In this document: positions 1 through 37,542 of the stretch, in pieces | Layout: each line of letters opens with the position of its first letter | Position numbering within the stretch: position 1 is the stretch's first letter | Assembly (NCBI RefSeq): GCF_000022085.1 | Contig: NC_011895.1 | Location: 1 to 37,542, forward strand | DNA from: Methylobacterium nodulans ORS 2060 | Lineage (GTDB): Bacteria; Pseudomonadota; Alphaproteobacteria; Rhizobiales; Beijerinckiaceae | Direction of reading: 5' to 3' | DNA length: 37,542 nt | Program-made: the position numbers and the translations under genes | Notes under the pieces: generated by a model | Databases searched by the model: none | The model's input: the letters and a program-made list of their open reading frames with translations, nothing else | What the model was told of the DNA's origin: nothing

Positions 1-1
1 T

Positions 2-68
2 CCGCCAGCCCTCGCCCAACTGCATGCCATGCGGCGGGAAGCCGACGACGAGATCGCAGCCCTCTGAG
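2..68 (+). CDS. 3' end of a truncated-by-window gene
   Basis: A frame open from the window edge ends at a TGA at 66-68 and reads as a helical C-terminus (ends READDEIAAL). The frame has GC-rich third positions. No function can be assigned from about 21 residues. It could be chance, so confidence is low. Confidence 0.35.
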
Positions 69-228
69 CAGCATGAGAGTGCTCCTGGCTTTCGGGCCCA
101 CGTGAGGATCCATCCCGCGAGATCGGGATTGGTTTAGGAAGTCGTTGTAATTGCGGCTGCTCAGTATCACATGAGCGAAACATCCAGCGACATGCTGGCG
201 AACCGGCGATCCTGGTTCAAGGAACATC

Positions 229-609
229 GTGCCATTCATGGCGGTAACAATGCTAAGAGAGCAAACAACGGACCTCCCGGCGGAGGTATCACGCACGGAT
301 GCGCAAGCGGACCAGAGTGAAGACTCGTACGGAGTAAATCCCACTCCTCCAAACTCCGTAATATCTTACGACGGCCGAATGCCTCTGAAAAAAGAACTAG
401 AGGCTATGCCGTTCGGCGAGCGTGTATCGGCTCTCATAAGATGCGCGGACTACCACCTAGATAAAATCGATCGTTTGGAGCACGCAGGACAAATATGCCG
501 CTTGACCGAGTGGGACCGGAGGCAGCTTGCCAGTCATCGCGCCAGTCTGAAGCGTGCGCTTGATCGTGCGCAGGAGTTCGGGATCAGACTGTCTGTTGTC
601 GAGGAGTAA
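229..609 (+). CDS. Hypothetical 126-aa helical protein
   Basis: Unrecognised protein. Residues 1-50 are polar and probably disordered; residues 52-126 are rich in Glu, Arg and Leu and predicted helical. GTG at 229 is preceded by AAGGA at about 219-223; an in-frame ATG at 238 is an alternative start. Third-position bias is weaker than in the conserved genes here. An opposite-strand ORF (457-669, reading from a MLDGMKSD start) overlaps its 3' half and also looks partly protein-like, so which strand is coding is not certain. Confidence 0.5.
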   Translation: MPFMAVTMLREQTTDLPAEVSRTDAQADQSEDSYGVNPTPPNSVISYDGRMPLKKELEAMPFGERVSALIRCADYHLDKIDRLEHAGQICRLTEWDRRQLASHRASLKRALDRAQEFGIRLSVVEE

Positions 610-1389
610 CTCGACCCGCCCATCCAGATGCGTGTTGGCAGCATGGTCGGACTTCATGCCGTCGAGCACGTCGGCGATGCGCGAACGAGACGCTGCTGAC
701 TTTGTCGGTGTCGCAAAACCCGCGGCTGTGGCGTGTGTGCGCGAAGATCATCGCCAACACGGGATCGTCTTGCGTTCTCGATGCCTGGGCTGAATGAAGA
801 AGCTGGATCCAGTCGCCACATGCTCACAGGCTTGAAACGCAATCTGCATCTCACGTTCTGGCACACCTGCCGCCCGGCCCTCGGGGGTGAGGATGACGTG
901 AGCCGGATCGCCATCACCTCGTCGGCTCGCCAGCCGAGGAAGTGCCACACACCCTTGTTTCAGATCGTGACGCGGTCGGTGGCGTCGGACGTGGTCAAGG
1001 CGACTCCAGCCGCAACCGCACCGGTCATCGCGCCTTCAAGCTCGGCTATATGCTTGCTGAACAGGGGCCCAGTCAGCGCGATAAAATGAAACTAAGGCGT
1101 GTAGTGAGGGGCATCCAATCTGCACACCTGGGGATATTTACAAAAGATACTTGGCACGGTTGGGGTTCTGGCCTAGTCTCTAATAAATGCCAAGGGAGGG
1201 GCGGCGAGCGTCACTCATTGTCTACTTTCATACATAGTGCACGCCTGCCAGCAACGGTGTAGGCAAAAGTTCTGCTGCATCCAGTGCAGACGGATCACCA
1301 GACGCGGCCTCACCGCATCATCAAACGTTGGGTGGCACGCCAGCGAGACGAAGCAGCTTGCACTGCGGGCTTCTCGGGGGAGAGTGCGC
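610..1389. other. 780 bp without a convincing gene
   Basis: Only short overlapping ORFs occur on both strands, none with a good ribosome binding site. On the minus strand 960-1088 reads as a helical peptide (contains KHIAELEGAMTGAVAAG) that lacks a start codon after an upstream TAG, and is probably a gene remnant. The segment from 1090 to 1230 is less GC-rich than its surroundings. I see no structural RNA. Confidence 0.4.
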
Positions 1390-2784
1390 ATGATCTATCT
1401 GTTGCGAGAGTCCTGTGGTCTGATGCTCGCGCCAGCCCGCGTCGCCGCTAAGGCCACGGAACTCGCCTGCGAGAACCCGCTCAACCTGTTCTCCTGCACT
1501 CCGACCAGCCGTGCTCTCGCCGCGTCCTGCGAGTTGTTCGAGCGGGCGACGCGGGCCTATCCCAAGCCTGCCTTCAACCTGTCCGCCTCGGAGCGGGTCG
1601 TGTGGGAGCAGCCCTTCTGCCGCGTGATCGCGTTCGGCGAGCCGTCCGACAAGCCCAAGCTGCTGCTCGTCGCGCCCATGTCGGGCCACTACGCGACCTT
1701 GCTGCGGGGCACCGTCGCGGCTTTCCTCGACACGCATCAGGTATTCATCACCGACTGGAGCGACGCCCGACAGGTGCCGCTGGCGGCAGGACGGTTCGGC
1801 CTCGACGAGTACATCGATTACTGCATGGCCCTGTTCGAGGCGCTCGGGCCCGATCTGCACGTGATGGCGGTGTGCCAGCCCTCCGTTCCCGTGCTGGCCG
1901 CCATCGCCCGCATGGAGGCCGAGGACCACCCGCTGGTGCCGCGCTCGGCCACCCTCCTGGGCGGTCCGATCGACACCCGGCGCTCGCCCACGGCGGTCAA
2001 TGATCTCGCCCAGCAGCGCGGGCTGGCGTGGTTCGAGCACTGCATTCACGAGGTGCCGTGGAGCGCGCCGGGCCGCGGGCGACGGGTCTACCCTGGCTTC
2101 CTTCAGTTGACCGGCTTCATGGGGATGAACCTCGACCGGCATCTGACGGCGCACCGGGACATGTTCAAGCACCTCGTTCAAGGTGACGGGGACTCCGCAG
2201 CCAAGCACCGCGAGTTCTACGACGAGTACCTCGCGGTGATGGACCTCACGGCCGAGTTCTTCCTCCAGACGGTCGAGACCGTGTTCATCGCGCACGCTCT
2301 CCCGCGCGGCGTGATGCGGCACCGGGGTGAGCCCGTTGATCTGGGCGCGATCCGCCGCTGCGCTCTGATGGCGATCGAGGGCGAGAAGGACGACATCACG
2401 GGTGTAGGTCAGACCCGCGCCGCGCTCGATCTCACCACGAGCCTCCTGGCAGGCAAGAAAGCGTATCATCTCCAGGCAGGTGCCGGGCACTACGGCGTGT
2501 TCAATGGCTCGCGTTTCCGGGCGGAGGTCGCGCCCAGGATCAAGGCGTTCATGGAGCAGAACGCCGGGAGGGCCGCAGACCTGACGCAACTGGGTGCGGG
2601 CCGCCAGCCTGCGGAGGACGCGCAGGTGATCCGGTTCACGAGCAGGCGGGCTGGGGAGGCCCTGGAAGATCATACGGCGGTGGACAATAGCACTCTGGGC
2701 CGCTTCGCCCCGGACGAGGTCCTGGCTCATTCCGCTGCGGACCTAAGATACGTTGGGGCGAGAAGCTCCCCCATCGGGGGCTGA
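1390..2784 (+). CDS. phaZ: Intracellular poly(3-hydroxybutyrate) depolymerase
   Basis: A 464-aa cytoplasmic alpha/beta hydrolase that degrades intracellular PHB granules. The N-terminus (MIYLLRE...MLAPARVAA) and the core around residues 80-400 match the PhaZ family. The nucleophile elbow reads AVCQPS with Cys162 in place of the usual serine, as known for the Ralstonia PhaZa1 type; Asp334 or Asp335 (EKDDIT) and His367 (GAGHYGVF) complete the triad. Start chosen at ATG 1390, with GGGGGAGAG about 7 nt upstream; the frame is open further 5' but that part is not PhaZ-like. The last 60 residues form a non-conserved tail. Its 3' end overlaps a convergent gene by 58 bp. There are no other PHB genes in the window, so it is probably an extra copy. 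Confidence 0.93.
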   Translation: MIYLLRESCGLMLAPARVAAKATELACENPLNLFSCTPTSRALAASCELFERATRAYPKPAFNLSASERVVWEQPFCRVIAFGEPSDKPKLLLVAPMSGHYATLLRGTVAAFLDTHQVFITDWSDARQVPLAAGRFGLDEYIDYCMALFEALGPDLHVMAVCQPSVPVLAAIARMEAEDHPLVPRSATLLGGPIDTRRSPTAVNDLAQQRGLAWFEHCIHEVPWSAPGRGRRVYPGFLQLTGFMGMNLDRHLTAHRDMFKHLVQGDGDSAAKHREFYDEYLAVMDLTAEFFLQTVETVFIAHALPRGVMRHRGEPVDLGAIRRCALMAIEGEKDDITGVGQTRAALDLTTSLLAGKKAYHLQAGAGHYGVFNGSRFRAEVAPRIKAFMEQNAGRAADLTQLGAGRQPAEDAQVIRFTSRRAGEALEDHTAVDNSTLGRFAPDEVLAHSAADLRYVGARSSPIGG

Positions 2785-3062
2785 TCGTCCGGTTGGTGGA
2801 GCGGGCGAACGCGGATGCGCGCCATCAGGCGCTGCTGAAGTTCGGTCAGACGCTGCGCCAGGGGCGCGCGGCGGCGCTGACGCTCAGTCTCAAGCTGCGC
2901 CAGCAGGTGCTCCTTCTCGTCTGCCGGTCCGGGCCACCGCTCCAGGCGCTCACATTCAATTTCGATCTCGGTTTCGACGTCGGCTAGTTTCGCGAGGGCG
3001 TGCTGGATCTCTGCGGTGAGGCAGTCTGCGGAGCTTGTCCAAGATGCATAAGGGGTGAGCAT
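2727..3062 (-). CDS. Small coiled-coil protein, 111 aa
   Basis: Unrecognised. Residues 15-80 form a strongly charged heptad-like helix (ALAKLADVETEIEIECERLE, then LAQLETERQRRR). A strong Shine-Dalgarno (GGAAGGAGGAGAG) lies just upstream of ATG 3062, the main evidence that it is real. It is convergent with phaZ and overlaps its last 58 bp. It belongs with the short coiled-coil proteins scattered through this window. Role unknown. Confidence 0.7.
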   Translation of the reverse strand: MLTPYASWTSSADCLTAEIQHALAKLADVETEIEIECERLERWPGPADEKEHLLAQLETERQRRRAPLAQRLTELQQRLMARIRVRPLHQPDDQPPMGELLAPTYLRSAAE

Positions 3063-3355
3063 CTCTCTCCTCCTTCCTGCACAGCGCTTCCTTGATCACG
3101 CTTGCCTTAAGCAAGCCAGAGGCCAACCAGCTAGGCTGGACGATGTCACTCCAGCACGGCGAACCGGGCCGGAGCAGACGATGACCGTGCAATCAGAGCC
3201 TCCTGATTGCGATCCCGCCTGCGGACCCGGCATTTAGCCTTCAGCCTGTGCCTGTTTGATGACAGTCGAGTACGACGGTGCACGCTGCACCCGGTTCGTC
3301 GCGCCCAATCCCCGCGCCCGATCCTGCCCCTTCCTGATGAGCGAGCGGTGAGCAA

Positions 3356-3741
3356 TTAGGTGTGCCGCCAGACCTTCACCGACATGAGAATGATCGCCAG
3401 CAGCGATAGCAGGACGACGCCCGGCACCAGCCCGAGCATCAGCCCGCCGAAGAAGCTCCCCACGATCGAGCCCGCCTCCATGGTCAGCAAGAACGCGCGG
3501 TTGCGACCCGGCACCGTGAGGCTCTGGTCGCGGCTGTAGCGGCTGCGCCTGCGGTTGTGAGTGCGCCCATGCCGAGGAAATGCCCGGCAACGACGGCTCC
3601 GCGGGCGAGCTTTGGATCGACGAAGAACGCCGAGACGATGAAGATGTCGTCGATATTGGTGGAGGCGAAAACCAGGGCAGCAACACCAAGGGTGGCACGG
3701 GAGAAATCCAGAGTGCGCGCGAAGGTCCGGTGCGGCTCGCG
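3356..3741 (-). pseudogene. Chimeric transporter remnant: Cad-type N-terminus joined to TauE/SafE-type C-terminus
   Basis: Two frames hold pieces of two different membrane transporters. The 5' part (about 3741-3484) reads LGVAALVFASTNIDDIF followed by a second helix with HFLGMGAL, typical of the N-terminus of cadmium-resistance (Cad family) permeases. The 3' part (about 3512-3358) is in another frame and reads GSIVGSFFGGLMLGLVPGVV then MSVKVWRH, typical of the C-terminus of TauE/SafE sulfite-exporter permeases. No start codon is left (a TGA follows the only ATG). I infer that a deletion fused two neighbouring transporter genes and that the product is dead. Confidence 0.75.
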
Positions 3742-3867
3742 TCACTGAGCCATACCACCGTTTCGGCGCGCGAAGCGCCGAGAGGAGCGGAACCGCTCGG
3801 CTGCTCGGGCGTACCCTGCGGTAGTTCGGTCGCGTATAATGCGCTTGTCCCCGGTCAGGAGCCTGCC

Positions 3868-4089
3868 ATGGCCGCCGACCCAGACGCGCAAGCCAAGCTC
3901 GCCGACGTGGACCGCCAGATCGCCGCGGTCATGGCGGAGCGTGAGGCGGAAATCCGGCGCATAGCCGACCTGTCCTCCCTCAGCCGCGAATGGGCCGAGG
4001 CCAACCGCTGCCTTGATGTCTTCGACGAGGCGCTGATCATCCTGTGCCGCTCTCGGCTCGCCCTGAAATCCCTGTTGGTCGCGTCATGA
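3868..4089 (+). CDS. Small helical protein, 73 aa
   Basis: A coiled-coil-like helix (DVDRQIAAVMAEREAEIRR) is followed by a second helix with LDVFDEALIILCRSRLAL. CAGGAG lies 7 nt upstream of ATG 3868; an open frame further upstream is not protein-like. A TATAAT at 3835-3840 could be the -10 box. Its TGA overlaps the next gene's ATG (ATGA), so the two are translationally coupled. The C-terminal pattern L..xDEALxxLxxxRxxL recurs at the end of the next protein, which suggests paralogy. Function unknown. Confidence 0.7.
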   Translation: MAADPDAQAKLADVDRQIAAVMAEREAEIRRIADLSSLSREWAEANRCLDVFDEALIILCRSRLALKSLLVAS

Positions 4090-4535
4090 TCCGCCCCGCC
4101 GACTCCCTCCACCACCTCGCCATCGCGGCCGAGCAGGCTACCAATCTGGCAGCGGCGTGCACCCGGCAGCGGACGCTCATCACCTCGCTTGTTGCCCGTG
4201 GCGACGACCCGGCCGGAGCCGAAGTCCGGCTCGCGCGGTTCGAGACGAATTTCGCCACTGTGCTTGCCACCCTAAGGGGACGGTGGCACCAGCTTCAGGG
4301 GGCCGTGGCCGCCATGGAGGATAAGCCGGGCTCGTCCGAGCGCAACCTCGACATCCTCCAGCGGGCCATCGCTGCGATCGAGGCGCGGCGGGACGCGGAG
4401 AGCCGGGAACTCGTGAGGCTGACCGAGGCTCAGCAGGACACGGCCGATGCGGTCCAACTCCTGCACGACCTCGACGAGGCGCTCGCAGCCCTTTTCAAGG
4501 CTCGGGCCCGGCTTGAGGCACGGCGGGGGACGTGA
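4086..4535 (+). CDS. Helical hypothetical protein, 149 aa
   Basis: All-alpha protein. The N-terminal half has the pattern TRQRTLITSLVARGDDPAGAE, recalling a small alphaproteobacterial family with an RQ-x-x-LI-x-x-L-x-x-x-G-x-D core; the protein at 9628 shares it. The C-terminus (LHDLDEALAALFKARARLEA) resembles the end of the upstream protein. It starts with ATG 4086 inside the upstream stop (ATGA), so it is translationally coupled. No catalytic motif and no membrane segment. Function unknown. Confidence 0.75.
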   Translation: MIRPADSLHHLAIAAEQATNLAAACTRQRTLITSLVARGDDPAGAEVRLARFETNFATVLATLRGRWHQLQGAVAAMEDKPGSSERNLDILQRAIAAIEARRDAESRELVRLTEAQQDTADAVQLLHDLDEALAALFKARARLEARRGT

Positions 4536-4581
4536 CGGCAGCGGTCCTGGTCATCGTCTCCGCAAGCTTCCCGCGACAGCG

Positions 4582-4848
4582 ATGCGTGCGCTCCAGGGGG
4601 CGCTCGCCAAGTACGGGATTGCCATCCATCTCTCGCCTCCCGAGGACACACCCAGCCCGCACTCGCTCCGCTACATCCTCGACAGTTGGGCCTCCGGTCT
4701 CGATTTCAACGACGAGGACGACGGAGCCGACCTCGAAGAGGATGAGCCGCACCCCGAGGTTCGGAGCCGTCTGGATCGCTTGATCGCGGGCATTGTCGGC
4801 GAACCTGTCCCGGATGGCTACTACGACGATGAGACCGAAGCGGCATGA
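4582..4848 (+). CDS. Small acidic protein, 88 aa
   Basis: Unrecognised. The middle is very acidic (GLDFNDEDDGADLEEDEP), flanked by helices, and the end is PDGYYDDETEAA. It follows the previous gene by 46 nt on the same strand. ATG 4582 is the first start in frame; no clear Shine-Dalgarno is visible, so the start is uncertain. A very acidic small protein could mimic DNA or bind a basic partner, but nothing in the sequence proves this. Confidence 0.6.
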   Translation: MRALQGALAKYGIAIHLSPPEDTPSPHSLRYILDSWASGLDFNDEDDGADLEEDEPHPEVRSRLDRLIAGIVGEPVPDGYYDDETEAA

Positions 4849-4985
4849 AGGGCGCGATGAGGCCCAAATTTCTGGTCGTCGTTGCTAAAATAGCTGCGCT
4901 CGTCCAGCATGCCGGTAGTTGCTTCACGGCGGCGACTGCCTCGCCGCTGGCCCTGTCGAGTCAAGTTGCTGAGGGAGGACCATCG

Positions 4986-5186
4986 ATGCGCCAGACTATT
5001 CGCGATCGTCACGGCCACGTCCTCGGCACGATTGAGCAGCAGCCTCTGACAGGGCGATCCCTGGCCAGAGACGCCCACGGAGTGATCGTGGCCGTGTATG
5101 ACGAGCGCAGCGACACGACCCGCGACGCCCGCGGGGTGCTGATCGGACGGGGCAACCGCCTCGCCGCCTTTCTCGTCCCGTGGTGA
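4986..5186 (+). CDS. Short beta-repeat protein, 66 aa
   Basis: Built from short repeats of the form D-x-x-G-x-V/I-x-x-x (RDRHGHVLGTIEQ, then DAHGVIVAVYDERSD, then DARGVLIGRGNRL), likely beta hairpins. GGGAGG lies about 7 nt upstream of ATG 4986. The 147-aa protein at 36940-37383 has the same kind of repeat, so both belong to one family. Function unknown. Confidence 0.7.
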   Translation: MRQTIRDRHGHVLGTIEQQPLTGRSLARDAHGVIVAVYDERSDTTRDARGVLIGRGNRLAAFLVPW

Positions 5187-5431
5187 GACGGAGGTCGCGA
5201 GCTTGAAGGAGCGGATCCACTTCGGCCTCAGAAGCCTCGGCCAGACGCTCACGGACGCGCTGAACTGTCCTCGATGAAACGCGAGAGGTCGGGCCATCGC
5301 GGCGTGTGAGGTCGCGCATGTAGTCCTTGCCACGGCCGCACCAGTGAATGGGAGAAGTGGTGCCGTGACCCCGTCAGACCCAGATCTCGGATGCGCTCGA
5401 ACAGCGCCATGAATTGATGACCGTAAAGCAT
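5187..5431 (-). pseudogene. Frameshifted small gene resembling DUF6626 proteins
   Basis: ATG 5431, preceded by AAAGGAG, opens a frame reading MLYGHQFMALFERIRDLGL then SRHHFSHS. After about 5345 the homology continues in a second frame as CGRGKDYMRDLTRRDG and RVSSRTVQRVRERLAEA. The joined order (FS-x-W-x-GRGKDYM, then SxxTVxRxRxRL) is what I recall of DUF6626 proteins, which look like small DNA-binding proteins. One extra base in CATTCACTGG would explain the shift. The 3' limit is uncertain because the second frame stays open to 4996, antisense to the neighbouring gene. Confidence 0.65.
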
Positions 5432-5507
5432 GCTACTCCTTTGCACGAGGAATGGAAGCGCGGAAGTAAATATCTTTGCTCACGCGAGAACAAGAAAAGG
5501 AAAAGCC

Positions 5508-5876
5508 GTGAACGAAGAATTTCTTCAGCAGGCAGACACGATCATTCGCCGGTATTTAGCCGCCGGTCGGACCGGGCCGCAGACGGTCGAGAATGTGTGC
5601 ATCGAGGTCCATCCGCTCACCTGCCGTGCCATTCCGAGCGGCGCTTCGTACACGAAGCCAACGCGGATGAGCGGGAAGAGACGGCCTCCCGCTGATGCGA
5701 TCGCCAGCAGGTTCGTGTTCGAGGAGCCCGACGATTGTTGGACGGCAAGGATCGTTGTGATCACGCGCGGCGGCCAGATCTGGTGCCGCTATGTCGACGA
5801 AATCGAATGCCACGAAGGCATCCGCACCGACGATGAGGTTCGTGCCCTCTTCCTGGCGTGGTTGCAGTCGGTATGA
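5508..5876 (+). CDS. Hypothetical protein, 122 aa
   Basis: Unrecognised soluble alpha+beta protein. An N-terminal helix (FLQQADTIIRRYLAAG) is followed by beta-rich segments (RIVVITRGGQIWCRYVDE) and a closing helix (DEVRALFLAWLQSV). Start is GTG 5508, with AAGGAAAAG 6-8 nt upstream. Codon use is high-GC3. It stands alone between the frameshifted gene and the kinase; the 191 bp that follow contain no gene I can support. Confidence 0.7.
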   Translation: MNEEFLQQADTIIRRYLAAGRTGPQTVENVCIEVHPLTCRAIPSGASYTKPTRMSGKRRPPADAIASRFVFEEPDDCWTARIVVITRGGQIWCRYVDEIECHEGIRTDDEVRALFLAWLQSV

Positions 5877-6067
5877 CGGGGCGGCGACGGCGAGTGGACA
5901 ATCAAGCCGGGACCGCAGCTTGCGCGTGTGCCTTCTGCAACATCGAGGGTGAACCGTTTAATCGCCGCTCAACGGCAGGAACCAATTGTATGTTGAGGCG
6001 ATTGGACGAGGATGGTTTGACCAGGGCCGCTACCTGCTGCGGTTGAATTGCATGCAGAGGGGAGCGC

Positions 6068-8035
6068 ATGGCATCCGAGAACCAGCCCACGCCCATCATC
6101 AGCGAGGAGCAGCGCTTCCGCCTCCTGATCCAGGCCGTCACCGATTACGCCATCTTCATGCTCGACCCCACCGGGATCATCATAAGCTGGAACCCAGGGG
6201 CTGAGCGCTTCAAGGGCTACAAGGAAGCCGAGATCCTCGGCCAGCACTTCTCCCGCTTCTACACCGAGGAAGACCGCCAAACGGACCTGCCGAGGCGGGC
6301 ACTCGAAACCGCAGCCCGCGACGGGCGCTTCGAGCAGGAAGGCTGGCGGGTGCGCAAGGACGGCAGCCGCATGTGGGCGCACGTCATCATCGACCCGATC
6401 CGCGATCCCTCAGGCACCCTCATCGGCTTTGCCAAGGTCACGCGCGACATCACGAAGCGACAGGCGGCCCAGCAGGCTCTGCGCGAGACCGAGGAGCGCT
6501 TCCGGCTCCTCGTTCAGGGCGTGCGGGACTACGCCATCTTCATGCTCAGCCCGGAGGGGATCGTCACCAACTGGAACTCCGGCGCGCAGCGCATCAAGGG
6601 CTACAGCGAAGCCGAGATCATTGGGCAGCATTTCTCCCGCTTCTACACCGAGGAGGACCGCGCCGCGGGCGTGCCCGCCAGAGCCTTGGAAACGGCGGCT
6701 CGGGTGGGCAAGTTCGAAGCGGAAGGCTGGCGGGTTCGGCGGGATGGAACGCGGTTCTGGGCCAGCGTGCTGATCGACGCCATCCGCGACGAGACCGGGC
6801 GACTGGTCGGCTTTGCCAAGGTCACCCGCGACATCACCGAGCGGCGGAATGCGCAGCAAGCGTTGGAGAAGACGCAGGCGGCCCTGTTCCAGGCTCAGAA
6901 GATGGAGGCGCTGGGTGGGCTCAGTGCTGGCATCGCGCACGACTTCAACAACCTGCTCACCGTGGTGCTGGGCAATCTCGATCTTCTGCGGCGGGCACCC
7001 GAGGAGCGCCGGGCGCGGTTGATCGACAACGCGATGCAGGCGGTCGAGCAGGGCCGCAAGCTGACCCAGCAGTTGCTCGCCTTCGGGCGCTCTCAGACAC
7101 TGCGGCCCGAGGTCGTGGACGTGACCCGGCTCATTCTGGGCATGAACGACATGCTCAAGCAGTCGCTCCGGGGCGACATCGGCATCGTGCTCGACCTTGC
7201 GGAGGATCTGTGGCCCGTCGAGGTCGATCCCGCTCAGCTACAGATCGCGCTCATCAACTTGGCCGTGAACGCACGGGACGCCATGCCCAAAGGGGGCCAG
7301 TTCCGGATCAAGACCGAGAATGTGACAACTCACGACGGGAAGGTGGCCCAGAGCGTCGCGATTTCGGTGAGCGACACCGGCCATGGCATGTCGCCTGACG
7401 TGCTCGCCCGGGCCTTCGAGCCGTTCTTCAGCACGAAGGAGGTGGGCAAAGGCACCGGGCTCGGCCTACCGCAGGTCTACGGCTTTGCCCAGCAGTCGAA
7501 TGGGTCGGTGCGGGTGACGAGCGAGGTTGGTCATGGCACGACCTTCACGATCTCTCTGCCGCGCACGAGTGCCCAGGTTCCTGATGCAACGGGGCCTCAG
7601 CGCACGGCTGGCAAGCCTGTACGCCTCCTCCGCATCTTACTGGTCGAGGACAATTCTCAAGTAGCCGATGCTACAGCGTCGGTCCTGATGGAGCGCGGTC
7701 ACTCAGTTGTGAGCGCTGGTACTGCGGCAGAGGCTCTGTATATCCTCAACTCAGGCCAGCCATTCGATCTCGTTCTATCGGACCTTGTCATGCCGGGTGG
7801 CATGAATGGGCTTGAACTGGCGAAGCACATCCGGAGCCGCTGGCCTGCCCTGCCAGTGCTGCTCGCGACCGGCTACAGCGATCAAGCTGCGACTGCGACC
7901 CGGGAAGGCTTCTTGCTGATCTCGAAGCCCTACGAGCCAGCCGCGCTGCTGCTCGCAGCCGAGCGAACGGCCTCACCAATTACCCTGTCTGCCGTCCAGA
8001 GCAACGTGATCCCGCTGATCCGGCCTGCCTCGTGA
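6068..8035 (+). CDS. Hybrid sensor histidine kinase, PAS-PAS-HisKA-HATPase-REC
   Basis: A 655-aa soluble kinase without membrane segments. Two PAS domains (about 15-130 and 140-265) are close internal duplicates: both contain DYAIFML, W(N)xGAxRxKGY and GFAKVTRDIT. The HisKA box reads AGIAHDFNN with phospho-acceptor His291; the ATPase has the N box (NLAVNARDAMPKGG), SDTGHGM and a GTGLGLPQVYG lid. A C-terminal receiver domain starts at about residue 535 with LLVEDN and has its acceptor in LSDLVMPGG (Asp572). GAGGGGAGC precedes ATG 6068. It probably senses redox or light through PAS and passes phosphate to its own receiver or to a separate regulator. No partner gene lies beside it. Confidence 0.95.
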   Translation: MASENQPTPIISEEQRFRLLIQAVTDYAIFMLDPTGIIISWNPGAERFKGYKEAEILGQHFSRFYTEEDRQTDLPRRALETAARDGRFEQEGWRVRKDGSRMWAHVIIDPIRDPSGTLIGFAKVTRDITKRQAAQQALRETEERFRLLVQGVRDYAIFMLSPEGIVTNWNSGAQRIKGYSEAEIIGQHFSRFYTEEDRAAGVPARALETAARVGKFEAEGWRVRRDGTRFWASVLIDAIRDETGRLVGFAKVTRDITERRNAQQALEKTQAALFQAQKMEALGGLSAGIAHDFNNLLTVVLGNLDLLRRAPEERRARLIDNAMQAVEQGRKLTQQLLAFGRSQTLRPEVVDVTRLILGMNDMLKQSLRGDIGIVLDLAEDLWPVEVDPAQLQIALINLAVNARDAMPKGGQFRIKTENVTTHDGKVAQSVAISVSDTGHGMSPDVLARAFEPFFSTKEVGKGTGLGLPQVYGFAQQSNGSVRVTSEVGHGTTFTISLPRTSAQVPDATGPQRTAGKPVRLLRILLVEDNSQVADATASVLMERGHSVVSAGTAAEALYILNSGQPFDLVLSDLVMPGGMNGLELAKHIRSRWPALPVLLATGYSDQAATATREGFLLISKPYEPAALLLAAERTASPITLSAVQSNVIPLIRPAS

Positions 8036-8078
8036 CCAGCAGAGCGACAACTGCTGTGCACGGAGCAGGTATCGGCAC

Positions 8079-8351
8079 CTACTTCTCGGACTTCTCTTTG
8101 ACCGCCTGCCGCAACGCCTTGCGCTGCGAGATGGCGCTGGTCCGGATGCCATACCGCGTGGCATTCCCCTTGAGGGTCTTGCGAACGCCTCCGCCATGAC
8201 CGCGGTCCCGGCCTCGGTCACGCGCCCGCTCGCGCGCTTGTTGCGACCCTGCGTCCAAGACCCGGAATGCCGCATCAGCCAGCACATCCGTCATGAACGA
8301 TCGGACGAGCCCCTCGGCGTCGACCCCGAGGATGGCCCGGTTCAACCCCAC
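8079..8351 (-). CDS. Basic hypothetical protein, 90 aa
   Basis: The N-terminal half is mixed (LNRAILGVDAEGLVRSFMTD); the C-terminal half is very Arg/Lys-rich (RERARDRGRDRGHGG ... KALRQAVKEKSEK), so it may bind nucleic acid. GTG 8351 was chosen because GAGG lies 8 nt upstream; the frame is open to a TTG at 8417. It is convergent with the hybrid kinase. Function unknown. Confidence 0.5.
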   Translation of the reverse strand: MGLNRAILGVDAEGLVRSFMTDVLADAAFRVLDAGSQQARERARDRGRDRGHGGGVRKTLKGNATRYGIRTSAISQRKALRQAVKEKSEK

Positions 8352-8482
8352 ATTCGTGACCTCGTCTTCACCTGCGTAATTGCGAACGCACCACGGCCCG
8401 CCTTTGAACCTGGGCAACTGGATAGGCCCTGCGCTAAATCAACCAGAGCCTTTGCGCAGGCACTTGGGGACGCAGGCCCGTG

Positions 8483-9499
8483 ATGAAGCATCTCTTCACC
8501 GAGACCTTCAGGACGCCTGGGTGGCCAACTTGGGCGCAGTATCTCGCAACCACGGCCGTTGTCACGGCCGTGCTGCTCGTGCGCGTGTGGCTCGGACCAC
8601 ACCTCAGTGGCTTCCCGGTCCTTTTATTCTTCGCGGCCATCATCGTGTGCGCTGTTCTGTTCGACAGAGGCTGCGGGATCTATGCGGTGCTCCTAAGCGC
8701 CGGTTACGTAGCCTACTTCCTGCTTTCGCCGATCTACAGTCTCAAGGTCGCGAGCCCGTCCGATATCGTCGGACTTTTCCTGTTTGTCGCCATCGGCCTT
8801 GCTACCGTGACCATTATCGCGGCGTTCCACTCAACGCTGCACAACCTCGCCGAAGCGAACACGCGGCTCGCCGCGTCCGAGCAGGAGAAGGACTTGCTGC
8901 TGCGGGAGGCATCCCACCGCATCCGCAACGACCTGACCACGCTCATGGCTCTGGTGAAGCTCCAGTACCGCACCGTGCAGGACGAGACGGCCCGCGCGAT
9001 GCTCGCGGCCACGGCCGACCGGATGCAGGTGCTGGCGCGGGTCCACGAACGGCTGCGCCGCGACACCAGCAAGACGACGGTGGGCAGCTACGAATTTCTC
9101 TCCGGGCTGTGTAACGACCTGCGCACGAGCATGATTGGCCTGCGCCCTGTCGTGATCAGGGCGGAGGTGGAGGACCACGCTCTGCCGCAGGACCGCGCCG
9201 TTGCGGTCGGCCTCATTCTCAACGAGTGCGTGACCAACGCCATGAAGTACGCCTTCCCGGACAACCGGCCCGGCATCATCGCGGTTCGGTTCCGGCGTGA
9301 GGACGATGCGCTGGTGCTCGAAGTGCGGGACGACGGTGTCGGCGTCGCGTTCGACGGCCCGGAGCGGGCCAGGGGCACCGGTTTGGGCCAGCGGCTGATC
9401 CGCTCGATGGTGGCGCAGCTTGAGGGCATCTACGACATCCGGCCGAACGGTGGCGCTTCGGGAACCGTGGTGACGATCCGGTTCCCGGCGAACCCATAG
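8483..9499 (+). CDS. Membrane-bound HisKA_2 (HWE-like) sensor histidine kinase
   Basis: A 338-aa kinase. Four hydrophobic helices at about residues 20-115 form a DUF4118-like membrane sensor. A short coiled coil leads to a HisKA_2 dimerisation domain with acceptor His145 in REASHRIRNDL. The ATPase domain has NECVTNAMKYAFP (N box), RDDGVG and GTGLGQRLIRSMVAQLEG. Kinases of this class feed single-domain or PhyR-type regulators in alphaproteobacteria; no such partner is present here. ATG 8483 directly follows an in-frame GTG at 8480, so the start may be either. Confidence 0.92.
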   Translation: MKHLFTETFRTPGWPTWAQYLATTAVVTAVLLVRVWLGPHLSGFPVLLFFAAIIVCAVLFDRGCGIYAVLLSAGYVAYFLLSPIYSLKVASPSDIVGLFLFVAIGLATVTIIAAFHSTLHNLAEANTRLAASEQEKDLLLREASHRIRNDLTTLMALVKLQYRTVQDETARAMLAATADRMQVLARVHERLRRDTSKTTVGSYEFLSGLCNDLRTSMIGLRPVVIRAEVEDHALPQDRAVAVGLILNECVTNAMKYAFPDNRPGIIAVRFRREDDALVLEVRDDGVGVAFDGPERARGTGLGQRLIRSMVAQLEGIYDIRPNGGASGTVVTIRFPANP

Positions 9500-9627
9500 C
9501 CCATATGGCAGGTGGTGATCCGTATCCTTAACCGTTTGATGCTTCATCTCCGCATTCGCGTGCAAGGCCGCCCCGCGTGACCGGTAGGGAGGAATTCGGG
9601 CCCGCCATCCAGAACGGGAGTGCCGTC

Positions 9628-9843
9628 GTGACCTGGACGCCCGCCGACCTTGATCTCGCCACCCAGAGCACGGCCGAGTGGGAGATTGTTTGCCAGCGGC
9701 AGGCGGCGCTGGTCGCCCGTCTCAAGGCGGCCGGAGCCGACGCCCGCCTGGAGGAGGCGGTGCTGGCGCAGTGCAGGTGGATCCTCGACCAGAAACGCGC
9801 GCACCGGGACCGGATCCGGGCGGAGCAGGAGGGGAATTTGTGA
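9628..9843 (+). CDS. Small helical protein, 71 aa
   Basis: Helical protein with RQAALVARLKAAGADARLEE and a closing HRDRIRAEQE. This matches the small RQ-x-x-LI-x-x-L-x-x-x-G-x-D family also seen in the N-terminal half of the 4086-4535 protein. GTG 9628 is preceded by GGGAG at 7 nt; an upstream in-frame GTG at 9577 is less well placed. It sits 128 nt downstream of the membrane kinase on the same strand and may be cotranscribed. Function unknown. Confidence 0.65.
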   Translation: MTWTPADLDLATQSTAEWEIVCQRQAALVARLKAAGADARLEEAVLAQCRWILDQKRAHRDRIRAEQEGNL

Positions 9844-9897
9844 GCGCGCGGAGCACCCTTTCCCACGAGGTGAGACGCATCCGCGACTGCACCTGCT

Positions 9898-10092
9898 TCA
9901 TTCCAGGGGCGTCTCCATCCGTCCCAGCGCGTCCCGTTCCACTAAATGCTCGGCAAGCTCCCGAAGCTGATCAGGCATTCTCCCCTCATTAGGAAGAGCC
10001 AAGGCTTCCAGCACGCCCTGAGCGACGCCGTGCAACACAGGGCCAGTCCGCTCATTGTCTCCGTCTCGATAGAAGAAATTTGCATCACGCAT
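9898..10092 (-). CDS. Small hypothetical protein, 64 aa
   Basis: Reads MRDANFFYRDGDNERTG at the start and has a C-terminal helix MPDQLRELAEHLVERD. GAAGG lies 6 nt upstream of ATG 10092. The P-D-Q/R-L-R-x-L-A-x-x-L helix recalls small alphaproteobacterial regulators such as NepR, but the rest does not match, so I do not call it NepR. Function unknown. Confidence 0.6.
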   Translation of the reverse strand: MRDANFFYRDGDNERTGPVLHGVAQGVLEALALPNEGRMPDQLRELAEHLVERDALGRMETPLE

Positions 10093-10254
10093 AATGACCT
10101 TCAGTGCGGAACGAGGTCCCGCGCTGTCCCAAGCTCACGCTTAATCCATGTTGCGCCCCTACTAGAGAATGACGCCCGTGGCGTGTGGTTTCAGCGTAGC
10201 CGTTTGGAAGTCGCCGTAACTATGTTCGGTTTGTGAAACTATGCACTCGCGCCT

Positions 10255-10488
10255 TCAGGAGTGGTGGCGCAGCAGGCTGACCTTCAACGGCTTTTGAAGG
10301 AACGTACACATGTTCGTATGGAGCGGCTCGTCGCTGCCCAGTGCCAGGATCACCTCGCTTGTTGCGCCGTGCGTCGGTGCCAAGGTGCCCGTCGCGTCGT
10401 CGTCGTACGCGCTCAGTGTGAGCGGGAACCGTTCACCGCCGCCCGGCGCTGTAATGGCTGCAAAGGAGGAGGTGGTTCGGGAAACCAT
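10255..10488 (-). CDS. Small hypothetical protein with a duplicated C-terminus, 77 aa
   Basis: AGGAGG sits 3 nt before ATG 10488, a near-perfect ribosome binding site. The C-terminal stretch TFLQKPLKVSLLRHHS is closely related, in DNA and protein, to the end of the small ORF at 17103-17264 (AFLQMALEVSLPRHRS). Both also have an EVI/LLAL core, so the two are paralogues or fragments of one family. Function unknown. An overlapping minus-strand frame upstream (10433-10735, with GGLILETDETFRADIS) may be another remnant. Confidence 0.55.
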   Translation of the reverse strand: MVSRTTSSFAAITAPGGGERFPLTLSAYDDDATGTLAPTHGATSEVILALGSDEPLHTNMCTFLQKPLKVSLLRHHS

Positions 10489-10733
10489 GGTCCTCCTGTG
10501 ATGCCGGCCTGAAGAGCAGCCAGTCGACTGCGATTTGCGATCTCAGCCCCTCTGAGATGTCCGCCCTGAACGTCTCATCGGTTTCAAGGATGAGACCGCC
10601 GCTGCGAAGTTCAAGCCGTTCTGGTTGAAGGGCGCGTGATGCAGACCGCGCGGCGTTCGTGTATACACGCTCTCTGAAACGGTAGCAGCCAAGCTTTTGC
10701 TGCTGTGCGAGATAACCGTGCGGAGGAGATGTC

Positions 10734-10928
10734 ATGGGAAGACATGCCCGCTACCCATATTTGGTGCATCGCAGTACGGTCATTCCCTCTGAAGAATACG
10801 CTGAGGATCGTGCCGCAGAACTTCACAGATGGCTGCGCGAACGGCATACAGAGTATGGCTATTCGCCGCAGGGCTTTCATTTTCGGTATGCGTCCGAGGC
10901 GGTTTTGTTCCGGCTCCGGTGGGCATAG
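10734..10928 (+). CDS. Small protein of the Phe/Asp-Ala motif family, 64 aa
   Basis: Ends in GFHFRYASEAVLFRLRWA, matching the C-terminal motif of the next two genes (F-x-F-K-T-E-x-D-A-x-x-x-x-M-x-W). A strong Shine-Dalgarno (CGGAGGAGA) precedes ATG 10734. The N-terminal part has aromatic and helical segments (YPYLVHRS, then EEYAEDRAAELHRWLRE). It is the first of three tandem same-strand paralogues. Length and style recall small phage proteins; function unknown. Confidence 0.65.
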   Translation: MGRHARYPYLVHRSTVIPSEEYAEDRAAELHRWLRERHTEYGYSPQGFHFRYASEAVLFRLRWA

Positions 10929-10993
10929 GCGATCTGCCACGGCCTCGCGATGAATATGGACATCGCGCGTGTCGTGGCGGTACGTAGAGAAGG

Positions 10994-11023
10994 AGCCGGC
11001 CGCAGAGCATTGCGCGGCCGGCT
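10994..11023. repeat. Perfect 10-10-10 hairpin before the second paralogue
   Basis: Arms AGCCGGCCGC and GCGGCCGGCT enclose a 10-bp loop, between the genes at 10734 and 11048. No T-run follows, so it is not a standard terminator. A weaker hairpin (GCCGC/GCGGC) sits at the same place before the third paralogue. Confidence 0.55.
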
Positions 11024-11047
11024 CGAACGTTGATTTGAGGATTTGAG

Positions 11048-11347
11048 ATGTCGTCGGTTATTGATAAGGTTCTGAAAGAAATCATGGCTGAGCGGGCGGC
11101 TCGTATCGAAGCACGGCGTCGGAGAGAGCGAGAAATTGCCGCTGAATTCCCCTTCCGTCTCTCGATGGGGCCGCCGTTTATTCAGGTTGCACATGATGAG
11201 CGGAACGATATCCCGCAAGATGTAGCCAATTGGCTGGAGGAGAATGAGGTTTCCTTCCATCATAATGAGCGTCATTTTCGGTTCAAGACCGAGAGCGACG
11301 CGCTTCTGTACCAGATGCGCTGGTATGAATACGTTTCGACATGCTAA
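11048..11347 (+). CDS. Small protein of the Phe/Asp-Ala motif family, 99 aa
   Basis: An N-terminal basic coiled coil (RIEARRRREREIAAEF) precedes a domain with IPQDVANWLEENEVSF and the C-terminal motif HFRFKTESDALLYQMRW, ending in STC. It is clearly paralogous to the next gene (RFKTENDALMFKLFW, ending ETC). The leader, TTGATTTGAGGATTTGAG directly before ATG 11048, is almost identical to that of the next gene; it has only a weak Shine-Dalgarno. Function unknown. Confidence 0.7.
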   Translation: MSSVIDKVLKEIMAERAARIEARRRREREIAAEFPFRLSMGPPFIQVAHDERNDIPQDVANWLEENEVSFHHNERHFRFKTESDALLYQMRWYEYVSTC

Positions 11348-11375
11348 TGGCTTGCTTGCCGCATGAGCATTTTCG

Positions 11376-11413
11376 CGGCTGGTCCGAGCGTTTGATTTGA
11401 GGGATTTGAGATG
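11376..11413 (+). repeat. Duplicated leader (second copy; first at 11014-11050)
   Basis: GCGGCTGG...CGAGCGTTTGATTTGAGGGATTTGAGATGTC matches GCGGCCGG...CGAACGTTGATTTGAGGATTTGAGATGTC with few differences, up to and including the start codon of each following gene. This shows duplication of leader plus gene as one unit. Confidence 0.75.
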
Positions 11414-11686
11414 TCTTCGTTTGCGCGTGAAATTCCCACCATATATACGGCCCGTATTCGGGCGTTTGATGAAAAGCTTGCGGCGTTCCCGTATGCACTG
11501 CCTGTCCATGGTGGATTTGCCCTAGGTCCCCGCGGTCCTGGGGGCGTTCCCAAGGCCGTGGCTGAATGGGCGCACGAGAACCGTATCGAGGTATGGCGTC
11601 TCTCCAGTGAGGTGCGGTTCAAGACCGAGAACGATGCTCTGATGTTTAAACTGTTCTGGGGCGACGAATACCTGGAGACCTGTTGA
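11411..11686 (+). CDS. Small protein of the Phe/Asp-Ala motif family, 91 aa
   Basis: Third tandem paralogue. It has GGVPKAVAEWAHENRIEVW, corresponding to IPQDVANWLEENEVSF in the gene before, then EVRFKTENDALMFKLFW and the same -TC end. ATG 11411 follows the duplicated leader. Its stop overlaps a possible TTG start at 11683. Function unknown; the family shows no catalytic signature. Confidence 0.7.
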   Translation: MSSFAREIPTIYTARIRAFDEKLAAFPYALPVHGGFALGPRGPGGVPKAVAEWAHENRIEVWRLSSEVRFKTENDALMFKLFWGDEYLETC

Positions 11687-11973
11687 TCCGCTGGCCCCAC
11701 ACTGCGAGCTTCACCCGGCGGGACATGGCCCGTCTGGTGGCACGGCTCCAGGAGCAGTGCGGCTGCCAGTATGTGGTGAGCCGGCAGGAGTCCCTGTTCC
11801 TGCCGCGGCAGTGGCACGGCACCTCTACACCCGATCAGGCGACTTCAGCTTCGATCCCGAGCCACTTCTTGATCTTGGTCACCATGCTCCGATCCACCGA
11901 TTTCTGTTCGGGCGCGTGCTTGGCTCGGACCAGCCTTGCGCTCACTTCGTCCTCGCTCAAGAGGCGGGCCTGA
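11683..11973 (+). CDS. Possible small gene overlapping the third paralogue, 3' end uncertain
   Basis: A TTG at 11683 overlaps the previous stop. The first 50 residues look real (FTRRDMARLVARLQEQCGC, YVVSRQESLFLPRQW). From about 11835 the frame runs antisense to a better-supported minus-strand gene and loses protein character. I infer a small gene whose true 3' end was lost or replaced by that neighbour. ATG 11722 is an alternative start. Confidence 0.35.
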   Translation: MIRWPHTASFTRRDMARLVARLQEQCGCQYVVSRQESLFLPRQWHGTSTPDQATSASIPSHFLILVTMLRSTDFCSGACLARTSLALTSSSLKRRA

Positions 11974-12368
11974 CGGCCAATGGCCAGGGCCCCTTCGAGT
12001 ATCGCCAGTCCCTCATCGAAGCTCAGCGGGGTCGTGTCGAAACCCAAGGGGCTCCTGTAGGTGCGTGCTTCAATGTACTGCTGGCGCAGGAATTCCACCT
12101 CGCGCTTGTCGGCGCACGCCAGCCTCGCCACGAATGGCAGGAGGCGCTGTCGCTCGGCGTCGGTTGCCTCGTCGTTGAGGCGCATCGCCAATCGGCAGAT
12201 CGTCCTGCTGAAGCAGTCGGGCATGTCGTCCACGCAGCGCACCGGTTGGTACGGGAACCCGGCCGCGACAATTGCGGCCTCATTGATGCAGGTACCGCCG
12301 TTTGGTCCTGGAAACGGGTGTGATCCGACCTTGAGGGTCCAATTCAGGATGTGATCGAACTGCGCCAT
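11835..12368 (-). CDS. Conserved hypothetical protein, 177 aa
   Basis: Reads MAQFDHILNWTLKVGSHPFP, then NGGTCINEAAIVAAGFPY and CFSRTICRLAMRLND. I recall this as a conserved hypothetical family of alphaproteobacterial plasmids and phages without a known role; conserved Cys and Asp residues hint at a metal or structural site. The C-terminal part is basic (MVTKIKKWLGIE). ATG 12368 was chosen over the longer frame because the family starts there. It stands in a run of three minus-strand genes. Confidence 0.75.
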   Translation of the reverse strand: MAQFDHILNWTLKVGSHPFPGPNGGTCINEAAIVAAGFPYQPVRCVDDMPDCFSRTICRLAMRLNDEATDAERQRLLPFVARLACADKREVEFLRQQYIEARTYRSPLGFDTTPLSFDEGLAILEGALAIGRQARLLSEDEVSARLVRAKHAPEQKSVDRSMVTKIKKWLGIEAEVA

Positions 12369-12494
12369 GGCTGTCCCCCATGCCGCCCCCTGAACAACCT
12401 TGGGCACCGTGGCGCGCCGTCAATACGGACCATCTAGGCCGATCAACCGGACAGGCGCGGCCCGTCCTACGCCCGGGTGTTCTCCGGTTGCAGC

Positions 12495-12857
12495 CTACCA
12501 GTCGGCGAGCGGGAAGGGCCACCGCAGCCGGGCCTTCATCTCGCCGTGAGGGTCAGGTTTCGAGCCCCGCATACCCACGGCCATGGTGATGCTGATCGCG
12601 TCCTTGACAGACGACGGATAAGGCTTGCGGATCTGGATCCAGGACTCCGGCACTTTGTCCGCACACCAGTCCAGGAAGGTGTCTGCGGTATCCCCCGCCG
12701 GCCACTCGCAGCCGCTCAGGTACTCCATCAATCTCACACGGTTCGTCACCTTGATTGCCTGCCCGGGCCACTTGCGGGGGTGCCCGTGACGGGCATCGTC
12801 GCGGAGTTCACGGATCACCAAGCGTACGCATGCCATGGCCGCGAGTTGGCTGGCCAT
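12495..12857 (-). CDS. Hypothetical protein, 120 aa
   Basis: Unrecognised. Contains NRVRLMEYLSGCEWPAGDTA, DTFLDWCADKVPESWI and a closing LRWPFPLADW; several Trp and Cys residues look conserved. ATG 12857 is used; the frame is open upstream to 13004, but that part overlaps the next gene's C-terminus and is less protein-like. It lies in the same direction as, and between, the genes at 11835 and 12989, perhaps as one operon. Confidence 0.6.
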   Translation of the reverse strand: MASQLAAMACVRLVIRELRDDARHGHPRKWPGQAIKVTNRVRLMEYLSGCEWPAGDTADTFLDWCADKVPESWIQIRKPYPSSVKDAISITMAVGMRGSKPDPHGEMKARLRWPFPLADW

Positions 12858-12988
12858 CCCTTGCCATCCGGTTAGCCGATCACCGGACGCGTGTTCGAGC
12901 GCCGTCGCCACTCGCCCCTGTTCCGCCTCTTCGCAGCGATCAACTGCCTGATTGCGCGGGTCGGTGCCCGACGTGTCAGCTTGGAGCC

Positions 12989-13225
12989 TCAGCCTTGTTG
13001 CCAATAGTTTATCGGTGCGCCTTCGCCGGCTTGATGAGCGTGGTAGCTTTGCTCCAAGGCAATCACCCGGCCCAAGGCAATATAACTGCGCAAGCGAGCC
13101 GTATGTAGAGCAGCTTCTAGCTGCTGCGGAGATTCGCCCTGCTGCGGCTCGTTATTCTCAAGCCGCTGCACTACCTCCTTGTGCTGCTCCCACATCTGCC
13201 GGGCCCTCGCCAGATCAGAATGCAT
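12989..13225 (-). CDS. Small coiled-coil protein, 78 aa
   Basis: Helical (ARARQMWEQHKEVVQRLENN, then LEAALHTARLRSYIALGRVI) and ends in INYWQQG. AGGAGGGAAG precedes ATG 13225, a very good site. First of the minus-strand run. Function unknown; general resemblance to the other short coiled-coil proteins of the window. Confidence 0.7.
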   Translation of the reverse strand: MHSDLARARQMWEQHKEVVQRLENNEPQQGESPQQLEAALHTARLRSYIALGRVIALEQSYHAHQAGEGAPINYWQQG

Positions 13226-13460
13226 AGCTTCCCTCCTGGAACAACAGTAAATTGGGTCATCTACTTGCCTTGGAGATTAAGCTGTCGCCCGGCTGCGATA
13301 GCATCGTCTGATCAACTTGCATAGACCCGCAATCGACGTTGCGAAATTAGATTTTGCGCGCAGCTACGAGTGCTGCTTGGCGTAAGCTGGTGGCCGCCGT
13401 GTTGCCACGACTTGTGCACCCCAGGACGATTTGAGGGTTGTGGCGACCTGAATGAGGTCT

Positions 13461-13523
13461 AACGTTCCCCATCGTTGGCCGGGGTCGCCAGCACATCGAG
13501 AAGTACAATCCGGCAGGAAACCG
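13461..13523 (+). repeat. Dispersed ~62-bp repeat, copy 1
   Basis: CCATCGTTGGCC...GTCGCCAGCACATCGAGAAG...ATCCGGCAGGAAACC is about 80% identical to 22272-22334. Both copies lie in intergenic or 3' positions. The rest of the 13226-13659 gap shows no gene I can support; a plus-strand ORF at 13475 is unconvincing. Confidence 0.7.
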
Positions 13524-13596
13524 CGATGGCGCGAGGGTTAGAGCGCTGGCTGCTGAAGAGGCGGATCCCAGGTGCGTTTCGAAGGCGGCGTGCCAC

Positions 13597-13626
13597 GTTA
13601 TGGCCTTTTCGCGAAAATGCCATAAC
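13597..13626. repeat. 30-bp palindrome, GTTATGG-N16-CCATAAC (copy C)
   Basis: The centre TTTTCGCGAAAA is itself palindromic, so the whole 30 bp is nearly self-complementary. It lies 34 bp beyond the 3' end of the nucleotidyltransferase-fold gene. Ends and length match the four copies at 14731, 14777, 23854 and 23898. Confidence 0.75.
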
Positions 13627-13659
13627 GGTCATGGTCAGGCCGGTACGCGGCCCACCACA

Positions 13660-14709
13660 TCAGTGCTCATCGAGAGAGCCAACACAATCAACCAAGCGCT
13701 TGTATGAGGACTCTGGGAGTAAGTGGGCTGCCTGTCTGGCATTGGTGCGCCATTTCGGTCCCCTGGACATCACCTCGCTCCACGCGTCCTTCAGTTCGTA
13801 GGGCCTCTGTTTGGTAAGGACGTCGATCAGTTCGGCAGCCTGACGCATGTCCTTCAAAGCCTTAGCTTGGCTTTCTGGAGATCCGAGCCGCTCGCGACTG
13901 ACGATGAGCTTATGGAGGGCATACCGCTCCGGAGCCGGAGCGTTGATGAGGACCCCTGCGCCATGCAGGGCGACGGCCCGGATCTCCTGGTAGAGGAGGA
14001 AATCGAGAAAGCGCAGCGGTTGCCCATCCCCCCGCAGGGCTGGGAGTGGCACAGGCTCGTCCGTATCGGGACCCCGGTTCGGGGCCAGAATGTCGACGCG
14101 GTACTTCGTACCAAGAGCGTATTGTGTAATCCTTGTGCTGTTGCTGACGTGAGGCACCGGCCGGAAATTCGGGTCGACGCTCTTCAGGATCTCTCCGAAT
14201 GGTTGGTCGGTCCGATCCTCCACCGCAACCGAGATACTCGGAAACTGAGCAAGGTCGAGATCCGCGGTGGTGAGATTGCTGGCCCCGAGCTTGACCCCAA
14301 GCAGACCTGAGTAGCACTGGTAAGCGACCGTGCCGACTACAACGGCGCGCATGCGAAACACGCCCGCGTTGGCGAGAGCCTCCAAAACTCTCCCGGTCAT
14401 GGAATCAGGACGGACGAACCCGGCGCGAAGGAGCGCTGCGATCATCTCGCGCCGCTGGCGAAAGTCGTCTTTTGCCTCCTTGTGCGCGTCAATGACCTTG
14501 CGGAGGTCCGGCGTATCCGGACCGACGTACCGTTTGCGCCGCTCATGCTCGCGCTGTGGCTCCTGGAAATACCAGTACCGCCGCCCTTTGATCGTCGACG
14601 TGTAGAAGGAGCCCTCGACGGAAAAGTCCGTTTGAAGCTGGGCGATGGCAGCGCGCTCGACAAGCTCCGCGTAGAGGGTTTGCAGTGCCAGGGACACGGG
14701 TTGGGCCAT
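13660..14709 (-). CDS. GSU2403-family nucleotidyltransferase-fold protein
   Basis: A 349-aa protein. The middle has the nucleotidyltransferase core of this family: VVGTVAYQCYSGLLGVKL followed about 15 residues later by TTADLDLA (the D-x-D metal motif). A later ERYALHKLIVSRERL helix is also typical of the family (PF12281 type, MNT fold as in AbiEii toxins). The N-terminal 130 residues are helical and basic. ATG 14709 is used (MAQPVSLALQ); the frame is open to 14790, but that part runs through the palindromes. It stands alone, without an AbiEi-like partner. A toxin or defence role is only inference from the fold. Confidence 0.88.
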   Translation of the reverse strand: MAQPVSLALQTLYAELVERAAIAQLQTDFSVEGSFYTSTIKGRRYWYFQEPQREHERRKRYVGPDTPDLRKVIDAHKEAKDDFRQRREMIAALLRAGFVRPDSMTGRVLEALANAGVFRMRAVVVGTVAYQCYSGLLGVKLGASNLTTADLDLAQFPSISVAVEDRTDQPFGEILKSVDPNFRPVPHVSNSTRITQYALGTKYRVDILAPNRGPDTDEPVPLPALRGDGQPLRFLDFLLYQEIRAVALHGAGVLINAPAPERYALHKLIVSRERLGSPESQAKALKDMRQAAELIDVLTKQRPYELKDAWSEVMSRGPKWRTNARQAAHLLPESSYKRLVDCVGSLDEH

Positions 14710-14730
14710 CGGGATGTTCTCGCGTGCTCC

Positions 14731-14760
14731 GTTATGGTCACTTTGAGAGGTGACCATAAC
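14731..14760. promoter_or_regulatory. 30-bp palindrome A1 in the leader of the nucleotidyltransferase gene
   Basis: Perfect 11-8-11 inverted repeat (GTTATGGTCAC / GTGACCATAAC), 22 bp upstream of ATG 14709. Together with A2, 16 bp further upstream, it looks like a paired operator; centres are 46 bp apart. Confidence 0.7.
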
Positions 14761-14776
14761 GGTACCATGCCCGCCT

Positions 14777-14806
14777 GTTATGGTCACCATTCAGAATGCC
14801 CATAAC
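14777..14806. promoter_or_regulatory. 30-bp palindrome A2 in the same leader
   Basis: GTTATGGTCA-N10-TGCCCATAAC, one mismatch in the arms. The 10-bp centre CCATTCAGAA is identical in copy B2 at 23898. Confidence 0.7.
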
Positions 14807-14901
14807 GGACCACATGCATTGGTACGTCATCGGGGGATATCGGCGCGAGGGCCGGCCCAGCGTGACCTGGACGAGGGGACCGGCGCGCCGCGGTCGAGAG
14901 C

Positions 14902-15012
14902 GTGGCTCGCGTGGGCGTGGCACCGCAGGCCGAGGTGTTCACCGACAGCGCCCAGCCGTGGCACCGGATGCTGGAGCGCACCGAAAAGCACGCCCGAGGA
15001 ATGATGAAGTAG
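14902..15012 (+). CDS. Short ORF or gene remnant, 36 aa
   Basis: GTG 14902 opens a frame reading VARVGVAPQAEVFTDSAQPW then MLERTEKHARGMMK. It reads like the C-terminus of a larger helical protein and has no clear Shine-Dalgarno; an upstream TGA closes the frame. Probably a remnant. Confidence 0.25.
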   Translation: MARVGVAPQAEVFTDSAQPWHRMLERTEKHARGMMK

Positions 15013-15043
15013 CTCTGACCGCTCGCCCTTTCCTGCCCGCTCC

Positions 15044-15196
15044 GTGGCCCTCGACCTTGATGCGTTCGGCAAACCCGTTGCTGGGCTCCCCAAGAAGGCC
15101 CGCTCTCCGAACACAGGGCAGGCCGTAGGGCACATCTTAGGCCAGATCAGACAGCAGTTTGCGGCACAGGTCCGACGCGTTCGACGGGCTGGATGA
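15044..15196 (+). CDS. Small basic protein or remnant, 50 aa
   Basis: GTG 15044 reads VALDLDAFGKPVAGLPKK then QAVGHILGQIRQQFAAQVR and a basic end. High GC3 suggests real coding sequence. No strong ribosome site; it may be the 3' part of a gene whose start was lost. Function unknown. Confidence 0.35.
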   Translation: MALDLDAFGKPVAGLPKKARSPNTGQAVGHILGQIRQQFAAQVRRVRRAG

Positions 15197-15219
15197 ACAT
15201 TGGAGCCGGCCGATCCGTG

Positions 15220-15516
15220 TTACGCCACCGGTCGGCCGTCCCGCTCCTCTTCCAGGTCCATCACCAAGCTCTCCAGCGAGGCATTGTGGCCCGCAGGATC
15301 CGTCCGGCCCGTGAGCAGCGCCCACCGCACGTAGAGCGCGAAGAGGTTGAGAACGTCGCCCTCGCAGTACGCGCGAACCTGCTCGATCTCGCCGCGCTCG
15401 ACCATCCCCTCGACCTCCGATCCGTGTCCGCCGATCTTGCCGGGCAGGCCAATCGCGAGGGCGAGGTCGTCCATTCCCATCACGGCGCAGGAGCGGTAGT
15501 CGGATAGCTGCTCCAT
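15220..15516 (-). pseudogene. C-terminal fragment of a PolB-like 3'-5' exonuclease
   Basis: The 98-aa frame matches the C-terminal third of predicted 3'-5' exonucleases related to the PolB exonuclease domain (DNA_pol_B_exo2): DDLALAIGLPGKIGGHGSEV, then VRAYCEGDVLNLFALYVRW. The last DEDD acidic site (YCEGDV) is present, but the N-terminal acidic motifs are missing, about 150 residues short of the usual length. An ATG at 15516 exists by chance or re-use. I infer an inactive remnant. Confidence 0.65.
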
Positions 15517-15607
15517 GAGGTCACACGATGCGGCACTATATGGAGTTCTCCTGGCGGGTATCAGCGTCGGCTACCTGCTCGGCTGGTTGATCCACCGTCG
15601 GGACTGA
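15515..15607 (+). CDS. Possible 30-aa single-pass membrane peptide
   Basis: ATG 15515 reads MRSHDAALYG, then a hydrophobic helix LLAGISVGYLLGWL and a basic end IHRRD. It ends 4 nt before a hairpin. No clear Shine-Dalgarno, so confidence is low. Too short to classify. Confidence 0.35.
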   Translation: MRSHDAALYGVLLAGISVGYLLGWLIHRRD

Positions 15608-15611
15608 ACAG

Positions 15612-15652
15612 CAGAACGCCCGGCGGAGAGTTCGGACCTTGCCGGGCGTCTG
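15612..15652. terminator. GC-rich hairpin, terminator-like
   Basis: CAGAACGCCCGGC pairs with GCCGGGCGTCTG (12 bp with one bulge, 16-nt loop). There is no T-run, so it could be a terminator used with Rho or an RNA structure. Confidence 0.4.
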
Positions 15653-15710
15653 CCAAGGCGAAACGTCGCCCTGAACGAGCAAGCAATGTGCCAACACATT
15701 TAATGAACAA

Positions 15711-15917
15711 TTAAGATTTGTCCGTATCGCCGTACTTCAATCGCTTCGCATTTGACAGATATTTGCCATAAGTCATTGGTCCCGTTAGATCCGGATCTCT
15801 CTGCCACGTCTCGTCGTACTTCTGCTCTGATCGAATTTCGTGACATGAGCGGGTTGCGAATTCCGCATCCCCAAGCAGGCCACACCCAAGCGACCGCCAC
15901 GGCTCGATGCCGCTCAA
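15711..15917 (-). CDS. Small hypothetical protein, 68 aa
   Basis: Polar and charged; reads EPWRSLGCGLLGDAEFATRS, then YDETWQRDPDLTGPMTYGKY. The only start is a TTG at 15917 with no strong site, so the 5' end is uncertain. Composition looks like a genuine protein in this frame and not in the others. Function unknown. Confidence 0.45.
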   Translation of the reverse strand: MSGIEPWRSLGCGLLGDAEFATRSCHEIRSEQKYDETWQRDPDLTGPMTYGKYLSNAKRLKYGDTDKS

Positions 15918-16227
15918 TGGAGGCTGATGCAGTCCTCAGCCTCGGAGGAGACAAGAGCCTGACAGTTCAGGTTCAGCGCGTCATACGATAGTTGGCCTAG
16001 CTGATTCCTCCCGCTTTTTGCAATGTGCATGTGTGCTAGAGCAGGACATGCTCGCACGTCGGGTGGGTGTAGATAGGCAATAGTAGATAGGCCATGTGCG
16101 CACTTAACACGGATCATAGAAATATGGTAGATGGGCTATATGTATCAGGGCTGGAAGCCGAGCAGGGTTTTCAGTCAAAATAGTAGGTTATAATTTTACA
16201 AGCCAAAAACTTGCCGAGGTCAGAAGC
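15918..16227. other. Intergenic, AT-richer upstream region of the Crp/FNR gene
   Basis: No gene seen. TAGATAGGC and TAGATAGGCC occur close together at about 16070-16095. The last 60 bp are AT-rich and should carry the promoter of the gene at 16228. No clear FNR box found by eye. Confidence 0.4.
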
Positions 16228-17145
16228 ATGAGCGAGGTGAATATCGCGGATAATCGTCCCCTCGACTTGCTGGTTCGCAAGCTGGAGAGCATGGGACCTC
16301 TGACAGCCGATGAGCGGCAGGCGATTTTGAGCTTACCGGCAAGCGTCCGTGTGCTGCCTCCACGGTATGACATCCTGCACGAAGATGATCGGCCCTCTCA
16401 GTGCTGCATCGTGCTGAGTGGCTGGTTGTGGTGCTACCGCTCGCTGAGCAGTGGAAAGCGGCAGATCATCTCCCTGCACATGATGGGTGATCTGCCGGAC
16501 TTGCAGGGCCTGGAACTGCCAGTCATCGACTACAGCCTCGGCACAATCAGTGAGAGCACCGTGGCCTTTACGCCTCGCGTACATCTCCAGGAGCTTGCCG
16601 CGACTCAGCCGCGGATTGCTAAAGCGCTCTGGCAGGTCGCAGCCGCGGATGCCGTTGTGACGCGCGAGTGGATGGTGAGCCTCGGGCGGCGGTCTGCCCT
16701 TGAACACCTTGCCCATCTACTATGCGAATTATATGTGCGGCAGCAGGCGCTTAAAAAGGCGCGGGATTATTGCTGCGAATTACCGATTAACCAATGCAAC
16801 ATAGCTGACATACTTGGCCTAACGAATGCTCATGTCAACAGAATGGCTAAAATTTTAAAACAGAGAGGTTTAGCAACACTTGACGGAAAAATGTTGTCCA
16901 TTCACAATTGGTCAAGATTGGTGCGCCTCTGCGAGTTTAACGTGAACTATCTCAGCCCAAAGTTACAAATTATTCCAAAATTGAAGTGCGATCAAACGAA
17001 CGAGTCATTGCATCTGGATCATCAGCTTAATCTTCGAGATTATGGACGAATTCGATCAGATTATGATGGAGGTGCCGCTGATCGAGCGGTGCCCCCATGC
17101 CGTCAGGAGCGGTGGCGCGGCAGGCTGACCTCCAACGCCATTTGA
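16228..17145 (+). CDS. Crp/FNR-family transcriptional regulator
   Basis: 305 aa. The N-terminal cyclic-nucleotide-binding-like barrel spans about 20-140 (DILHEDDRPSQCCIVLSGWL, KRQIISLHMMGDLPDLQ). A winged helix follows at about 190-230 (QCNIADILGLTNAHVNRMAK), the layout of rhizobial and Methylobacterium Crp/FNR regulators. There is no N-terminal Fe-S cysteine cluster. Usual length is about 240-250 aa; here about 55 residues are added at the end, and the last 43 bp run antisense through the small ORF at 17103-17264, which suggests a lost stop codon. GC falls from about 16720 on. GAGG lies upstream of ATG 16228. Confidence 0.85.
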   Translation: MSEVNIADNRPLDLLVRKLESMGPLTADERQAILSLPASVRVLPPRYDILHEDDRPSQCCIVLSGWLWCYRSLSSGKRQIISLHMMGDLPDLQGLELPVIDYSLGTISESTVAFTPRVHLQELAATQPRIAKALWQVAAADAVVTREWMVSLGRRSALEHLAHLLCELYVRQQALKKARDYCCELPINQCNIADILGLTNAHVNRMAKILKQRGLATLDGKMLSIHNWSRLVRLCEFNVNYLSPKLQIIPKLKCDQTNESLHLDHQLNLRDYGRIRSDYDGGAADRAVPPCRQERWRGRLTSNAI

Positions 17146-17264
17146 AGGAACGCCAGCGCATCGAACCCGAGCCTCTCGGCAATCCAGCGTGCCGTCGCGA
17201 TGTCGAAGGTGCCGTCGACCTGCGCGAGCGCCAGCAGCACCTCCTGGCTGGGGGAACAGAGCAC
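17103..17264 (-). CDS. Paralogue or fragment of the 10255-10488 protein, 53 aa
   Basis: GTG 17264 reads LCSPSQEVLLALAQVDG, then TARWIAERLGF and AFLQMALEVSLPRHRS to the stop. The last 17 residues and the DNA behind them match the end of the 10255-10488 gene. A TAG lies just upstream of the GTG and there is no good ribosome site, so it is probably 5'-truncated. It overlaps the 3' end of the Crp/FNR gene. Confidence 0.4.
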   Translation of the reverse strand: MLCSPSQEVLLALAQVDGTFDIATARWIAERLGFDALAFLQMALEVSLPRHRS

Positions 17265-17270
17265 TGACCA

Positions 17271-17453
17271 CTATCGTCGCCGCGCGATCTCGGCTTCGGC
17301 AGCCTCTCCAGGAACCAAGCCACCAAAGCCGGCTCCAGGCCCGTCCCAACCGTCTGGGCATCTCAGAGCATCACGATTGAGATCGGCCGTCTTAAGGGCA
17401 ACGTCGTGGCCTGGACGGTTGGGATCAGATAGTCGGGAGAAGGCTTCAAGCAT
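17271..17453 (-). CDS. Possible 60-aa ORF coupled to the serine recombinase
   Basis: ATG 17453 lies inside the last codons of the recombinase and reads MLEAFSRLSDPNRPGHDVAL, then a Gly/Pro-rich middle and GEAAEAEIARRR. The overlap would allow coupled translation. No recognisable domain. Confidence 0.35.
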   Translation of the reverse strand: MLEAFSRLSDPNRPGHDVALKTADLNRDALRCPDGWDGPGAGFGGLVPGEAAEAEIARRR

Positions 17454-18126
17454 CCTTGTACGATAGCATTCGGCTGACCGCCGCCGCGGTGTACGGCTTG
17501 CCCACTTCACTCAGCCATCCCTCTTCGGCGAGGCGCGCGCTGATCTTCCGAAGGCTCAAACGATCGTACCGGCTGAGCTTCTTGGCGCGCTTCACCATCT
17601 CGGGATAGGTCTCTATGTAGTTCTTGCGGCCCTCAACCTTCTTGCCAGTCGCATTCCGTTTCCGATCACGCGCGCCGGCCAACTTCGAGACCAGCATCGC
17701 CTTCTCGAACTGTGAGACCGCGCCCAGGATCTGCCGGATGAGCACCGCAGTAGGCGTGTCGGACGAGAAGCTGTCTGGATCATCAGCGGCGATCAGCGTG
17801 ATGCCCTGGGCCTGGAGGAACTTGTAGCCGGTCTCAGCCACGATCAAGTCGCGGGCGAAGCGGCTGGCGGTCTCCACGACTATGGTGCGGCACCCGTTAC
17901 CGGCGATCGCCTCCAGCATCGCCGCAAACCCCGGCCTCGTGTCGATGGGGTCAGCACCTCGAACGCTGGCGTCGTAGAACTCCTGGACGATCTCCAAACC
18001 CGCGTGACGCGCGTATTCCGCGATGGCCTCGCGCTGGCGCTTGGCGCTGTCCTTGTCCTCGCCCACGTTCGTGCTGGAGGAGGTGCGGAGATAGGCGAAA
18101 GCCTTGGTTTTCTCTTTGCTTGCCAT
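17446..18126 (-). CDS. Serine recombinase / resolvase
   Basis: 226 aa. The N-terminal resolvase domain has AYLRTSSSTN with nucleophile Ser16, the conserved YDASVRGADP loop, an ETASRFARDL segment with catalytic Arg, and LGAVSQFEKAM. The C-terminal DNA-binding part (LSRYDRLSLRKISARLAEEG ... TAAAVSRMLS) is a helix-turn-helix of the usual short type. It acts on short DNA sites to resolve or invert DNA. A 24-bp palindrome lies 19 bp upstream of the start. The 3' end of a second, decayed copy lies at 37447-37542 on the same strand. Confidence 0.92.
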   Translation of the reverse strand: MASKEKTKAFAYLRTSSSTNVGEDKDSAKRQREAIAEYARHAGLEIVQEFYDASVRGADPIDTRPGFAAMLEAIAGNGCRTIVVETASRFARDLIVAETGYKFLQAQGITLIAADDPDSFSSDTPTAVLIRQILGAVSQFEKAMLVSKLAGARDRKRNATGKKVEGRKNYIETYPEMVKRAKKLSRYDRLSLRKISARLAEEGWLSEVGKPYTAAAVSRMLSYKDA

Positions 18127-18144
18127 GGCTTGTGCCGGAACTCG

Positions 18145-18168
18145 TATCTATATCTTGAGATATCGATA
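18145..18168. promoter_or_regulatory. 24-bp near-palindrome upstream of the recombinase
   Basis: TATCTATATCTTGAGATATCGATA is AT-rich and nearly self-complementary, in a GC-rich setting and 19 bp before the recombinase start. It could be the crossover site or an operator for the recombinase, since resolvases often bind next to their own gene. Confidence 0.45.
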
Positions 18169-18393
18169 CACAATGCTCGAACCGAGTGCCAGTGAAGAAC
18201 GCCATCGCCCGGCATCAACCTGTTCGCAGATAGCTGGACCGCCCTCCGTGTCTCACGCGATCACTCCGCCACCATCGACACGCACCTCCGTTGAGGTGGA
18301 AGGTCGTGGCGCGACGGCGCGTGACGATGATTTGACGCTCGGGCAGCGGCCTCGCTACGAGGGCCTTCTGCCCGCCGGAGAGGTGCACCGCCC

Positions 18394-19437
18394 GTGCTGC
18401 TCAACCCGTTCGATGATCAGCCTGCCCGCGTGGGAGCGAAGGTGGGCCTCACCTATGCGCTTCTCGTCGCGGCCAATGTCGCGGCATGGGCGGCGGCCTT
18501 TCTCGCCTTCTCGGATCGGCCGGCCCTGCTCTCGACCGCCTTCCTCGCCTACGCCTTCGGTCTGCGCCACGCCTTCGACGCCGACCACATCGCCGCCATC
18601 GACAACGTCGTGCGCAAGCTCATGCAGGAGGGCAAGCAGCCCTACTCGGTCGGCTTCTTCTTCTCCCTCGGCCACTCCACCATCGTCATCCTGGCCTCGG
18701 TCCTGATCGCAGCCACGGCCGCCGCTCTGAAGGACAGTCTCAATCAGTTCCACGACCTAGGCGGCGTGATCGGCACCGCTGTCTCGGCCGCCTTCCTTCT
18801 CGCCATCGGCATCGCCAACCTGTTTATCCTGCGCGGCGTCTGGGCCGCCTTCACCCGCGTGCGGCAGGGCGGCAAGATCGTGGATGAGGATCTGGACGCG
18901 CTGCTTGCCGGGCGCGGGCTGCTGGCGCGGGTGTTCCGCCCGATCTTCGGCGTCGTCTCGCGCTCCTGGCACATGTACCTGATCGGCTTCCTGTTCGGGC
19001 TCGGCTTCGACACCGCGACCGAGATCGGGGTGCTCGGCATCTCGGCGACGCAAGCGGCGCAAGGCATGTCGTTCTGGACGATCCTGATCTTCCCTGCGCT
19101 CTTCACGGCCGGCATGTCTCTTATGGACACCACCGACAGCGTTCTGATGACCAGGGCCTACGGCTGGGCCTTCGTGAACCCGCTTCGCAAGCTCTGGTAC
19201 AACCTGACCATCACAGCGGCCTCCGTCGTGATCGCGCTCTTCATCGGCGGCCTGGAGGTGCTGGGCCTGATCGGCGACAAGCTCGGCTTGGAAGGTGGGC
19301 TGTGGCGCGCGGTAAGCGTGCTCAACGAGAACCTTGGTGATGTCGGCTTCGCGGTTGTCGGCATCTTCGTGGCAGCATGGATTGCCTCGGCCCTGATCTA
19401 CCGTGTCAAAGGCTACGACAAGCTCCAGATGCACTGA
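18394..19437 (+). CDS. NiCoT-family nickel/cobalt permease
   Basis: A 347-aa inner-membrane protein with about eight helices. It has the family signature RHAFDADHIAAIDN in helix II, plus FSLGHST, GLGFDTATEIGVL and GMSLMDTTDS, which are the metal-binding motifs of HoxN/NixA/NhlF. It imports Ni2+ and/or Co2+ with high affinity, probably for urease, hydrogenase or cobalamin. GTG 18394 is the start, with GGAGAGG 10 nt upstream. I found no cobalamin riboswitch or NikR box by eye in the 225-bp leader. A truncated nikR follows 58 bp downstream, so nickel is the likelier substrate. Confidence 0.93.
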   Translation: MLLNPFDDQPARVGAKVGLTYALLVAANVAAWAAAFLAFSDRPALLSTAFLAYAFGLRHAFDADHIAAIDNVVRKLMQEGKQPYSVGFFFSLGHSTIVILASVLIAATAAALKDSLNQFHDLGGVIGTAVSAAFLLAIGIANLFILRGVWAAFTRVRQGGKIVDEDLDALLAGRGLLARVFRPIFGVVSRSWHMYLIGFLFGLGFDTATEIGVLGISATQAAQGMSFWTILIFPALFTAGMSLMDTTDSVLMTRAYGWAFVNPLRKLWYNLTITAASVVIALFIGGLEVLGLIGDKLGLEGGLWRAVSVLNENLGDVGFAVVGIFVAAWIASALIYRVKGYDKLQMH

Positions 19438-19495
19438 CAAGCTGTGAGCCTTCGCCGGGCCGTTCCCCTTCGCATGACGAGGTGGATTGAGGCTG

Positions 19496-19561
19496 ATGCA
19501 GCGTGTCACCCTGACCCTCGATGACGATCTTCTGGTGACCATTGACGCCCTCGTGCAGCGG
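19496..19561 (+). pseudogene. nikR: 5' fragment of nikR (nickel-responsive repressor)
   Basis: ATG 19496 reads MQRVTLTLDDDLLVTIDALV, the ribbon-helix-helix start of NikR. After about 22 residues the match stops and the frame runs into unrelated Pro/Arg-rich sequence. The whole metal-binding ACT-like domain with its His/Cys ligands is missing (normal length about 130-140 aa). Its place just after the NiCoT permease fits a former permease-repressor pair. The cut was made by whatever joined the minus-strand segment that starts at about 19570. Confidence 0.75.
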
Positions 19562-19571
19562 TATGAGCCCC

Positions 19572-19784
19572 CTACTCGTCCACGGGGATGGCTATCGCCG
19601 CCCGATGATCTGCGGTTCTCGGTGGCGAGGAGGCCATTTCGGCCAACAGAATGCAGAGCACCAGGGCTGTCGCACTCAACACGATACTCACCACGCCAGC
19701 CCACTGCTCAAGGTATGGCATGACCGCCAGACCAGCGGCGAAAACGAGAACCACGAACAGCGGCAGCACGGGGAATGCGAGCAC
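19572..19784 (-). CDS. Small membrane protein, 70 aa
   Basis: Two hydrophobic helices (LPLFVVLVFAAGLAVM and VSIVLSATALVLCILLAEM) and a polar tail. GTG 19784 is the start, with AAGGTG about 8 nt upstream. Its 3' end meets the nikR break. Function unknown; could be an inner-membrane accessory peptide. Confidence 0.5.
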   Translation of the reverse strand: MLAFPVLPLFVVLVFAAGLAVMPYLEQWAGVVSIVLSATALVLCILLAEMASSPPRTADHRAAIAIPVDE

Positions 19785-19867
19785 TTGGACACCTTAGCTG
19801 GAGGGAAAGCCGATAGATCGCCTCCCTTTGGCGATGGCTCCAGCCCGCGATATGTCGCGCTGGCACG

Positions 19868-20356
19868 CTACTTCGCCTTTTTCGGCCGCCCCGGCCCCTT
19901 CTTCGGGCTCGTCACCTTCGCGTCGGAAGCCGAGCGCTTGGCTGCCGCAGCTTGCTGACGCCTCTGGCCAAGGCCGCTCGTCTTGGCGAGTTCGGAGCGT
20001 TGCGCCGCGTAGTTCGCGGCCATCATCGGGTAGTCGGGCGGCAGGCCCCATTTCTGCCGGTACTGGTCTGGCGTCAGCCCTCGTGTCGTCAGGTGCCGCT
20101 TGAGCGACTTGTACGGCTTCCCGTCCTCCAGGCTGATCAGGTAGTCGGGCATCGCCGTCTTCTTGATCGGCACGGGCGGCGTGAGCTTCTCGGGTTCGGC
20201 CGCGGGCGGGTTGCCGAGGCTGCGCAGCGCATCGTGCACCGTGTTCAGGACGTTCGCGAGTTCCCCGACCGGCACGGGGTTCTTCGACACGTAGGCCGAC
20301 ACGATGTCGGCCGTGAGCGCGGTCAAGTCAGATCCTGAGGTAGCGGTTTCGTTCAT
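19868..20356 (-). CDS. MucR/Ros-family transcriptional regulator lacking the zinc ligands
   Basis: 162 aa. The N-terminus (LTADIVSAYVSKNPVPVGEL) and the DNA-binding region (SLKRHLTTRGLTPDQYRQKW, GLPPDYPMMAANYAAQRSEL) are clear Ros/MucR. The two zinc cysteines of Ros (C-L-E-C) are replaced (ISLEDGK), and the second His is lost (TTRG). Zinc-free members (the M. loti Ml type) are known to keep the fold, so it may still bind DNA. The end GPGRPKKAK is an AT-hook-like tail. AAGGTAAG precedes ATG 20356. Confidence 0.9.
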   Translation of the reverse strand: MNETATSGSDLTALTADIVSAYVSKNPVPVGELANVLNTVHDALRSLGNPPAAEPEKLTPPVPIKKTAMPDYLISLEDGKPYKSLKRHLTTRGLTPDQYRQKWGLPPDYPMMAANYAAQRSELAKTSGLGQRRQQAAAAKRSASDAKVTSPKKGPGRPKKAK

Positions 20357-20732
20357 TGTCTTACCTTGGTTGGTCCCGCCACGATGGGGGTCTAGCTACT
20401 TGAGGCGTCAACGGCCGGAAGAAATTCATCTGTGTGTACCAAAGCACAAGGATAAGAGGCCGCCATCTACATGTTCTGTATTAGAGCTTGGCCTATGCAG
20501 CGGTCCATGAGGGAGCCGAAGCGCCCTGGCTCGATCGACCCGCAACGTGCACGAGGTGAGGAGAAACACGGCGCGGGCGTTGTAGACGGTCTGGAGGGGG
20601 CTTGTAGATGCCGTTGCCCGCGATGGACATGACGACGGCGACGGCCACACCATCGACTTGGATCCGGATCGGCTTCCTGCCCTTGGTGGACGTGCCCGCC
20701 TCGCGTACATTTCGGGCCGTGAGGTGTTCGCC
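20357..20732. other. Intergenic region between divergent promoters
   Basis: Between the minus-strand mucR-like gene and the plus-strand pair at 20733. AT-richer near 20390-20500. Several ORFs cross it, none with a convincing start. MucR-type proteins often bind AT-rich leaders, so self-regulation here is possible. Confidence 0.4.
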
Positions 20733-20954
20733 ATGCCGACCAAGCGCCACGGGAATTCGAATGTGCGGCGTGCGACCGTGCCCGGCGACGGAGGTCGAGA
20801 GCGGGTTGCTGCGCAGTTCCGGGCTGACCTGCGTCGGAAGCTGGCCGAGCAGGGCGTATCCGAGCACGAGCTTGACGCCCAGGTCAACGAGTTGATGACG
20901 CGGGACGTGCGCTTCGCACTCGACGTTGAGGCGGCCCTGAACGCGAAGGACTGA
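20733..20954 (+). CDS. Small helical protein, 73 aa
   Basis: Reads MPTKRHGNSNVRRATVPGDG, then FRADLRRKLAEQGVSEHELD and VRFALDVEAALNAKD. GAGGTG lies 8 nt upstream of ATG 20733; the longer upstream frame is not protein-like. A 2-nt gap separates it from the next gene, so they form an operon. Basic N-terminus and helical body; function unknown. Confidence 0.65.
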   Translation: MPTKRHGNSNVRRATVPGDGGRERVAAQFRADLRRKLAEQGVSEHELDAQVNELMTRDVRFALDVEAALNAKD

Positions 20955-20956
20955 GT

Positions 20957-21199
20957 GTGGCGCGTCAGTTTTCGCCGTTCATCGAGCAACACGCCGAGTT
21001 CGTTCAGAGACTGGAGAAGATGCTCACCACAGACCCCGCTCAAGTCATCCGATCGGCTCGGCAGGCCATTCGCCAGTTCGAGTTCTTCGCGCCCGCCGAT
21101 GCAGGCGAGGAAGCCATGAAGGAACTAGCGATCGAGGTCTACGAGGACTTCATCGCGCGGGCCGAGTCCGTCATCAAGGGCCAGGGTGGGCAGTCGTAG
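20957..21199 (+). CDS. Small helical protein, 80 aa
   Basis: Helical (FIEQHAEFVQRLEKMLTTDP, ARQAIRQFEFFAPAD, ELAIEVYEDFIARAES). GTG 20957 follows AAGGA in the end of the preceding gene, so it is coupled to it. Function unknown. From 21200 to 21445 there is only a short 3' remnant (frame ending in GGFKALPIKGER at about 21270). Confidence 0.65.
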   Translation: MARQFSPFIEQHAEFVQRLEKMLTTDPAQVIRSARQAIRQFEFFAPADAGEEAMKELAIEVYEDFIARAESVIKGQGGQS

Positions 21200-21446
21200 C
21201 TGTTCGAGAACAGGCCGAGTTGGCGCGGGTCGGGGGCTTCAAGGCGCTGCCGATCAAGGGCGAGCGGTGACGGCAACCGGCAGACCGGTTGCGGATCTGC
21301 CGTCACATTGATGCAAACGGCCCTCTGTAGGCTCAGTCAGGCTGGGCAACCGCCAGCACCCTAATGCCTTCGAGGACCTTGCAGAAACACCATCGAACGG
21401 CGGCACCGGCTTGACAGGCGCGGGTGTATGCGCGATGCCTACACGC

Positions 21447-21475
21447 AAAGAAAAAGGCCGCTCTCGCGAGCGGCC
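21447..21475 (-). terminator. Rho-independent terminator, minus strand
   Basis: GGCCGCTC-TCGC-GAGCGGCC (8-bp stem, 4-nt loop) is followed on the minus strand by TTTTTCTTT. It would end transcripts coming from the right, just after the ORF that stops at 21482. Confidence 0.6.
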
Positions 21476-21481
21476 CGAAGT

Positions 21482-21742
21482 CTAGGGAGGAAACGCCCAC
21501 AGAGGGCAGCACGACCGCAACGCCATCGCGATCGTGCGATTACGTTCTATGCTGCACTGCAACATCTGCCAAGCACAAATGTGCGGCACAGCCGTGCGCG
21601 GAATGCACCCTTTTTGAGCTTGCAGCATGTTTTGTCGCCACTTGGCGCTCTGCGCTAGGGCGTCGGCACGGCAGTTCAAGAGTTCCGCATGCCGACACGC
21701 TTCGCTAACCCTGTCCCGCTGATTTGCACAGGGAGGCAGCAT
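21482..21742 (-). CDS. Doubtful 86-aa ORF upstream of the terminator
   Basis: Reads RHAELLNCRADALAQSAKW then MLQAQKG and a Cys-rich end. It stops 7 bp before the terminator, the only good evidence. No Shine-Dalgarno; its 5' end overlaps the start of the plus-strand gene at 21741; codon bias is weak. Confidence 0.25.
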   Translation of the reverse strand: MLPPCANQRDRVSEACRHAELLNCRADALAQSAKWRQNMLQAQKGCIPRTAVPHICAWQMLQCSIERNRTIAMALRSCCPLWAFPP

Positions 21743-21953
21743 GGCAGCAGCAGCGAAGCCGTTGCGTTCCGAGGGGCTCCAGTCCTCCAGGTGTGAGTGA
21801 ACCCGGGGACCGAACGACCGACCTATCGAGCGCACCGCCAAGCACGAAGCTGCTGAGATCTGGCGGCACCAGGAGCACCGCGGCCTGACAGCCCGTGAGT
21901 TGATCCGCATGGCTCAGGCTGTTCGGACGCGAACATCCGACCCGCAGAGATAA
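21741..21953 (+). pseudogene. Small gene with a single in-frame TGA
   Basis: GGGAGG sits 5 nt before ATG 21741, a near-ideal start. The frame reads MAAAAKPLRSEGLQSSRCE, hits TGA at 21798-21800, and continues in the same frame with clear protein character (RTAKHEAAEIWRHQEHRGLT, ARELIRMAQAV) to a TAA at 21951-21953. The total would be 70 residues. Either a nonsense mutation killed the gene or the stop is read through; the first is more likely. Function unknown. Confidence 0.6.
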
Positions 21954-22074
21954 CTGGTACGCAATATACGAAGAGATGCCGGCGCGGAAGCAAGTTCCGG
22001 CCGGCAGTATGAGCCTCAGGAATGAGTCTCTGGTGAGAGACACACGCAGATGACAGCCCGAATAGGGAATAATT

Positions 22075-22413
22075 GTGGCCGTCTCTCAAGCCGAATTTGA
22101 TCGAATGAATGCTCTGGTTAACACTCTAATCAGTCGATAGTACAGGATTTGGCATGACGGTTACTATCACCTCCTTGTCAAAGACAAATATCACACCGTG
22201 TCCGTTGACGGATGCCATCTCGTCACAATTTGCACACTCCAGACCGAGGTGAGGACTGTGCCGATCTTGACGCCTAACTTCCCCTACCGTTGGCCGCTAC
22301 CGCCAGCACATCGAGAAGTCCGATCCGGCAGGAAACCACATTACTCGTCGTCATCGCCGGGATTTCGGGCAGGTATCCAGGGGCACAGCCCGCGCCTGAC
22401 TCCGAAGGCGTAG
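22075..22413 (+). pseudogene. Small gene with a single in-frame TAG
   Basis: GTG 22075, after AGGGAAT, reads AVSQAEFDRMNALVNTLISR, then TAG at 22138-22140, then in the same frame YRIWHDGYYHLLVKDKYHTV and SVDGCHLVTI. The part after 22272 runs through the dispersed 62-bp repeat and antisense into the secreted-protein gene, so the original 3' end is probably lost. GC is low for the window, a sign of transfer. Function unknown. Confidence 0.5.
22272..22334 (+). repeat. Dispersed ~62-bp repeat, copy 2
   Basis: CTACCGTTGGCC...CGCCAGCACATCGAGAAG...ATCCGGCAGGAAACC, same orientation as the copy at 13461. It ends 6 bp before the stop codon of the minus-strand secreted-protein gene. Confidence 0.7.
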
Positions 22414-23012
22414 GGGCCAGAGCAGTCGAGGTCGCCGGCCCAGGGGTGCAACCGGATCGTCCATGGGTCGACGTCGTCGATCCCAACGATGGGATAGGGC
22501 CTTCGGGCCAGGACGGTCCACCGATGCGGCACCGGTCTGGACGCCACGACGGGATGGGGCCTTCGGACCAGAGCGACCTGCCGGGGCGGCATCGGTCTGG
22601 AGGCCACGACGGAATGGGTTCTTCGGGCCAGGACGGTGTGCCGGTGCAGCACCGGTCTGGAGGCCACGATGAAATGGGGCCTTCGGGCCAGGACGGCCTG
22701 CCGATGCAGCACCGGCCTGGAGGCCACCACGGGATGGAGCCTTCGGACCAGAGCAACCTGCTGGTGCGGCACCGGTCTGGAGACGCGTTCCGCCTGACGC
22801 GAGCGGAGGACGGGCGGGCGCTTCGCCTGCCGCTGGACCGCCTTCGGGGATGCCGGTCCTTGTGGTGGCTCGATCTCCGGCTGGGCAGGCACGTTCGTCT
22901 CGGAAGGGGCTGCGGTGCGGGTCGGCGGATCAGTCCAGCGGGTCTGTGCGGCCAAGCCGGGTACGCCGGAGAGCAGGAGCGCCACCGCGAGGGCAATTCG
23001 GCGTTTCATCAT
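22341..23012 (-). CDS. Secreted protein with 20-residue tandem repeats
   Basis: 223 aa. A Sec signal peptide at the start (MKRRIALAVALLLSGVPGLA, cleavage likely after AAQ) is followed by a Pro-rich linker, then five or more 20-residue repeats of the type RRPHPVVASRPVPHRQVALV, rich in Arg, His, Val and Pro. A non-repeated end contains two Cys (LDCSGPYAFGVRRGLCPW). GGAAGGGG precedes ATG 23012. It should be periplasmic or extracellular. The many His residues could bind metal, and the regular Arg/His pattern could bind an anionic surface; both are guesses. Confidence 0.75.
   Translation of the reverse strand: MMKRRIALAVALLLSGVPGLAAQTRWTDPPTRTAAPSETNVPAQPEIEPPQGPASPKAVQRQAKRPPVLRSRQAERVSRPVPHQQVALVRRLHPVVASRPVLHRQAVLARRPHFIVASRPVLHRHTVLARRTHSVVASRPMPPRQVALVRRPHPVVASRPVPHRWTVLARRPYPIVGIDDVDPWTIRLHPWAGDLDCSGPYAFGVRRGLCPWIPARNPGDDDE
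22490..22790. repeat. Tandem 60-bp repeats inside the secreted-protein gene
   Basis: Units start near 22492, 22552, 22612, 22672 and 22732, exactly 60 bp apart, each with a form of GGGCCTTCGGxCCAGxxC and xxGGTCTGGAGGCCAC. The period equals 20 codons, so copy-number change would keep the frame. Confidence 0.9.
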
Positions 23013-23205
23013 GAGCACGCCCCTTCCGTCACGAGAATGGCTGGGACTTGGCGGCATAATAGCTGGTCGGCTCGCTGGCCGTCAGGCGGTTTGATGACCG
23101 TTCCTGTTCCTGCTGCGGCAGCGTCGCGACAGTTCGGGGCGCGCGCTCAAACTTGTGCGTGAAAGCATGCACGCTATATGGCTTGCGTGCACAGCGAGGT
23201 GACCG

Positions 23206-23424
23206 ATGCTGACGACCATCGAGATCCTGCCCGAGCAGGCCGAAGCGCTCGATCAGATCGCGGCGCGTGAGCACACGTCGCGCGACGCCCTGGTGCGCAC
23301 TCTCATCGCCGACTTCGTGGCCCAGCATGCCCCGAAGCCGGACATCCAGTCGTTCTTCGGGATCTGGCGTGAGCGCGGTGTCGATGGTCTGGAGTATCAG
23401 GAGCGGCTTCGGGCTGAGTGGTGA
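23206..23424 (+). CDS. vapB: VapB-type antitoxin
   Basis: 72 aa. The N-terminal ribbon-helix-helix (MLTTIEILPEQAEALDQIAA, SRDALVRTLIADFV) binds DNA as a dimer. The C-terminal tail FFGIWRERGVDGLEYQERLR is the toxin-blocking arm typical of VapB partners of PIN toxins. It overlaps the toxin start by 7 nt, so the pair is translationally coupled and should repress its own promoter. GAGG lies upstream of ATG 23206. Confidence 0.85.
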   Translation: MLTTIEILPEQAEALDQIAAREHTSRDALVRTLIADFVAQHAPKPDIQSFFGIWRERGVDGLEYQERLRAEW

Positions 23425-23783
23425 AGCCGCTTTACGACACGAACATCCTGATCGACTTCCTGGCCGGTGATCCTCGCGCGCAGGCCGAGATCGCGCGCTA
23501 CACGGACCACGCGATCAGCGTCATCACCTGGATGGAGGTGATGATCGGGACGACCGCGCAGAATGAAGCCGCCACACGAGCTTTCCTGGGCGGCTTCACC
23601 GTGGTCGACGTCGACAGCGCCGTCCGGGAGCAGGCCGTGAAGTTGCGCCAAGCGCACCGCATGAAGCTCCCGGATGCCATCATCTGGGCCTCGGCCCAGG
23701 TGCACGGCCTCACGCTTGTGACCCGGAACACGAAGGATTTCCCGGCCAGCGCCCCCGGTGTGCGCGTGCCGTACACGGTGTGA
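23418..23783 (+). CDS. vapC: VapC-type PIN-domain toxin
   Basis: 121 aa, a Mg2+-dependent RNase toxin. The PIN acidic residues are present: PLYDTNILIDFLAG, ISVITWMEVMIG, MKLPDAIIWASAQVHG and TRNTKDFP. It starts at GTG 23418 or 23421. The 3' end lies next to the relic leader of the nucleotidyltransferase locus (23806-23977). The likely role is plasmid or region stability. Confidence 0.92.
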   Translation: MVKPLYDTNILIDFLAGDPRAQAEIARYTDHAISVITWMEVMIGTTAQNEAATRAFLGGFTVVDVDSAVREQAVKLRQAHRMKLPDAIIWASAQVHGLTLVTRNTKDFPASAPGVRVPYTV

Positions 23784-23853
23784 CGAGCAGGACATCAACC
23801 AAGGCGTTGGACAGGTGGGTTGGGCCATCAGAATGCCTATGCTCGCGTGCCCC

Positions 23854-23883
23854 GTTATGGGCATTTCTCAAGGTGCCCATAAC
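23854..23883. promoter_or_regulatory. 30-bp palindrome B1
   Basis: GTTATGGGCA-N10-TGCCCATAAC, perfect 10-bp arms. Compared with A1, the inner arm bases changed on both sides together, which keeps the symmetry. Confidence 0.7.
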
Positions 23884-23897
23884 GGGGCACGTATCCT

Positions 23898-23927
23898 GTT
23901 ATGGACACCATTCAGAATGTCCATAAC
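23898..23927. promoter_or_regulatory. 30-bp palindrome B2
   Basis: GTTATGGACA-N10-TGTCCATAAC, perfect 10-bp arms, same centre as A2 (CCATTCAGAA). Centre-to-centre distance to B1 is 44 bp (46 bp in the A pair). It also encodes the C-terminus of the ORF at 23899-24147. Confidence 0.7.
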
Positions 23928-24147
23928 GGACCACGTGCGTTGATACCTCGTTGGGAACGACAGCGGCGCGAGGGCTGCCTGCTCGATGTGGATGTGATGC
24001 AGGGAGCCCGAGCAGCGCTTTTGGGAGGAGGTCAGCGCTCTCTGGGTTGTGGGTACGCCCGCGCGCGATCAGGATCTCGGTCCGAGTGAGAGAGCGCTCG
24101 GTTTGGACGATGCGGGCTTCGATGTGGGAGATCAGGGCGGCGGACAT
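23899..24147 (-). CDS. Small protein downstream of the aldolase gene, 82 aa
   Basis: Helical N-terminus (SHIEARIVQTERSLTRTEIL); the middle is Arg/Pro-rich. The C-terminus (THVVRYGHSEWCP) is encoded by palindrome B2, and the same residues HVVRYGHSEW end a frame at 14784-14981. ATG 24147 lies 28 nt after the aldolase stop on the same strand, so it is probably in that operon. No clear Shine-Dalgarno. Function unknown. Confidence 0.5.
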   Translation of the reverse strand: MSAALISHIEARIVQTERSLTRTEILIARGRTHNPESADLLPKALLGLPASHPHRAGSPRAAVVPNEVSTHVVRYGHSEWCP

Positions 24148-24175
24148 GGGCGGCTCAGGGCTGTCGCGGCGCGGG

Positions 24176-25069
24176 TCAGCGCAGTTCCAGCCGCGTGAGC
24201 GTTTCTCCGATCCTCTGCCGGACCTGATCGGGAACGGGCAGGATCGGGCGCGGAGGCTGGGCGCGGCAGATGCCGAGCAGGTTGGCGGCTGCGTACATGA
24301 CCCGCAGGCTGGAGTACTCCTTGAACAGGTCCCAGAGCGGCTGGAGGGCGGCGTTCAGCCGCCGGGCCTCGTCGGCCCGCCTGCCCTGAATCAGGCGCAC
24401 GATCGTCATGCAAGTCTCCGGGAACAGGCCGCCCGCGACGCAGTACCATGCATCGCCGCCCGCCAGCAGGGCTTCGACCGAGTTCCCGTCGCCGCTGTAG
24501 CCGATCGAAAAGCCGGGCGGTACAGCGGCGCGCAGTTCTCTGTGATGGACCTGAGCCAGATGTGCCTCTGGTGCAGGGCTCTTCACGGCGATCACCTCGG
24601 GGACACGGCTCAGGGCGCTGACGAGATCGCGGCTGAACTGGAAGTGCGTGGTGGTGGGATTGTCATAGATGCAGAGCGGCAACTGGCTCTCACGCGCCAC
24701 GGTGATGAAGTGCTCGTACACCTCGTCATCATTCAGCGGCGTGTAGCAGACTGGGGCCAGCAATCCAGCGACGGCTCCTATGGCCTGAGCATCCTGAGCC
24801 AGCCGCACGGCGTCGCTGGTGCGGAGCGCGCCAACCCCCACCATAATCGGGATCCTTCCCTGGGTTTCGTCCACAGCCGCTTCCAGGGCGCGGCGGCGCT
24901 CCGTGCGCGAGAAGTATGGGTAAGAGCCGGTACTGCCGAGCAGGCCGATGGAGTCGACCCCCGCCTCGACCAGACGGGCGAGCAGCCTGCGCAGGGCCGC
25001 GACATCGACCCGGCCATCGGCATTGGACGGCGTGATCGGGAAGGCGGAGAGTCCCTTCAGAACTGTCAT
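24176..25069 (-). CDS. DHDPS/NAL-family class I aldolase
   Basis: 297 aa, a TIM-barrel lyase that forms a Schiff base with pyruvate-type substrates. Key features: GLLGSTGSYPYFSRTERR near the N-terminus, Tyr135 in CIYDNP, and the Schiff-base Lys163 in VIAVKSPAP. The family covers DapA, N-acetylneuraminate lyase and sugar-acid aldolases. The G-S-T-G site differs from the GTTGE of DapA, so lysine biosynthesis is unlikely; the substrate cannot be named. ATG 25069 was chosen, with GAGAG upstream, over the TTG at 25075. A single metabolic gene, likely acquired. Confidence 0.93.
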   Translation of the reverse strand: MTVLKGLSAFPITPSNADGRVDVAALRRLLARLVEAGVDSIGLLGSTGSYPYFSRTERRRALEAAVDETQGRIPIMVGVGALRTSDAVRLAQDAQAIGAVAGLLAPVCYTPLNDDEVYEHFITVARESQLPLCIYDNPTTTHFQFSRDLVSALSRVPEVIAVKSPAPEAHLAQVHHRELRAAVPPGFSIGYSGDGNSVEALLAGGDAWYCVAGGLFPETCMTIVRLIQGRRADEARRLNAALQPLWDLFKEYSSLRVMYAAANLLGICRAQPPRPILPVPDQVRQRIGETLTRLELR

Positions 25070-25540
25070 CTTCAATCTCTCAGGTGAGATCTCGCGCCGT
25101 CCTTTACTATCCCAATCTACAGGCCAATGTCCGCAGCTAAAGTGAATCGGAGCAACTCGCTGTTACGGATGTACCGGCGCGATCCGTGCAACTTCTGCTC
25201 TCGTCGGAAGCACTGGACGACTCACGTGTACTCGCGCTGACAAATGAATTCATTTCACCTGAGGCTGATTGGGATCGCGCAATACAGTCTCCAATATTGC
25301 GCCCGGCCAGCAGCTTTAGCGGTCATTTCGAGCGATGCTGTTTGTATAGCAGCAAATACGGATCAGTAATCATTAATCAATTACAACGGAAGCTTCCCCC
25401 TGAAGTGGATCCAGGCTCCTTCATTTTGGTCCCCACAAAGGAGGATCCCCAACGGAGAGACCGCACCCATCGCCGGCTGGCCGCGACCAGCCATAGATGA
25501 TCGGGGGCAGCCGGGCCGCATGCATCGGGGTGGCTGCCCC
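25070..25540. other. 471 bp leader region of the aldolase, weak ORF only
   Basis: Lower GC than the neighbours. A plus-strand frame from GTG 25186 to 25500 (LLLSSEALDDSRVLALTNEF) has some protein character but no ribosome site and mixed codon bias. The aldolase promoter should lie at 25080-25160 on the minus strand. Confidence 0.35.
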
Positions 25541-26614
25541 TCATCCCGCTCCCGGCTCGGCAACCCGATCGCAACCCTCACCGGGTACCGGCAGCCCGAT
25601 GCGCTTCATGATCGCCACCAGAAACCCGTCGAGGGGCCGGGGCTCAGCCTCCTGCTCAGCCGGGCGCACCACCTCCGCACGATGGGCCTCAGGAGCCTCT
25701 GGTGGGCTCTGGGCAGGCTCCGGGGCAGCCTCCAGGGCCTCTGCGGGAGCTTCGACCAGAGCGGCTTTCTCGACCGGCTCAGGCTCCGGGGCCTCGACGC
25801 GCGCGACCTCCTCAACCGCAGGCGGAGCCTCCGGGACGGCAACCGGCGGGACAGGTGTCTCAGTTCTGCCACGGGTGCACGCATCTGCACCCTTGGTAGG
25901 GTGAGTAATTATTTGAATCTCTTGGCTTTTTTTGCTGTTTCGGGAGCCAATCCACGCAGCCAGTTTGGCGCACTGAACCGCGATGACGTTCGGAGCCCGG
26001 TCCTGAGCCCGAATCGCCAAGAGGCCCAGTTTTTGGGCTAGGCGGATGGCGGATTGCACGGTCCGCCGGCACACACGTGCAAAACTTGCGATTGCATCAA
26101 TCGAGAGATTGCACGCACCGTGACACTTGATCTCGTACAGGATGATCGCGAGGACGCTCTGCTGCCCCAGCGTAAAAAACTGGGCAGTCTTGGCCGGGAG
26201 CCGACCGAGCTTCGCGTAGTAGCGCCGCCGCTGGATTCGAGCCTCCCTAACGGCTTGCTCGTCACGCGGGATCGCCCGGCGCGGGCGATTCGGCCGGGGG
26301 CTCGATTCGGGCTGAGGCTGGGGATCCTCGACCGGCGCGACAGCCCGTTCGGCACGGGGCACCAGCCGATCGACGGCACCCGGAACACCAGCTTCGCGCA
26401 CGCGACGATCGCGCGCGTCCCGCATCCGCATTTCTCGGGCATCAGCCTCCACGAGGACGGCTTCATATGCCGTCTCATCGAGGCCGTCCGCACCGAACGC
26501 TCGAATGGCATCCTGGCGGACATTTGCTAACTGTTCCCGCCAGTTACGGCCGGTGATCGCCTTGATGCGCGCAACAAGCGCGTCCCGGCAATCGGCATAC
26601 GTCTTCCAGTTCAC
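25541..26614 (-). CDS. Plasmid helix-turn-helix protein, putative replication protein
   Basis: 357 aa. Residues 1-100 are helical and charged (MNWKTYADCRDALVARIKAI). The middle has a DNA-binding domain found in alphaproteobacterial plasmid proteins: RRYYAKLGRLPAKTAQFFTL, IDAIASFARVCRRTVQSAIR (helix-turn-helix), LAQKLGLLAIRAQDRAPNVI. Residues 240-340 are Ala/Glu/Pro-rich and probably disordered. I recall such proteins beside partition genes, often annotated as replication proteins, but it is not RepA, RepB or RepC of the repABC type, so initiation is inference. A structured leader (26683-26788) precedes it. Confidence 0.7.
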   Translation of the reverse strand: MNWKTYADCRDALVARIKAITGRNWREQLANVRQDAIRAFGADGLDETAYEAVLVEADAREMRMRDARDRRVREAGVPGAVDRLVPRAERAVAPVEDPQPQPESSPRPNRPRRAIPRDEQAVREARIQRRRYYAKLGRLPAKTAQFFTLGQQSVLAIILYEIKCHGACNLSIDAIASFARVCRRTVQSAIRLAQKLGLLAIRAQDRAPNVIAVQCAKLAAWIGSRNSKKSQEIQIITHPTKGADACTRGRTETPVPPVAVPEAPPAVEEVARVEAPEPEPVEKAALVEAPAEALEAAPEPAQSPPEAPEAHRAEVVRPAEQEAEPRPLDGFLVAIMKRIGLPVPGEGCDRVAEPGAG

Positions 26615-26682
26615 GGTCCAACCCCTTCCGGCTGGCCGCGGCGCAAGCGTCCCCGTTCCCGCTCAAGGCGGGTGTTGACGGG

Positions 26683-26788
26683 CCGCTGCTAGATGGGGCA
26701 GGATCCGAACGCGACTTCAGATATCTGCCCCGCTCTAGCAGCGGTTATTTTCAGGCCCTGGCTCCCCAGCCGGGGCCTGAAGCTTTTT
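26683..26788 (+). ncRNA. Candidate antisense (copy-control) RNA opposite the leader of the putative replication gene
   Basis: Two strong hairpins lie in tandem. First, CCGCTGCTAGA...GGGGCAG pairs with CTGCCCC...TCTAGCAGCGG (26683-26744, 18 bp of stem, 23-nt loop). Second, TTCAGGCCC/GGGCCTGAA with inner GGCT/AGCC (26750-26781) is followed by TTTTT at 26784-26788, a Rho-independent terminator for the plus strand. No plus-strand gene lies upstream, so a small RNA antisense to the 26614 gene's leader is the simplest reading. The promoter is not identified: a TTGACG at 26675 would start transcription inside the first stem. Confidence 0.4.
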
Positions 26789-27017
26789 GCGCCTACGGCG
26801 CTCTCAATGCCTCAATCCACGTTCTCCACGCCTTCCACAGGCTCAGCCATGAACTCTGCCCTGAAACCGCGCGGGATTGCAACGCGGGGGCGGGACCCGG
26901 CTGGCTGGAGCCGCCGGGCCCTGCGGGATGCCCACGCGTCACACAGGCACGCAGTCGCGCTCACCATCATGCTTGACTGTTTGACAGCTTGCCTGATTGC
27001 CTGTGGGAAAGCATGCA

Positions 27018-27242
27018 TCAGTTGCTGTCAAGCTTGTTGAACAGGTCTTCCAGGGCCTCACTGACGAGATCCTGCATGGTGCGATCGGTCTCCGCCGCGA
27101 GGCGGCGAAGGGTCTTGTGCTGCTGAGCGGGGATATTGACGGACAGGGTCCGCATCCCGTCCGCGCGCGAAGTCGGCTTGCCCCCCGGCAGCACCGCCGG
27201 GGGCTCATCGATCGGGACCATGACGTAGGCCGCGTGTTTCAT
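27018..27242 (-). CDS. Ribbon-helix-helix protein, ParG/CopG-like
   Basis: 74 aa. A flexible N-terminus is followed by RTLSVNIPAQQHKTLRRLAA and TMQDLVSEALEDLFNKL, a ribbon-helix-helix fold. AAGGAG lies 7 nt upstream of ATG 27242. Together with ParA and the next protein it forms the partition cluster; it could be the centromere-binding partner or a regulator. ATGCTTGA-type sequences flank it (about 26968 and 27321). Confidence 0.75.
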   Translation of the reverse strand: MKHAAYVMVPIDEPPAVLPGGKPTSRADGMRTLSVNIPAQQHKTLRRLAAETDRTMQDLVSEALEDLFNKLDSN

Positions 27243-27347
27243 GCTGCTGTCTCCTTAACAGCATGGCTACAGGCCCGCCGAGCCAGCAGTCAAAATTTAA
27301 AGCAAGCCCACCTTCCATAATGCTTGATTGCCTGCCTGATGGAATGG

Positions 27348-27650
27348 CTACTCGTCAGCAGGCGCGCGTGCCAGCATGTTTAAACCATGTTTCTGAAAAA
27401 ACAGATCGATCGCCTCCAGCATGCAATCCTGAATGCCGCGGTCGTTATGCACGGCAAAGAGCTTAAGCTGTTTGTGGGCCGCTGGGTCGATATACACGGC
27501 GATGTAACTTTTCCCCTCCCTGCTCGGCGGTCTAGGGGTCTTCGCAGCAGGTGCCGGCACAGGGATGGGCTCAGGCTTCTTCGGAGCCGCCGGCTGTGCA
27601 GGGACCATCCCGGCGACTGCTGCTGCCAGTGGATTGGGACGCTTGGCCAT
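27348..27650 (-). CDS. Ribbon-helix-helix centromere-binding protein, ParG-like
   Basis: 100 aa. A Pro/Ala-rich N-terminal arm (residues 10-45) precedes SYIAVYIDPAAHKQLKLFAV and GIQDCMLEAIDLFFQKHGLN, a ribbon-helix-helix. ATG 27650 overlaps the parA stop (TGATG), so it is coupled to parA. In type Ib systems this second gene encodes the DNA-binding partner that loads ParA and often represses the operon. The flexible N-terminal arm may stimulate ParA ATPase. Confidence 0.78.
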   Translation of the reverse strand: MAKRPNPLAAAVAGMVPAQPAAPKKPEPIPVPAPAAKTPRPPSREGKSYIAVYIDPAAHKQLKLFAVHNDRGIQDCMLEAIDLFFQKHGLNMLARAPADE

Positions 27651-28318
27651 CACGCTACCTTACGCTTGCTTGAACGCGTGCTCGTTTGAATGTTTGCCTG
27701 CTTGACGATCTCGTCCCGCAGGCTGCGGATCTCCGCCGCCGCCTTGCCTGCTGGTTCCTGCTCAACCGCGGTCGAGCCGGTCGTGGCACTGCTGGAGAAG
27801 ATGCTGCGCTGGTGGATGAGAACGTCGAGGACGGTAACCCCGGCCGCACGAAGCTCGTCCCTGACCGCGATGATGGCCTGATCGCCTCGCTCCCCGCGCG
27901 GCGGAACCGCGTTGAAGACGACTCCGTAGGGTTTCCCCGCGATCCGGGATGAGTTGGTAGTGGTTGTGACCGCTTTCAGGTCATAGTACCCGGGACGGCA
28001 AGGTATCAGCACATAATCGGCTGCTATAATGGCCTCATGGGCCTCAATACTTGCTGAGGGTGGTGTATCTATCAACATCAGATCAAGGCCAAGGTTACGG
28101 CCTGCTTCGATAAACTTACCAAGCGTCTTCGCTTTCGCGTCAGATATCATCGGTTCTTCGGACTCTCGAACTTCTCCCCAAGATGATACTGAGGACTGAG
28201 GATCGAGATCTATGATTCCTACCTTTAGACCGATTTCAATAAAAGATATTGACAGATTTGATAGAACCGTTGTCTTGCCAACCCCGCCCTTAAAGGCGAC
28301 TCCTGCTATGACTTTCAA
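27650..28318 (-). CDS. parA: ParA partition ATPase, type Ib
   Basis: 222 aa. Deviant Walker A AGVAFKGGVGKTT near the N-terminus, Walker A' IIDLDPQSS, Walker B LMLIDTPPSA. It lacks an N-terminal helix-turn-helix and is short, which marks type Ib. It binds nucleoid DNA and positions the replicon before division. TTG 28318 was chosen because AGGAGAG lies 6 nt upstream; an ATG at 28339 is in frame. Repeats at 28337-28439 just upstream are the likely centromere and operator. Confidence 0.93.
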   Translation of the reverse strand: MKVIAGVAFKGGVGKTTVLSNLSISFIEIGLKVGIIDLDPQSSVSSWGEVRESEEPMISDAKAKTLGKFIEAGRNLGLDLMLIDTPPSASIEAHEAIIAADYVLIPCRPGYYDLKAVTTTTNSSRIAGKPYGVVFNAVPPRGERGDQAIIAVRDELRAAGVTVLDVLIHQRSIFSSSATTGSTAVEQEPAGKAAAEIRSLRDEIVKQANIQTSTRSSKRKVA

Positions 28319-28336
28319 GGCAATCTCTCCTGCTCC

Positions 28337-28439
28337 CATGCTTGATGGCATGCTTGGCAGCATGCCTAGCAGGCATGCTTACATCAACAGTCCTTAATCA
28401 AGCGTGCATCACATCTCTCACGCATGGAGGCATGCTTGA
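28337..28439. repeat. CATGCTTGA-type iterons, likely centromere/operator
   Basis: CATGCTTGA at 28337, CATGCTTGG at 28349, CATGCCTAG at 28361, CATGCTTAC at 28374 (a 12-13 bp period), and CATGCTTGA again at 28431. Regular direct repeats upstream of a type Ib parA are the usual binding site for the ribbon-helix-helix partner. Confidence 0.65.
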
Positions 28440-28675
28440 CTGATTGCTCCGACCAGCACCTCACCCCAGTTCCCCACGATCTCCGCCGGGCTCAGGATCA
28501 CCACCGGCTTGTTCGTCACGACGCTCGCCGCCGGCCTGGGCACTCGGGGTGATCCCGGGCCGTCTCGATGGTCACGTAGTCGAGTGCCTCACCAGATCCT
28601 CAGGAGGGTAGGGGGCTCCCGAACGTCGATCCCATAGGCATGGGCAAACTCGCGCTGATGTCGCCAGACTGTTCT
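28418..28675 (-). pseudogene. Multiply frameshifted gene fragment
   Basis: Three minus-strand frames join to one protein-like reading: TVWRHQREFAHAYGIDVREP, then GEALDYVTIETARDHPECPG, then ASVVTNKPVVILSPAEIVGN and GEVLVGAISQACLHA to a TGA at 28418-28420. A stop and at least one shift separate the pieces. A related short end (SEIVAEWDGWLVAGISR) lies at 28943-28996. Family not recognised. Confidence 0.55.
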
Positions 28676-29190
28676 TTATTAACCTGTCACAATGCCGTTG
28701 CTATTGCGCATACAAATTCTTGATCCACGTAATCCAGATTCTTGACCCGCGTGATTATGGGATCGTCCATAGTAATTAGCTCGAAAACCGTTTGACAGAT
28801 CGTACAACCTGTCAAACGAATATTTCCAGCCGGGTCGGAAGAGCGAATTTTCTCTTGCGCTCGCGCCCCCGGTCCCGTATAGGGCCGTCATGAACGCACC
28901 CCCTCAGCACGCCTGAATCCGGCGGCGCAGGCTCGGCTCCGATCATCGGCTGATGCCTGCGACCAGCCACCCGTCCCATTCCGCCACGATCTCCGACGCG
29001 CCTCACCACTTGATCGCGCGACGCTAACCCTCTATGCGCCCGCACCTTTCGGCGATCTCCGAAGCGCCTCGGTGGTGAGCAGGGGTGAACGCACGACAGA
29101 GAAGGGCGGGCGCGCTGCACCCTCGCTGGGCGACAAGTCTGAGGTCGCCTTTTCACCTGGAATACCAAGATAGCAAAAGTGGAGTCAGTC
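28676..29190. other. Repeat-rich region without a supported gene
   Basis: Holds two 18-bp direct repeats 22 bp apart (28716-28733 ATTCTTGATCCACGTAAT; 28738-28755 ATTCTTGACCCGCGTGAT) and a perfect 10-10-10 inverted repeat at 28789-28818. A minus-strand ORF (28679-28891) with GAGGGGG upstream covers them, but the repeats make me prefer a regulatory or origin role. 28943-28996 is a gene remnant. CGATCTCCGAxGCGCCTC occurs twice (about 28988 and 29050). Confidence 0.5.
28789..28818. promoter_or_regulatory. Perfect 10-10-10 inverted repeat
   Basis: CGTTTGACAG-N10-CTGTCAAACG, in an AT-rich stretch. It looks like the binding site of a dimeric protein, possibly a Rep or Par protein. The arms also contain TTGACA, a possible -35 box on both strands. 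Confidence 0.6.
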
Positions 29191-29607
29191 ATGCTGCCGG
29201 TCGATCAGGTTGTCGCCTGGAACATGGAGGCGTACAATATCCCTCTCGCATGGGAGGCGGTGTACTTCGATAAGTATGGAGCGTGGCTCGGCGGCCAAGC
29301 CGTCGACCGGAACTCCCCCGAGATCAAGCTGTACATCGGTGAGATCGGCAAGACGGGACTGCCGGCGATTGCCTGGGACGAGCGGATCTACACCGTCCTG
29401 AGCATGGGCATTTTCGAGTGCATGCGCGAGGCCGCGATGGCGTACAGCGGCGACCTGCGCGCGGATCTAATTATGGCGCTCCGCGCCTGGATTCCCGCGA
29501 ACTGCCCGCCCAGCGAGATTTCGGGCCCGTGCCCGGATTGGTCGGTCCAGGCCACCCACCTGCTGCTGTTCTCGTTCGCGCGTTCGGCTCACGCCAACAG
29601 CGCGTGA
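29191..29607 (+). CDS. Hypothetical protein, 138 aa
   Basis: Unrecognised soluble protein with many aromatics (VVAWNMEAYNIPLAWEAVYF, SMGIFECMREAAMAYSGDLR, MALRAWIPANCPP). GGAG lies 6 nt before ATG 29191; a GTG at 29179 is in frame. A 44-nt gap separates it from the next gene, so the two are probably cotranscribed. Confidence 0.65.
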   Translation: MLPVDQVVAWNMEAYNIPLAWEAVYFDKYGAWLGGQAVDRNSPEIKLYIGEIGKTGLPAIAWDERIYTVLSMGIFECMREAAMAYSGDLRADLIMALRAWIPANCPPSEISGPCPDWSVQATHLLLFSFARSAHANSA

Positions 29608-29651
29608 GAACGAGTTTCCGAGGCCACAAGGTTCAGGAGAGGAGCGGGCCG

Positions 29652-30068
29652 ATGAAGAACCACAGAGCCCTAAAGAAACTCAAACACCGCACTGTGGACA
29701 CGGGCCATGTGCGCGACAGTCCTCGCCACGAGGTAGCAGATGAGACGATGGCCATCATCATCCCTGCCATCGAGCGCGCGAAGAACGGCGGCGTCGCGCA
29801 CATCGCAGACGTATTCAGCGTTGCTCTCGTGGAGAACGGCGAAGACGATCAACCTCTGGTCTACGACATCTACGTCGGCGCAAAGCCCGTGGTGCGCTGT
29901 GCGCTCATCCTGGGGGCGAACCTCGATCTCTCCGTCCGCTTCTTGCCGGAGATCATGCGGATGTCGCCGGACGTGATGATGATGCTCGGCGATCTGGAGC
30001 GGTGCCTAGCCTGGAGCTTCATCGAAGTGTGGTGGCGCGAGACGGGAAAGGTGAGGCGGAGCAACTGA
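29652..30068 (+). CDS. Hypothetical protein, 138 aa
   Basis: A basic N-terminus (MKNHRALKKLKHRTVDTGHV) is followed by an alpha/beta domain (HIADVFSVALVENGEDD, YDIYVGAKPVVRCALILGAN) and a helical end with WSFIEVWWRETGK. AGGAGAGGAG precedes ATG 29652. No catalytic signature recognised. Confidence 0.75.
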   Translation: MKNHRALKKLKHRTVDTGHVRDSPRHEVADETMAIIIPAIERAKNGGVAHIADVFSVALVENGEDDQPLVYDIYVGAKPVVRCALILGANLDLSVRFLPEIMRMSPDVMMMLGDLERCLAWSFIEVWWRETGKVRRSN

Positions 30069-30193
30069 CCACGATGGAGTGACGACATAGAATGGGCAGA
30101 AAAGCTATCTCGGCGATATCCGCATGAACGAAGCGAATTGACTACCTGCAACATTTGCGCCTACTATTCTGTCTATTGATTGGGCCATTAAAC

Positions 30194-30529
30194 ATGAGCA
30201 ACATTAGCGTCACCGTTTCAGCCCATCCTGATGGTGCGTCGATTTGCTTTCAGAAAGACGATCTGACGATCGCAAGTCTCAAGGAAGCGTTTCCTCGGGC
30301 TCGGTTCGACCGCGGCGCGAGACACTGGACCGTCCCGGGAAAAACGGCGGTGGCTCGCGTGCAGAAGTGGGCCTCGCGCCTCTCTGAGGATCGGGCGACC
30401 CGGGCCCCGACTGGTCAGGAGGTGCTGGATGCGCGCAAGGCGGCTGGGAAGCCCCTGACGAGCCTGGACATGCCGTGCTCGGCTCTTCACCCCTGCTGGC
30501 GTCGCAGCCTGCCGGCGACATGCGCGTGA
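30194..30529 (+). CDS. Hypothetical protein with a HARP-like short domain, 111 aa
   Basis: MSNISVTVSAHPDGASICF, then LKEAFPRARFDRGARHWTVP. The pattern L-K-x-x-F/P-x-A-R-F/W-D-x-x-x-x-x-W-x-V/L-P recalls the HARP-like motif of SMARCAL1-type helicases, which binds forked DNA. The helix KWASRLSEDRA and a Cys-containing tail follow. ATG 30194 was chosen because the upstream residues are not protein-like. The resemblance is by motif only. Confidence 0.6.
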   Translation: MSNISVTVSAHPDGASICFQKDDLTIASLKEAFPRARFDRGARHWTVPGKTAVARVQKWASRLSEDRATRAPTGQEVLDARKAAGKPLTSLDMPCSALHPCWRRSLPATCA

Positions 30530-30709
30530 TCGCAACGGCCATGGCAGGATCGCGCGCTGGGCTGAAATCCGGGCGGGCAGCATTCTAGTGTCTCACCATC
30601 CGCATTGTCGAAATTTCTTTTTATTCGCTTTTCGACGATTTTGCGCGTACACCATAGATACAGGACAGACACCGCGTCCTGACCGACCACTTATTTGAGG
30701 ACCATTACA

Positions 30710-31144
30710 TTGGCTTGCCAGTACAATCGCCGCCGTCGCATTTACGACGCCCTCGAAATCCAGCCCTTCTGCCTGCCGCGGCCGCAGCATATCCAGAGCT
30801 TCGATCTCCTGGGCCTCCTGTCCGCGCCTATCATCTTTCAGGGACGCAGCGCGGAGCTTCGCTACTCCAATGTCAGGGAGGAGGGGTGGAAGAACAATTT
30901 CGCGTCGCAGCTTCTGAAGGAAACTGGAAAGACCGCCTATGGAGAAGCCTACATTGTGTTTGGACACAATTTGATGTATCGCCATGCGGCTAAGGACGAA
31001 CCCGATGAGATTTATCCGCTTCTTGCGGATATGCCTCTCAAGCATCAGGTGCTTGTACTGGAAGGTGATCTCCAAGCTACGCACTGGGCAGTATACACGT
31101 CTGATCAGAATGACGCTTTTCTTGTAAAGATGTACATTCCTTAG
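30710..31144 (+). CDS. Hypothetical protein with the Phe/Asp-Ala motif at its end, 144 aa
   Basis: TGAGGAC lies about 8 nt before TTG 30710; an upstream in-frame TTG at 30695 is less likely. It reads YNRRRRIYDALEIQPFCLPR, then a beta-rich part and an end WAVYTSDQNDAFLVKMYIP. That end resembles FRFKTESDALLYQMRW of the 11 kb paralogues and FYFETENDAFLFEM at 35361. GC is lower than average, which suggests transfer, possibly from a phage. Confidence 0.65.
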   Translation: MACQYNRRRRIYDALEIQPFCLPRPQHIQSFDLLGLLSAPIIFQGRSAELRYSNVREEGWKNNFASQLLKETGKTAYGEAYIVFGHNLMYRHAAKDEPDEIYPLLADMPLKHQVLVLEGDLQATHWAVYTSDQNDAFLVKMYIP

Positions 31145-31157
31145 GATTCATCACCAA

Positions 31158-31290
31158 TCAGCACCAGACTGAGATAATAATAGCGAGGGCGATGATTGAG
31201 GCGTTGCCGCAAGAGAGCTTGGCGTAATGGATCGCAATGCGGTGGAAACTCTTGAGGCGACAGAAGCTTGCCTCGATGGGCCAGCGCTTG
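31158..31290 (-). mobile_element. IS5-family transposase 3' remnant
   Basis: The frame reads INKRWPIEASFCRLKSFHRI, then AIHYAKLSCGNAS and IIALAIIISVW to TGA 31158-31160. The E-x-x-F-x-R-L-K-x-F-x-R-I-A-x-x-Y-x-K-L pattern is the conserved C-terminus of IS5-group DDE transposases, with the last catalytic Glu (PIEASF). About 80% of the transposase is missing, and no terminal repeat was identified. Confidence 0.7.
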
Positions 31291-31507
31291 TTGATCCGGC
31301 CAGCACTTTCGGAGCGTCTCCGGTCACATCACCCTCGCTACCGCCGATGACGATCGCAGGGTCTGCCATGTCCTCGGCGCGCTCCGCCGCCTGCATTTTC
31401 TCCTCCACGAGCTTCGCGCCCGATATGGGCTTGGCCAGGAAAGGTGGTGCCTGCTGGCAGGTTGCCTGCCTGTGGCAGCCGCCGAGATGGACTTCCGGAG
31501 GGCGCAT
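31291..31507 (-). pseudogene. 5' part of a gene cut by the IS5 remnant
   Basis: From ATG 31507 the frame reads PPFLAKPISGAKLVEEKMQA, then ERAEDMADPAIVIGGSEGDV with high GC3, up to KVLAG where the IS5 frame begins. It is also possible that the first part is a chance open frame. The product is not recognised. Confidence 0.4.
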
Positions 31508-31511
31508 CTGC

Positions 31512-32048
31512 TCATAGCGGGCATTTCTGGTTGGGGCGCAGGAACAGCAAGCCTTGCACCCTCGGGGTTTGTTGAGCCGCGAACAAGCGCGGCGGGACCG
31601 TCAGCCCAGTCAACTTCGAGTTCCGATAGCGCTCGTCGCTCGTCACCTCGGCGATTACCCAGGGTGGCAACGGCACGGTCTGGTCCTCGCGCTCAAGCTC
31701 AACCTCGGCCAGGATCAGCCCCGTCAAAGGACCGTCGAACACGTCGATGTCCCACAGCATACCCGCGTGCTCGACCCTGAAGCGGGTCTTCTCCAACCGG
31801 CGCGCATCAGGGAGGTCGCTGAACAGCCGATCGGCAGCCTCGGGGGCAATCTCCCGCTCGTACTCATGGCGTGCGGCACCTTGCTTCCGACCCTTCCACG
31901 TCAGAAACGCCCGCTCACCGATCCGGCGGACGCGGATCGTGTTCTCCTCGTCCGTGTGCAGGTAGCCTTGTAAAATGCGAACGCCGTCCCGGCAGTGGGT
32001 TAGCACGTCCGGGGTGGCGAGGAATTTGCGCTCGATTTCAAGGCGCAC
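31512..32048 (-). CDS. CYTH-domain protein (triphosphate tunnel enzyme)
   Basis: 178 aa. The signature EIERKFL (E-x-E-x-K) is at residues 4-10; ENTIRVRRIGERAFLTWKG and HEYEREI follow, then LWDIDVFDGPLTGLILAEVE, giving the alternating charged strands of a triphosphate tunnel. Such enzymes hydrolyse inorganic triphosphate or other triphosphates; a few are class IV adenylate cyclases. GTG 32048 is the start. The last about 35 residues exceed the family length and may be read-through caused by the nearby IS remnant. Divergent from the Nudix gene. Confidence 0.88.
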   Translation of the reverse strand: MRLEIERKFLATPDVLTHCRDGVRILQGYLHTDEENTIRVRRIGERAFLTWKGRKQGAARHEYEREIAPEAADRLFSDLPDARRLEKTRFRVEHAGMLWDIDVFDGPLTGLILAEVELEREDQTVPLPPWVIAEVTSDERYRNSKLTGLTVPPRLFAAQQTPRVQGLLFLRPNQKCPL

Positions 32049-32248
32049 GCAGCCTCCGGTCTCTCAATCGCAGCAGGAAGCTCTGCCCATCGACAATGTA
32101 CCGCCCCTGCCACGGTGGCGCAGGTAGGCGGTTCCCGGCTGCCGTCCAGAGCCAGCCCGTGGCATCAACCGGCAGTAGTCGCTGAGAACCACGCACACTA
32201 AGCTGAGTTGCTACGGTCCGCGGATGCATGGTCGAGCGTGCGTAGGCG

Positions 32249-32785
32249 ATGACGAAGAAGCAGTGGCGCGAACCGCGCCGTCAGGTAGCGGCGCTCCCGT
32301 TCCGGTTCGACATGGACGGCGAGCTTCAGGTTCTGCTGGTCACCTCGCGAGAGACGCGGCGCTGGGTGATCCCGAAAGGCTGGCCGATGCCGGGCCGTAA
32401 GGAGCACAAGGCGGCAGAGCGCGAGGCGTTCGAGGAGGCCGGGCTGAAGGGGCGGATCAATAAGACCGCGCTGGGCACCTACGAGTACGAGAAGCGCCTG
32501 AAGAGCGGCATGACCGTGACCTGCGAGGTCAAGGTGTTTCCGCTGCACGTGATCGAGCAGTGCAATCGCTGGCCTGAGCAGGGGCAGCGCGACCTACGCT
32601 GGATCGCACCAGACGAGGCAGCGGACCTTGTGCAGGAGGATGGTCTCAAGCTGCTGCTGCACGCTTTCGTGTCGGGCGAGTTCGACGAACCGGGCGGAAA
32701 CGCATCAGATCTCTCACTCCCTCGGCGCGTTCGAACCGCCTCTGTGGCGCATGACCCGGCTCCCCTCGTTGGCGAGACTCTGTAA
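32249..32785 (+). CDS. Nudix hydrolase, DIPP-like
   Basis: 178 aa. Core reads VAALPFRFDMDGELQVLLVT, then RRWVIPKGWPMPGRKEHKAA and the Nudix box helix AEREAFEEAGLKG with REx2EE metal residues. W-V-I-P-K-G-W-P is typical of the diphosphoinositol-polyphosphate / dinucleoside-polyphosphate subgroup. It removes phosphate from polyphosphorylated substrates. The C-terminal 35 residues are non-conserved. No strong ribosome site before ATG 32249. It is divergent from the CYTH gene, another polyphosphate enzyme. Confidence 0.9.
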   Translation: MTKKQWREPRRQVAALPFRFDMDGELQVLLVTSRETRRWVIPKGWPMPGRKEHKAAEREAFEEAGLKGRINKTALGTYEYEKRLKSGMTVTCEVKVFPLHVIEQCNRWPEQGQRDLRWIAPDEAADLVQEDGLKLLLHAFVSGEFDEPGGNASDLSLPRRVRTASVAHDPAPLVGETL

Positions 32786-32881
32786 GCGGTAATTTACTGA
32801 GGTGTGCGCGCCAAGTCCCGTCCTCGGCATGCCTGAGGGGCGCGGTCCCCGCGCCAGGAGATCCGTTCTCGCCTCGACGAG

Positions 32882-32989
32882 ATGCCATACCGAGTGCACT
32901 TGATCGGATCCGAGCACCTGATCTCGACCCAGGGCATCAAAGCGGACCAGTCCCTGCGCAGGTCGGGGTCGGTGACGACCTCGACCTAA
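32882..32989 (+). CDS. Possible 35-aa ORF
   Basis: ATG 32882 reads MPYRVHLIGSEHLISTQG then KADQSLRRSGSVTTST. Third positions are GC-rich, but there is no ribosome site. It lies in the 515-bp gap 32786-33301, which otherwise holds only the inverted repeat and AT-rich leader described below. Confidence 0.25.
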   Translation: MPYRVHLIGSEHLISTQGIKADQSLRRSGSVTTST

Positions 32990-33110
32990 GGAGGGACTGG
33001 TCGGCGGGCGAGGGGCAAGCCGCAGGCGAGAACCTCGGCCGGGGATCGATATCAGAGCAGTTCGTCTCGCTTCGCTCGACAGGAGCGCCGCTGCGCGCCG
33101 CCCCTGGGCG

Positions 33111-33183
33111 GTTTGATCGAAGGAGCCGTGCGACTGCGCCCTCGCCTGCGGCTCGGTGCTCGCCTTCGTTCCTTCGATCAAAC
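33111..33183. repeat. 73-bp inverted repeat with 14-bp perfect arms
   Basis: GTTTGATCGAAGGA (33111-33124) and TCCTTCGATCAAAC (33170-33183) enclose 45 bp that contain CTCGCCTGCGG; its complement CCGCAGGCGAG lies at about 33019-33029, so a second pairing is possible. It sits at the GC border just before the AT-rich leader of the helicase operon. Confidence 0.7.
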
Positions 33184-33199
33184 CCTTTCAGAACAGGTC

Positions 33200-33301
33200 G
33201 TCGGTCGATAAATGCGTCCGCAATAAATATAATAAATATATAGACTTAAGACATGCTGCGGACTTATTTTAAGAACATCAACAACAAGAACTTTCAATAA
33301 C
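33200..33301 (+). promoter_or_regulatory. AT-rich leader/promoter of the helicase operon
   Basis: AATAAATATAATAAATATATA and TTATTTTAAGAAC stand out from the GC-rich surroundings. GTCCGCA (about 33211) and TGCGGAC (about 33257) flank the AT tract as a 7-bp inverted repeat. The operon promoter should be here. There is no Shine-Dalgarno before ATG 33302. Confidence 0.45.
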
Positions 33302-34759
33302 ATGATTTCAATACGCTTACTAACTGGCATTCCAGGTTCCGGCAAGACAACAAAAATGCTTTCAGAAATGGCGGCGACTTCAGGTCGTTACGTCTTCGCG
33401 ACAAGCCGCATCGCCCTATTCGAAGAACGCGTTCGTGATCTTCGCCAGCAGGCTGAGCATTACCAAACCAACCCGACGATCAGGGTGCTTCATCACCAGA
33501 GTAGCGACCTATCGATCAATGCAAGCGTCGTCTCCGAGATTGAGGATGCTCCCCGCATCTACAAGGACCAGGAGCACATCGTTCTGTTCATCACTCACGA
33601 GGGGATGATGGCTGCGGACCTGGACGGTTTCGTGGGCTGGCACATCTATATCGACGAGAGCCCAGCCGCCGTAAGTTCAGCAGCGTTCAAGGTTCCAGCT
33701 ACGGCGACCTATCTCGATGCCGCCTACGATCTCGAACCAAGTTCGAAGAAGGGCTGGTTCAAAGTCGTCCCGAAGCCTTCTGCCCCCGACAAATCCGCGA
33801 TCATCAACGACGAGTTCCTGAGCGGGCTCGCAACGTTCCACAAGCGCGCACGCTCTTCGCAGGGCGTTTTCGTGAACGTCAGCAGTTGGACTAACGTCAT
33901 CGGGAGCCACAAGCCACTGCAATGGTGGTCTGCCTGGACGCCGGCCGAGCTTGGCGCGTTCGCCTCCGTGACGATCGCAGGATCGGGCTACCGGCATAGC
34001 ATCGGCTACAAGGCGACCCAGACGTGGTGTCCCGATCAAGTCGATTTCGTGTTCGAGGAGGTGAAATCACCCGCCCGTGCGCGTGCAAAAGTGCGAGTTC
34101 ATTTCCTCGCTCGGCACCGTGGATCAACGACCTTCTGGAAAGGGGCAGGACGAGCCTGTCTGGTGAAGGCCGCTCGATACTTAGCGACCATCCCGAATAT
34201 CGGGTACTGGGCTACGAACACGGACTTCGAATTGTCGTTCGAAGCGGCAGGACTGTCAGGTGAGAGGGTGTCGCCGCGCCAAGAGGGGACGAATACGCTC
34301 ATCCATCATACGTGCTGCGCGCTCATTTATTCGTCGAAAGCTGTTCCGTCAGACGGACCCATTCTTGAAGTTTTTGGCCTGAAGAAGAGCGACATCGAGC
34401 GCGCCCGAGAAGTCGAAGACATCGTTCAGTTCGTACTTCGTGGGGCGTTGCGCCGGCCCGACTTCGACGGCACCTACGAAGTGTATCTCTACGAAGAACA
34501 TCAGGCAAATATGCTGAAGACGTATCTTGAGCAGGAAGGGATCGCCGACGTCGAACTGGTAGCCGTGGATGAAGCCGGCATTCTGGACGTTCAGCGGCCC
34601 AAGTCGGGTCGCCCCAGGATCCAATTGGATGAAAGCAGCAAGGCTGAACGCGTCGAGCGTCGACGCGAGTCGGACAAGCGGCGGAAGCGACGGGAGCGAG
34701 CGGCCGAAAAGCAGAGGCGGCAGAAAAATGGGACGTATCGTGGGCGAGGCCGGCCGTGA
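33302..34759 (+). CDS. P-loop NTPase, helicase-like, phage/plasmid type
   Basis: 485 aa. Walker A GIPGSGKTT at residues 9-17, then SRIALFEERVRDL; a Walker-B-like IYIDES at 116-120. A late motif QFVLRGALRRPDFDGTYEVY resembles helicase motif VI (Q-x-x-x-R-G-A-L-R). The last 60 residues are very basic (ERVERRRESDKRRKRRERAA), probably for nucleic acid binding. Usual helicase motifs Ia-III are not clear, so helicase is inference. ATG 33302 follows an AT-rich leader without a Shine-Dalgarno. It is first in a run of six plus-strand genes and overlaps the next by 4 nt. Confidence 0.75.
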   Translation: MISIRLLTGIPGSGKTTKMLSEMAATSGRYVFATSRIALFEERVRDLRQQAEHYQTNPTIRVLHHQSSDLSINASVVSEIEDAPRIYKDQEHIVLFITHEGMMAADLDGFVGWHIYIDESPAAVSSAAFKVPATATYLDAAYDLEPSSKKGWFKVVPKPSAPDKSAIINDEFLSGLATFHKRARSSQGVFVNVSSWTNVIGSHKPLQWWSAWTPAELGAFASVTIAGSGYRHSIGYKATQTWCPDQVDFVFEEVKSPARARAKVRVHFLARHRGSTTFWKGAGRACLVKAARYLATIPNIGYWATNTDFELSFEAAGLSGERVSPRQEGTNTLIHHTCCALIYSSKAVPSDGPILEVFGLKKSDIERAREVEDIVQFVLRGALRRPDFDGTYEVYLYEEHQANMLKTYLEQEGIADVELVAVDEAGILDVQRPKSGRPRIQLDESSKAERVERRRESDKRRKRRERAAEKQRRQKNGTYRGRGRP

Positions 34760-34950
34760 GCAAAAAGCGGAACGCACCCACCTCTCGTGGAACAAACGCT
34801 TATCGCAGAAGCGTGTTGAACGGCCTCACTCCTATGGCTCGCCAGAACCGCTACGGTTGGAAGCCAGATCTCCGGGCTATCCTTGATGGTGAGCACCTTG
34901 GTTCCCGCTCCAAGCGGAAGAAGCAAAAGCGCGACCAATCAAAGAAATAG
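34756..34950 (+). CDS. Small basic protein, 64 aa
   Basis: Very Lys/Arg-rich (MSKKRNAPTSRG, then SRSKRKKQKRDQSKK) with a central RQNRYGWKPDLRAILDGEHL. GTG 34756 lies in the helicase stop (GTGA), so it is coupled to it. It may bind nucleic acid. A weak 5-bp hairpin followed by TTTTT lies at 34973-34991, after this gene. Confidence 0.65.
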   Translation: MSKKRNAPTSRGTNAYRRSVLNGLTPMARQNRYGWKPDLRAILDGEHLGSRSKRKKQKRDQSKK

Positions 34951-35028
34951 GCTGGTGTGTTGAGCATCAATGATGAGAACGGCTCATTTTTGTAATCGTG
35001 AATTGAAATTGTCAGGCGGAAAACAATT

Positions 35029-35364
35029 TTGAAAAAGCACAGTTGGATTGAAAAAACAGTATTTCATGACAGAGATACTGTTAACTACGTAATCAATAAA
35101 ATGAACATCGGATCGTGCGATGTTCACATCGCTTGCGATCTCACCGCGTTGGTGTACGACAACGCAACCGATTGGATGATCGATCGCATTGCGATCGATG
35201 CGACAAGCAAGCTTTGTTTTATTGAGATCGCACCGTACTTTCTGATATTCATGCCTGTATCAGCAGTTCTGCTAGAAGGTACGCGTGAGATCGCCTCTAT
35301 TGCAGCGACGAGCGTCGAGTTTCGGCATGAACATCACGCAGAAAGATTTCTGGAATGCTTATGA
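35029..35364 (+). CDS. Hypothetical protein, 111 aa
   Basis: Unrecognised. Mixed alpha/beta (CDVHIACDLTALVYDNATDW, LCFIEIAPYFLIFMPVSAVL) and the end FRHEHHAERFLECL. TTG 35029 is the only start; AGGCGG lies about 11 nt upstream. Lower GC than the genes downstream. Its stop overlaps the next start (ATGA). Confidence 0.65.
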   Translation: MKKHSWIEKTVFHDRDTVNYVINKMNIGSCDVHIACDLTALVYDNATDWMIDRIAIDATSKLCFIEIAPYFLIFMPVSAVLLEGTREIASIAATSVEFRHEHHAERFLECL

Positions 35365-35831
35365 AAGACCATTTAGGGCAGATCATCGGTCAAGATTGCA
35401 GCGAAGCGCGCGGACTACCATCGGGTTGTCTTGTGCGTCATCTGCATCTCGATAGCAGTGACGTCGTCGACATCGTGCGTAAGATCCGAATGCCGGGTCC
35501 TGGTAGATCGACTTACGGCGTTGTCGATTGCTCAGTACACTTCTACTTTGAAACGGAAAACGACGCGTTTCTGTTTGAGATGGGACTCGACAAGACGTCG
35601 TGTCGATCGCACTTGATCGTCGATCCGTGTGACGGTCGGACAGCGATCCCATTCCCTGGTCACCCGTATGTGCTCACCGTCGACTACAGCAGCGCGGTCG
35701 ACGTCCGGGCGGAGCGGGCCAGTCATGCGGGTGTCCCGCACGAGGTGAGCACGCTCGTGCGGTTTTCGGACGCCGCGGTTTCGGAGGCGTTCACGCGCGA
35801 GCGTCTCCAATGGGAGGCGGCGCAAGGATGA
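35361..35831 (+). CDS. Hypothetical protein with the Phe/Asp-Ala motif, 156 aa
   Basis: An N-terminal domain has VRHLHLDSSDVVDIVRKIRM and VHFYFETENDAFLFEMGLD; the latter resembles FRFKTESDALLYQM of the 11 kb paralogues. The C-terminal half (YVLTVDYSSAVDVRAERASH, EVSTLVRFSDAAVSEAFTRE) may be a second copy of the same fold, since RFSDAAVSEAF is at the equivalent place. ATG 35361 sits in the previous stop (ATGA); ATG 35355 is an alternative. Function unknown. Confidence 0.7.
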   Translation: MKDHLGQIIGQDCSEARGLPSGCLVRHLHLDSSDVVDIVRKIRMPGPGRSTYGVVDCSVHFYFETENDAFLFEMGLDKTSCRSHLIVDPCDGRTAIPFPGHPYVLTVDYSSAVDVRAERASHAGVPHEVSTLVRFSDAAVSEAFTRERLQWEAAQG

Positions 35832-36274
35832 TCATGCAGTACATCGATCTTGATCCATATTCGATCTACACGATCGCCTACGATGTGCATCGCTTCCATG
35901 GTAGACCTGATCTAGAAGTGCCGCTCGAAGACATGCGCTTAGATGATGAGTTATTCGAGATCTCGTATTTCTTTGCATCGTTCGCACAGGCGTTGGCGTT
36001 CCAATGGGATCTGGATCCGAGGCATACATCAGAGATTGTCGAATGCTCAGAGCATCCTAGATGTCACGACATCAACGGTTCGTCGGACCTCAGCGGCCTC
36101 CCGTACATCGTGAAGGTCCGGTACAATCCGTACATCGTAGAGGGCGGTTTCCCAGAAATTCGGGCCGCCGCACCTGCCCCGTCGCGCATGTGGACCGAGG
36201 TCGAGTTCGCCTCGCCGGAGATTTTCGACCGCTTCGAGCAGGCACGGGCGGTTCACGTAGCGGCTTCGCCGTGA
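35828..36274 (+). CDS. Hypothetical protein, 148 aa, related to its upstream neighbour
   Basis: Reads YIDLDPYSIYTIAYDVHRFH, then LFEISYFFASFAQALAFQWD, LPYIVKVRYNPYIVEGGFPE, and TEVEFASPEIFDRFEQARA. The order of segments (F-x-F-x-x-x-x-x-A-x-x-F, then PYxVxVxY, then VxFxxxxxxxxF) parallels the upstream protein, so they look like diverged duplicates. ATG 35828 overlaps the previous stop (ATGA), and AAGG and GGAGG lie upstream. Confidence 0.7.
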   Translation: MIMQYIDLDPYSIYTIAYDVHRFHGRPDLEVPLEDMRLDDELFEISYFFASFAQALAFQWDLDPRHTSEIVECSEHPRCHDINGSSDLSGLPYIVKVRYNPYIVEGGFPEIRAAAPAPSRMWTEVEFASPEIFDRFEQARAVHVAASP

Positions 36275-36915
36275 CGGTATTCGCCTCATGCGGCAGTCGG
36301 TGGCACGGACGGTACAGGTGCAGGCGCATCGACTGTCGCCGCTGTGTCGAGGTTCGCCGGACGATCATCCGCGCACGATCGCTGCCGCGAGACGCCCGTG
36401 GGATCCTCTTCTCCATCGTCCTCGCGACAACCGATCGGCCGGGCGATCTGCCGGGACTGGTGAAGGCCAGCCGGCACGCTCTACCGAATAGGGTGGCGTG
36501 GGCTCGCCGAGACGGATCGTGGTGGCTCGCTGCCGGGCTCTGGGCATGGGTCGGTGTGGCGGTGCTCGACGGCAACGAGGCGATCGTTGCGGACGCGAAT
36601 GAGGTCGAGCGGATTGAGGCGGTGGCCGGCTCGTCCAACGGGCGGCTGCTCGCGGTACTGCTCTACGGCGTCGTGACGTCCCGGTCGGCGCTTGTCGACG
36701 CAGGAGGCGTCCCGATGATGCTCGAACGGGGACGCGCATGGTCCGGCCCTGGGCGCGTCGAGGTGCGGGAGCCCGTCGACCGCGCTGATCTACCCGACCT
36801 CGTCGCCGACACACTCGCGCGTGCGTGGGGAAGGCTCGCAGACCAGGACGTCGCCAACGCCCTTGCCGGCCGCGGATGGCAGTCGCTCCGCGTCGTCGTT
36901 AATGCAACGCGCTGA
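36271..36915 (+). CDS. Cys-rich (possible zinc-binding) hypothetical protein, 214 aa
   Basis: GTG 36271 overlaps the previous stop (GTGA). The N-terminus has Cys7, Cys17, Cys22 and Cys25 in a basic setting (YRCRRIDCRRCVEVRR), a possible zinc site. The body is alpha/beta (ILFSIVLATTDRPGDLPGLV, WWLAAGLWAWVGVAVLDGNE, LLAVLLYGVVTSRSALVD). The Cys/Arg pattern faintly recalls zinc fingers of phage replication proteins, but no replication motif is present. Last gene of the operon; a hairpin follows at 36924. Confidence 0.75.
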   Translation: MTVFASCGSRWHGRYRCRRIDCRRCVEVRRTIIRARSLPRDARGILFSIVLATTDRPGDLPGLVKASRHALPNRVAWARRDGSWWLAAGLWAWVGVAVLDGNEAIVADANEVERIEAVAGSSNGRLLAVLLYGVVTSRSALVDAGGVPMMLERGRAWSGPGRVEVREPVDRADLPDLVADTLARAWGRLADQDVANALAGRGWQSLRVVVNATR

Positions 36916-36923
36916 ACGTGAGT

Positions 36924-36940
36924 GGAAAAATCGTTTTTCC
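36924..36940 (+). terminator. Hairpin GGAAAAA-TCG-TTTTTCC after the operon
   Basis: A 7-bp stem with a 3-nt loop and its T-run inside the 3' arm, 9 bp after the stop at 36915. A similar hairpin, GGAAAC-GGAT-GTTTCC preceded by the same GAGT, lies at 37402-37417 on the other side of the next gene. Confidence 0.45.
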
Positions 36941-37383
36941 TATGTCGGTTTCCTGCTAAGTTGGGCGCGAAGTTCGGCTTGCCGTTCGGAAGAACGTTGT
37001 CTCTCTTTGCTGATTTTGTCCTGAACGTTCTGCTTCCTTGTAGCTTCTTTGCGTGCCTGCTTAGGCGTCATGGGCGGAATGCCGCCTGACTGGGGAGCGA
37101 CCGGAGCTTTCGGCTTGGTCGGACCCTGCGGCTTGACCTCGGCAAGAAGGTCTTCTCCGTGATCTACTTCGTGTAATCTCTCATCAAGGCCACCGACAAG
37201 CCGCGGCAATTGGTATCCATAACCGACGATACGATGTGTTCGATTTGTGGTCCGGTTGGTTCTTGGGTCGTAGTACCCGAGTACACGATGTCGGTAGTCT
37301 GTGATCGTATGAACCCCGCGGGCGTCCACCGTCACGTAGGCAACGACGCGGTGATTGGCCGTAGTAAGTGCAGTTTTCTTCAT
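36940..37383 (-). CDS. Beta-repeat protein with basic helical tail, 147 aa
   Basis: The N-terminal half has repeats of D-x-R/x-G/H-x-V-x-G/T-Y-x (NHRVVAYVTVDARGVHTITD, YRHRVLGYYDPRTNRT, THRIVGYGYQLP), like the 66-aa protein at 4986-5186. The C-terminal half is Pro/Lys-rich then helical and basic (RKEATRKQNVQDKISKERQR). ATG 37383 has no strong ribosome site. Convergent with the helicase operon. The mix suggests a DNA- or surface-binding protein; function unknown. Confidence 0.75.
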   Translation of the reverse strand: MKKTALTTANHRVVAYVTVDARGVHTITDYRHRVLGYYDPRTNRTTNRTHRIVGYGYQLPRLVGGLDERLHEVDHGEDLLAEVKPQGPTKPKAPVAPQSGGIPPMTPKQARKEATRKQNVQDKISKERQRSSERQAELRAQLSRKPT

Positions 37384-37446
37384 GCGGGTATTTAGGCGAG
37401 TGGAAACGGATGTTTCCGCGGACGTTATCCGGCATCAGATTTCCTT

Positions 37447-37542
37447 TTACGACAGCATCCGGCTGATCGCCGCCGTGGAGGCTTGCCCGTTTCACGCATC
37501 CACCCTGCCGCGGAGAGTTTCGCGCTGACCTCTTGAAGAGTT
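37447..37542 (-). pseudogene. 3' end of a second serine recombinase, frameshifted, cut by the window edge
   Basis: The frame from the window edge reads TLQEVSAKLSAAGWMRETGK, matching SLRKISARLAEEGWLSEVGK of the recombinase at 17446. The rest (STAAISRMLS, then TAA at 37447-37449) continues in a shifted frame, because a few bases after GKP are missing. Same strand as the intact copy. Whether the part outside the window is intact is unknown. Confidence 0.7.

Follow-up and report, generated by a model that had tools for sequence, protein, structure and literature searches.

Tandem palindromes ahead of PF12281 nucleotidyltransferase-fold genes as probable operators for the protein encoded downstream

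The 30-bp palindromes in front of a PF12281 (NTP_transf_8, GSU2403-type) gene of Methylobacterium probably serve as DNA operators for the product of that gene, which would in this way limit its own synthesis. An operator for the gene product had been one suggestion of the initial annotation of this DNA, and comparison across the family supports it: such palindromes stand in the leaders of many family members and are often doubled there, they lie at a putative promoter, they are nearly absent elsewhere in the genomes searched, and their arms covary with residues 31-72 of the protein, a segment predicted to fold as a three-stranded sheet. From these patterns we infer binding, probably by a dimer, and repression at a promoter whose transcription start would lie near the centre of the proximal site.

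Results

The window, that is the whole stretch of DNA analysed, is the complete 37,542-bp contig C8 of an eight-contig, 8,839,022-bp (8.84-Mb) Methylobacterium assembly. Its protein P0001 matched the PF12281 profile with an E-value of 7.7e-73 and 245.5 bits against a curated cut-off of 26.3, and thus belongs to the family. The nucleotidyltransferase superfamily is recognized by a G-[ST] motif, a DxD and a third acid; the PF12281 alignment has G126 in 105/105 sequences, T/S at 127 in 104/105, D150 in 105/105, D152 in 103/105 and D/E206 in 105/105, and these residues together with the fold place the family in that superfamily. In the structure model (pLDDT 93.8), the part of P0001 outside residues 31-72 resembles the MenT/TglT nucleotidyltransferase toxins. 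Scans of P0001 with PADLOC and NCBIfam gave no match in either, and sequence searches of PDB gave no credible relative, whether started from the full alignment (best E 0.3) or from the N-terminal one (best E 0.46). A literature search for PF12281 or NTP_transf_8 found no mention, and GSU2403 occurs in one paper; this scattered family is apparently unstudied. Among 20 other ORFs of the window scanned against Pfam, 11/20 were without a match, and the suhB/mmgR small RNA (RF00519) was matched by Rfam at 21440-21514 on the minus strand (68.7 bits).

As the initial annotation had described, the window contains five 30-bp copies of GTTATGG-N16-CCATAAC (Table 1), each with 14/14 specified bases exact. 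When the window was shuffled with dinucleotides preserved, 0/100 shuffles reached five matches even with ≤3 mismatches allowed (mean 0.43, largest 3), and the only exact copies in the entire assembly are these same five, also when the spacer was relaxed to 10-22. The symmetry is incomplete, with the eighth pair broken in A2 and one inner pair broken in C. The A and B pairs are not independent of each other: 14698-14852 and 23817-23975 form one duplicated block, 77% identical over 164 columns and including the first codons of the gene, so that the five sites count as fewer than five independent observations. B is a leader without a gene. The C copy agrees with the A and B copies at only 18-21/30 positions; its likeness to a palindrome beside phzF at L008, a locus of another Methylobacterium, is 97% over 32 bp.

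Table 1 Features of the window around the palindromes and the PF12281 gene
Feature	Position	Strand	Basis
PF12281 (NTP_transf_8, GSU2403-type) gene P0001, 349 aa, ATG at 14709	13660..14709	-	translation and profile match
Nucleotidyltransferase domain of P0001; candidate metal ligands D150, D152, D/E206	13768..14400	-	domain match, conservation, fold
Codons 31-72, predicted three-stranded sheet (34-40, 43-50, 58-64); proposed DNA reader	14494..14619	-	half-site covariation and structure model
A1, proximal leader palindrome; gene sense -51 to -22	14731..14760	-	exact match and family-wide position
Left arm of A1, putative -10 (TATGGT)	within 14731..14760	-	-35/-10 geometry
A2, distal leader palindrome; gene sense -97 to -68	14777..14806	-	exact match; second copies family-wide
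Right arm of A2, overlapping a putative, poor -35 (ATAACA)	within 14777..14806	-	sequence
C, palindrome beyond the stop codon; probably an orphan site	13597..13626	.	exact match; likeness to phzF-locus palindrome
B1, orphan copy of A1	23854..23883	.	exact match and duplicated block
B2, orphan copy of A2	23898..23927	.	exact match and duplicated block
Duplicated leader, ending in the first codons of a gene copy since lost or never whole	23817..23975	-	77% identity

The duplication takes in more than the leader: each flank of the PF12281 gene has a second copy at a distance of 9 kb, the other pair being 13406-13522 and 22224-22337. Between the duplicated flanks a PIN-domain (VapC-like) gene (23418-23783) takes the place of the PF12281 gene, and the two genes look like small modules in equivalent slots; 60-bp tandem repeats lie inside the second slot at 22486-22782.

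For the family survey, PF12281 genes were sampled from family, genus and class searches (up to 30 best loci each), and further ones were the best 80 of at least 582 confirmed relatives on named genome contigs; after removal of near-identical proteins 137/154 genes were kept. A family gene is present in Caulobacter too (L137), which was the control genome. With a leader repeat defined as an inverted repeat of 26-44 bp with a score of ≥8 in -170 to +75, 120/137 leaders carried one, against 32/136 downstream, 21/137 intragenic and 22/132 upstream controls of equal size, in a survey that consists of the best-scoring genes of each search and is therefore biased to closer relatives, and in which start codons were assigned by script, several wrongly (e.g. 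L040, L047, L054 and L059), so that some leaders were mis-scored. A stricter earlier test (-100 to +5, score ≥10) gave 38/69 leaders against 6/69 downstream, 2/66 upstream and 1/69 intragenic regions and 1/345 shuffled leaders, and at named loci the repeat was found in 59/63 leaders of family genes, compared with 12/51 when the leader was that of the longest other ORF. Another 35 loci were added later, some of them duplicates: 12 lie on viral contigs and 23 were sampled across the phylum, although part of these came once more from the same order or class. The repeat was present in 28 and missing in 7.

The half-sites vary by subfamily, among them GTTATACkCA, GTTATAAG, TGTTCAACGA, TACCACACAA, TACCCTACAA and ATTATCC, the last in palindromes about 42 bp long. 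The GTTATGGnCA half-site of the window is shared by L013, the protein of which is 67% identical and which bears the site without mismatch at -76 to -47. In 74/120 genes the half-site recurred in a second copy, as it did in 1/120 controls, and tandem copies are nearly all spaced by 34-61 bp from centre to centre, which makes the A1-A2 pair, where the A2 centre is 46 bp upstream of the A1 centre, a typical arrangement.

Sites apart from family genes are few. In 111 Methylobacterium genomes, a search that the initial annotation had proposed, the site of the window occurred 11 times in 7 genomes: five are those of the window and six belong to one chromosomal locus beside phzF (PhzC-PhzF domain confirmed at all 3 of the 6 loci that were scanned). 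At this locus G109 has an intact PF12281 gene (E 7.1e-69) whose ATG lies 8 nt after the palindrome, and G105 a remnant of one, which speaks for a coupling of site and gene. In 385 genomes of the class, GTTATACKCA-N10-TGMGTATAAC was found 6 times in 4 genomes, with 5 in PF12281 leaders and 1 orphan. A regulon was rejected, since the sites standing away from family genes are few and are the orphans, as judged from one site family in its own and the genus genomes and from another in the 385 class genomes. Palindromes without such a gene, which the annotation had named as evidence against its proposal, do occur at B, C, L007-L010 and L180, and so bear out that objection in part. B and L007-L010 stand at places which, in the same genome or a related one, hold or once held a family gene; at C and L180 no gene remnant was seen. 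Trans control of the gene-less phzF locus by another PF12281 gene was rejected for G030 and G104, listed without any PF12281 match, and not for G002, G011, G071, G105 and G106, which have a match elsewhere in the genome; the exact site is single in the genomes having it.

The arms of the palindromes follow the protein. Because the sequences are related the correlations are indicative, and arm distance correlated with protein distance with r 0.40-0.44 (permutation maximum 0.109, n=300; 105 genes), with the N-terminal 104 residues keeping r 0.21 given the C-terminal part (0/300 permutations reach this) and the C-terminal part keeping 0.047 given the N-terminal 104 residues (32/300 permutations). 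Given whole-protein distance, residues 31-72 showed a partial r of 0.24 (0/500 permutations, maximum 0.128) and segments after 72 showed 0.084 or less; for residues 1-30, which lie nearer the leader, the value was as low as 0.028, and linkage alone is thus a poor explanation. When the protein was scanned in windows of 20 residues, 31-50 stood highest (0.22), and the largest values outside 31-72 were 0.112 (21-40, overlapping) and 0.105 (261-280). The structure model has its three-stranded sheet at residues 34-64.

A conserved partner gene was looked for among the neighbours by clustering, which detects alignable partners and would miss unalignable ones. For ORFs of ≥70 aa within 1.4 kb the largest cluster comprised 8/137 loci, all of one syntenic Methylobacterium group, and for same-strand ORFs of 35-150 aa 6/129; a partner gene common to the family was rejected on these counts.

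The palindromes might instead be operators for a different regulator, host-encoded or acting in trans, as they survive in genomes that lack a PF12281 gene in cis and as the orphan sites B, C and L180 exist. We regard this as unlikely, because the arm sequence follows the gene's own protein and specifically residues 31-72, the searched genomes hold hardly any sites elsewhere, and no gene is a conserved neighbour.

The position of the palindromes points to a promoter. In GTTAT-type leaders a TTG peak was found at -21 from the G of the proximal GTTAT (18/58), and it was retained without near-identical proteins (13/49; other offsets mean 1.0, maximum 5). This geometry suggests a -35-like TTG 17 bp from TATNNN, with the left arm of the proximal palindrome supplying the -10, and would place the transcription start near the dyad of that palindrome; the window's own leader has a poor -35 only and no consensus promoter. 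Conserved palindromes at a gene's own promoter and scarce elsewhere are one mark of autoregulation, and this pattern was found here with the promoter placed from motifs.

A paired RNA structure had been the alternative offered in the initial annotation, and the palindromes would then form hairpins in the leader transcript, for translational control or as an RNA antitoxin. Stable hairpins could form, and many palindromes finish 1-20 nt ahead of the start codon. However, with a start near the dyad one arm only would be transcribed, and mismatches in the arms were without wobble bias (58 G.T against 52 A.C), both of which favour a DNA operator over an RNA hairpin; moreover, the outer arms are conserved, lengths are similar within a subfamily, and an Rfam scan gave no match at the palindrome site, so that we find hairpins quite improbable.

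PF12281 genes occur on plasmids, on viral contigs and in varied chromosomal contexts, the palindromes flank the window gene on both sides, and the duplicated locus holds a PIN gene in its place, as might be expected if a mobile element ended at the palindromes or targeted them and carried the gene as cargo or as its enzyme. This reading is very improbable and was rejected for element ends: tandem copies stand on the promoter side, centres are variable, copies per genome are few, and a full second palindrome within about 1.5 kb or less past the stop was found for the window gene only (1/56 genes with a usable half-site, first set).

Paired changes of inner arm bases had been read as evidence that selection keeps the symmetry; this argument is weak, since paired changes are seen also at the gene-less phzF locus. 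There, GTTATGG arms are kept at L186, L189, L193 and L200 (the places of L007-L010) and are altered yet still matching at L188, L192 and L198; L192, GTCACGG...CCGTGAC, has 15/15 pairs intact with four of 14 outer bases changed. Over nine phzF loci without an intact gene, mean conservation was 0.88 within the palindrome, compared with 0.58 for the flank on its left and 0.80 for that on its right; among the 18 phzF loci examined, the palindrome was absent by this measure in eight, including L196, which has the gene, and L194 is degenerate. That the gene-less palindromes persist may be due to a different user, to slow decay or to template-switch correction. The last of these, acting on near-palindromes as they are replicated, could by itself keep the symmetry and produce paired changes such as those at L192, with orphan sites left without present function; as the whole explanation it is hardly credible, for it leaves leader position, doubling, promoter phasing and protein covariation unexplained, and it may well act in addition to the operator role.

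Discussion

Our best reading is that the PF12281 gene encodes a solitary, often mobile nucleotidyltransferase that would repress its own promoter through an N-terminal DNA reader. The protein, probably as a dimer, would read two half-sites of about 9-10 bp with the three-stranded sheet in residues 31-72. Occupancy of the proximal palindrome would cover the -10 and the start of its own promoter, occupancy of the distal one the region at or upstream of the -35, and occupancy of one or two tandem palindromes would limit synthesis of the protein. The C-terminal part is predicted to be a MenT/AbiEii-like nucleotidyltransferase with conserved candidate catalytic acids, which makes tight self-control plausible.

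Among the closest known systems are the nucleotidyltransferase toxins MenT1 and MenT3/TglT, and AbiE. As described for S. agalactiae, AbiE (AbiEi/AbiEii) is bicistronic, and a separate winged-helix antitoxin binds inverted repeats with 11-bp arms and N27 at a promoter whose start was mapped 26 bp before the ATG and which has a putative -35/-10 with a 17-bp spacer (PMC3985639). The likeness lies in a nucleotidyltransferase-fold protein, in a promoter with inverted repeats close by the start codon and in the 17-bp spacer; the difference is that abiE has a separate antitoxin as binder, whereas PF12281 genes are without a conserved partner and carry the candidate reader within the enzyme's own polypeptide. 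For the AbiE-like Rv2827c-Rv2826c of M. tuberculosis, two inverted-repeat pairs are described within -1 to -131, overlapping the promoter, which recall the two tandem palindromes here, but there the repeats measure 23 bp, a gap of 13 bp divides each pair, and the binder is a separate antitoxin (PMC7319586). An AbiE or MenAT locus combines a toxin gene, whose product is toxic through nucleotide transfer, with a conserved adjacent antitoxin gene that neutralises it. Because such a partner was looked for at PF12281 loci and not found, we do not claim membership, and the family may work like these systems.

A bolder view, which we hold as a rather unlikely conjecture, is that PF12281 proteins are one-gene counterparts of AbiE/MenAT, toxin-like nucleotidyltransferases with their own DNA reader, and that operator DNA both represses the gene and restrains the enzyme. 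On this view the orphan palindromes at B, C, L180 and the phzF locus, remaining once the gene was lost, would be maintained because they serve as decoys or antidotes, and their symmetry without a gene would be accounted for.

What the family gains from this is a model of its regulation, a candidate segment for reading DNA whose place in the protein is mapped, and dozens of proteins with their natural operators. Should the enzyme prove toxin-like, a nucleotidyltransferase of that kind would be keeping itself in check with no separate antitoxin, and would do so on plasmids and probably on phages.

Some further loci are of note. Two PF12281 genes with identical leader palindromes, L240 and L242, share one IMG/VR contig. 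Several of L060-L070 belong to another PF12281 subfamily of Methylobacterium, whose palindromes have ATTATCC arms and a length of about 42 bp and whose chromosomal place is partly syntenic. On a Methylobacterium currus plasmid, the gene at L251 (2179-3342) has fixJ and a gene for a PAS-domain protein as neighbours, and a Crp/Fnr gene is not far off; PAS-kinase and Crp-type genes are present in the window as well, and the L251 leader, read by eye, contains TTGTAGGCA...TGCCTACAA.
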